A stretch of DNA of 64,000 nucleotides from Thermincola carboxydiphila (GTDB taxonomy: Bacteria > Bacillota > Thermincolia > Thermincolales > UBA2595): assembly GCA_016841725.1 (NCBI GenBank), contig JAENYP010000001.1:310001-374000 (forward strand), read 5' to 3'. Shown here piece by piece: positions 1 through 64,000 of this stretch. A model generated the notes under the pieces. The model was not told the origin of the DNA and made no database searches. It was given only the letters and a program-made list of their open reading frames with translations. How positions within the stretch are numbered: position 1 is the first letter of the stretch; each line of letters begins with the position of its first letter. Position numbers and translations under genes: made by a program.

Positions 1-539
1 AGTTCCCCCCAACCGCAGCCAATGTCAAGTAAGGTTTGTCCTTTTTGTAAATTGAGTTTACGCAGAATATGATCAACTTTATTCTTTTGAGCCCGGAGCA
101 AGCTGTCCTCGGGAGATTTGAAATATCCACAGGAATAGGTCATAGTCTCATCTAACCACAACCTATAGAAGTCGTTACCAATATCGTAGTGATACTTTAC
201 ATCAGCTTTGGCTTTACGTATACTGTTGGAAAACATTTTAGCTAATTTGGCGTAAGGCTTTTTCTGAGATAGAAAGCTATCGGTGTTTTTATAAATTGAT
301 TCAATAACCTTTTGGACACTTCCTACAATTTCGATTTTTCCCTTCATATACGCTTCGCCAAAGGCAAGGGATGGGTCACTGATTAACTGTGATTTGGCAA
401 TTGGCTCATTAAGTTCAATTCGAAACCGGGCCTCTCCCTGGCCATATTTTTTGACTTCTCCATCAAAATACTTTACTTCACAAACATCGGTGAACAAGTT
501 TTTCATAAGATTGTGGTAAAAAGCCTTATCAGTGGTCAT
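1..539 (-). CDS. cfa: Cyclopropane-fatty-acyl-phospholipid synthase-like SAM methyltransferase (partial, runs off left edge)
   Basis: Own reverse-strand translation: MTTDKAFYHNLMKNLFTDVCEVKYFDGEVKKYG...ADVKYHYDIGNDFYRLWLDETMTYSCGYF...LLDIGCGWGE; typical CFA synthase motifs. Not in the supplied ORF track because it is open at the edge. Confidence 0.9.
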   Translation of the reverse strand, partial: MTTDKAFYHNLMKNLFTDVCEVKYFDGEVKKYGQGEARFRIELNEPIAKSQLISDPSLAFGEAYMKGKIEIVGSVQKVIESIYKNTDSFLSQKKPYAKLAKMFSNSIRKAKADVKYHYDIGNDFYRLWLDETMTYSCGYFKSPEDSLLRAQKNKVDHILRKLNLQKGQTLLDIGCGWGE

Positions 540-863
540 TAGTCTACCTCCAGAAAAATTAATTGGTCTTTGTTGACCCAACTAAATAAAAGGTTGAAGC
601 CTGCCCAAAGAAATCTGCGTTTTACTACATCTGTAGGATTAGTGTTTTCTCCTATTATATCACGAAAATATAAACTTCCAAAGAGCTATTTTAGCATAAC
701 TGACTGCACTTGGCGGGTACACAGTCAGCTTTCATCCACAACTGAACCTGCTCCAAAAAAGCATCCGGGGACCGTCCCTTAGGAGACAATCCCCGCATCA
801 TAATTTTCGTATATCTATTATCTGTAAATTGGTTCAGTCTGCCCTGATTATCCTGAACATATC

Positions 864-2123
864 CTAATTTCCCGCCGCCTTTTGCACCATTGCCTGGTGT
901 TCCGGGTCAATAGTGTTGGTACTGTGTTTCCTGCTGTTCAGGAAGTGAAGGTCAAAATGTCCCGGGAAACCATTTTCAGATAGGGTCTGAATGTCATGAG
1001 GCATCCCTGCCATTGACCCGGCGATCACCTTTCCGTCTACGGAAACCAGCACTGCCCGCCGGTTCCAGCTCCATGAACCCCCAAATATCTCCTTCATAAT
1101 GCGCGTATCTGCTGCAGTCAGAGGTTCCATATCGGCATGGTTCGAGCCGCCAAGGCGCCTGGCCGTAAAGCTTTTTCCCGTCACCAGGTCTTTCAATACC
1201 GCGGTGTTTTTAGTATCCAATATCCATGACACATACTCCCAATCGTAAAGCATGCCATATCCCGCTTTTTGCGTCGCTTCCGGATATGGTACACTAACCG
1301 GACTACTGCTGTTCACAGGTATGAACAGTGGCTGGTTTACCTGGAAAAGGTCTGTATGCAGATGGTTTGTTGTTTTAATGGCAGGCTGAGTGGTATTAAA
1401 CCGCTGTGCCAGCTCCCAGAGGGTTTCACCTGACCTGACATGGTAAAGGCTCACACCTTCAGGAACAGGACTCCACCGTCCCCCTACAGGCACAGGTGCT
1501 GTACCGCCATCGCTGCCGCCCCCATTATCCGTATCCGGCTGTGTAGTCCCGGTTTCACTGCCAGGAAGCAGGAGAGCCTGTCCGGGCCATAACTCCGTGG
1601 TTTTCAAGCTGTTTACCCTCACCAGGGCATCAATGGATGTGTCATACCTTTTGGCAATCAGATATAGGGTATCTCCGGCTTTGACAATATGCTGCCTTTG
1701 CTGCTGCCCGGGTATGGCCAGGAGTTGGCCGGGATAGATTTCAGTTGATTCAAGCCCATTGGCCTGAATTATGGCAGCGGCATTTGTGCCCAACTTCAGT
1801 CCGATGAGATAAAGGCTGTCACCGGGCTGTACAGTATACCGGACGGCTTCCGGAACGTCACCGGGAGAGTCCGCAGTGCCGGTAATCCTTAGCTGCTGGC
1901 CCGGATATATCTCGGTCGAAGTCAGATTATTGATTTCCATGAGGGCTCCGGGGGTTGTCTGATACTTTAATCCAATCAGCCACAGTGAATCTCCCGGCTG
2001 AACCCGGTAATAATTACTTTCCGGGTTTACCGCTGCCGCTGCCGGAAATGCCGACAGAAACAGGGATACGGTAACCGTGGTAACAAGAAGGATAACACGG
2101 AGCACATTTTTATCAGCAGTCAT
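864..2123 (-). CDS. Secreted protein with four LysM-like repeats and a C-terminal His/Asp-rich domain
   Basis: Signal peptide; repeats of YxVQPGDSLWLIGLKY...NxLxSTEIYPGQ; C-terminal GGSNHADMEPLTAADTRIMKEIFGGSWSWNRRAV...GHFDLHF shared with 15261..16484. Confidence 0.85.
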   Translation of the reverse strand: MTADKNVLRVILLVTTVTVSLFLSAFPAAAAVNPESNYYRVQPGDSLWLIGLKYQTTPGALMEINNLTSTEIYPGQQLRITGTADSPGDVPEAVRYTVQPGDSLYLIGLKLGTNAAAIIQANGLESTEIYPGQLLAIPGQQQRQHIVKAGDTLYLIAKRYDTSIDALVRVNSLKTTELWPGQALLLPGSETGTTQPDTDNGGGSDGGTAPVPVGGRWSPVPEGVSLYHVRSGETLWELAQRFNTTQPAIKTTNHLHTDLFQVNQPLFIPVNSSSPVSVPYPEATQKAGYGMLYDWEYVSWILDTKNTAVLKDLVTGKSFTARRLGGSNHADMEPLTAADTRIMKEIFGGSWSWNRRAVLVSVDGKVIAGSMAGMPHDIQTLSENGFPGHFDLHFLNSRKHSTNTIDPEHQAMVQKAAGN

Positions 2124-2303
2124 TAATTACCTCCTTATTATCTGAGACCTTCATTTTGATTATTTTGGTTATCCTCCCAGCACCTCCTCATAATTGGCGG
2201 GGTTTGGTAATTTTTTCGACATTTTTCGTGCTTTTTCCTCTTGGTAATTTGAACCAAATAAAAAACAGTGAGGCGCTTTTCCTCACTGTTGGTTATATCA
2301 TCC

Positions 2304-2945
2304 TTAACGCTGCCCGTATCCGGTCTTTAAGAAGTCCTGCATCACCTTGACATCCTGCTTAGAGATAATCCTGGGTGTACCGATAGTTCTGCTTAGGATG
2401 AGTATTTGAGCAGTCTTTTCCAGGACATCAGATATCTTAAAAGCCGTCTCCATATCAGGCCCGACACAAACAGCGCCATGGCTGGCCAGAAGTACAGCCC
2501 TTTCCTTACCCAACGCCCTGACGGCATTTTCTGCCAGTTCCTTTGTCCCGGGCATGGCATACTCAGCACACTTCACAGTATATCCTACAACCTGGGCAAA
2601 CTCCTCGGTTATCGCCGGAATACCCTGCCTGGTTACGGCAAATACCGTAGAATAAACGGGATGAGTATGTATAATGGCATTGACATCAGGACGGTGCTGA
2701 TAAATTCTTATATGCAGATCCTTTTCAATAGAAGGCCTGCGTTCACCGGCCACCACTCTGCCATCTTTATCAAACACCACCATATCATCAGGAACACAGG
2801 CTTCATAATCCATCCCGCTTGGAGTTATCACAATGTATTCACTCTCCGGGTCCCTTACGCTAATGTTGCCCCAGGTAGCCACAGTAAGGCTCCTCTTGAA
2901 CATTTCCTTACCGGCATCCACGACAATCTGCCTGAACTTTTCCAC
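2304..2945 (-). CDS. Class II aldolase/adducin family protein
   Basis: NISVRDPESEYIVITPSGMDYE...IIHTHPVYST...LLASHGAVCVGPD. Confidence 0.88.
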   Translation of the reverse strand: MEKFRQIVVDAGKEMFKRSLTVATWGNISVRDPESEYIVITPSGMDYEACVPDDMVVFDKDGRVVAGERRPSIEKDLHIRIYQHRPDVNAIIHTHPVYSTVFAVTRQGIPAITEEFAQVVGYTVKCAEYAMPGTKELAENAVRALGKERAVLLASHGAVCVGPDMETAFKISDVLEKTAQILILSRTIGTPRIISKQDVKVMQDFLKTGYGQR

Positions 2946-2997
2946 AGTTTTACCTCCAATACACTATAAATAAATCGTGCTGCAGCTCACCCATATT

Positions 2998-3561
2998 CTA
3001 CTGGAATTCAACTTCCTGTCCGTCTATCAGCAGCCTGACCAGAGCTGAATTTCCCCAGCGGTCAACACTGGCTTCCACCTCCAGTGACCGGCGCTCCTGT
3101 TCTATTTCCTTGCCCTGGTGCTGGGGGACAAAAAAGCTCTCGATCCCGTAATCAAGTATCAGGAGTTCCTTGTTTTCCCGGCTGCCTTCGAGTTTCCGGG
3201 TATCCTGTGGTTCCATATACAACCGAACCTTACCCTTAATCGCCAGACTGCCGTCATCCGGTCTCCGGTGTGAAATGGACGCAGCAGTCCAGTATTTGCC
3301 CTGCTTTTTCAACTGTACATAGACCGTTTCATTTTGATGAAAATCATTTTTATCGACAGGGACCTGAGACAGGTCCAACTCGGAAATCTCATAACTCAGG
3401 ATCACATAGTCCCCACGGAACATATCCCATGGGTCAACAGGAGCAGTTTCAAGGAGAATTTTAGTCCCAAAAGCCGCGGTAGACCATTTCATCCCCATCA
3501 TTACGAGCAATATGGCAATTTGGAGAGCAACCGCAAAAACAAACTTTTTCCTATGCCTCAT
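2998..3561 (-). CDS. GDYXXLXY-domain membrane protein
   Basis: MFRGDYVILSYEIS motif, N-terminal TM helix; next to DUF2157/DUF4401 as is usual for this family. Confidence 0.8.
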   Translation of the reverse strand: MRHRKKFVFAVALQIAILLVMMGMKWSTAAFGTKILLETAPVDPWDMFRGDYVILSYEISELDLSQVPVDKNDFHQNETVYVQLKKQGKYWTAASISHRRPDDGSLAIKGKVRLYMEPQDTRKLEGSRENKELLILDYGIESFFVPQHQGKEIEQERRSLEVEASVDRWGNSALVRLLIDGQEVEFQ

Positions 3562-4918
3562 AGCTGTTCACCTTCATTCCATGAATAACTTTTCTCCTGT
3601 TGCGTTCCAGGAGAGTCCCCCCGATGAGCAACAGCGCCCCGCCGGCCATAAAAAACAGAGATTTGGGCAGCATATCCCAAAAGAAGTCAAAATACCTGGC
3701 AATCACATCAAGGACAAAAAATACTATCCCAATATTAATCCATTCCGGTTCCCGGTTGGAGTAACCAATCACAACAACAGCAATGATACAGGCAAACAGC
3801 AGGATATTTACTGCTGCCACAAAGGCGCCTTCGCCTATCATCCCTGCTAAAACCATAATCACCGGCAGCAGCACCGCGGCCATAATCAAAAAAATGTTTT
3901 CTCTGATAATCCTCTTGTTGTGGCGGCTTTTGGTATGCACATATATCCCGCCGGCAGCAATACCGGCAATAATAGTCAGCAGCGCTGCCAGGAAAAATGG
4001 CGGGTAGGAAATGCCCTCCTGAAAAATATTGTCAGAAGCGTCTGCCAGGACCCGGAAACTGAGAAGGTACAATGAAATAAAGAAAACCGGAAGACCAGTG
4101 AGCTGATAAGGAAGTTTCATGTGGACAAGTTCATCCCGGATCCCATGTACATTACCGGTTATGTAGATCAAAATTCCCAGCATAGCGGTCAGGAACAGTG
4201 TGAAAAAAAATGCTTCCGTCTCCCTCATGGACAGGATTCCTGCTATTCCAAGCCATACCGCCAGTCCCGGGAGGGTAATCCCTACAGCAAGCTGGGACTC
4301 CACTTTGTAGGCAACCGCCATGACCAGGATAAAGAGGGGCAGATATAACAGGTTGCTGTGCTGAAACCCGGTCTGTTCCAGTAATGTCCACAGTGTCAGC
4401 AGCAGTGATGCCTCCACCAGGACTGACAGGGAACGGCATACCAGGACAACAGGAATTATTCCTAACACCTAGAACAGCACCCCATTGGGATAGTGGGCAT
4501 TAATATGAAATATCTGGGCTATCAGCCATATCCCGGACCCATAGAGTACGGTTCCCAGGAAAATAAGCGCTCTGCCCACACGAGGGTAATTTCCTTTTTC
4601 AAAAGCAAGCCAATATCCCGTTCCATAAGCAATCAGGATACTTCCCAGGACTATCCCTACCTTGAGCCATTTGGGCATCACCTGCCAGTTGGCGGCGAAG
4701 AAGAGGATCACCCCCACCCCCAGCAGCAGCGCCCCCATCACTGACAGAAGAGTTACCAGCCTGCTGCCGCGAGCCGTCTCTTCACCGGTCTGTGGGTACC
4801 TGAGCATAATAGCCCGGGCCTGGCTATCTTCGATTATTCCTTCATTTTTCCAGAGAGCGACTTCATCCCGAAGCCACTTCAGCCATGGTTCGGGCATTTT
4901 CCTTCCGGCTTTTGGCAT
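3551..4918 (-). pseudogene. DUF2157/DUF4401 membrane protein interrupted by one in-frame TAG
   Basis: ORFs 4469..4918 and 3551..4468 are in the same frame, separated only by TAG (4469..4471): ...FHINAHYPNGVLF*VLGIIPVVLVCRS... Confidence 0.75.
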
Positions 4919-4945
4919 TACTAATCCCCCCTTTTTTTATCCCAC

Positions 4946-5455
4946 TTATTTAAAAAACAGATACACACCGGATACCATCAGCATTAGGGCAGCTATCCTG
5001 ACAGGTTCTACGGGGATATGCCGCACCCCTGCCAGGCCGTAGTGGTCAGCGATCATGGCAAAGCTTAGCTGGGCCACAATGATAATGCTTGTAGTAATTG
5101 AAACACCCAGTTTGGGGATCAGGAAGGTACTGCCCATAACAATTACCAGACCCAGCACCCCGCCCAGGAAGGCGTACCATTCGGCATCTCTGAGGACTGT
5201 CAAGCTCTGCCTGCTGAAAAGGAGATAAATGACCAGGGAACTGACCATAGCTATGGTATTTACTACCAGGACAGTCAGGGAAAGGTTTGCGGTTTTATTG
5301 AGATTGCTGTTGAGAATTACCTGAATGCTGGCAGCGGTTCCCACGGCTGCAGCAATCAAAATGTAAAAGACCAGGGCCAAAGTCTTCTCCCCACCTTCCA
5401 TAAGATCATTGCCATATTTTGATCTCCCTATTTTGATCGACACATTTTGCTTCAA
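4946..5455 (-). CDS. DMT-family / DUF606 (YdcZ-like) transporter
   Basis: Multi-TM protein, LALVFYILIAAAVGTAASIQVILNSNLNK. Confidence 0.75.
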   Translation of the reverse strand: MKQNVSIKIGRSKYGNDLMEGGEKTLALVFYILIAAAVGTAASIQVILNSNLNKTANLSLTVLVVNTIAMVSSLVIYLLFSRQSLTVLRDAEWYAFLGGVLGLVIVMGSTFLIPKLGVSITTSIIIVAQLSFAMIADHYGLAGVRHIPVEPVRIAALMLMVSGVYLFFK

Positions 5456-5486
5456 TTATATATTATGCACCTCTGGCGGCGGTTTA

Positions 5487-6350
5487 TCAGCTTCCTGTCC
5501 CCCGATATCTCCTGATTCCGGCTGCCCAGACACGGTATGCTATAACAAAGCAGACAATCCCGACAACCGGGGTCAGGAGTGCATATCCCAAGTACTCATA
5601 CCTGTGCATTAATATGGTTGCCGGGTAAAAACCGACAAAGGCAAAAGGAAGTATCCAGGTCAGCATAAACCGCACCGGTCCGCGGTAGATGGTCATCGGA
5701 TACCTGCCGTATTGTGACAGGTTGTAAACCATTGGCATCAGACCAAGGTTCCCTTCACTCCAGAACCCCAGACTGGCCAGGAAGGTATAAACCCCCGCAT
5801 AAACCAGGGCCGCCCCAATAACCAGTATCACCGCCAGGGGTATATCCCACCATACGGGAACAAGGTTCATGTTGCTCCCCGAATATATCATTATAATGAT
5901 ACCGACAATCATACTTACCAGCAGCTCAGGCTTCATAGTCTCGACAACCACCTGATACCAGGCATTTATTGGCCTTAGAAGTATCCGGTCAAACTCTCCC
6001 TGGAGGACATACTTTTCCGGCACGTCAAAGAGGTGGTTAAAAAAGCCGCTGTAAATACCAAAAGGCACCAGGAAGAAACCATAGATGAACAATACCTGGT
6101 CCCTGGTCCAGCCTTGAATGGCAGGAACCTTAGAAAATATTATCAGAATGAAAATCAGGCTTACCGATTGCTGCAGGAACTCAGTAAATATATGTACAAA
6201 GAAATCCCACCTATAGGCCATTTTTATTTTCGCATACTGGGCCAGATAATGCATAAATATTGTCAGATACCTGGCCAACGGTCCGGATGGGCGGTACTGA
6301 TGCATGTTCACAGTATCAACCTCCCTGGATAACGACATGTTTGACAGCAA
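5487..6350 (-). CDS. ABC-2 family transporter permease
   Basis: Multi-TM protein, in an operon with a second permease and an ATPase; EFDRILLRPINAWYQVVVET. Confidence 0.83.
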   Translation of the reverse strand: MLSNMSLSREVDTVNMHQYRPSGPLARYLTIFMHYLAQYAKIKMAYRWDFFVHIFTEFLQQSVSLIFILIIFSKVPAIQGWTRDQVLFIYGFFLVPFGIYSGFFNHLFDVPEKYVLQGEFDRILLRPINAWYQVVVETMKPELLVSMIVGIIIMIYSGSNMNLVPVWWDIPLAVILVIGAALVYAGVYTFLASLGFWSEGNLGLMPMVYNLSQYGRYPMTIYRGPVRFMLTWILPFAFVGFYPATILMHRYEYLGYALLTPVVGIVCFVIAYRVWAAGIRRYRGTGS

Positions 6351-7119
6351 AACGCCAGAACAGGTGGGCCAAAAAGCCGAGCACAGCTATCCAGAATACC
6401 TGCAGGAGCAGAACTTCAAAGGCAGCCGCACCCCTGATTTTACCGAGATAAATCATGTTAGGCAGATAGCTCACCGCTTGGAAGGGAAGCAGCTGAATAA
6501 TTTCCCTGGCCCAGCCGGGATAAAAACTGATTGGCAGTAAAAGCCCTGATAAGAGGTCCATGATGACGCGTTTGGCCTTATACACCCCGGTGGGGCTTTT
6601 GGTAAAGAAAACTGCAAACCCTGCAATCATACTAATTTGGGCATTGATTACAAAGGCTCCCAGAACAGCCGCCACAAACATGGCCACACTGTCCCATCCG
6701 ACAGGAAGAGTAAAAGGCCTGATCAGATAAATAGCAGCGCCGGCCGGAAAAGCAAAGAAGAACATCCTGAATGCCGCTTCACCAAAGGACCGGGCATATT
6801 TGACCATCTGGTAGCTGTAAGGCCGGATAAGCTCCAGGGCGATTTTCCCATCCCTGATATCCGTACCCACCCTGCGGTCCAGATTGCTGAAGTAAAATGA
6901 ACGCACTACCCAGGCAATAATAACATATGTTATCATAGCCTCTCTGTCAAGACCTCCGATAACCCTGTTTCCCACATACACAGCATCCCATAGAAAAAAG
7001 TATGCCCCTATCTGGATAGAATAATTAAGGATTCCGGTGAAGTAAAACGATCTGTAGGCAAGGTTATTGACAAACTCCATCCGGACCAGTTCAAGGTATA
7101 GCAGCAGGCGGTTAAACAA
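6316..7119 (-). CDS. ABC-2 family transporter permease
   Basis: Multi-TM protein; DIRDGKIALELIRPYSYQMVKYARSFGEA; overlaps neighbouring genes. Confidence 0.83.
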   Translation of the reverse strand: MFNRLLLYLELVRMEFVNNLAYRSFYFTGILNYSIQIGAYFFLWDAVYVGNRVIGGLDREAMITYVIIAWVVRSFYFSNLDRRVGTDIRDGKIALELIRPYSYQMVKYARSFGEAAFRMFFFAFPAGAAIYLIRPFTLPVGWDSVAMFVAAVLGAFVINAQISMIAGFAVFFTKSPTGVYKAKRVIMDLLSGLLLPISFYPGWAREIIQLLPFQAVSYLPNMIYLGKIRGAAAFEVLLLQVFWIAVLGFLAHLFWRFAVKHVVIQGG

Positions 7120-7948
7120 GGCTGACGCCTCCCCCCGCTAAGCCCGGTTCCGGTTTTTGCCCCATGTAGATTCTCTTCACGATGTCCTCAAGCTTATCCT
7201 GGCCCCACTGGGAAAAAAGGTTGTCAACCAAACCGTCATAAAGCATTTTGCCCTGATCAATGATAGCCACCCTTGGACAGAGGGCCTCAATATCCCCCAA
7301 GTCATGGGTAGTAAGGATAACTGTCGTCTTAAATTCATTATTTATTTCCTTCAGGAATTCCCTGATTTTGGATTTCGCCAATACATCCAAGCCAATTGTA
7401 GGTTCATCCAGAAACAAAATAGCCGGGTTGTGCAGCAGGGCTGCTGCCAGGTCACACCTCATCCGCTGACCCAGGCTGAGCTTTCTGACAGGAAGATTGA
7501 GAAAACTGCTTAAGCCCAGGATATCGTCAAATTGCTGCAATCTGCGGTTAAAGTCCGCTCTGGGCACATCATATATCCGCCGCAGCAGTTTAAAAGACTC
7601 AATAACAGCAATATCCCACCAAAGCTGGCTGCGCTGTCCGAAAACCACCCCGATGCCCTTGGTGTATGACTCCCTTTGCTTATGGGGAACATAACCATTG
7701 ACGGTGACAGTGCCCGCAGTAGGCACAAGTATCCCGGTGAGCATCTTGATGGTAGTTGATTTTCCGGCGCCATTGGCCCCGATATATCCCACCATCTCCC
7801 CCCGGTCAACGGCAAAATCAATTTCATCTACAGCCCGGAGTACCCGGTATTTACGGTGAAACAGGTCCCGGAAGGCACCCATGACACCTTCACTTCTACT
7901 GAATATCCGAAATTCTTTGGTCAATCCCCTGGCCTCAATAAGTTTCAT
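7112..7948 (-). CDS. ABC transporter ATP-binding protein
   Basis: Walker A GANGAGKSTT, LSLGQRMRCDLAAAL signature, Walker B AILFLDEPTIGLD. Confidence 0.95.
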   Translation of the reverse strand: MKLIEARGLTKEFRIFSRSEGVMGAFRDLFHRKYRVLRAVDEIDFAVDRGEMVGYIGANGAGKSTTIKMLTGILVPTAGTVTVNGYVPHKQRESYTKGIGVVFGQRSQLWWDIAVIESFKLLRRIYDVPRADFNRRLQQFDDILGLSSFLNLPVRKLSLGQRMRCDLAAALLHNPAILFLDEPTIGLDVLAKSKIREFLKEINNEFKTTVILTTHDLGDIEALCPRVAIIDQGKMLYDGLVDNLFSQWGQDKLEDIVKRIYMGQKPEPGLAGGGVSLV

Positions 7949-8138
7949 TTTTTACCTCCGACTGTGACTCCCTCCGGCGCATCTTTCTCCAATTTAAGTT
8001 AAACACCGAAGTATAAATTCCTTCTTTTAGTATGTACCGCATAATATAGAAAGAGATTGTGATTTATTTCTTTTAGTCTCTTTATTTCGACATTTTTCTC
8101 ATTCTGCTTGTGATATAATTAACTTGGGGGGGAGACTT

Positions 8139-8234
8139 ATGAAAAGGTATTTAAGGTTATTTAAAAAAATTCTTCGTGTTGAAGGCTTTATTTTAAAAAA
8201 TATGGTGAAAACGCTGTTCACCTTACCTTGGTAA
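8139..8234 (+). CDS. Candidate 31-aa small protein
   Basis: MKRYLRLFKKILRVEGFILKNMVKTLFTLPW; preceded by a GGGGGGGAG ribosome-binding-like run and TATAAT-like box, followed at once by a terminator. Confidence 0.4.
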   Translation: MKRYLRLFKKILRVEGFILKNMVKTLFTLPW

Positions 8235-8242
8235 ACAGTAAA

Positions 8243-8266
8243 AACCGCGGCAGCGCGGTTTTTTTA
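8243..8266 (+). terminator. Rho-independent terminator
   Basis: AACCGCG-GCAG-CGCGGTT followed by a T run. Confidence 0.75.
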
Positions 8267-8562
8267 TGTTTGTTTTTCATTTACACTTACAGCTATATTT
8301 TATCCTAACTTGGCTGTGTCCGGCATATCGGGTATGGGTCAGTAAGCGAACGGTGCCGCCGTCATATGAGGGCAGGCGTAAACGGCACGGTTCGCAAAAC
8401 CATGGAGCAATTCTATTACCGCCCGTTTGGCAGCAAAGTTATACCATTGAGTTCGGTAATCGTCTTGCGGCGGGAATGCCCGGATATCTGAACCCCGCCG
8501 GAGACCCGGTGCCGGAGGCCGAGGCACAGGAACCCAAAGGGTCTTGTCCCTTCAAAAAGAAA

Positions 8563-8585
8563 AGGCTCTAAGATATCTAGAGCCT
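8563..8585 (-). terminator. Rho-independent terminator (minus strand)
   Basis: AGGCTCTA-GATATCT-TAGAGCCT followed by TTTCTTTTT on the minus strand. Confidence 0.65.
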
Positions 8586-8785
8586 GTGGTTATCGGACCG
8601 CAGCGGCTGGCGGAATGGGTTCCAATTAACATACTAAATCTCCTGTAGATGCATTAAAATTGTCTTGCGGCAGAGAAGCCACAGTAAAGTTCTTTTTAAC
8701 TGAAAGTACTATCTGGAGGAAGATCGAACTTATGCTATTATCATATTAGGACACGGTTTTGCGGTCCAATCTTAAGGGGTTAATC

Positions 8786-9724
8786 CTATAGCCTTTTATA
8801 AGGAGTAACATCAACAATTACCCACTTGTTATTATCCCAAATTAAGTAAAACCTTTGTTCTCCGGTGAATTTATTTTTTGTTCTTTCTTTTACCGTTTTC
8901 AAGGCTACAGTAAAGACATTTTTATTGTTTTTGTAATTTTCAAGATAACCTAAGTCCACATACCTTATTAAATCTTTATTTTCTCTAATCCACAACAATC
9001 TATCTTTTAAATCATGGGACTTGTATTCCACTGTTCCTGATTTTTGTCCTTGCTTTACCCTCTGTAATTCGTCTGAAATCACTTTGCGGACAGAAAAGCT
9101 GTCAAATTCAGAAGGTCTTTGTGAGAAGAATCCGAAAGTTTTGGTGTTGAATTTTGCAGAAAACACCTTTGTATAATGCTTTTCTCCCATATCTATATCA
9201 ATTTTAATTGAACTGACTTTAGGATTCACCTTTGAGGTCATAACAGTGAAGTAAGCCAGATTACTTCCCTCTTCCACCTGTAAACCATGAGGAGATAACT
9301 GTTCACCATCTGTATAAATTTTAACACTCTCTTTATTCCTAAACATCTCTGGATCAAGAAAATCATCTTGAAAAGATTGTTTCTTTAGATATACTCCGGA
9401 TATTTCTAATTCCCAACCGCCTTCATATTTTTGGCAGGGTGCCTTATAAAAATGCAATGTTTTAATAAGAAAATTCTTTAGCTTCTCTCCAGGAATTTTT
9501 TTAACAACGGCTACTGCGTAATAAAAGCCCCCTTTTATACCAATTCTACCAGGTCTTTTGTTTATAAGCCTTATTTCCTTTATTTGAACAGGGTTTTCCT
9601 TACTAAAGTTCCAGCCGTCAACACTCATTGTTTTAACAGTAATAACATCCTTAACATAGATGTAAGCTGTAACTATTAGCCATAAACCTAAAAGGCAAAT
9701 TATTATTTTCTTAAGTTTACTCAT
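8786..9724 (-). CDS. Hypothetical membrane-anchored/secreted protein
   Basis: Long ORF with N-terminal TM segment; RBS ggaaggagg upstream. Confidence 0.7.
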   Translation of the reverse strand: MSKLKKIIICLLGLWLIVTAYIYVKDVITVKTMSVDGWNFSKENPVQIKEIRLINKRPGRIGIKGGFYYAVAVVKKIPGEKLKNFLIKTLHFYKAPCQKYEGGWELEISGVYLKKQSFQDDFLDPEMFRNKESVKIYTDGEQLSPHGLQVEEGSNLAYFTVMTSKVNPKVSSIKIDIDMGEKHYTKVFSAKFNTKTFGFFSQRPSEFDSFSVRKVISDELQRVKQGQKSGTVEYKSHDLKDRLLWIRENKDLIRYVDLGYLENYKNNKNVFTVALKTVKERTKNKFTGEQRFYLIWDNNKWVIVDVTPYKRL

Positions 9725-10194
9725 AAAATTCCTCCTTCCACTTTTTATATGTGCATCAAGTTCAATTAATGAACATGTCTTATAAATATTGTAAGGAGTT
9801 CTTCATATCATCACATTTCAAAAAACTTACTGTTCATTTTTTCATGAGTTTGCCATAGGAGAACCAAGTTATAAAACATCTTATTCACTATGTTAATGCA
9901 CGTCTCCAAAAACAGCTTCTCCATTTATTTCAATTACTGATTTTATTTTCCTGCTTTGTTTGTGGAACAATAATAACTTCCAAACTAAAAATCAAACTGC
10001 ATAGTAACTATTTGACTATACCAGAGATTCTTTTTCGTCTCTGTCTATAAAAAAACAACTGTACTTGAATATTTCGGCTCAATAGTGCCACTTTGTCAGC
10101 ACAATAGGACCAACATCACGGACAAAATAAACCAGGTTCACAAACAAGTATACCACCATTTTTCTTCAGCGATATCTTATAGACCCTAAATTAC

Positions 10195-10311
10195 AACTTG
10201 ACATGGGGACGGATGTGTTACTCTTAAGTATAGGGGTGGGGCTTTCCCCATATACAATCTTCCTCAGAGCCTCACCTCTGGAGCACATCTAGTGGGGTCC
10301 CATGTCAAGTT
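10195..10311. repeat. Short inverted-repeat-bounded element (MITE-like)
   Basis: Terminal inverted repeats AACTTGACATGGGGA / TCCCATGTCAAGTT, internal GGGGCTTTCCCC hairpin, no ORF. Confidence 0.5.
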
Positions 10312-10699
10312 TAACCCCAGAGCAAGTCAGTTTACGGTGTGACCTTGTGTTCCTATATAGTGGTCCATTTTAACCGTAAAGACGGTTCAGTTGTTCCGAT
10401 AACCTGGCATTACGTTGCCGAAATACTCAGCACTAACATGTAATCTGTTTTTAAGTGGTTTCAGGAGTAAATTGAGTATTTATTAACTGCTGTATTTAAT
10501 TACCCGCTAAAACTAATGGATGTGTTGTATTTTCTATTAATAACCTCTTTAGAGTCTTATGTATTGGCAATTTTTTCGTAACTGCAAGAAGTCATGTGAA
10601 ACTTCTTGCAAAAAAAATTATCCAAACTTACCATGAAGAACTATGTTTTAACTGAAAAAATTCACCGATAGATGATTCTTAAATTTTCTATTATATTTC

Positions 10700-11476
10700 C
10701 TATATCTCCGGATAAGTCTCTGTCCTACTTTGCGTATCATTTATTTGATTTACAAATATGAAATACCACTCATCGTCTCCTGGATATATCTCAGAAATCT
10801 TAGCTTGTTGAGTAGCTCCTACGTAGTCAAAAGCATTGTCTACAACTGGGTCCCAGCTTGAAGAAGCATATTTGGTCCAAGTTGACGAAACGGAGTAAGT
10901 ACTACTATAGTATTGTTCATAAGGACCGTAAATTGTGAACCCGGCTTGCCCTAATACCACTTTAAGATCTGACATAGATGTATTGCCGTTATTTGTAAAT
11001 TGCCAACCGCCCGTAGCGGATTGAAGTTGAACGCCATTATCTTCTTCTTCCCAATAAATTGTAGAATATGCCCTAACAGAATCTTGTATGTCTTCCACGC
11101 CATCGTCAGTTCTACTTTTTATAACACTAATGGTGACTTCTGCAAAACCGGTAGTTGCATATGATTTTCGTTCTTTTCCATTATCTAATATTTCCTTTTT
11201 CAATAATTGTGTCGTTGTGTATGTCTCTACATTTTTTTCGTTTCCTGTTAATTTATTTTTTAGTTTTGCTATTGGTTTTGCTTCATATTTTCCGGTTTCT
11301 AAGTCTGTAATATTGTCTTTTGCGCGTTTAAATAATGTATCTAAATCCTTTATTTCTTTAGCTTGGTATACTATTTTCCCTCCGGGTTCACTCTTTTGGC
11401 CTTGATTGGCATAAACAGCTCCTGCCGACGTTAACACCAAAACAATAATCAGAATAAAATTAACAAATTTTTTCAT
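10700..11476 (-). CDS. Hypothetical secreted protein
   Basis: Clear signal peptide MKKFVNFILIIVLVLTSAGAVYA; no family recognised. Confidence 0.7.
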   Translation of the reverse strand: MKKFVNFILIIVLVLTSAGAVYANQGQKSEPGGKIVYQAKEIKDLDTLFKRAKDNITDLETGKYEAKPIAKLKNKLTGNEKNVETYTTTQLLKKEILDNGKERKSYATTGFAEVTISVIKSRTDDGVEDIQDSVRAYSTIYWEEEDNGVQLQSATGGWQFTNNGNTSMSDLKVVLGQAGFTIYGPYEQYYSSTYSVSSTWTKYASSSWDPVVDNAFDYVGATQQAKISEIYPGDDEWYFIFVNQINDTQSRTETYPEI

Positions 11477-11573
11477 TCAAAAACCAGCTCCTTTTTTTTA
11501 ATAACTTGTTATTTTTTTCTCCTAATAATTGATAACTGATAAAAAACTACCCTTATTCATTCTCATTATTCTC

Positions 11574-12410
11574 TTACCATACTTTTACTTCCCCCGCCCC
11601 TTGTGCGTTAGCCTCAAATCCTAAATCCACAGCACACTGCAACATCTGCTGCTTCACCTCATCAGCTGTCCAATCAGGATTTTGCTCCAACAACAGGGCG
11701 GCTGTTCCACTCACCATTGGGGTTGCCATAGATGTCCCCGACGCGGTAAAATAATAATCAGATATAGTGGTTTGCGGAGGTTTTCCCAGGGATTCTGCTT
11801 GCGAGGCTGCCTTAGGTTTACCTGCCAGACCACTATTCTTTTTGGGTAAATATGACGTGTCTGCAGCCAGAGACGTTATACTTACCCCCGGAACAACCAA
11901 ATCAGGTTTGGTTAACCCATCAATGGTTGGCTCACGGCTGGAAAATTCGGCAATAACATCATCCTCCGCATCAATTGTTCCCCTGTCATCTGCTGCTCCC
12001 ACGGTAATTATATTGGGATTGATTCCCGGTGTGTTTATTGTCCCTGCTTCCGGCCCGTTGTTTCCTGCAGCTGCCACTACTACCAATCCTGAATTCCAGG
12101 CTGCCTCAACTGCCTGGCTTAATGGGGCAGTAGTATAAGATTCTGTTGCCGGAGCGCCAACAGACAGGTTAACAACCTTTACACTATATGCATCCTTGTT
12201 CTCTACGACCCACTGAATTCCGGCAATCACGTCACTGATCGGGCCGCTGCCGGTCTCATCCAGTACTTTGACACCCACCAGATTGGCTTCCTCCCCTATG
12301 TTGCCCGCCAGGTACGAACTTGAGATTTTTTCATGGGCAGCAAACGATGATGTTGAAACATTGATAATTGACAGGAGTAACTGCGAATAAGAAAAAATGT
12401 TATTACCTTG
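11574..12410 (-). pseudogene. Subtilisin-like (S8) protease, N-terminally truncated
   Basis: GTSMATPMVSGTAALL (catalytic Ser) and AAAGNNGPEAG present; the segment with the catalytic Asp and His is missing, replaced by a short signal-peptide-like stretch (...LLLSIINVSTSSFAAHEKISSSYLAGNIGEEANLVGVKVLD). Confidence 0.7.
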
Positions 12411-12467
12411 TGAAATTAATTATGCATTTCCCACCTCCTTTGGCCTCCTTTTCGCCTCTATAATTAA

Positions 12468-12539
12468 AGATGATTCTATAAGCAAAAGGTTCCCATAAAA
12501 AATGATATATTTTGGAACCTTTTGCTGACTGAATCATCT
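12468..12539. repeat. Long interrupted palindrome between divergent genes
   Basis: AGATGATTC-N4-AGCAAAAGGTTCC-N20-GGAACCTTTTGCT-N4-GAATCATCT; both arm pairs perfect (9 bp and 13 bp). Confidence 0.9.
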
Positions 12540-12609
12540 TATTATTACGAAGACCTAAATACAAGGAGCATTAGTGAGAAAATCTTAATTTATAGAGGGA
12601 GGTGATATA

Positions 12610-13107
12610 ATGCGAAAGCTTGTTATTGTTTTATTATTAGTCAGTTTGGCAATTACCTTTTTCTGCATCCCCGCATCAGCCGACCCGGGCCGTCAAACAA
12701 AAGCGCCTACTCAAGGCATAATGTCATCAGATCCAATGTATGGAAGTTTTGATTCCTCGGAAATTGACCCTGATCAAGTATCAACCAATGGTGGATTAAT
12801 TATGAAGTGGGGTTGCAGTATATCCAACCTTGGCAACGGAACTGTTGATATTTATGGTTACACACAAACCTATTCTGTTGAAGATTCTGTTAAGGTTACA
12901 GCCTATTTGCAAAAATGGACAGGCAGCCGCTGGGAAGACGTTATTGGGGTTGCCGGTTCAGCAAGCAATACCAATTATATAAGCGCTTCTAAAAACATCG
13001 CCGTCAGCAGAGGTTATTATTACAGAACCTGGGCAGTTCATACTGCAGCGAATGCCTCTGCTTCGGAAATAACTTATAGCACTTCGTCCTATATTTACGT
13101 AAACTAA
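12610..13107 (+). CDS. Secreted hypothetical protein (DUF6147-like)
   Basis: Signal peptide plus SxNGxG/YxxTQTY..VKVTAYLQKWTGSRW pattern; RBS gaggtgat. Confidence 0.65.
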   Translation: MRKLVIVLLLVSLAITFFCIPASADPGRQTKAPTQGIMSSDPMYGSFDSSEIDPDQVSTNGGLIMKWGCSISNLGNGTVDIYGYTQTYSVEDSVKVTAYLQKWTGSRWEDVIGVAGSASNTNYISASKNIAVSRGYYYRTWAVHTAANASASEITYSTSSYIYVN

Positions 13108-13149
13108 ACAATAAGAAAGAAGCAGGTCCAAAAGGCGCCTGCTTCTTTC

Positions 13150-13929
13150 TTATTGCATTGATTTGGCAATTTTGACAATTTCCCATTCGTCTATTTGTCC
13201 GCTTATTCTAAGGGAGAAGCCTGATAAATAATACTGCAGTTCTTTATGACCGTTTGTAAAGGAAGTGAGTGTGCCCTTTTGTCCATTGATGTCCAGTTCA
13301 TGAACTGCCGCGTCCCCTGTTTTAATGTTTTCAGAAATAGCAAAATCTCCGGGCAATTTTTTCTCAATTATAAGAATTTCGCTATTACTTAGCTTGTAAT
13401 GTAAGGTCACTTCACCGGTTTCTTCTTTACAACCCGAGTAAATTACCCTTTCGAGTTTATATCCTTCCGGCATGTACCCGGGAACCTTGAAAACAAAAGG
13501 CACCTCTTCCCGTGCTTTGGCAATACTTTCAAACACCGCCGGCTGAGGAGATTGTACGGTTTCAATAGTTACTTCGCCCTCAGGGGGAGCCTGCTCGTTG
13601 GAGGGCGGACTTACTTCTCTGGATATATGCTCAACCCTTGTTTCTCCTCCAAAAACACTTTGAAATATCCGGACCAACCGCTTGCCAACAGCGGTGGCAT
13701 CATGGTTCGGAAACAGCCATGGAGTCATACCCATTGACAAAATAAATGCAATGGAAGCTATGGCAATTTTATATCTCAGTTTTCTTTTCCTGGTCTTTTC
13801 CTTTTCACTGGCTAACTTTATCATGATTTCCGACCAGACTTCCTCTTTGGGTGGAACCTTTATTTCATCTGCTTTAGCCTGTATGCTTTTCTTGATAATA
13901 TTATCCAAATCTATATTACCCTTTTTCAA
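13150..13929 (-). CDS. DUF4367-type putative anti-sigma factor
   Basis: Cytoplasmic N-terminus, single TM, extracytoplasmic VPFVFKVPGYMPEGYKLERV; overlaps the ECF sigma gene. Confidence 0.75.
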   Translation of the reverse strand: MKKGNIDLDNIIKKSIQAKADEIKVPPKEEVWSEIMIKLASEKEKTRKRKLRYKIAIASIAFILSMGMTPWLFPNHDATAVGKRLVRIFQSVFGGETRVEHISREVSPPSNEQAPPEGEVTIETVQSPQPAVFESIAKAREEVPFVFKVPGYMPEGYKLERVIYSGCKEETGEVTLHYKLSNSEILIIEKKLPGDFAISENIKTGDAAVHELDINGQKGTLTSFTNGHKELQYYLSGFSLRISGQIDEWEIVKIAKSMQ

Positions 13930-14530
13930 CCTTTTTCACCTCAACTTCTTTGTCTTCAGAAAGATATTCCTCCAACATGGCGCGAATTTGAACTTTCGCC
14001 CTGTGCAACCTCGATTTGACCGTTCCGTTCTTTATTTTCAATGATTCAGCCATTTCTGTTTCGGAATGTCCCCAGAAATATTTCAAAATAATTACGTCTT
14101 TATATATTTCATCCATTTGATTTATGGCTTCAAAAACTTTTTCGGCAATTTCCTTTTTCTCTAAAGCCCGTTCCGGTAATAAAAAACTTTTCTGCCAAAA
14201 ACCATTTTCCAAAAGGGCCACCGTTTCAATATTTTCTACAGTTATAGTCCGTCCTTTATCTCTTATAACCTTCCTTAATCCTTCTTTCGCTTTGTTTGTT
14301 GCTATAACTGACAACCAAGCCTGAAATTTAGCCGGGTCTCTTAACTGGTAAATATTGGTCCACACTTTCAGGAAGGTTTCCTGAGTCATGTCTTTACTGA
14401 TTTCTTCATCTCCGGTAATCAATAGAATAGTTTTATAGATTTTTTCGTAATAGTCTTCAAATAATACATGGAAGAATTGCTGCTTGGAATCTTTGCCAGG
14501 ACTGGTCTTAAATAACTCACGAAGGTTCAT
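13916..14530 (-). CDS. ECF-type RNA polymerase sigma factor
   Basis: DMTQETFLKVWTNIYQLRDPAKFQAWLSVIATNKAKE and KYFWGHSETEMAESLKIKNGTVKSRLHRAK. Confidence 0.93.
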   Translation of the reverse strand: MNLRELFKTSPGKDSKQQFFHVLFEDYYEKIYKTILLITGDEEISKDMTQETFLKVWTNIYQLRDPAKFQAWLSVIATNKAKEGLRKVIRDKGRTITVENIETVALLENGFWQKSFLLPERALEKKEIAEKVFEAINQMDEIYKDVIILKYFWGHSETEMAESLKIKNGTVKSRLHRAKVQIRAMLEEYLSEDKEVEVKKVEKG

Positions 14531-14757
14531 AAGTTTTTCTCTCCTTCAATTAAGGATGGTCATAACCAAAAAAGGTTCCATGACCTTTTTAAAAATTTCA
14601 ATGAAAATAAAAAAACCTATCTATTATGACAGGTCCTGTTTGTTAACTCACTATGCAGCTTTCTTTTGATTCTTCATTTTTCCCGTATTGTCCTGCCGGG
14701 ATGGCATGAAATGCCTTTTTCAGGGTCTGAAACGCGGTTTTCACGGTATAAAATGCT

Positions 14758-14898
14758 TCACTTCCTGTCCTTCCTCTTTTGAGACTTAAACTTGAATTCC
14801 ACCTGTACAGGTGCCGGGCAGTAACGCTTGCATTCAACAATAATGACTGATTTTTCCTGTTTACATTCCCTGAGGCACAACCGGCAGAGTTTATTCAT
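14758..14898 (-). CDS. Candidate 46-aa Cys-rich small protein
   Basis: MNKLCRLCLRECKQEKSVIIVECKRYCPAPVQVEFKFKSQKRKDRK read from the minus strand; not in the ORF track because of length. Confidence 0.55.
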   Translation of the reverse strand: MNKLCRLCLRECKQEKSVIIVECKRYCPAPVQVEFKFKSQKRKDRK

Positions 14899-14947
14899 GC
14901 ATCCAAACCCCCAAGGCCGCTTTCTGAAATATTCTGTCCGACTGATA

Positions 14948-15166
14948 TTATTCAGCCGGGTCTTCTGTGATAACCTGCCTGCCTTTGTCCAGCCTCAGAC
15001 GTGCTGAATCGGTGGGAAGGCTGACTGCAATCTTAATCTGGTCACCCTCTTTGACACCGCCGGGAACGAGAAACTTGGGAATTCTAAAGGTATCTTTGCC
15101 CCACTCAATAATAACCCAGGAGCCTTCCATTTTTTCAACCGTAAGTAACACATTATCCCACTCCAA
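14948..15166 (-). CDS. DUF3006-type small protein
   Basis: VEKMEGSWVIIEWGKDTFRIPKFLVPGGVKEGDQIKI. Confidence 0.75.
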   Translation of the reverse strand: MEWDNVLLTVEKMEGSWVIIEWGKDTFRIPKFLVPGGVKEGDQIKIAVSLPTDSARLRLDKGRQVITEDPAE

Positions 15167-15260
15167 TCCATACGGTGGCAGTTCGTGGTGTTTTGTCCTG
15201 TTTCTTACTTATTCTAGCACACCCGGACTGTTTTGTCATTACAAAAGGTCCTGGATATGG

Positions 15261-16484
15261 CTAACCATTATCCGTTTCAGCCTCCCGCAGCATCTCCGTA
15301 ACACTGGTTCCCCGTACCTGCCAAGGAAAAGGCCCGGATACTTTTACCAGCTGATATTTTATCTCCCTGTTTTTCACCTGGGTACCGTCTTTAAGCCCGT
15401 AAGAAGCTTTTACCGTAAACACCGTCCCGTTTTCCCCGGATGGTTCGGAGACCTCCCCCACAGCAAACCAGCTTATCCTGCTAAAAACAGTGTCAAGTTC
15501 CCTTTCCCGCGCCCCGGTTTCATACTTGACGAGCCTTTTGCCCAGGTTATAATCAGCCTGTTCTACTGCAGTGAGCATTACCCTGAGCACCTGTCCGGCT
15601 CCGGCCCCTGCCAGCATTTCATCAAACCTGCCTGCTGCCTTCCAGACCATCACTTGGTGTGCCAGGTTGACCTTATTATTATGAAGCTTGCTGTCCCGGA
15701 AGTGGATACAGAAATGCCCGTTAAAATCATTTCCGCCTATGGCGCCGGCGCCGTGAGGCATTCCATTCATAGATGCCGCTATCTTATACCCCCTTATTGT
15801 GACAACAACAGCCCTTCTTCTCCAACTCCACGCGCCCCCGTAAATTTTTTTCATGATACCGCTGTCCTCTGCTGTCAGTGGCTGTACATCGGCATGCTGA
15901 CTCCCGGCCCTGCGCTGCACCACAAATGATTCCCCTGTCTCCAGGTCGGTAACCCTGGCCTTGTCAAATTTACGAAAAATCCCGTTAACCTCTGTCCAAG
16001 TCAGGAATTCACCATAGGGGCTTTTCCCATCGACCTCATTAACTGCTGCCTCCAGGCATGCGCCTCTATCCCTCAGGAGGTATCTTCTGCCGGTTTCAGG
16101 TTCGTATATATCCCCTGGCTTTTCAAACAAAAAAGTCTGGGTCCCGTTTCTTCTTTTGACCACAAGCTGATAGCCCTTCCCGGTTCTGTCCCGGTTATCC
16201 TTACCTTTCACCTGCCCCGGGTCTCCGGTAATCACGGCCTTCGCAATTTGCCTGTCCAGTTCTGCAAGGGTGTTGTCATCAGATATAGTTATTTTCCCCT
16301 TAAATGAAGCGGAACTTAATTCAGCAGAAATAATTTGGCTTATCCAATTGTGCACACCACGGCCAAGAAAGAATATAAATAAACAAAAGACCACAATAAT
16401 CAGGAACATTTTTTTACCGGACCTGCCGGTACGAAAACCTATGACCCTCAACCGGTATACCTCCCCGGATAACCGCTGCAGCAA
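15261..16484 (-). CDS. Membrane-anchored protein with the His/Asp-rich domain shared with 864..2123
   Basis: N-terminal TM; RRAGSQHADVQPLTAEDSGIMKKIYGGAWSWRRRAVVV...GMPHG...NGHFCIHF...HQVMVWKAAG. Confidence 0.75.
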   Translation of the reverse strand: MLQRLSGEVYRLRVIGFRTGRSGKKMFLIIVVFCLFIFFLGRGVHNWISQIISAELSSASFKGKITISDDNTLAELDRQIAKAVITGDPGQVKGKDNRDRTGKGYQLVVKRRNGTQTFLFEKPGDIYEPETGRRYLLRDRGACLEAAVNEVDGKSPYGEFLTWTEVNGIFRKFDKARVTDLETGESFVVQRRAGSQHADVQPLTAEDSGIMKKIYGGAWSWRRRAVVVTIRGYKIAASMNGMPHGAGAIGGNDFNGHFCIHFRDSKLHNNKVNLAHQVMVWKAAGRFDEMLAGAGAGQVLRVMLTAVEQADYNLGKRLVKYETGARERELDTVFSRISWFAVGEVSEPSGENGTVFTVKASYGLKDGTQVKNREIKYQLVKVSGPFPWQVRGTSVTEMLREAETDNG

Positions 16485-16715
16485 TGCATCCGGAATAACT
16501 CCGCCGGACTACACTCACATACAAATACATATGAAGAGATGTCCCGATTATGTCAAAAAAAGAGTCAAAGGTGTGTCACCATATACAAGTCAGTATCATA
16601 GTATACATTAGTATTAAGTGGCCTGCGAAGGGAGCTGATGTCATAAGGGGGACCCATGCTTCCCAATCACATAAATAAATTCAATTTATAAATTTTGTAC
16701 AGGAGGGGATTGTTA

Positions 16716-17243
16716 ATGGCCGATGTTGGCGGCAAACTGGAGCAGGAAATGGCTGCTCCTACAGACACTTCTTTCAGGGAGATTATTACCAAGGCTATCT
16801 GCGGGACAGGACAACAAGATTTCCGGTATACAGAGATCCTGGCCATCCCGGTTGGACGCATCCCGTCAAGCATCCTGGGATCTTCTGTAACCAGGCTTAA
16901 ACTCACCGAACCACTGGTCACGGAGATATCAGGAGATGGCAGCAAAAGTGTCCGTGTCAGCGGGACATTTGATATTAATGTTTGGTATGCCTACAATGAT
17001 GATCAAACAACAGATGTAGCCAAAGAAACCGTTAAATTTACCGAGGTAATTCCCATCAGTGTTATCAGTGAAAATATCATTGGTCAGGTTGATGCCAGGG
17101 CCGTGCTTGTCAAGTCACCTAAATGTCATAAAACTATTATCAGTGAGGCAAGTCAGGTCCAGGTAGAGGTTGAACTCAGCATTTATGCTGAAATCATCGG
17201 GGAAACAAAGGTCTATGTCCAGGTGTACTCCGAAACCGAATAG
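16716..17243 (+). CDS. cotE: Spore outer coat morphogenetic protein, CotE family
   Basis: FREIITKAICGTG...IPSSILGSSV...VSGTFDINVWYAYNDDQTTDV; RBS aggaggggat, ATG at 16716 (ORF track starts upstream at 16695). Confidence 0.85.
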   Translation: MADVGGKLEQEMAAPTDTSFREIITKAICGTGQQDFRYTEILAIPVGRIPSSILGSSVTRLKLTEPLVTEISGDGSKSVRVSGTFDINVWYAYNDDQTTDVAKETVKFTEVIPISVISENIIGQVDARAVLVKSPKCHKTIISEASQVQVEVELSIYAEIIGETKVYVQVYSETE

Positions 17244-17273
17244 CAGAACACTTCTTGAAGGGAGGATTGGTAA

Positions 17274-17906
17274 ATGACCACCGACCGCCCCGTTGTGCGG
17301 GAAATTATCACGAAAGCGGTTTGCGGAAAAGGTGCCTACAAATACCAGAGGTCCATTGACCTGGAAATACCGGTAAGGCATAAAACCATACAGGTATTAG
17401 GGAACTTCGTCTCAAATTCGGCAATAGATGAAGCAGCATTTGTAGATAAACCCTTCCAGGGCGAAGCCATCCAGGTTAAGGGCCACTATGACGTCCATGT
17501 CTGGTATGCATATGACCAGGAAACCTGTGCCGCAAAGACCACCGTTACGTTTATTGAATTTATACCTGTAAATAAATTCGGCAAAAAGATTATTTCCAAC
17601 CGGCAGGCTTCCGCAAAAATCATCGAGAAACCGCGCTGCCGCAAGGCTTATGTGAAAAATATCGGGGAAAAAACAGTTATCAGGGTTGAAATTGAACAAC
17701 TAATGACAGCAGAAGTTCTCGGACTAACAAAGGTAAAGGTAGGTGTTTTACCTCAGGCAGCAGGCAGCAGCGAAACAGTAAGGGGCCGGGAGCTGACAGC
17801 TCCCCAGACTTCGGAAAATAGCGCTGTAAGTCCAATAAAAAACTTTTATTTTGATTTAAAATACGATGAAGATCTTCCAGAGGATGATGACGATTACGAC
17901 TACTAA
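17274..17906 (+). CDS. CotE-family paralogue with acidic C-terminus
   Basis: VREIITKAVCGKGAYKYQRSIDLEIP...VKGHYDVHVWYAYDQETCAAKTTVTF; ends DEDLPEDDDDYDY. Confidence 0.82.
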   Translation: MTTDRPVVREIITKAVCGKGAYKYQRSIDLEIPVRHKTIQVLGNFVSNSAIDEAAFVDKPFQGEAIQVKGHYDVHVWYAYDQETCAAKTTVTFIEFIPVNKFGKKIISNRQASAKIIEKPRCRKAYVKNIGEKTVIRVEIEQLMTAEVLGLTKVKVGVLPQAAGSSETVRGRELTAPQTSENSAVSPIKNFYFDLKYDEDLPEDDDDYDY

Positions 17907-17915
17907 AATAATTAG

Positions 17916-17956
17916 AAAAGCGTCATAGTTCTAAAGTCGAACGACGCTTTTTTTTT
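17916..17956 (+). terminator. Rho-independent terminator after the cotE pair
   Basis: AGCGTC ... GACGCT followed by a long T run. Confidence 0.75.
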
Positions 17957-18047
17957 GGGGAAATAGCACCACTGTAACTGTTAACATACTATATATAGTA
18001 ACTCACTTTTTAACACTATCTACAACCTGAAAAGAGGCGGAAAAATT

Positions 18048-19481
18048 TTGCCGAAGATATTCACCATAAACCTTACCTGTTCGCCTTCTCTTTCTGAGGG
18101 CAGCCTAACTGTTTCTGAAGATCTCTTCCCACATATCCGGTGCAATTTGAATGAAGAAATCAGGCTCCTTACAGGTAATCATTCTTTGGTTGTCAAGTTC
18201 AGGGGTATCCACCGGGATAATTTGCCATCAGTGAAAATTGACTCCGGAACCAGCCGGGAAATGCTGCTTCCGCTCCCGTTAAAATTGGAACTCCTGCCAG
18301 ATACTTCCTCCGGCACATGGCGCCTGGGACCTGTTATCGGAATTCTGGCCCACCGGTATGGCAAAACACTAAAACCTTTTGGAGAACAGACATCTTTTTT
18401 CCGTAAATTGATTAATTGCGCTAATAGTATCAATGCTGTCTGTTTCGCCTTTTCTCCCGGTGACATTGACTGGGAGAATGAGACCATTCATGGTTCAATA
18501 CCGGAAGACAGTACTAAGGGAATGCAGCTATGGAAGCAGGTAATGTTTCCATTCCCCGATGTCATTTATGACCGGGGATTATTCCCGAAAGGAGAAAAAC
18601 GCAGCATGGCGGCAGAGGTCCGGAGATTTTTTAGAAAACACCCCCGGACAAAACTTTTTAACCCAGCCTTTTTCGGAAAATGGAAAACTCACAACTTTCT
18701 TTCAGGCCATGAAGAAATTTACCGGCACCTGCCGGAAACGATGCTGTACACAACAGCAGCAGACATCGCCAAACTAGCTGCCCGCTATGATACAGTTTAT
18801 CTGAAACCCAGCGGCGGAAGCTCAGGAAAAGGTATTATTGTACTCCAAAAAAGAGATTCCGGATATATGGCTGCTTACCGGAAATTCCGTCATCTGAAAA
18901 CAGTCGACATCCCAGATTTCTCTCAATTGAATACCACTCTGGATAATCTGATCAAAGGCCGCAGGTATGTTATCCAACAGGGAATCAGGCTGGCCAAAAT
19001 ACACGGGAACCCCTTTGATATCAGGGTCCTGATGCAAAAAAACCGGCATGGGGAATGGCTGCGCACCGGAATTGCCGCCAGAGTCGCTGCCCCGGGAAAC
19101 CTCATCAGCAACATTCACGCCGGCGGGCATGCTGAGAAAATTACTGAAGTTTTGCAGACCGTTTTCCCCAACCCCCGGCAGGCACAAAGAGTCTTTCATG
19201 ATATCAGGAAACTGAGCTTCCTTATAGCCGGCTTAATCTCAAAAGAGGGGAATCCCTTATTTGGTGAAATAGCAGTTGACCTGGGAGTTGATGAAGCAGG
19301 CAAGGTTTGGGTTATTGAATGTAATGCCATCCCGGGCAGGAGTGTTTTCAGGCGTATCGGTGCAGACGGCATCGTTACCCAGGCTATCTCCCGGCCAATG
19401 GAATATGCGTATTATCTTTCGGGATTTGCCTCTCAGGCAGAGAAATATCAAGAGGAGGAACAGAGCCAATGGCCTTCATAA
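18048..19481 (+). CDS. YheC/YheD-type ATP-grasp (1 of 4)
   Basis: FNPAFFGKWKTH, YLKPSGGSSGKGIIVL, PFDIRVLMQKN, GEIAVDLGVDEAGKVWVIECNAIPGR; TTG start. Confidence 0.9.
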   Translation: MPKIFTINLTCSPSLSEGSLTVSEDLFPHIRCNLNEEIRLLTGNHSLVVKFRGIHRDNLPSVKIDSGTSREMLLPLPLKLELLPDTSSGTWRLGPVIGILAHRYGKTLKPFGEQTSFFRKLINCANSINAVCFAFSPGDIDWENETIHGSIPEDSTKGMQLWKQVMFPFPDVIYDRGLFPKGEKRSMAAEVRRFFRKHPRTKLFNPAFFGKWKTHNFLSGHEEIYRHLPETMLYTTAADIAKLAARYDTVYLKPSGGSSGKGIIVLQKRDSGYMAAYRKFRHLKTVDIPDFSQLNTTLDNLIKGRRYVIQQGIRLAKIHGNPFDIRVLMQKNRHGEWLRTGIAARVAAPGNLISNIHAGGHAEKITEVLQTVFPNPRQAQRVFHDIRKLSFLIAGLISKEGNPLFGEIAVDLGVDEAGKVWVIECNAIPGRSVFRRIGADGIVTQAISRPMEYAYYLSGFASQAEKYQEEEQSQWPS

Positions 19482-28567: not shown

Positions 28568-29471
28568 TCCCGTTATCCCCCTCTCTTGATCCAGACCCCT
28601 CCCCTTCACCCACAGGGCTGTCACTGAACATTTTCCTGATGGGAGAAGCCACCAGAAATCCTCCCATAGCAAGTCCCGTAAGCCATTTCAGGATTGAATC
28701 CCCATTAGCCTGCCGGGGGTTGTCCGGCAGCCCGCAGGCACCCGGTGTATCAGGCAGCAGGTAAAGTACCCTGAGTCCGCCCAGTTCAGCATTGCCATAC
28801 AGGGCTGCATTGGGAAAACCGTTGGATCTGAGGTCAGCCACTCTCCCTTCAGCCTTTTCCAGCAGTTCATCAAGCCTGCCAAACTGGATTGCACCCGCCG
28901 GGCAGGCTTCAGCACAAGCCGTTATCCGGCCCTCTTTCACCCTGCCCTCACAGAAGGTACATTTACGCACCGTCCCTGTTTCCTCAGATAGTCCGGGAAT
29001 CTTAAAGGGGCAGCTCATGACACAATACTTACACCCGATACAGGTCTCCCGGTCAATTACCACCAGACCGTCATCACGTTTATAAGCCGCCCCGGTCGGA
29101 CACACCGAAACACAGCTGGGATTGCCGCAGTGCATACACTGAACCTTAACATTCACAGGGGCCTCGGCTTCACCGGCCCCCCTTTTCGAAAATTTAACTG
29201 TAGTCCAGTTGTCTCCGTCAGTAACAGGGGAATACTCCAGCGCATCAGGCAGTTCATTTTCCTTTTTACAGGCAATAGCACAGCTCAGACAGCCGATGCA
29301 TTTGGTGATATCATTAAGCATACCCTGCCCTTCCAGGCCGGTCAGTTCACTGCCGGCGGCGCGGCCTGTACCCACCGGAATAAGACCACCGGCCACAGAC
29401 CCGGCCGCAATCAAACCGGATATCTTTAAAAAGGTCCTCCGGTTAATACCCATACATTTCACTCCCTTCAC
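28560..29471 (-). CDS. Tat-exported 4Fe-4S ferredoxin subunit of hydrogenase
   Basis: Tat motif NRRTFLKIS; several CxxCxxCxxxC clusters; C-terminal TM. Confidence 0.88.
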   Translation of the reverse strand: MKGVKCMGINRRTFLKISGLIAAGSVAGGLIPVGTGRAAGSELTGLEGQGMLNDITKCIGCLSCAIACKKENELPDALEYSPVTDGDNWTTVKFSKRGAGEAEAPVNVKVQCMHCGNPSCVSVCPTGAAYKRDDGLVVIDRETCIGCKYCVMSCPFKIPGLSEETGTVRKCTFCEGRVKEGRITACAEACPAGAIQFGRLDELLEKAEGRVADLRSNGFPNAALYGNAELGGLRVLYLLPDTPGACGLPDNPRQANGDSILKWLTGLAMGGFLVASPIRKMFSDSPVGEGEGSGSREGDNGNA

Positions 29472-29480
29472 AGTCAGTCC

Positions 29481-29942
29481 TTAACTTCTGAAGGTCCGGA
29501 TTTCGTCTATTACCACATCAACTATCTGAGGTATCATAGCGGCAAGCAGCGGGCTGGGTTCAGTGCCCCAGACAATATCCCGGGGCTGAATTCCGATAAT
29601 AACCGTTTCCGGATAACTACCCAGGAATTTGGCCAGCTTAAGGGTCTCAAAAAGATCGACCTGATGCAGGGAGGTTTTATGTTGATCAATCAACACCTCA
29701 ACCTCCTCTGCTCTGAAACGGTATACAGTGCCAGGCCGGTCACCGGCATCAATGGCATCAATAATTATCAGCCGCTCGGTATTCCGAATTTCCTGAAGCA
29801 GGTCAATACCAGCCACCCACCCGTTAACAATAATGACACCATCCGGAAGCTGCTGTCCCTCCATAGCCTTGATAACATGGACCCCGATGCCTTCATCACT
29901 AAGCAGGTCATTACCGACCCCCATTACCGTAACCCTGTTCAT
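29481..29942 (-). CDS. [NiFe]-hydrogenase maturation endopeptidase
   Basis: MGVGNDLLSDEGIGVHVIKAM, LIIIDAIDAGDRPGTVYRF, PSLHQVDL. Confidence 0.92.
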   Translation of the reverse strand: MNRVTVMGVGNDLLSDEGIGVHVIKAMEGQQLPDGVIIVNGWVAGIDLLQEIRNTERLIIIDAIDAGDRPGTVYRFRAEEVEVLIDQHKTSLHQVDLFETLKLAKFLGSYPETVIIGIQPRDIVWGTEPSPLLAAMIPQIVDVVIDEIRTFRS

Positions 29943-31486
29943 ATAACCCTGAATTCACGGATTTCGTTTGTATCAGGCCTAATCAGGTGTACGGCACATG
30001 CGAGGCAGGGGTCAAATGACCTGACTATCCGGACAACATTAATCGGATTGTTAGGGTCAGGAACAGGCGCTCCTATCAAAGCCTCCTCGACAGGTCCCCT
30101 GATTCCCTTATCATCCCTTGGGGAACAGTTCCAGGTAGTGGGAACTACACATTGGTAACGTTTGGATTTGCCGTTTTCTATTTCCACAAAATGCCCCAAA
30201 GCTCCCCTGGCGGCTTCTACCAGACCCATCCCGCGACCGCTCTGGGGAACAGGTTTTTCATCACATACCGGCTGGCCAGGCTTCAATTCCTCAAGCCACC
30301 TGAGCATACTCTCGGCAACCATCTTACATTCCCAGGCACGCGCCGCATGGCGGGCCACAGCCGAAGGCCAGGCTCCGATTTTGGTAACCAGGTCCATAAA
30401 GCCCTTGTCCTGAGTAACCAGCATCCGGGCCAATGGGCCGACTTCCATGGGATTGCCGTCATATCTCGGGGCTTTAAGCCACGAATAGGCCCCTGTTTTA
30501 TCCGGTTCAGGGCTGGTTTCACCCTCTGCCGGGTGTTTACCGGTTGTATTATCGGAGTACCAGGAATACCTGACATATTCGGCAATCTTATCAGGGTCCA
30601 GGGGATTTACGTTGGCAATATCACCCCCGAAAATTGCGCCTGATTTTAAGAAGCGGTTAGTATAGTCACCTGACTTGCCCAGGTCGAAGTTGCCATAGGC
30701 AAGGAAATTGCCGCACCCAAATCCAATCTTGGCGTCATGGATGGGTTTCAGGGGGCCTGTACCAAATAAAAGCACATCCTTCAGATAAACATTATTAACA
30801 AAATCGATAAGTTCCAAGAGCCGGCTCCTGAATGAAGCAATCCGGTCAGGAGTGGGTTCTATGGTAACTCCTCCGGCAACAAATGTGGCGTGGTGAGGCA
30901 TTTTGCCACCGAAAATTGCCAGCATCTCCTGTGCCTTTTTCCTCATCTCCAGGGCCTGAATATAATGGTGCACTGCTGTTGTTACTATTTCCGGATCACT
31001 AACACAAAACTGGTCAGGCTCATACCGTGGAGTGAGTGGCGAAGTATCCCCCGATTTTACCAAACCTACAATTTTTTCCTTGACCCTGAGAAGATTGGCA
31101 TCCATTCCGTTATACCCGGCAACTGCCATAATATCCAGGTAATCGAGAGCTGCCAGATGATAAAAGTGCAGGATATGTGAGGCCACAAAATTGCTTCCGG
31201 AAACCAGGTTGCGGATTATCCGGCCATTATCAGGTACCTCAGCCCCAAAAGCCAAATCCAGGTTTTGCACCGAAGCAAGGGCATGCTCCGCGGGACATAC
31301 TCCACAGATGCGCTGGGTAAGTACTCCGGCATCTCTGGGGTCCCTCCCCTGCAGAATTACTTCAAACCCGCGCCACAAGGTTCCCGCAGCCCTGGCATCG
31401 ATTACTTTGCCACCCTCTATCTCAACCTCAATGCGAAGGTGACCTTCTATCCTGGTTATGGGGTCTATGACTACAGTCTGTGCCAA
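29939..31486 (-). CDS. [NiFe]-hydrogenase large subunit
   Basis: RICGVCPAEHALASVQNLD and C-terminal DPCLACAVHLIRPD (cleavable tail after H). Confidence 0.96.
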   Translation of the reverse strand: MAQTVVIDPITRIEGHLRIEVEIEGGKVIDARAAGTLWRGFEVILQGRDPRDAGVLTQRICGVCPAEHALASVQNLDLAFGAEVPDNGRIIRNLVSGSNFVASHILHFYHLAALDYLDIMAVAGYNGMDANLLRVKEKIVGLVKSGDTSPLTPRYEPDQFCVSDPEIVTTAVHHYIQALEMRKKAQEMLAIFGGKMPHHATFVAGGVTIEPTPDRIASFRSRLLELIDFVNNVYLKDVLLFGTGPLKPIHDAKIGFGCGNFLAYGNFDLGKSGDYTNRFLKSGAIFGGDIANVNPLDPDKIAEYVRYSWYSDNTTGKHPAEGETSPEPDKTGAYSWLKAPRYDGNPMEVGPLARMLVTQDKGFMDLVTKIGAWPSAVARHAARAWECKMVAESMLRWLEELKPGQPVCDEKPVPQSGRGMGLVEAARGALGHFVEIENGKSKRYQCVVPTTWNCSPRDDKGIRGPVEEALIGAPVPDPNNPINVVRIVRSFDPCLACAVHLIRPDTNEIREFRVI

Positions 31487-31489
31487 TTG

Positions 31490-32587
31490 TTACACCTCCT
31501 CTGCCTTAGCAGCCTGCTGCCTGGATTTTTCCTTGGCTAGATACATTCCCCCGGCTGCAGCTGCAGCTCCCACAACAGCTCCTCCGAGGCTGGCCCCGAA
31601 GGTACCGATTGCTGCCTGCTTGTCATCATTTTCCGCAGCCTCAATAGTCCGGGCAACCTCTGGCACCGCTTCATATAACGGTGTTTGCGGGAATTCCGGT
31701 TCCACACACCCGGCACACGGCGCCCCGGCAGCAATACAGAAATTAGTGCCCGAATTCCACAGCCTGTGGGGACAGTCTGCTGACGTGACCGGGCCGCGGC
31801 AGCCTTTTGCTCCCAGGCAACCTTCAATGTCCGGGAGTTCACTCCCGAAATTTTTGATAAACCGGCCCTGCTCGTAGCCGCCGCGCCGCGGGCAGTTCTC
31901 ATGAATGACTTTACCGTAAAACATTGTTGGCCTGCCTTTACTGTCAAGGTCAGGAACCTTGCCAAACAGCAGGATGTTCACTATTGTGCCCACCAGCCAG
32001 TCAGGGTGGGCAGGACAGCCGGGAATATTCACAACCGTGCCCCCGATAACATCCTTTAAGCCTTTAGCGCCGGTAGGATTCGGTCCCGAACCCGGTATCC
32101 CCCCATAGGAAGCACAAGTGCCCAAAGCAACATTATATGCAGCTCCCTTGGCCACCTTCTGCACAATATCTACAAAAGGTTTGCCTCCAATTTTGCAGTA
32201 AATCCCACCGTCCTTTGTAGGAATTGCACCCTCGACAATCATTACATATTTGCCGCTAAAGTCCCTGACGGCATCGTCCAGAGCCTTTTCAGCCACATGT
32301 CCGCTGGCTGCCATCAGGGTCTCGTGGTATTTAACCGACAATGTGTCCAGCACAAGTTCCGCAACAGAAGGATAATGTGAATTGGCAAAAGATACTGTAC
32401 AGCCGGTACATTCAGCTCCATGCAGCCATATCACGGGTGTCTTCCGGGACACCACTGATTCCAGGGCATTTGCTATCTGGGGTACATATAATTCGGATAG
32501 CCCCATAAAAACTGCCAGACTTGAACTGTACTTGAGGAAATCTCTCCTGGTAAACTCCTTACGGAAAACCTTACCCAGTTCAAACAT
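31490..32587 (-). CDS. [NiFe]-hydrogenase small subunit, Tat signal
   Basis: FTRRDFLKYSSSLAVFMGLS; VIWLHGAECTGCTVSFANS; C-terminal Fe-S ligands. Confidence 0.95.
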   Translation of the reverse strand: MFELGKVFRKEFTRRDFLKYSSSLAVFMGLSELYVPQIANALESVVSRKTPVIWLHGAECTGCTVSFANSHYPSVAELVLDTLSVKYHETLMAASGHVAEKALDDAVRDFSGKYVMIVEGAIPTKDGGIYCKIGGKPFVDIVQKVAKGAAYNVALGTCASYGGIPGSGPNPTGAKGLKDVIGGTVVNIPGCPAHPDWLVGTIVNILLFGKVPDLDSKGRPTMFYGKVIHENCPRRGGYEQGRFIKNFGSELPDIEGCLGAKGCRGPVTSADCPHRLWNSGTNFCIAAGAPCAGCVEPEFPQTPLYEAVPEVARTIEAAENDDKQAAIGTFGASLGGAVVGAAAAAGGMYLAKEKSRQQAAKAEEV

Positions 32588-32646
32588 AACTTTCTAATAC
32601 ACCCCCCTGCATTTTAAAACAATATTTACTATTACTACAGTTGTAA

Positions 32647-32663
32647 TGCAAGATTTATGCCAA
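32647..32663 (-). promoter_or_regulatory. Sigma-54 -24/-12 promoter for the hydrogenase operon
   Basis: Minus strand TTGGCATAAATCTTGCA: GG-N10-GC spacing, matches TGGCAC-N5-TTGCA with one core mismatch, about 60 nt upstream of the small-subunit gene. Confidence 0.75.
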
Positions 32664-32668
32664 AGAAA

Positions 32669-32693
32669 AATGGGGTTAATCAACCCCATTTTG
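32669..32693 (-). terminator. Terminator between activator and hydrogenase genes
   Basis: AATGGGGTTGATTAACCCCATT followed by TTTCTTT on the minus strand. Confidence 0.7.
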
Positions 32694-32842
32694 TTTAATT
32701 ACTGTACATGCGTTTTCATCCCACACCAGTATGCAGGCATCTTCTACTGTCATTGTATAATTTCTTTACATGTTAACCAGAACTTACACTCGTAGTTTTT
32801 TGGGTCAAAAAAACTATGTTAAACATCACTCCCCTGGTGACC

Positions 32843-35047
32843 TTATTCAGCCATCCTAATATCATATTCCTTCATTTTCTGATACAGGGTCACCCTGGTA
32901 ATGCCCAACAGCCTTGCTGCCATGACCTTATTATTATTTGTCCTGTGCAGGGCCTCTAATACTAAACGACGTTCCACTTCTTTTACAGCGTCTTTCATTG
33001 GTCTGAATTCATTGGTTGTCCCGTCCTTGCCCAGCACTTGTATTTGTGGCGGGAGGGATTCGGGACGAACCACGGTTCCCTCTGTAAGAAAGAGGGCACG
33101 TTCCGTAATGTTTTCCAGTTCCCTGACATTACCCGGCCAACCGTATTTCAGCAGCAGTTCCATAGCCTCTTCGGAAATTATCTTAGGAGAGATGTTTTTC
33201 TCTCTGGATATCTTCTCAATAAAATGACCTATCAGAAGAGGGATGTCATGTTTTCTTTCCCGCAGAGACGAAACATAAAGTGGCAGCACATTTAGCCTGT
33301 AAAACAGGTCAATTCGGAATTTGCCTTCTGCAGTAAGTTTCCGCAGGTCTTTATTGGTTGCTGCAATAACCCTTACATCAAATTTAATTACCCGGGTCCC
33401 CCCCACCCTTTCAAACTCTCTTTCCTGGACCACCCTCAGCAGCTTTGCCTGCATATTGAGGGGAAGGTCCCCTATCTCGTCAAGAAGTATGGTCCCGCCA
33501 TCAGCAAGCTCAAACTTTCCGGGCTTGCCACCCTTCCTGGCTCCGGTAAAGGCCCCCTCTTCATAGCCGAATAACTCGGATTCCAGGAGCATCTCCGGTA
33601 CGGCTGCACAGTTTATGGGAACAAAGGGGCTTTTGCTGCGGGAACTGATATTATGGATAGCCTGTGCCACTATCTCCTTACCGACACCGCTTTCACCCTG
33701 TATCAGCACAGTTGAGTCACTTGCCGCCGCTTTTTCGATCAATCGCTTCAGGCTGCTGATAACCGGGCTTTCTCCGATAATAGCATCAAGTATATATCTG
33801 GTTGCTTTGGGAAAGTTAAGCCGGTCCCTGTAATACTCGATTTCACCGCGTGACTTATTGAGCAGGTATGGAAGACACATGTCGATTTCCGCCAGCCCCT
33901 GGTACACGGCAACAGCCTTATCACGACAGGTATTGTAGCCACATGACCCGCAGTTCAATTCATCCTCGGGAGCAGTCTTGTATGTATGTTTAAGGATCTC
34001 CCGGATTTCGTTTTCCGAGGGATACTGCAGAGGAACTGAGCGGTCCGAAAACTTTCGGCTTAATTCTATTTCAGGCATACCTTTTTTGAAATATGAACAG
34101 GCAGCCTTGGCATGCCGCAGCACCAGTTCCTTGCGGGTAAAAAAGTCCACATCTGTATCTATCTCAGGGCCATCGACACATCCCTTGCAATAAAGGATAT
34201 CCAGAAACCTGGGCGCTATTTTACCCTGACTCAGGTTTTGAATAACCTCCACACAGTCGTCTTTTCCTTCCACCACAGACAGTTCAGGAACAATCTCGCC
34301 ATTCAGGCCAAGGTTTTTCAGGAGTCCTCCGGAAACAGGAAACAGGCTGGGCAGAAACTCCCCGAACTCTGTAAGGCAGACCTTTTTTTCTTCCAATTCA
34401 ATGCCCTTCTCACGGAAAAGGCATTTCAACTCACGGAATGTCAGTACCGCATTAACCAGGTTCCTTTCATCACTCCGGGATTCCTCCTTTTTGGCAACAC
34501 ACGGTCCGATGAAGACTACTTCCACCTTTTTCTGTTTCATTCTTACCAGTTTGGCTGTTGCCATTACAGCCGAATCTATGGGTGCCAGCATGGGTATCAG
34601 GTTTGGGTAATGCCTCTCGATAAGCCCTACCACAGCGGGACAATATGAAGCAATAACAGTCCCCCAGTTTTCGCTAAGGTACTGCCGATACTTGGGGACT
34701 GTGAGCTCTATCCCCTGGGTCACTTCCTCAATTGAGCTGAACCCCAGTTTGTATAATGCTGAAAACAATTCCTCAATCTCAATACCAGGAAAAGCTGCCG
34801 GAAAAGAGGGAGCCAGCATGGCCACGGTATTCCGGGTTTTCAGAAACATCCTGACCATATCAATATCTTTGGTGTCGATTTTTTTTGCTTTCTGAGCACA
34901 TACCCGCACACAGTTGCCGCAGCTGACACACCGTTCCTCAACAATTTTGGCCTGCCCGTCCTCTACCTTTATTGCCTTAGCCGGGCAGTTCCGCACACAT
35001 GAATAGCAGGTTTGGCACTTTTCAGAAATTGTAACAATAACACTCAT
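32843..35047 (-). CDS. Sigma-54-dependent activator with N-terminal ferredoxin and [FeFe]-hydrogenase-like sensor domains
   Basis: CxxCxxC clusters; ASYCPAVV / IGPCVAKKEE / ILYCKGCVDGP motifs; NCGSCGYNTCRDKA Fe-S domain; AAA with GESGVGKE and GAFTGA; Fis HTH AARLLGITRVTLYQKMKEY. Start placed at 35047. Confidence 0.88.
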   Translation of the reverse strand: MSVIVTISEKCQTCYSCVRNCPAKAIKVEDGQAKIVEERCVSCGNCVRVCAQKAKKIDTKDIDMVRMFLKTRNTVAMLAPSFPAAFPGIEIEELFSALYKLGFSSIEEVTQGIELTVPKYRQYLSENWGTVIASYCPAVVGLIERHYPNLIPMLAPIDSAVMATAKLVRMKQKKVEVVFIGPCVAKKEESRSDERNLVNAVLTFRELKCLFREKGIELEEKKVCLTEFGEFLPSLFPVSGGLLKNLGLNGEIVPELSVVEGKDDCVEVIQNLSQGKIAPRFLDILYCKGCVDGPEIDTDVDFFTRKELVLRHAKAACSYFKKGMPEIELSRKFSDRSVPLQYPSENEIREILKHTYKTAPEDELNCGSCGYNTCRDKAVAVYQGLAEIDMCLPYLLNKSRGEIEYYRDRLNFPKATRYILDAIIGESPVISSLKRLIEKAAASDSTVLIQGESGVGKEIVAQAIHNISSRSKSPFVPINCAAVPEMLLESELFGYEEGAFTGARKGGKPGKFELADGGTILLDEIGDLPLNMQAKLLRVVQEREFERVGGTRVIKFDVRVIAATNKDLRKLTAEGKFRIDLFYRLNVLPLYVSSLRERKHDIPLLIGHFIEKISREKNISPKIISEEAMELLLKYGWPGNVRELENITERALFLTEGTVVRPESLPPQIQVLGKDGTTNEFRPMKDAVKEVERRLVLEALHRTNNNKVMAARLLGITRVTLYQKMKEYDIRMAE

Positions 35048-35239
35048 TATTACACCCCATTGTGCTCTCTTAATAATATTATAAAAGGCAGGTGCCCCTG
35101 CCTTAAAGAATATTTTAATTTTTTGACAATATTTCGACAAAAATTTCCTGATTCCTTTTTTACGTTGTTAAAAAAAGAGAATGCCCGCCGGGCATCCTAC
35201 TTTATAATTATATTTAATAGTAATATTAACAAGAATAAT

Positions 35240-35860
35240 TCAAGGCCGATAGCCAATCCCTCTTTTCCGTTCAAATCCCGGTCCGCTGTTTTGCTCATTA
35301 TCAGGAGTTTTTTTTTCAGTCTTGGGGTCACTCTCCACACTTTCGCTATCCCCGGTTTTGGAATTTTCCTTTGACAGCACCGGTGCAGCGGATGTACCGG
35401 CTGCAGCTGCAGATTGTGATGCCGGCGCCGGGCCGGGGTTAGCTTCTGGAGGCAGATTTTGATTTGCTTCGGCGCTTCCCTGATTTAACATGCTGAAAAG
35501 TGAAAGCAGCAGGCCGGGATTTATTTTCTTCTTTGCAGCCAGATTTCCTAATAAACCCATTAAATCCGGCTGCCCGCCTCCCTGGCTGTTCATTAAACTT
35601 CCCAATGTATCATTCAGAGTCTGAGCCTGAGCCTGAGAGTTCCCGTTATTTTTCTCCGGACCCGTTACCTGCCTAACACTGCTGCCTGGGGCTTCCCGGA
35701 CTACACTCATAATAGTGAGAACATTAAACAGTCCCAGAATACCCAGCAGGACATTTGGGCTTATTTTGTGGTCTGTCTGCCTGTCAAGCAAACTAATAAG
35801 CTTGTCGATAAGGTCTTTTTCGTTCTCCCTGGACCCCAACAATGCAGTTATGTCTTCCAA
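35240..35860 (-). CDS. Hypothetical protein with low-complexity C-terminal half
   Basis: ORF with start near upstream RBS; no family recognised. Confidence 0.55.
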   Translation of the reverse strand: MEDITALLGSRENEKDLIDKLISLLDRQTDHKISPNVLLGILGLFNVLTIMSVVREAPGSSVRQVTGPEKNNGNSQAQAQTLNDTLGSLMNSQGGGQPDLMGLLGNLAAKKKINPGLLLSLFSMLNQGSAEANQNLPPEANPGPAPASQSAAAAGTSAAPVLSKENSKTGDSESVESDPKTEKKTPDNEQNSGPGFERKRGIGYRP

Positions 35861-35936
35861 ACCATGACCTCCTTCTCAGTAATTTCCCGGTTTTTAGCGG
35901 AACTTTTTACCGGTAATCTTAGAACAATCCTATCTG

Positions 35937-36263
35937 CTAAAAAAATCCGGGGATATTAGGGATATTTATCCCGCCAGTTACCCTGTTCATTTCCTGCCCG
36001 GCAAGTTTGCGGGACTTTTCCATAGCCAGGTTTACGGCACTGACCAGGAGTTCCTGTAGAACCTGCGCATTGGCAGGGTGTATGATTGCAGAATCAACCA
36101 CAATGTCAACAATTTCCTGCCGGCCATTGGCAATTACCTTTATTGTACCTGCATCAACTACGGCTTCCACCCTCATATTTTTTAATTCTTCCTGAACCTT
36201 GGCCATATCGGACTGTAATTTCTGCGCCTGCTGCAGGAGTTTACCCAATTGGTCATCAAGCAA
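35937..36263 (-). CDS. ybaB: YbaB/EbfC family nucleoid-associated protein
   Basis: LLQQAQKLQSDMAKVQEELKNMRVEAVVDAGTIKVIANGRQEIVDIVVD. Confidence 0.93.
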   Translation of the reverse strand: MLDDQLGKLLQQAQKLQSDMAKVQEELKNMRVEAVVDAGTIKVIANGRQEIVDIVVDSAIIHPANAQVLQELLVSAVNLAMEKSRKLAGQEMNRVTGGINIPNIPGFF

Positions 36264-36376
36264 ATTAAGGCCCCCCTAATCTTCAGATATCTACACATTA
36301 AACTATATTCAGACCAGCCCGATTTGTTTCACGTTTTTCCATATTTTTTAGCAAAAAGAGAGGGACAGATATATTC

Positions 36377-37663
36377 CTACCTGTCCCGGCGCCAATGTCT
36401 TTCACCATCTTCATTTACTTTAGGGAAGGTCAACCCTCCCCATGGCATAATGACAGCCCGGGTCTGTGCTCCCATTTCTGTGGCTGCTGCATCAACCGCA
36501 GCCTGCAGCGAATTGAAAGGCGTAAAAAAAAGCCTGGCCACATCATCCGGTTCCATTTCTGAAACCCAAAAGACCCGGCACTGCTTTACCGCTTTTAAAA
36601 TCAATGCAGCCTTATGACCCCCGAGTACAAACTCTTTATGGGTTCTCTCTTCCAATTCCGCCAAACCCGCCGCTTCTTTTAGCCACTGTTCAAAAACAGG
36701 GTCGCCAAAGCCTTCAGGGCACCTTGCCGTTACAATAATAATGCCTCCTTTGGCGGCCACTTTCAAGGCATTACCGACAGCCTTTTGAGCCTGGTATACC
36801 GCATTATCCCTGGGACTGCCGCCCGGTGAAACAATGACTATGTCGGCAGGGTGATCAACCTCAGCCGCATACATGCGCTTCGCAAAAGAACACCCGGCAC
36901 GGTGAGCCGCAACAGGGTCACCGGCAACAACTGAGGTAACCTCTTTACCTTCATTGAGAACAACATTTATAATGAACCTGAGCTTTGTATAGCGGGCGAA
37001 CTCCTCCATATCATCTCTTACCAGGTTCCCGTCAAGGACACCAACTGCATTCTCCTGCAGGCAGGTGAGCCTGTGATTGTGTTCGATGGCACGTTTACTG
37101 GCAGTTCCAATGGCTATACTTTTTACCCCGCCGGAATAACCGGCCAGCTGGTGCAGCTCGATATTACCCAGGCTTATCACCATATCTGCAGCTGCCACGG
37201 GAACGCTGACTTCCACGGGAGTTCCTCTTGTAGTGACCCCCAGCACCCTGTAGCCGGCTTCAGTGCTGTGGATACATTTCAGCTTTCCATACAGGGGCCC
37301 CATCAAGTGTTTCTTTTCAGCTTCTGTGGCAGGTCTGTGGTTTCCTCCTCCAATGACAACTGTAATTTTGTCACTTTTTATCCCTGCCCGTTCCAGTTCA
37401 TTACACAGGATTGGAAGCAGATCTCCTGAAGGCAGGGGCCTCGTATGGTCACTAATAATAATAGCGATTTGCTCCATTCCTTCCACCATCAACTTAAGTG
37501 GGCTGCAGCCCTTCGGGGACCGAATACAGTTAATAACCTCCTGCTCCAGGTCCGCCACTTCCGGAAGCTGGTTTGGCTTGACCTCTGTCAAACTCCAGAC
37601 ATCGGGAATTAAAGCTTTTATCCATTCTTCCCCATACTTTAAACTAACCTCAACACCCAACAC
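36377..37663 (-). CDS. LarA-like nickel-dependent lactate racemase family protein
   Basis: IIISDHTRPLPSGDLLPILCNEL, IGGGNHRPATEAEKKHLMG, LAGYSGGVKSIAIGTAS. Confidence 0.88.
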   Translation of the reverse strand: MLGVEVSLKYGEEWIKALIPDVWSLTEVKPNQLPEVADLEQEVINCIRSPKGCSPLKLMVEGMEQIAIIISDHTRPLPSGDLLPILCNELERAGIKSDKITVVIGGGNHRPATEAEKKHLMGPLYGKLKCIHSTEAGYRVLGVTTRGTPVEVSVPVAAADMVISLGNIELHQLAGYSGGVKSIAIGTASKRAIEHNHRLTCLQENAVGVLDGNLVRDDMEEFARYTKLRFIINVVLNEGKEVTSVVAGDPVAAHRAGCSFAKRMYAAEVDHPADIVIVSPGGSPRDNAVYQAQKAVGNALKVAAKGGIIIVTARCPEGFGDPVFEQWLKEAAGLAELEERTHKEFVLGGHKAALILKAVKQCRVFWVSEMEPDDVARLFFTPFNSLQAAVDAAATEMGAQTRAVIMPWGGLTFPKVNEDGERHWRRDR

Positions 37664-37835
37664 TTTCCCTCCTTGAGCTATTTAAGGCCACTCAACGGCA
37701 TAGTCTTCCACAGTTATTTTTGCCACTAAGTCTGTCTCTATGCAAACCCCGCTCACAAAAAAATAAAGGAAGCGCCCATAAGAATCTTCCTTTGGGACAC
37801 TTCCTTCGCTACTTGGTCAACTCCAGATTACCCTT

Positions 37836-38846
37836 TTACTTATAGGCAACCCCTTCATTCACTCTTTCAGCTATTCTGGTGGCATTTCTTCCCGACTTTT
37901 TAGCATCATACAAAGCCCTGTCAGCCAGAGTGAAGAGAATTTCTGCTGACTCCCCATGTTCGGGACAGCAGGCAATTCCTGCACTTATGGTAACCTGATT
38001 TTCGGCTGCAATACCGTCTTTGTTATGGTGAAACCGGATCTCCTCCAAAGCCTGTCTTAAACGTTCTACCAAAAAATAGGCTCTTCCGGAGGTGGTGTCA
38101 GGCAGCAGGACCAAAAACTCGTCTCCTCCCAGCCTGGCTACCAGGTCTGATTTCCTGAGCCTTGTCTGCAAAAACCTGACAAACTCCACCAGAACCGAAT
38201 CCCCAGCATAATGCCCGTAAATATCATTGATATTCTTGAAAAGGTCAATATCCAAAACCACTATGGAAAACGGTCTGCCGGTCCTCTTGACCCGGTAAAA
38301 CTCTTCGTCCATACGCTCCTTAAGGTATCTCCTGTTATAAGCGCCGGTTAGTTCGTCTCTCATGGAAATACTATAGTAACTATTTACCCGGTTTAAAATT
38401 GCCTGTATCCTGGCCAGCAGTTCTTCTTCGGCAAAGGGCTTGGTAATGTAATCATCACCGCCGGTCTGAAAACCCTCCAGCTTATCTTCAAGGCTTGTCT
38501 TTGCAGTTAGAAAAACTATCGGGATCATTTTAAGGCGGGAATGGGACTTGAGCCATTTACATAATTCATAACCATCTACATCAGGCATAATTATATCGAG
38601 AATTATCAGGTCGGGGGTTACTTCTTCCAGCAATGTCATGGCATCATCGCAGCGCTTGCACGGTATGACACAGTATCCCTGTTCACCCAGGTAATCCCGG
38701 AGCTGGCAAAGTGTGATACAATTGTCTTCGATAACCATTATTTTTTGGGCATTATCTCTTATTGTATCCGGTTTTAACAATGCCGGCACCCCCTGAATTG
38801 TCTTAATTATGAAATAATTTCGCCAATAATTCCCGTTTTCCTGCAA
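37836..38846 (-). CDS. Response regulator receiver-GGDEF diguanylate cyclase
   Basis: Receiver DLIILDIIMPDVDGYE...VFLTAKTSLEDK; RKSDLVARLGGDEF (active site and I-site RxxD). Confidence 0.93.
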   Translation of the reverse strand: MQENGNYWRNYFIIKTIQGVPALLKPDTIRDNAQKIMVIEDNCITLCQLRDYLGEQGYCVIPCKRCDDAMTLLEEVTPDLIILDIIMPDVDGYELCKWLKSHSRLKMIPIVFLTAKTSLEDKLEGFQTGGDDYITKPFAEEELLARIQAILNRVNSYYSISMRDELTGAYNRRYLKERMDEEFYRVKRTGRPFSIVVLDIDLFKNINDIYGHYAGDSVLVEFVRFLQTRLRKSDLVARLGGDEFLVLLPDTTSGRAYFLVERLRQALEEIRFHHNKDGIAAENQVTISAGIACCPEHGESAEILFTLADRALYDAKKSGRNATRIAERVNEGVAYK

Positions 38847-38860
38847 ATACCAAAAAATTT

Positions 38861-39736
38861 TTATGGCTCCAGTGCGTACGACCTGCCGCCATTAGCTTTA
38901 TATCCTCTCCGGGTTGCCACAACATCCAGGAAAACAGTCTCAATATCAGCCATTTCCGATAATTCAGGCATCCCTCCCGTTTCATCCAATATCACCTTGA
39001 GGTAACTCCCGCAAGCTTCACAGACATCAATCCGGCAGCCGGGAATATCATCAACAATAATTACTGACAGTAAATTATGGTCTTCATTGAGGCAATAAGG
39101 GCACTTCAACCTCTTGCAGAGCCATTCATGTCCACATAAGGAACAGTGTAAATACCTCTGCCCATCATGTTTTGCAGCCCTTCCCAAATCAGGGCTGCCG
39201 CCACAAACGGGACAGACCGGATGGTTTTCCGCTGCCGTAACCTGCCCCGCTTCAAAACTGCAGACAAAAGCCTTCAGGAAGGGTTTAATTGAGTTGGTGA
39301 AGATGAATTTCAACAGACCGGGATTAATATCCGGGGTAGCAGACAGCCTTTTTCCATAAATACTTTCACTGAGGGTTTCATCAAAGCTTCTATTATCACT
39401 GCGGTTAACAGCCTCAGCAAAAAACTGACTCAGCAAAGGGCCAGGTATCCTCTCAATTGCTGCCAGCCCCTCCAGCCCGGGTCGGTGTCGGGCAATCATA
39501 CCGGTAATATCATGAAACACTCTGATAAACAGTCCGGTATCAAAAACAGGCTGAATTTGCTGAAGCAGCGAAACTTTAGAAACTGCTGCCCCGGAGCTGC
39601 CCGCAGTTCCGGATGCTTTCAGGCTAAGACTGCATTTTTCAACATAACTTTCCTGAATCGCTCTTAATTCCCCGTAAAAGTCCAGCAGCTCATGAGGGAT
39701 TCCTGCCTTCTCAATATAACCCTGCAAAAACACCAC
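38861..39736 (-). CDS. fdhE: Formate dehydrogenase accessory protein FdhE
   Basis: CPVCGGSPDLG...RYLHCSLCGHEWLCKRLKCPYCLNEDH...DVCEACGSYLKVI. Confidence 0.9.
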   Translation of the reverse strand: MVFLQGYIEKAGIPHELLDFYGELRAIQESYVEKCSLSLKASGTAGSSGAAVSKVSLLQQIQPVFDTGLFIRVFHDITGMIARHRPGLEGLAAIERIPGPLLSQFFAEAVNRSDNRSFDETLSESIYGKRLSATPDINPGLLKFIFTNSIKPFLKAFVCSFEAGQVTAAENHPVCPVCGGSPDLGRAAKHDGQRYLHCSLCGHEWLCKRLKCPYCLNEDHNLLSVIIVDDIPGCRIDVCEACGSYLKVILDETGGMPELSEMADIETVFLDVVATRRGYKANGGRSYALEP

Positions 39737-39741
39737 CCCTA

Positions 39742-40659
39742 TCAGAAGTTTGCCTGACCGGCATACAGAATTACCACCCTGGTAAGAAAACTGCCTACCA
39801 GGATAAGGACTGCCGATAACACAGGCACAACAGTATTGATTACATTTTTCTTACTTGAAGCCAGTTCATATATTTCCATGACAAGGGGCACTACCAGTCC
39901 GAAAGCCACTATGCCCAGCCAGAAAAGTGTGCTGAATTCGCCATTGAGCAACAGGGCGGCTGATTCGGGCGCAGATGAACTCAACCTTATCATTAGCATT
40001 ACAAAAACTATCAGCTCAAGAATATCAACAAGGGCGTCAGCCTTGGAAAAGGTATAAATAAGGCTTCGGTCTGATTTTGTGGCTGCCAGTATCAAAATAA
40101 TGCTGGAAAGACCGGCAGAGGTCGCCGACAATAGAAAAAGGAGGCCCAAATAAGGGGTACCGTTCCACATAGGCGCCGCAGTACTTGCCAGCAAGACCCC
40201 GGTGTAGCAGGCAATTAAAACAGCAAAGGGCAGAGCTAAATAGCCCAGTGTTTTCCGCAGTCCCGGCCGGGACGTAAAATATTTCAAAACTGGCCATCCC
40301 CTGGTAAAATCCTCTTCAGCCAGCCAGGTAAGGACATACCCACCGCCAAATATGGTAAATGCCGTCAGCAGCCAGGTTCCGAGAGACATGGTGGAACTCA
40401 GTCGGAACAGGGGCAGGAAATTTTCTCCCAATACAAAGTGCCAGAAACTGAGCGGCCTTCCCAGGTCAATAATCAGCAGCAGAAGACCCATAATTATCAG
40501 TGGCACTCCGATGTATGCCCCTATCTTGGCGATTCTCTCATATTTCCCCTTACTAAAGGTGTTTGCCAGAATACCCGTATAAAATGCCGCTACTCCATCA
40601 CCGGCCACAAACAAATATATAGCTATAATTACCGGCCATGCGATTTCATGCATTACCAT
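39742..40659 (-). CDS. NrfD/PsrC-like membrane subunit (formate dehydrogenase)
   Basis: Paralogue of 27650..28567; multi-TM. Confidence 0.87.
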   Translation of the reverse strand: MVMHEIAWPVIIAIYLFVAGDGVAAFYTGILANTFSKGKYERIAKIGAYIGVPLIIMGLLLLIIDLGRPLSFWHFVLGENFLPLFRLSSTMSLGTWLLTAFTIFGGGYVLTWLAEEDFTRGWPVLKYFTSRPGLRKTLGYLALPFAVLIACYTGVLLASTAAPMWNGTPYLGLLFLLSATSAGLSSIILILAATKSDRSLIYTFSKADALVDILELIVFVMLMIRLSSSAPESAALLLNGEFSTLFWLGIVAFGLVVPLVMEIYELASSKKNVINTVVPVLSAVLILVGSFLTRVVILYAGQANF

Positions 40660-41434
40660 CCACCTCCGTTCCAGCTGACTTATCAGGCGCTTTCCCGCGC
40701 TCCCGGAAGATTAACCAGAATGGGGCAAAGGCAACCACCCCTACTCCGGCCAGTGCATGCAGCCAGTTGTCAAACAGTCCTGCAGTGGCAGCCCGGGGAT
40801 TTGCCGGCAGCCCGTAAATTTCCGGTTCATCATCCAGGACGTAAATCACATGCAGACCGCCCAGCTCATTCTCACCATAGACCCGGGCATTAACTCCTAA
40901 GCCGCGCAGATCAGATACCCTCTGCTTTGCCTGGGTAAGCATCTTGCCCCGGTCGCCGAAACTGATGGCTCCAGTGGGGCATGCCTTGGCACATGCCGGT
41001 TCCATTCCGTTCTCAATCCTCTCATAACAGAACCGGCACTTCCTGCTGCTGCCCGTTTCTTCAGATAAGCCTATGGCACGGAAAGGACAGGCAACGACAC
41101 AGTTTTTACAGCCAACACAGCGGTCATCATTAAAAACTACCATTCCCCTGTCAGTCTTCTGGATGGCCCCGGCAGCACATACTGCCTGACAGCTGGCCTC
41201 AGTGCAGTGCATACACTGTTCTTTTCTGAAGAGGAATCTCATTTTGCCACTGTCTTCCTTTTCAATAAACCGTACCCTTGTCCAGGTATCTCCGCCAATC
41301 CGGGGCGGGTTCTCATAACTGCCGGAAAAGCCTGTCTTAACTGCAGGCAGCCCGTTCCACTGCTTGCAGGCTACCTGACAGCCGCGGCAGCCCGTACATT
41401 TGGAAACATCTACACACATCGCAAGTTCTGCCAT
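40646..41434 (-). CDS. 4Fe-4S iron-sulfur subunit of formate dehydrogenase
   Basis: MCVDVSKCTGCRGCQVACKQWN; four Cys clusters; no signal peptide. Confidence 0.92.
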   Translation of the reverse strand: MAELAMCVDVSKCTGCRGCQVACKQWNGLPAVKTGFSGSYENPPRIGGDTWTRVRFIEKEDSGKMRFLFRKEQCMHCTEASCQAVCAAGAIQKTDRGMVVFNDDRCVGCKNCVVACPFRAIGLSEETGSSRKCRFCYERIENGMEPACAKACPTGAISFGDRGKMLTQAKQRVSDLRGLGVNARVYGENELGGLHVIYVLDDEPEIYGLPANPRAATAGLFDNWLHALAGVGVVAFAPFWLIFRERGKAPDKSAGTEVDGNA

Positions 41435-44400
41435 TTATACCGCCCTCCTTACATCAACCAGAAACGCCTTATATTCAGGAATCATCGTGTTGCCGTCACC
41501 GATATGCGGAGTCAGCTTATTGGCGATTTCTCCTGTTGCAATTCCCTGGTAGCCAAAGTGCCACGGCAGTCCTACCTCCTCAACCTGTTTCCCGTTAATT
41601 AGGAGAGGTTTAAAACGCTTGGTGACCAGGGCATATGTAGTAATTTCCCCCCTGGCACAGGATATCACAACCTTATCCCCGTTTTTGATCCCCCTGGCTT
41701 TGGCAAGGGATTCACTCATCTCCACAAACATATCAGGGAACAGTTCTGCCAGCCAGGGGAGGTTCCTGGTCATCTGTCCGGCCTGCCAGTGCTCTGAAAC
41801 ACGATAAGTTGTGCCGATAATCGGGAACCTGTCAGGTGACCCCTGTTCATTCATGGCTGTCTTCGGCACCTTAACCACCGGGTTAAGCTGGACGCCGGAC
41901 AGCGAGTTATTTACTGGGCTCTCCCATGGTTCATAGTGTTCAGGAAAAGGCCCTTCCTTCATTTTAGTGGTAAACAGCCCCCCCACTGTCTCCGGAAGCA
42001 TAATAAAGGGATTGGTCCCTCCGGGTTCTGCAGGCGCGAGGACGGCATTGAAGTCAGGGACATCCAGTCCCACCCACTTTCCTTTTTCACCTTTGAGGAT
42101 ATCACCTTTGGCGGGGTCCCACCAAATTAACTTGGAGTCATCAGACCAGGGCCTTCCTTCATAGTCTGCTGAACAGCGGTTGTACAAAATTCTGCGATTG
42201 GCCGGCCAGCTATAAGACCAGTTCAGGCAGTTCCCCAAACCGCCTTCATCTGTGTTGTCACGTCTCTGCGAAAGGTTCTTCCCTGCTTCGGGGTACATCC
42301 CGCAGAAAACCCAGTTTCCGCTGCAGGTAGAGCCATCATCTGACAGTTTAGCAAAACCGGGCACCTGTTTCCCGGTGAAGACATTGTATCCGTTGATTTC
42401 CCTGGCTACCTTATCGATATCAGGTTCATCACTGTCACCATAATCCCATAAAAGGTGTTTGATGGGGGCGGCAGCAGGGCTGCTCTCATTTTCATAAAGT
42501 TTTTTAACTCTCTTGAAAAGGCTGTTTATAATCCAGCCGTCAGATTTGGCATCATTAACCGGCTCAATTGCCTTCCAACGCCACTGAATCCACCTTCCGC
42601 TGTTGGAAACTGTCCCCTCTTTTTCAACGGAAGAGGCGGCAGGGAGCAAAAATACCTCTGTCTTAATATCAGCAGGGCGGGCGCCTGCTTTCTCGGTCCA
42701 GAAGGTCGAGGTCTCTGTCTCCCAAAGGTCAACACAGACCAACCATTCCAGATTTCCCAAAGCCTTTGCTTCTTTGTTGGCATTGGGACCGCCAACCACA
42801 GGATTCTGCCCAAAACAGAACATTCCCTTGATTTTCTCTTCATAAAGGGCCTCAAAAACTGAAATATGCGAATAATTAACCTGGGGGTCAATCTTGGGCA
42901 GGTATTGATAAGCAAATTCATTATCTTTAGTAGCATTGGGGCCCCAAAAAGCCTTCAACAGGCTGACCATAAATTTTGGTTTATTGGACCAGTAGCCTGT
43001 TTTCGGGGTCTCTGTCTCAAGATATGAGGCAAGAGTAGCATACTGAGGCGCAGCTGACGGAAGGTTAAGATAGCCCGGGATAAGGTGAAACAGGAGCGCC
43101 ATGTCTGTGGATCCCTGGACGTTTGCTTCTCCCCTGAGTGCATTAATGCCTCCACCGGGAACACCGATATTACCCAACAGCAGCTGCAGCATGGCATAAG
43201 ACCTTATATTCTGCGAACCCACGGTATGCTGGGTGGCCCCCATGGCATACAAAATAGTGCCGGCTTTGCCGCGGGCGCCGGTGGCAGCATAGGTATCGGC
43301 GATTTCCATATAAACACCTTTGGGAGTTCCCGTTATCCTGCACACAGTATCAATATCATAGCGCGAATAGTGTTTTTTCAGCAGCTGGAAAACAGTCCTG
43401 GGATGCTGCAGGGTCTCATCTTTGAGGGGTTGTCCTGCAGAATCCGTCTTGTATTTCCATGTGTCTGAGCTGTATTTGCGGCTTTTACTGTCATAACCGC
43501 TGAAGATTCCGTCTTTAAAATCATACCGGTCGTCAATGATAAAGGCGGCATTGGTATATTTCCTTACATAAGCTTCATTAAACATCCTGTTTCTCAGAAT
43601 ATAGTTAATCATTCCGCCAATAAAAGCTATATCTGTACCTGACCTGATCGGGGCATAAATATCAGCTTTGGCTGAAGTACGGGTAAACCTGGGATCGACA
43701 CTGATAATCCTGGCTCCGCGCTCTTCTCTGGCCTTGGTCAGCCACTTAAAGGACATGGGATGATTCTCAGCTGCATTGCTCCCAATAATCAGGGCACAGT
43801 CAGTATTTTTCAGGTCGATATAGTGATTAGTCATCGCTCCTCTGCCAAATGAAGGTGCCAGACCGGCAACCGTAGAGGAGTGTCAGATACGTGCCTGGTG
43901 TTCAAGATAGACCAGGCCCATGGAACGCATGGTTTTTGTCAGCAAATAGCACTCTTCATTGTCTAGGGCGGCGCCTCCCAGACAGGCAATACCCTCTGTG
44001 CGGTTAACGGTGACCTCAAGGTCGCCTCCTGTCTGGGGATCTTTGACTTTTTGACTGCTGATAAAAGTATTGTCCCGGGTCTGTTTAACTTTTTCAGCTA
44101 TCCGGTCCATAACCCAGTCCCATTCCCTGGTCTCCCACTTACTGCTTCCGGGAGCCCTGTAAAGAGGCTTGCCCAGCCTTCGTTCATTATTGGCTATCTG
44201 GTATAGTGATGACCCTTTGCTGCAAAGAGAACCCCGGTTAATGGGGTGGTCCGGGTCACCTTCGGTATTAATCACCTTACCATTTTCAACATAACATAAG
44301 ATCCCACACCCACAACTGCAGTAAGGACAAATAGTAGGTACTATCCGGGCAGACTTTATCTTAAAATCCATAACCTTTGCAGCCACAGGTTCCAGGTCAA

Positions 44401-44476
44401 ACCCCAATTCTCCAAAGACCAGGCCCAGGCCCGTCGCTCCGGACAGTTTCAGAAAACCTCTTCGTGAACACTTCAT
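41435..44476 (-). CDS. fdhA: Selenocysteine-containing, Tat-exported formate dehydrogenase catalytic subunit (UGA=Sec at 43883..43885)
   Basis: ORFs 43883..44476 and 41435..43834 are one frame split by UGA: ...[36 protein letters not shown]...; Tat motif SRRGFLKLS; CPYCSCGCG cluster. Confidence 0.95.
43837..43880 (-). promoter_or_regulatory. Bacterial SECIS element in fdhA
   Basis: Starting 3 nt after the UGA: CTCCTCT ... AGAGGAG 7-bp stem, with apical GGTTGCC-GGTCT-GGCACC; GGUC-type loop as in known fdhF SECIS. Confidence 0.85.
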
Positions 44477-44813
44477 AGTAATTCCTCCCTTCGATAACTT
44501 TGCCTTGGAGTAATCAAGGCCAATATTGCCGCTTCACCTCCCTTGCAGTATTCATGTTAATTTCCCGGAATGCGGGAATCTTAATATGCAGCCAAATTAG
44601 TTCACCTAGTTCAGTATGTTTTTGACTAATACTAATCTTCAACAAAATAATAATCCAAACAACAAAAGACAGGAATACACCCCCTGTCCGCGTTATTAGA
44701 CTCTATTGGCACTTTTATGTATATATTTCGACACATTTTGCCATTTTCCTTCTCAAATATTACATCTTATGGCAACAAATTTATTATTTTTATTATTAAA
44801 ATTCCATAAAAAA

Positions 44814-44840
44814 AGGGGCCGCCGTTACAGCGGGCCCTTA
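44814..44840 (-). terminator. Terminator after selB
   Basis: AGGGCCCGCTG-TAA-CGGCGGCCCCT followed by T run on the minus strand. Confidence 0.75.
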
Positions 44841-44869
44841 AAATTACACTATTTCAATATTTACCTTGA

Positions 44870-46777
44870 TTAATAGAGGACTCTTTTATCATCAATGCGC
44901 CTGGTGATTTTCTCCTTATCAAAATAACCCATCACCGGCAGTGCAAACTTCCGGGACGTATTCAACAGGTCCCGGGCTTCTCCAAGAGTTATTTCCCCTT
45001 TCTCCTCAAGAAAACCTACCAGAAGTTCCCTGGCCTTGTCAAGATTCGTCCTATGTATTAATACATTATCTTCAAGCTTAACCAGAACCTTTTTGTTGAG
45101 GAAGTAACTCAGTATTTCTTCACTTTCTGCCGGGACCAGCCTGTGCCTGGATTTAATATCTTCCCACCCCGGTGTCTGGAAACCTGCAGAAAGATAGTCT
45201 GCCTCAATTTTGCGGAACAACTGAACCTGTTCACCCTGGGGTTCAGGCTGAAAACCCTTTTTAGCTATGTTTTCACCTGTAATGCCGATTACCTCATCTG
45301 CCTGATAAATGTCCATCAGGGCACTGAAAAGCTTGTTACTCATTCCCGGAAAGTACCTGCTCCTGATTTCTTCCTTTGAGATCCCCGGCCTCAGGGGATA
45401 AACAGCGTGATATTTTCCCAGTGCTGCTGCAATCTCGTCAGCTTTTTGGCTGTAAGAAGAATCCAACATATAATAAATCTTGTTTTCTGAGGTAAATTGC
45501 CTTAAAAGACCCTGGGATATCAGCTTGTTTATGGCCTCTGCCGTTGTGGCCTCATCAAATCCTCCGCCGCGCTCCAGGTCATCTCGTAAATATGCAGCCT
45601 GCCCGGAGGACAGCATAAACTGGTGCAGAAGTTCTTCCGGAGTCCCTTTTGCCTTGGTGCGCAGAATCTCAATAGTTTCCGCGTGAAACCGCTTCCGTTT
45701 GGGGGGAGCCGAATCAATAACCTTCCCCCCTCCAATGGTGGTCATTGGAGAATATGACCTGATTACCAGCAAATCATCCCGAGCAGCCACAATGGCGTCC
45801 TCACATTCCAGTTGGATAAATCCTGATTCGCCAGGCTCCAGTTCATCCTTTTCCAGGAGGATAACCCTGGCCAGAATTTCTGAAGTCCCTATATGTACCC
45901 TGACTCTGGCTCTGTTAGCCAGGGGTTTTTTGATGCCTGAAATGAGTTTAAGCTGCACATCAAGGCGGTGTGAGGAGTTAAGCATCCCCGGAGCGGCGAT
46001 TACACTCCCCCGGGTTATGTTTTCACGTTCTGTACCGGCCAGGTTTACGGCAACCCGCTGACCCGCCAGCGCTTCTTCGACCTTACTGCCATGGACCTGA
46101 AGTGTCCTCACCCTGGCTTCTTCCATATCAGGCAGAATTTCCACCACATCGCCAAGCCGCAATCTTCCCGAAAGCAAAGTCCCGGTAACCACTGTGCCAA
46201 AACCGGTCTTGGAAAATACCCTGTCAACAGGCATCCTGAAATATCCGGCAGCAGGACGTTCCCGGAGATTTTCCGCTGTCCTGTCGATTAACGCAATGAG
46301 TTCCCTGATACCTTCTCCGGTAACCGAGGATACCGGCACAACAGGAGCATCTTCCATCACTGTCTCCTTCACCAGTTCCCTTACTTCCTCCTGGACAAGG
46401 TCCAGCCATTCCTCATCAACCAGGTCTTTTTTAGTAATTACGATGATACCTTTCTGAACCTGAAGCAGATCAATAATATCAAGGTGTTCCCTGGTCTGGG
46501 GCATTATCCCTTCATCAGCAGCCACTACCAGGATTACCAGATCCATCCCGCCGACTCCGGCCAGCATATTTTTAATAAACCTTTCATGTCCGGGTACATC
46601 GACCACACCGGCCAAAACTCCGCTGGGGAGTTGAAAGGGCGCGAAACCCAACTCAATAGAAATTCCGCGTTCTTTTTCCTCCTTCAGACGGTCTGTTTCC
46701 TGACCCGTGAGGGCCTTTATAAGCCTGGTCTTACCATGGTCAACATGTCCGGCAGTACCAATTATGAAGTGCTTCAT
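44870..46777 (-). CDS. selB: Selenocysteine-specific translation elongation factor SelB
   Basis: [41 protein letters not shown]-terminal winged-helix repeats. Confidence 0.96.
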
Positions 46778-47643
46778 TTACGGTCCTCCGAATCCCTGCT
46801 GTCACCGCGGTCCACTATATCACGGTATATTTTTTCCACATTGCCGTCATCATTGCCGTCATCATTGCCGTCATCATTGCCGTCATCTACATCTGGGGCG
46901 GCTTCAGCCTCAGGCAGGGCTGCTTTCTGTTTCCTGCCGGGCCGCACCAGGTAAGCAAGCCATATGCTTATCTCATATAACAGATACATAGCTCCACCCA
47001 TTATGCCCTGGGTTATCATATCAGTAGTTGGGGTAACCACAGCCGCGATGGCGAACACAGCCAGTACGGCAAACTTCCGCTTTGATGCCAGAAACCCGGG
47101 AGTGACTACTCCCATTCTGGCCATGGCAACGATAACCAGGGGCATTTCAAATATGACCCCAAAGGGCAGCAAAAACCAAATGGTAAATGAAAGGTATTTG
47201 CTTAAAGAAAGCATGGGAGCCAGGCCTTCTCCGCCAAAGCTGAGGAGAAATTTTACGGCATAGGAAAAAACGGAATAATAGGCAAATGCAATCCCACCCA
47301 CAAACAGCAGCACCGAAACCGGTATAAATAAAATCAGGTAGCGTTTCTCGTGGGTATGCAGGGCAGGAAGCACAAATTTCCAAAACTGGTAGGCAATCAC
47401 CGGTGAAGCAAAAATAATGCCTGCCACAACTGAAATCTTCAGGTAAGCTGTTAAAGCCTCTGTAGCAGTTATAAATACAAGGTCATAATTCAGCCTTTTA
47501 ACCGGCGCCACCAGCAGGGCCAGTATTTGCTCCCGTATCATCCACCCTAATACCGCGCCTGGGATGACGGAAACAAAACTTACAATGAAAACCCTCCTTA
47601 GCGCCTCAAGGTGGTCCAAAATAGACATCGGTTTATCACTCAA
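46774..47643 (-). CDS. tatC: Twin-arginine translocase subunit TatC
   Basis: MSILDHLEALRRVFIVS, six-TM pattern; unusual acidic GNDD-repeat tail. Confidence 0.94.
   Translation of the reverse strand: MSDKPMSILDHLEALRRVFIVSFVSVIPGAVLGWMIREQILALLVAPVKRLNYDLVFITATEALTAYLKISVVAGIIFASPVIAYQFWKFVLPALHTHEKRYLILFIPVSVLLFVGGIAFAYYSVFSYAVKFLLSFGGEGLAPMLSLSKYLSFTIWFLLPFGVIFEMPLVIVAMARMGVVTPGFLASKRKFAVLAVFAIAAVVTPTTDMITQGIMGGAMYLLYEISIWLAYLVRPGRKQKAALPEAEAAPDVDDGNDDGNDDGNDDGNVEKIYRDIVDRGDSRDSEDRK
46839..46886. repeat. 12-bp tandem repeat x4 (CATTGCCGTCAT) in the tatC 3' end
   Basis: Four perfect contiguous units read directly. Confidence 0.97.
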
Positions 47644-47664
47644 GCAAAATCACCTCTAGCCCGT

Positions 47665-47868
47665 TTACTTTTCCGTTTTATCTGTATTTGAATCATCCGG
47701 GTTTTTTGCTTCATCTGTTTCCTCCTTGGAGCCCTTTCTGAAATTAGAAAGCATTTCCCCAAAGGAGCGCCCAATATCAGGCAGTTTTTTAGGGCCAAAA
47801 ATTACCAATACAATGACCAAAATCAGAATTAATTCTTTTGCACCAAGCATCCCAAAACCGAAGACCAT
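47665..47868 (-). CDS. tatA: Twin-arginine translocase subunit TatA/E
   Basis: MLGAKELILILVIVLVIFGPKKLPDIGRSFGEMLSNFRKG; start at MVFGFG preferred. Confidence 0.93.
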   Translation of the reverse strand: MVFGFGMLGAKELILILVIVLVIFGPKKLPDIGRSFGEMLSNFRKGSKEETDEAKNPDDSNTDKTEK

Positions 47869-47896
47869 AATTATCCCTCCATTTCCCAAGATGTCT

Positions 47897-48976
47897 TTAA
47901 TAATATTTTAAAATATCATACCCCGTATTTCGTTGTGCGGGGGTATAGCCTGCATCCCTGATGCTGTGTATAATCTCATCCATAGGAACCCGGTTGCTGA
48001 CCCCGGCCGCCCTGACAACGTTTTCTTCCAGCATGGTGCCGCCAAAGTCGTTGGCCCCAAAGTTTAAGGAAACCTGGGCCATCTTGGCCCCCTGGGTTAC
48101 CCATGAAGCCTGGATATTGGGCACATTATCAAGCATCAGCCTGGATACGGCCAGAGTTTTCAGGTAATCCACACCGGTTGCTGTTTTACCGCCAAGCCTG
48201 GTGTTCAGAGGCTGAAAACTCCATGGGATAAATGCCCTAAACCCACCTGTACGGTCCTGGGCATCCCTGACCCGGACCAGGTGCATGACACGCTCCTCAA
48301 GTGTCTCCACACTGCCGAACATCATTGTGGCGGTGGACTTCATGCCCAGTTCATGAGCAGTTATCATTACATTCATCCATTCTTCCCAGGAAATTTTATC
48401 TGGACTAATATATTTTCTGACCCTATTGTCCAGAATTTCAGCTCCACCGCCAGGGATTGAAGCCAACCCTGCCTCACGCAGCCTGACCAGAACTTCACGC
48501 ACCGGAAGCCCGGTAATTTTGGAGAAATGGGCTATCTCCGGTGGTGAAAAAGAGTGAATGTCAATATCAAACCTTTCTTTAATGCCATGCAGCATGTCCA
48601 GGTAGTACGTAAACGGCAGTTCCGGATGAAGCCCGCCCTGCATGAGTATCTGGGTTCCGCCGCAGGCAACAGTTTCCCTGATTTTATCATAAATTTCATC
48701 ATAACTCAAAACATATGCATCGGGGTCCCCTGCAGAACGGTAAAATGCACAAAACCTGCACCCGGTAGTGCATATATTTGTATAGTTAATATTTCTGTCA
48801 ATAACAAAGGTGACCACCGGCTCCGGATGAAGCCTTTTGGTGACAGATGAAGCAGCCAGCCCCAGCAGGATTATTTCATCTGATTTGAGAAGGGCAACAC
48901 CCTCTTCAAGTTCCAGCCTCTTACCGGCAACAGCATTTTGAAGAATTCCTGCTATAGATTTACCCAATTTCTTCAC
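47897..48976 (-). CDS. mqnC: Cyclic dehypoxanthinyl futalosine synthase (radical SAM)
   Basis: NYTNICTTGCRFCAFYR; GGLHPELPFTYYLDM; operon context. Confidence 0.9.
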   Translation of the reverse strand: MKKLGKSIAGILQNAVAGKRLELEEGVALLKSDEIILLGLAASSVTKRLHPEPVVTFVIDRNINYTNICTTGCRFCAFYRSAGDPDAYVLSYDEIYDKIRETVACGGTQILMQGGLHPELPFTYYLDMLHGIKERFDIDIHSFSPPEIAHFSKITGLPVREVLVRLREAGLASIPGGGAEILDNRVRKYISPDKISWEEWMNVMITAHELGMKSTATMMFGSVETLEERVMHLVRVRDAQDRTGGFRAFIPWSFQPLNTRLGGKTATGVDYLKTLAVSRLMLDNVPNIQASWVTQGAKMAQVSLNFGANDFGGTMLEENVVRAAGVSNRVPMDEIIHSIRDAGYTPAQRNTGYDILKYY

Positions 48977-49829
48977 CCCAGATATTTAACTTAACCCGTT
49001 CTTCGATCAGCCCGCTTTTATATGCATAATCATAAAACGTCAGGAGCGCCTTTTGCTCTTCCTCACCAAAACTGTACTTGATAGTTTCAAAGTACCTTTT
49101 TAAGACCTTCAGGGGCAGGCCGGTCTTTTGGTGTGCCTTATCAACCAAAGCAGGAATATTGGCAAAACCATACTCCTTAGCTTTGATAAATGCATTACTG
49201 ATGTTTGCTACCTCTTCCGGATGTGCCTCAACGAAATTCCGGTTAATCACCCATAAGGCAAAAGTCATTTGGTGTCCGGTAAATTCCTTCCATGCTGAAC
49301 CCAGGTCCGTAATATGTAAGGACTCACCGCCCTGCTTTCTGACAGCCTCTCCGGCTAAAAGGGCATCATCCCCTATCAGGAGAGCAGCATCCGATTCCTT
49401 CAGCATCTGCTTCAGGTCCGGATCCTCCAGAGAATACTGAACCTCCTCATGGTAATAATGTTCAAACAGTATTTTTAGCAGCGCCACTGAAGTTGCTGAC
49501 GATGTCGGCAGACTGACTTTCAGTCCGTCCAATTCCGTTACCGGGACCTTACTGAAAAGGAGAATGCTCTCAACCGCTCCGTCAGCGCTGATGGAGACTT
49601 CCGGAAGAATCACGGCCTTTTCGCTGTGTCTGGCAAACTCAATAGATGAGATTGGGGTAATATCCAGTTTGCCGTCAATAAACATTTTATTCATTTTGGT
49701 CGGCGGTCCCTTGACCATTTTAGCAGCAATAGGGACCTGTCCCTGTTCAATAGCATAGTATACAGGCAGACAATTTATATAATCAATATAACCCAGCCGG
49801 ATTTCGCTCAATTTAAAAGCCCTCCTCAA
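48960..49829 (-). CDS. mqnA: Chorismate dehydratase / menaquinone biosynthesis protein
   Basis: RLGYIDYINCLPVYYAIEQG; ISSIEFARH; overlaps the mqnE and mqnC frames. Confidence 0.88.
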   Translation of the reverse strand: MRRAFKLSEIRLGYIDYINCLPVYYAIEQGQVPIAAKMVKGPPTKMNKMFIDGKLDITPISSIEFARHSEKAVILPEVSISADGAVESILLFSKVPVTELDGLKVSLPTSSATSVALLKILFEHYYHEEVQYSLEDPDLKQMLKESDAALLIGDDALLAGEAVRKQGGESLHITDLGSAWKEFTGHQMTFALWVINRNFVEAHPEEVANISNAFIKAKEYGFANIPALVDKAHQKTGLPLKVLKRYFETIKYSFGEEEQKALLTFYDYAYKSGLIEERVKLNIWGEEIG

Positions 49830-50931
49830 TTATTTTATAGAGGGTATCCCGTTCAGCGGGAATCCTTCCCGCTGCCTTAATCATCCCCACCAGTTCCTTT
49901 TTGGTAAGGGACTGTCCGCTGTCAGCTCCTGCGGCATGAGTAATCTGTTCCTCAACTACTGTACCATCTATATCATCAACTCCAAATGCCAGTGAGACCT
50001 GGGCCAGTTTAGGCCCTATCATAATCCAATAGGCCTTGATATGGTCAAAGTTGTCCAGCATCAGTCTGGATACTGCCAGCACTTTAAGGTCATCATACCC
50101 TGTCGTCCGGCTAAGCTTCGTCCCCTCCAGGGCGGTATTTTTCGGATGAAATGCCAGAGGGATAAAAGCCAGAAAGCCACCGCTCCGATCCTGAAGTTCA
50201 CGCAGTTTAATCAAATGGTCTATGCGTTCTTCCACAGTTTCTATATGTCCATACAACATTGTGGCATTTGTCAGCATACCCGCCTTATGGGCAGCTTCGT
50301 GCACCTCCAGCCATCTGGCGCCACTGATTTTTTTGTCACATATTTTGTCCCTGACCCTTTGAGCAAATACCTCCGCCCCACCCCCGGGAAGTGAATCCAG
50401 CCCTGCATCCATAAGACGGCGGATGACTTCCTCTATCGATAGGTTTTCGGTTTTGGCAAAATAGTCCAGCTCGACAGCAGTAAAGCCCTGGATGATTATG
50501 CCGGGTAATACCCGCCTGATCCGGCGCAGCATCTCCTCAAAGTACTGCAGTCTAAGCTTAGGGTTAAGCCCGCCGACAATGTGCAGCTCAGAGATGCCCT
50601 TGTCCCTCACTTCGACAGCTTTTCTCTCTATCTCATCAAGGCTCATGGTATAGGCCTCCGGGTCATCAGGCTTCTTCCCAAAGGCACACAACTTGCACAG
50701 GTTGTCACAGACATTGGTGTGATTGATATGGCGGTTTACAATAAAATAAGCATAGTCCCCGTTTTTCCTTTTTCTCACCATATCTGCCATATACCCTATA
50801 ACAAGCAGTTCATTGGAGCTCATCAACCTAACTCCGTCTTCAAAACTAAGCCTGGCACCATTATTTACTTTTTCAATTATGTCCAACAGTTTACTTTCGC
50901 TCAGCAGTTTACTTTCACTCAGCAGTTTCAT
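49813..50931 (-). CDS. mqnE: Aminofutalosine synthase (radical SAM)
   Basis: NHTNVCDNLCKLCAFGKKPDDPEAYTMS; GGLNPKLRLQYFEEML. Confidence 0.9.
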   Translation of the reverse strand: MKLLSESKLLSESKLLDIIEKVNNGARLSFEDGVRLMSSNELLVIGYMADMVRKRKNGDYAYFIVNRHINHTNVCDNLCKLCAFGKKPDDPEAYTMSLDEIERKAVEVRDKGISELHIVGGLNPKLRLQYFEEMLRRIRRVLPGIIIQGFTAVELDYFAKTENLSIEEVIRRLMDAGLDSLPGGGAEVFAQRVRDKICDKKISGARWLEVHEAAHKAGMLTNATMLYGHIETVEERIDHLIKLRELQDRSGGFLAFIPLAFHPKNTALEGTKLSRTTGYDDLKVLAVSRLMLDNFDHIKAYWIMIGPKLAQVSLAFGVDDIDGTVVEEQITHAAGADSGQSLTKKELVGMIKAAGRIPAERDTLYKIIEEGF

Positions 50932-50949
50932 TACTATCCCCCTTAGCGG

Positions 50950-51558
50950 CTAACTACCCTGCCATCTTTTGAAAAGGTGATGTTCTATCTTAAGTAAATC
51001 CAGGACCCTGCCAACAACGAAGTTAACCAGGTCTTCGATTGTCTCAGGCTTATGGTAAAATGCCGGAGCTGCCGGCACGATATGGACACCCATGCAGGCA
51101 AGTTCCAGCATGTTTTTAAGGTGTATCTGGTTGAACGGGGTTTCCCTGGGAACCACCACCAACTGCCGTTTCTCCTTCAGCATAATATCGGCAGCCCTTT
51201 CCACCAGGTTTTCCGAAGCCCCGCAAGCTATCCCGGAGAGGGTAGAAACAGTACATGGAATGATTATCATACCATCATTTCGGGCTGACCCGCTGGCAAT
51301 CTCGGCCCCAATATCCCTATAATCAAAATACCTCAGCGGGGCATCCCCGTTCAAGCCTAGATAACCCCCGATTTCCCTGGCCATGCCAGGGTCTCCGGGC
51401 TCAGGAAGGTCCCACGAAAGTTCTTCACGGAGGACCCTGAAACCCGGTCCGGTTATTGTCAGGCTGACCTCCTGGTTCAGCTTAAGTAAGGCCTGGAGCA
51501 TATTTCGCGCATAGATGGCGCCACTGGCTCCGGTAACAGCTATTATATATGAACCCAA
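50950..51558 (-). CDS. ubiX: UbiX-family flavin prenyltransferase
   Basis: AVTGASGAIYARNMLQALL; PCTVSTLSGIACG; VVVPRETPFNQIHLKNMLEL. Confidence 0.94.
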   Translation of the reverse strand: MGSYIIAVTGASGAIYARNMLQALLKLNQEVSLTITGPGFRVLREELSWDLPEPGDPGMAREIGGYLGLNGDAPLRYFDYRDIGAEIASGSARNDGMIIIPCTVSTLSGIACGASENLVERAADIMLKEKRQLVVVPRETPFNQIHLKNMLELACMGVHIVPAAPAFYHKPETIEDLVNFVVGRVLDLLKIEHHLFKRWQGS

Positions 51559-51586
51559 TCACATTCCCTCCAGTTTTGCTAACAGG

Positions 51587-52483
51587 CTACAGCAATATTT
51601 TGAGCCCAAATATAATATCGGCAAAAGTAAAAACGAACAGCATTACACTAAGTATGCCATTCATATTAAAAAAAGCGGCATCAAGCTTAGATAAGTCAGT
51701 TGGACTAACCAGTGAATGTTCATAGATCAGAATACCTGCCGCCAAAATTATTCCAAGCCAGTAGAAATAACCCATACCCAGAAGCAGTCCATCCCATACC
51801 AGAAGTACTATTGTCAATACATGCAGCAGGCCGGAAAACACCAGAGCCCATCTAAGGCCAAAAACTGCCGGAATCGAATGAATTCCTTCCTTCCGGTCAA
51901 ATTCGTAGTCCTGACATGAATAAATAATGTCAAAACCAGCTACCCAGGCAACTACCACGAATCCCAGGATTACTGCAGGAAGCTCCACTCTGCCCGTAAC
52001 TCCAACCCAGCTTCCTACAGGAGCAAGACCCAGAGACAGTCCCAAAACAAGGTGACACGCCCAGGTAAATCGTTTGGTATAAGAATAGAGACTTAATACC
52101 ATGACAGCTATGGGCATCAGCTTGACCGTAAGGGGAACCGGCAGGTTAAGCGGGTTAAGCTGCCACGCTGCAACCAGAAGCAGGCCCCATGACAGGGCCA
52201 CATAAACCCAGACCTCGGCAACCGAAAGAATGCCTTTGGGAAGATGCCTTCCGGCAGTTCGGGGATTTCTGGCATCTATATGACGGTCAATCAACCGGTT
52301 TAAAGCCATGGCGGCCGTCCTGGCACCTACCATGGCCAGAGTTATCCAAAGCAATTCGTACCCTGTGGGAAAATTCCTTTTGGCCAGGAAGGCTCCCATA
52401 AAAGCAAATGGCAGGGCAAACACAGTATGTTCAAATTTTATCATTTCAGCAAAATGGCGCACCCGGGCAAATGCCATATTCAA
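51587..52483 (-). CDS. UbiA-family prenyltransferase (menaquinone pathway)
   Basis: MALNRLIDRHIDARNPRTAGRHLPKG; DIIYSCQDYEFDRKEGIHSIPAVFG. Confidence 0.93.
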   Translation of the reverse strand: MNMAFARVRHFAEMIKFEHTVFALPFAFMGAFLAKRNFPTGYELLWITLAMVGARTAAMALNRLIDRHIDARNPRTAGRHLPKGILSVAEVWVYVALSWGLLLVAAWQLNPLNLPVPLTVKLMPIAVMVLSLYSYTKRFTWACHLVLGLSLGLAPVGSWVGVTGRVELPAVILGFVVVAWVAGFDIIYSCQDYEFDRKEGIHSIPAVFGLRWALVFSGLLHVLTIVLLVWDGLLLGMGYFYWLGIILAAGILIYEHSLVSPTDLSKLDAAFFNMNGILSVMLFVFTFADIIFGLKILL

Positions 52484-52502
52484 TCAGACCACCTCTCTCC
52501 AG

Positions 52503-54077
52503 CTACTCCTTAGCTGCTGCTACATTAGAGATAACAGATACAGGTTTAACCCCCACATGTACCGATACAACTCCCCCGGTCAGCTCATAGTAGTTTACGT
52601 TCTCCAGCCCCTGACGGGTAAATTCATCCTTCAGTTCCTTCTGGTGGGGAAAAACCTGCCACGAATTGTGGAGATATCTGTAAGGGCCTTCAATACCCGC
52701 TCCCAGTCTGCCAAGGAACGGTACACACCTGTTAAAATAAAAATTATATAACTGCTTAAAAAAAGGAACGGTAGGTTTGCTGAATTCAAGGCAGACAACG
52801 CGCCCTCCGGGCTTAATGACACGAATTATTTCCCTCAGGGTTTTTTTTAGGTCCGGAACATTCCGGAGCCCGAAACCAATTGTGGCACAATCGAAGGTAT
52901 TGTCAGGAAAAGGCATTTCCATGGCATTTCCCTGGATGTATTCGATATTATTTATCCCCTGCATGCCTTTCAGGTTGGTTTTTGCAATATCAAGCATTTC
53001 ACCACAGAAGTCAAGGCCGGTCACTCTTCCGGAAGGCCCTGCTTTTTTGGCCAATTCAACTGATATCATTCCTGTACCGCAGCAGACATCCAGAACGTGG
53101 TCACCCAGCCTTATTCCGGCTTTCTCAACAGTGAATTTTCTCCAAAATTTATCCCGGTTAAAACTCAGGAACGTGTTCATGGTATCATATTTATGAGCAA
53201 TAGACGAAAACACCGAGTGGACATATTGCTCCCTATCCCGGTAACCCTCGGGGATTTCCAGCCCACCTGGCGGTGTGTTTTTAAATTCTCCACACTGCCC
53301 TGTCTTCCTTAGCGGTACAGCAAGCTGACCATTCTTTAACTCATTGACCAGGCCTGCAAGGCCATCTCTTGCTTCTCCCGCCGGAAATCGCTGCAGTAAT
53401 TTGCCGGCAGCTTCAAAGTATGGCACAGCCAATTCCGTACCCAGGTTCCTTTCCATGATACCATAGCCCATTCCCAGGTTAAATCCTATTCCTGAAATGC
53501 TGGCCATTGCTTCACCCGAAACTGCAGCAAGCGCGCCTGCCATCCTAGCCGCTCCTTCAGTCAGGGCCGCACTTTCTTTTTCAATCACAAATAGGGCCAT
53601 CTTCATATCTGTCGCTTGAAGGCCCTGATGCTTTCTTCTCTGTAAGGCGCCATAATTCATATCGGCTATAACGGAAGCCAGGGGATTAAGGAATTGCAGA
53701 ATCTCCCCGGCACAAAGTTCCACAAAGAACCGGCCATAAAGATAATCTCCGGCCAACACCGGCAGCTGCGCCCCATCTTTGAGGTCTTCCTCAACCGGAT
53801 TCCTCACGCAGTTGTCAGGAACCCGAAACTGGACAGCTGAGGCCAGGTATATTAACTGAATCACTGCAGCAAGGCTGACCAGCCTGGACCCAGTATAACC
53901 CAAAAGCCTGCCGGAAAACAAAACCAGGGCCGGATGCAAATATTTTTGCACCGACTCTGTTTCAACATGGGCAAATTTGCTCAAATTCCCGGGTTTTATC
54001 TTAAAGGCTTTTGCCACTTTCTCGTCTACCGATTTTAAATCATCCAGAATCGATTCCAGGAATTCGGCTGCCATCAA
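52503..54077 (-). CDS. Fusion: degenerate trans-polyprenyl-synthase-like domain + MenG/UbiE methyltransferase
   Basis: N-terminus KYLHPALVLFSGRLLGYTGSRLVSLAAVIQLIYLASAVQFRVPDN...LPVLAGDYLYGRFFVEL (polyprenyl synthetase pattern without DDxxD); C-terminus VLDVCCGTGMISVELAKKAGPSGRVTGLDFCGEMLD...GFGLRNVPDLKKTLREIIRVIKPGG. Confidence 0.88.
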   Translation of the reverse strand: MMAAEFLESILDDLKSVDEKVAKAFKIKPGNLSKFAHVETESVQKYLHPALVLFSGRLLGYTGSRLVSLAAVIQLIYLASAVQFRVPDNCVRNPVEEDLKDGAQLPVLAGDYLYGRFFVELCAGEILQFLNPLASVIADMNYGALQRRKHQGLQATDMKMALFVIEKESAALTEGAARMAGALAAVSGEAMASISGIGFNLGMGYGIMERNLGTELAVPYFEAAGKLLQRFPAGEARDGLAGLVNELKNGQLAVPLRKTGQCGEFKNTPPGGLEIPEGYRDREQYVHSVFSSIAHKYDTMNTFLSFNRDKFWRKFTVEKAGIRLGDHVLDVCCGTGMISVELAKKAGPSGRVTGLDFCGEMLDIAKTNLKGMQGINNIEYIQGNAMEMPFPDNTFDCATIGFGLRNVPDLKKTLREIIRVIKPGGRVVCLEFSKPTVPFFKQLYNFYFNRCVPFLGRLGAGIEGPYRYLHNSWQVFPHQKELKDEFTRQGLENVNYYELTGGVVSVHVGVKPVSVISNVAAAKE

Positions 54078-54222
54078 TGTACCCCCTTATGCTAAACAAA
54101 TTGCATAAAGTATTAATAGATAAATAAAGTTTAACCCTCTATATATTCGTTACCCTGAAAACAAATCCTCCCCCTAAACTAAGATTTCACAAAAAAAGGT
54201 CAGAATATTCGAGAAAGTATAT

Positions 54223-55299
54223 TTAATCATGCTCATAAGCAACTACTTCAGCCACAAAAACCGTGGGGGCCTCAGCAAGGTCAATCATCTCCCCGTCAAC
54301 CGATACTATCGGCCGGGTCGGAAAATCACTATTCTGGTAAACAACTTTGCCGACAAGGCCATTATTTAGTTTCACCATGCTTCGCAGCGGGAAGGCGACC
54401 ACATTCCTCAGGAAGTTTGATGTCAGGCTGCGGTCAAGCCCACCGTCTGCCTGTGACCACAGAATCTCTCCGGCCTCATAAACAGGAAGTCTGGGGCGGT
54501 ATACCTTTTCCCTGATCAGCGCTGTATATATATCAGCAATGGCCACAATTCTACTGTATAGATGTATCTGGTTACCCTTTATCCCATTAGGATAGCCGCT
54601 GCCGTCAAGACGCTCATGGTGCTGCAGGGCTACTACCGGGGCATGCTTGTTGATACCATCAATACCGCTCAATACATCAAAACCTATCAGGGGGTGTTTT
54701 TTGACCACACGCATCTCGGTATCATTAAGCTTATCCGGTTTCCCCAAAATCTCACCCGGTATCATAAGCTTGCCTACATCATGGACCAGTGCGGCAAAAC
54801 AGAGAAACCGCATGTCAAGCTTGTCCATACCCATAGACTTGGCGGTAATAACGGATAGCAGGCTGACATCTGCCATATGTTCAAAAACGCTTGTTTCGGT
54901 GGACTTCATCCGAACCATTTCCGCAAAAGGCAATTCATTAATAATAATTTGCTCTACCAGTTCATGAGACACTTCGTTAATGACCTGTATATCAAAGGCC
55001 TTTCCCTCGACAATTTGGGATTTTGCTTTTTCCAGTTCTTTAACTGTTTCTCCGACAATTTTCTGGGGTCCGAATTCCTGGAGAAAAGAAAAACTGTCAT
55101 CAGTTACCCAAAGACGTTTGGCTCCCGCATTCCTGAGCCTAAGAATCATCTTTTCAGTCAGGACGGAATCCTCACCCAGCAGCTTAGTGCCATTCATGTT
55201 AAATACCGGTTCAGCCAGGGTCATCCCAGTTTTTACATCATCAATGCGTAATGAGAACAAGGCCTCATTCCCCTTTCTATGATTAGGGTTATTGTTCAA
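54223..55299 (-). CDS. HD-GYP domain protein (putative c-di-GMP phosphodiesterase)
   Basis: LVHDVGKLMIPGEIL...KHPLIGFDVL...ALQHHERLDGSGYPNGIKG. Confidence 0.92.
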   Translation of the reverse strand: MNNNPNHRKGNEALFSLRIDDVKTGMTLAEPVFNMNGTKLLGEDSVLTEKMILRLRNAGAKRLWVTDDSFSFLQEFGPQKIVGETVKELEKAKSQIVEGKAFDIQVINEVSHELVEQIIINELPFAEMVRMKSTETSVFEHMADVSLLSVITAKSMGMDKLDMRFLCFAALVHDVGKLMIPGEILGKPDKLNDTEMRVVKKHPLIGFDVLSGIDGINKHAPVVALQHHERLDGSGYPNGIKGNQIHLYSRIVAIADIYTALIREKVYRPRLPVYEAGEILWSQADGGLDRSLTSNFLRNVVAFPLRSMVKLNNGLVGKVVYQNSDFPTRPIVSVDGEMIDLAEAPTVFVAEVVAYEHD

Positions 55300-55388
55300 T
55301 GTTTTGACAGATAGCCTCTTTTTTCCTGCATTTTTGCAGGAAGAATCTTAATGTCCTTTAAAATAATACCAACCACTTCCTATAGGTT

Positions 55389-55649
55389 CTAAAAGTTCAA
55401 CCATCCCCCAATCAGGCGCTTTTCCATCTTTTGTATATGCAACTCCTTGTTATTGCCGCTATTGCCACCCGAATCACTGCCGCCACCGTTTTCTTTGTCG
55501 TTTTCTTTGCCCTCGCCATTACCACCCTTGGCAAGAAGCATATACATGAGTTCAGGCTCCTGCTTTTTGGCTTTGTTCTGTCCCTGAGACAAATCCGGGG
55601 TTGTTGCCTTTGCCACAGTCATTTTTATAAGTGGACATAGTATGGGCAA
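55389..55649 (-). pseudogene. RHS linker remnant (third copy)
   Basis: GQNKAKKQEPELMYMLLAKGGNGEGK...GGNSG matches the linker of both other RHS copies. Confidence 0.7.
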
Positions 55650-55671
55650 CGAGTTTTGATGCAGTTGCCCG

Positions 55672-55803
55672 TTACTTCACCCTCAGCGGAATATTTACAA
55701 TGATATTGTCCACAATTGCAGCAAAGAACCTGTCACCAAATTTTGGACGTTCTGGTAAACTATATTCATCTGTACTCTTTTCCTCTAATTTATTTTCATC
55801 CAT
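55672..55803 (-). pseudogene. Truncated RDD-like membrane protein remnant (43 aa)
   Basis: MDENKLEEKSTDEYSLPERPKFGDRFFAAIVDNIIVNIPLRVK; RBS aaggagaggg; resembles the start of RDD proteins, then stops. Confidence 0.4.
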
Positions 55804-55816
55804 AACATCCCTCTCC

Positions 55817-56465
55817 TTACACCTCTTTTCCCAGGACTTTACCGCTCTTTACATCAATTTTTACGCGGTACTTAATTGGGTATTGCTTTTCCATTGAAGG
55901 ACTGACGTTAAAAACCGCGTAATCTGAATTAATTTGCATTCTGGCAAAAGGCTGTTGATACTGAAAAATATTGTCCTTGCCAATTTCATTGATGGCAGTA
56001 TCATATAATTGTTTTATATCAGCAAACGCTAAGTTCTTTAACTTTAACTCTTTAATTTTTTTGGTCTTATAATAATCGTCATCATGGTAAGCTTCAACAA
56101 GTTCAATAATATTGCTATTTAAATTAACCGAAATTATAATTATGCCCCCTGGATTAGATTCATTGACACATGAGTTGAAACCAGTAATTTGCCTTTCCTT
56201 TATTTCCTTCTATTTCGTTCTTTCCAACAGAAATTATCTCTATGTCGGTTAAGACTGCATCTTTCCGCCATTCATGTGCGCGATTAATTGCATATGGCAA
56301 CCCATCTTCAACTGAATTAAGCGGTTTGTTAACTGGCCTCTCTGTGATATCCTGGAAGTCCAAAGGATGTTCCGGTGGTTTTTCCTGAAGTGCCCCAATG
56401 AACACATATGCTCCAATACAAACCATTAAGGTTATAATCGTGGCTCGCAAAGCGATTCTAAGCAC
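55817..56465 (-). pseudogene. Membrane-anchored PepSY-like protein with a frameshift (candidate orphan immunity gene)
   Basis: 56160..56465 ends ...YWFQLMCQ*, but the adjacent frame continues VNESNPGGIIIISVNLNSNIIELVEAYHD...QYPIKYRVKIDVKSGKVLGKEV*. Confidence 0.65.
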
Positions 56466-56484
56466 ATTAACACCCCGCTCTCCT

Positions 56485-57874
56485 TTAATCGTTAAATTGC
56501 CTAAACAAAAGCAAATATTCTATCGTTTCTCTGCCATATTCGGTTGCACCGTTATATTTAGTAAGAACTTGCTCTAATTGATTGTCTGTAGCTTTTTCTA
56601 AATTAATTTTTAAGTTTTCAGCTTTTAATTCTAATACTAACCCGGCATAAAAAATATTTTCTTCATCATCATCTCTAAGCTTATACCGAATAAAATCCTA
56701 TGTTTTTGTTATATTCAACAAAATTCAGGTGTTTAGAAACCAATTTTTCTAAATTATCTCTAAGTTCATATTCACTGATTCCCTGATTGGATTCCTTCTT
56801 ACTAAATCCCAACGGATCCACCCAATTCACCGGGTTATTCTCCACATAAGCATACTTATGCATACTCAACGGATTAGCCATATATCCAGGGAATACATCC
56901 CTGGTCATAAACCGCCCCAGCTTTGGCGCATAGTACCTGCTCCTCAGGTACAACAGGTCACCTTCTTCATCCCACAACTCCCCGGTATAGCCGAACGCAT
57001 TATGGTTTACGTTTCGGCCATCCTCGGACAGCTTCGCTCCTGGGGCAGGCACACCATATTCATCATAGTTATAGTGGTCCCGTATCGCGCCATTGGGACG
57101 AATCATCTGGCGCACACTGCCCAGGCCATCGTAAAGATAGTACAGCGGGTCCTGGGTTTCCGGCCTTGTATCATCTAATGCTTCTACCTTGATGCGCTCT
57201 AAGCCGTATGCATAGGCAGCCTGATAATTATCCTCATCATCAAATGTCATCAGAACTTGTGGAGCTAAATTTACAGCATCATTGAGATAATATGTACTTT
57301 CAAGCAGCTGAGGGTTCAGGCCAAGTTCCAGCAGTTCGGCAAATTTACCGTTTTTGTACCAGCCTAAATGTTTACCCTTGTTTTCAAATTTGCCCTTGCC
57401 GGTGTAGCCTTTTCCGTTGTTGGTTTTGTCTTTATCCTGGCCTTTGCCGGTATTATCTTTGTCCTGGTCTGGCCCTTTGCCGTTATTGGATTTATCTTTA
57501 TCATTACCCTTGCCGTTATCGCTTTTACCGCCATTGCCGTTATTGCTGCTGCCACCCGAATTACCGCCAGAATTGCCGCCGCTGTTTCCTTTGCCCTCGC
57601 CATTACCACCCTTGGCAAGAAGCATATACGTGAGTTCAGACTCCTGCTTCTTGGCTTTGTTCTGTCCGGGCGGGATATTTTCTTTTTTTTGTTCTTTCTC
57701 TTTTTCTTCTTGGTTATTCTTTAGCTTTTCTTCCTGGTTATTTTTCAGCCCTTCATTAATAATTTCCTTTACAGGGCTCTTGGTTGTCATCTTCAGGGTC
57801 TTGTTCCCGGCACCATCATAGTCATATATAACGAGCTTGTCCTGGGGCAAATCCACTTCAATAAGGCGGTTAGC
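56485..57874 (-). pseudogene. Orphan RHS core/tip cassette, frameshifted in its tip
   Basis: Core nearly identical to 59222..60280; no N-terminal repeats; tip ...YNKNIGFYSV* continues in another frame as FIRYKLRDDDEENIFYAGLVLELKAENLKINLEKATDNQLEQVLTKYNGATEYGRETIEYLLLFRQFND*. Confidence 0.8.
56792..57874. repeat. Direct duplication of the RHS core, copy A (copy B = 59222..60280)
   Basis: Near-identical over >1 kb; main difference is a 24-bp in-frame indel (EEKLKNNQ). Confidence 0.93.
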
Positions 57875-57883
57875 ACCTAAATA

Positions 57884-57927
57884 AAAAGCCTTGTATAGAA
57901 CATGAATAACTTCTATTCAAGGCTTTA
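57884..57927 (-). terminator. Terminator after the RHS immunity candidate
   Basis: AAAGCCTTGAATAGAA ... TTCTATACAAGGCTTTTTATTT on the minus strand. Confidence 0.75.
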
Positions 57928-57939
57928 AAGTCAAACTAT

Positions 57940-58536
57940 CTATTTAACCTCTTTTCTATAAACTTCTCCCGTATACACATCGATTTTTACGTAATATGAT
58001 TTTTTAGTTCTTTCATTAAATAATGTCACATCCCATGTTTCCATTCCATCGCGGAAAAGGTCATTCCCAGATACATAAACAACAATAAAGTCAGGTTCGT
58101 TATCAAAAGCCTTTTTTGCAAGTCTAATAGCATCTCCACTATCAATACTCCAAGCTGATATATTTAAATTACCAGGAACAATCTTGGAATCCCTTTCTTG
58201 GTCTATTATCTTCAAAATCTTGTTTTCCTTAGTATCAATATCAACAGTAATAATGTTAGGAACTCCATTCCTGTCTTTTTTATTATCTTTGAACCATATC
58301 TCTATTCTACCTTCGAGGTTTTTATCTAATGTCATACTTATTTTCCCTACCTGATAACTTCTATCATTCCAATATTTATCAACGTAAGGCTTTACTATCT
58401 CTACCATTTCTTTTGCACCTAATTTATTAGCGGGAATATCTTCGTTTATTATTTCTCCTCCACTTTTAAAGTAGTATATAATACTAACAATCAATGCTAT
58501 CAAAACTAAAGCAGTTATTAAAGCTTTATTTTTCAA
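57940..58536 (-). CDS. Membrane-anchored PepSY-like protein, candidate immunity protein for the RHS tip
   Basis: N-terminal TM; SGDAIRLAKKAF...WDVTLFNERTKKSYYVKIDVYTGEVYRKEV; starts 13 nt after the RHS stop. Confidence 0.65.
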   Translation of the reverse strand: MKNKALITALVLIALIVSIIYYFKSGGEIINEDIPANKLGAKEMVEIVKPYVDKYWNDRSYQVGKISMTLDKNLEGRIEIWFKDNKKDRNGVPNIITVDIDTKENKILKIIDQERDSKIVPGNLNISAWSIDSGDAIRLAKKAFDNEPDFIVVYVSGNDLFRDGMETWDVTLFNERTKKSYYVKIDVYTGEVYRKEVK

Positions 58537-58549
58537 AACACATCTCCCC

Positions 58550-64000: not shown

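Follow-up and report, generated by a model that had tools for sequence, protein, structure and literature searches.

A candidate HepS-type subunit joined to the menaquinone methyltransferase MenG in Thermincola

Two-part prenyl synthases and the Thermincola menaquinone operon

In Micrococcus luteus, the prenyl synthase HexA-HexB is made of two parts: the motifs are in HexB, and a possible role of HexA is to fix the chain length through the cavity. HepS and HepT of Bacillus subtilis are likewise two-part (PMC7839719, in the portion of that article covered here). The corresponding B. subtilis operon, hepS-menG-hepT, consists of separate genes (PMC12903253, from the part of the text covered). The literature passages covered offer no explanation of why hepS, menG and hepT cluster in many Bacillota. 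Non-catalytic proteins with a prenyl-synthase fold that modify a catalytic partner are also found among the small subunits of plant geranyl diphosphate synthases (3qkc, 3oac), but these are eukaryotic, unfused and concerned with short-chain products, and are a parallel to the case described below rather than a relative of it.

We analyzed a stretch of 64,000 nucleotides of Thermincola carboxydiphila DNA (contig JAENYP010000001.1, forward-strand positions 310,001 to 374,000), hereafter the window, to which all coordinates refer unless stated otherwise. Its minus strand holds a frame running from 54077 to 52503 with no internal stop, whose product has three parts: a catalytically dead polyprenyl-synthase domain (hereafter N-domain), a flexible linker, and a MenG/UbiE domain (Table 1). 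The ATG at 54074, which is codon 2, is the likelier start when compared with the TTG at 54077, because of a GGGGG box upstream and the pattern in relatives.

The fusion ORF heads a futalosine menaquinone operon in which mqnA, mqnC, mqnE and the gene for a UbiA-type prenyltransferase are all present; the order of the genes 3' of it, all on the same strand, is UbiA-type prenyltransferase, UbiX, MqnE, MqnA and MqnC, and an HD-domain protein is encoded upstream. The operon has no UbiD although UbiX is present; at other places, this genome has two genes of the UbiD family (G000:C15, C12). Many relatives have an ORF in the gap before ubiA which, from its sequence, we take to be UbiD-like.

Table 1. 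The fusion ORF, its parts, the operon that follows it and the HepT-type enzyme of the same genome
Feature	Position	Strand	Details and basis
Fusion ORF (HepS-like domain + MenG/UbiE methyltransferase)	52503..54077	minus	524 aa from TTG at 54077; 523 aa from ATG at 54074
N-domain, degenerate trans-polyprenyl synthase fold, HepS-like	53328..54074	minus	residues 2-250; Pfam/NCBIfam matches, AlphaFold, fold searches, trees
QFRVPDN, site of first Asp-rich motif (HDDxxD)	53811..53831	minus	residues 83-89; alignment
GDYLY, best-conserved element of N-domain family	53736..53750	minus	residues 110-114; alignment
GYGIMERN, site of second Asp-rich motif (FQxxDDxxD)	53445..53468	minus	residues 204-211; alignment
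Linker	53238..53327	minus	residues ~251-280; low pLDDT, varies among relatives (full-length AlphaFold, codon alignment)
MenG/UbiE domain, putative demethylmenaquinone methyltransferase	52503..53237	minus	residues 281-524; PF01209 (Ubie_methyltran) at residues 282-511, E 1e-81; NF001243 267.6 bits, equivalog cut-off 235
UbiA-type prenyltransferase (MqnP-like), next operon gene	51587..52483	minus	PF01040 E 3e-54; TIGR01475 316 bits, cut-off 180.8
UbiX-family flavin prenyltransferase	50950..51558	minus	TIGR00421 204 bits, cut-off 108.9
MqnE, aminofutalosine synthase	49813..50931	minus	TIGR03700 506 bits, cut-off 434.55
MqnA	48960..49829	minus	PF02621 252.9 bits, cut-off 26
MqnC, cyclic dehypoxanthinyl futalosine synthase	47897..48976	minus	TIGR03699 506.7 bits, cut-off 428.1
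HepT-type enzyme	G000:C25:296496-297464 (= L119:6496-7464)	same strand as fusion	322 aa; both DDxxD intact; 65 kb from fusion

The arrangement resembles that of the heptaprenyl diphosphate synthase (HepS-HepT) of B. subtilis in having a non-catalytic homologue followed by menG, in the missing Asp motifs and the presence of a conserved V-L-x-GDY helix, and in the occurrence of a HepT-type partner in the genome. It departs from it in that the first two genes make one protein, hepT is at a distance, ring synthesis follows the futalosine pathway, and the score of the domain is under the cut-off of the family model PF07307. With the hexaprenyl diphosphate synthase HexA-HexB of M. luteus (3aqb) it would share the heteromer logic of a non-catalytic small subunit acting as chain-length ruler (PMC7839719, same portion), but HexA is a free small protein with no methyltransferase attached. 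We consider it probable that the Thermincola protein is a natural fusion of MenG with the small, non-catalytic HepS-type subunit of a heteromeric synthase for long-chain polyprenyl diphosphates, in which the N-domain pairs with HepT and helps to set the chain length while the tether co-localizes MenG.

The C-terminal half, which exceeds the NF001243 cut-off as stand-alone MenG/UbiE proteins do but is preceded by 280 additional residues, probably retains MenG activity; it falls short of the stricter model TIGR02752 (261.5 bits against 419.85). Here and elsewhere, the name of a Pfam or NCBIfam model was not treated as establishing function. The genome also encodes a second, stand-alone MenG (L120:7047-7775, G000:C31; NF001243 259.7 bits, cut-off 235), and therefore the fusion may not be the sole MenG of this organism. 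This second copy lies far from the operon, belongs to a different clade from the fused MenGs, and has as neighbours what are presumably spore-germination-like genes.

Motifs, fold and constraint of the N-domain

From its letters, an earlier note on this DNA had recognized in the N-terminal half the scaffold of the polyprenyl synthases with both Asp-rich motifs lost. All the scaffold strings that it quoted are present, and alignment with catalytic synthases places QFRVPDN where these have HDDxxD and GYGIMERN where they have FQxxDDxxD. We assembled 74 distinct N-domains, nine fused and 65 encoded by a gene of their own (split). Not one has Asp at all three columns of the first motif (FARM), or at all three of the second (SARM), or the GGK motif. 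The contrast with the catalytic rows owes something to how rows were selected, since possession of two DDxxD was the criterion for the catalytic rows and absence of these motifs the criterion for some of the split ones; no such choice accounts for the alignment of the same strings at both motif sites. The G-D of the GDYLY helix, which follows the first motif, is kept in 73 of the 74, and GDYLY is invariant or nearly so in 52 aligned N-domain rows. All eight HepS rows display the same pattern, with the Asp motifs and GGK gone and G-D kept.

The N-domain does not possess the two DDxxD motifs by which a catalytic polyprenyl diphosphate synthase is recognized. Its match to PF00348 (polyprenyl_synt) covers residues 45-207 and reaches 23 bits, or 25.6 when the domain is taken alone, under a cut-off of 27. 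A profile of 19 N-domains searched against solved structures retrieved long-chain synthases (E 1e-29), B. subtilis HepT (9kp1_B, 6e-24) and B. subtilis HepS (9kp1_A, 9e-8). When genome contigs were searched, a profile yielded 55 N-domain loci, and a single N-domain protein used as query gave no match in the same contigs.

The prenyl-synthase fold that the earlier note predicted is borne out by structural modelling. AlphaFold, run on an alignment of 52 rows, returned an all-helical model with high confidence (pLDDT 90.4, pTM 0.89), and VIA-align found its best solved matches among long-chain polyprenyl synthases (3oyr, Z 27.4 with rmsd 2.6 over 240 residues; 4jyx, Z 26.8), with scores well above the common helical-bundle level. 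Fold searches also retrieved HepT of B. subtilis (chain 9kp1_B, E 4e-6), the non-catalytic small subunits from plants (3qkc, Z 24.3; 3oac, Z 23.1) and HexB, the large subunit of the M. luteus enzyme (3aqb_B, Z 23.8). HexA (3aqb_A) and B. subtilis HepS (9kp1_A) were not among the matches listed, from which we draw no conclusion.

The N-domain is under purifying selection. In two Thermincola pairs its dN/dS (NG86) is 0.163 and 0.110, with 0.113 and 0.086 for the MenG domain, and because these values are far below 1 the N-domain is constrained and not decaying. It is thus extremely improbable that we are dealing with an active synthase with unusual motifs or with a decaying pseudogene domain, a reading that could appeal to the Pfam polyprenyl_synt match just below cut-off but has against it, besides the low dN/dS, the high-confidence fold and the fact that no fused row, of nine, has more than one Asp in the three FARM columns or in the three SARM columns. 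On the missing Asp motifs we rejected an active synthase.

In the full-length AlphaFold model both domains are kept, but the overall pTM is 0.54 and the linker has a pLDDT below 60, with residues 260-280 uncertain. The model therefore implies no interface between the halves, and depicts the fusion as two bodies on a flexible tether.

Kinship with HepS and the HepT-type partner

The description of the protein as a HepS-like subunit fused to MenG, also put forward in the earlier note, is well supported by the fold, the loss of motifs, the grouping in trees, the position of hepS before menG and the existence of a HepT-type partner; what did not follow is a match to the curated HepS model PF07307 (HEPPP_synt_1), which the window N-domain misses with 14.1 bits against a cut-off of 30. 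This cut-off fails to separate the two kinds of protein, because a catalytic enzyme (G213, 31.1) passes it too, alongside two split relatives (G230, 31.3; G253, 30.1). By sequence, the N-domain is closer to HepT and octaprenyl synthases than to HepS, and what places it with HepS is the tree, synteny and co-occurrence.

In the tree, HepS falls with the N-domains in a single group (SH-aLRT 99) that comprises 65 of the 101 rows. The 32 catalytic rows are still separate (100/99) once the sequence of the three motifs and the rows with the longest branches are removed; rooted on FPP synthase with motif columns dropped, the clade of N-domains plus HepS obtains only 40/0. If either N-domains or HepS are left out, the other joins the catalytic tree on the same branch; for N-domains this position was read from the printed tree, and for HepS it was recovered in 119 of 200 bootstrap trees. 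When one B. subtilis-type HepS is aligned to a profile of 52 N-domains, hhalign gives a probability of 90 and an E-value of 1.6e-6. These data suggest that the N-domain probably descends from a common line with HepS, apart from the catalytic synthases, and it is possible that long-branch attraction inflates this kinship.

Gene neighbourhoods are similar as well. In all eight genomes with a Bacillus-type HepS, menG is the next gene and hepT lies in the same cluster. Among the 65 distinct split loci, which were partly chosen for menaquinone or synthase neighbours, 61 are by some menaquinone gene and three of the other four by a catalytic synthase; menG is next in 29, and a UbiA-type gene lies within 4 kb in 43. 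At two loci (L162 of G015, L194 of G112) the gene for the degenerate domain directly precedes a catalytic synthase and no menaquinone gene was recognized in the stretch, and therefore a pair of HepS-like protein and synthase may also serve other prenyl products.

A catalytic HepT-like partner, which the earlier note had proposed to look for, is present in the same genome. This genome has three polyprenyl-synthase matches, namely the fusion itself, a farnesyl-diphosphate-synthase-like enzyme and the HepT-type enzyme of Table 1, which is encoded outside the fusion operon and whose best NCBIfam match is TIGR02748 (HepT), with 366 bits under a cut-off of 456.55. A full HepT-type match (at least 419 bits, the next class reaching at most 336) occurs in 57 of the 59 genomes with a clear N-domain, and this becomes 58 with G233, where the enzyme is in two contig-edge pieces; the sole exception is G006, a genome 75% complete. 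Conversely, among 60 genomes with no clear N-domain, 52 have no HepT-type match and eight do (at least 429 bits, the next 370), and these eight (G015, G030, G073, G077, G023, G036, G068, G084) all carry HepS or a weaker HepS-like gene in the cluster. We read the HepT-type enzyme and the HepS-like domain as a putative obligate pair, on the strength of this distribution across genomes. HepT-type enzymes of the window's family (L119:6496-7464 and relatives L124-L129) have GTY in the helix that follows the first Asp motif, where GDY is usual and is retained by the partner domain; G-D is absent in eight of 41 catalytic rows, not all from this family.

The same distribution bears on another reading, in which the N-domain has abandoned HepT and its old prenyl cavity holds the side chain of demethylmenaquinone, or docks at the membrane, to present the ring to MenG. 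Such a role would agree with an intact prenyl-synthase fold devoid of catalysis, with the covalent link to an enzyme whose substrate is prenylated and with the conservation of GDYLY. However, the split form is often found by UbiA or a catalytic synthase without MenG (directly before UbiA at 10 of 65 loci, before a synthase at L162 and L194), and its co-occurrence with HepT-type enzymes is nearly complete. These two facts indicate that the constant partner is HepT rather than MenG, and we regard the abandonment of HepT as quite improbable.

Origin of the fusion and its possible role

The gene is a single uninterrupted frame of 524-532 codons in all ten genomes of the order, which are the same ten that make up the class and represent seven genera and two families. 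The possibility that two separate genes had been joined by an assembly slip or a frameshift, which the earlier note had set out as a check, is ruled out by this unbroken frame in ten of ten. Elsewhere in the phylum the N-domain gene and menG are side by side as separate genes. A PF01209 scan of 398 genomes of the phylum gave no independent fusion outside the class among the matches listed; three frames longer than 450 aa (G363, G063, G075) among these turned out on reading to be overlapping frames or spurious extensions.

The fused N-domains form one clade (SH-aLRT 99), and so do the fused MenGs (SH-aLRT 99), which are placed among MenGs that adjoin a free N-domain gene. Adjacent genes were therefore fused in place, and once. 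The parts are known already, but the one-chain form, fixed across a class, appears new to print: we did not find this fusion described in the literature, searched by title listings and abstract openings.

A neutral origin has to be considered here, in which a working HepS-type subunit and a normal MenG were joined by a stop loss that was then frozen, with no effect on flux or localization. Split relatives with menG next have the two genes mostly between about 35 bases overlapping and about 57 bases apart, so one mutation can join them, and the single origin and the flexible, variable linker are equally in keeping with such an accident. The persistence of the frame in all ten genomes speaks to some extent against it, as does the lack of a conserved internal start from which the window species could make MenG on its own, neither of which shows a benefit by itself; at the corresponding point there is no ATG in the window or in G001, G002, G003, G005 and G009, and there is one in G004, G006, G007 and G008. 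Because a neutral fusion would look identical in sequence, we keep it as an unlikely but serious alternative.

In the preferred reading, that of a HepS-type subunit acting with HepT, the N-domain would pair with the HepT-type catalytic subunit encoded 65 kb away and, as HexA may do for HexB, would form the distal wall of the cavity in which the chain elongates, thereby contributing to the length of the side chain. MenG, carried on the flexible linker, would be part of this complex. The side chain could then be made, and the final C-methylation carried out, at one place on the membrane, next to the UbiA-type prenyltransferase whose gene adjoins the fusion. Both the physical pairing and the chain-length role are proposed by analogy with the described heteromers, and an effect of the tether on flux is the part of the proposal in which we have least confidence.

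The prenyl diphosphate is first used by the UbiA-type prenyltransferase, and decarboxylation by UbiD/UbiX follows before methylation. Because these steps intervene, a direct channel is unlikely, as is the coupling of chain-length control to methylation that the earlier note had suggested: there cannot be a direct hand-off between chain-length control and the last step. At most, the fusion co-localizes or co-doses a side-chain synthase subunit and MenG, and tethering within a common complex and a neutral fusion are both more plausible than such coupling.

A broader proposal, which we advance tentatively and think rather less likely than the pairing with HepT, is that HepS also serves as a scaffold holding MenG, the order hepS-menG reflecting a physical contact in Bacillus too that has become covalent in Thermincola and its kin. 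The crosslinking papers apparently behind the PDB model 9a4c, when searched, yielded no relevant passage on heptaprenyl, HepS, menaquinone or MenG. A natural fusion present throughout a class makes the idea of a complex for side-chain synthesis and methylation directly testable with two proteins. More generally, the degenerate synthase domains make up a large family whose members mostly score under the curated HepS thresholds and which tracks HepT-type enzymes almost one to one. There is a risk that annotation will label such genes as active prenyl synthases; HepT enzymes of such pairs, when expressed alone, would probably be inactive or make products of the wrong size, which matters for vitamin K2 engineering.

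Other genes of the window deserve mention. The ORF of a formate-dehydrogenase-like large subunit (41435-44476, minus) has an in-frame TGA after ...VYLEHQARI and continues with HSSTVAGL..., and this TGA is therefore likely a selenocysteine codon. Beside it, the gene at 44870-46777 presumably codes for a SelB-like elongation factor, both family names being our assumption. Two minus-strand ORFs, which we take to be YD-repeat/RHS-like proteins (56681-57856 and 58550-61003), have in common a block of 360 residues that is 94% identical and includes a Gly/Asn/Lys-rich stretch, and a short ORF at 55389-55649 looks like a third remnant of such a protein.
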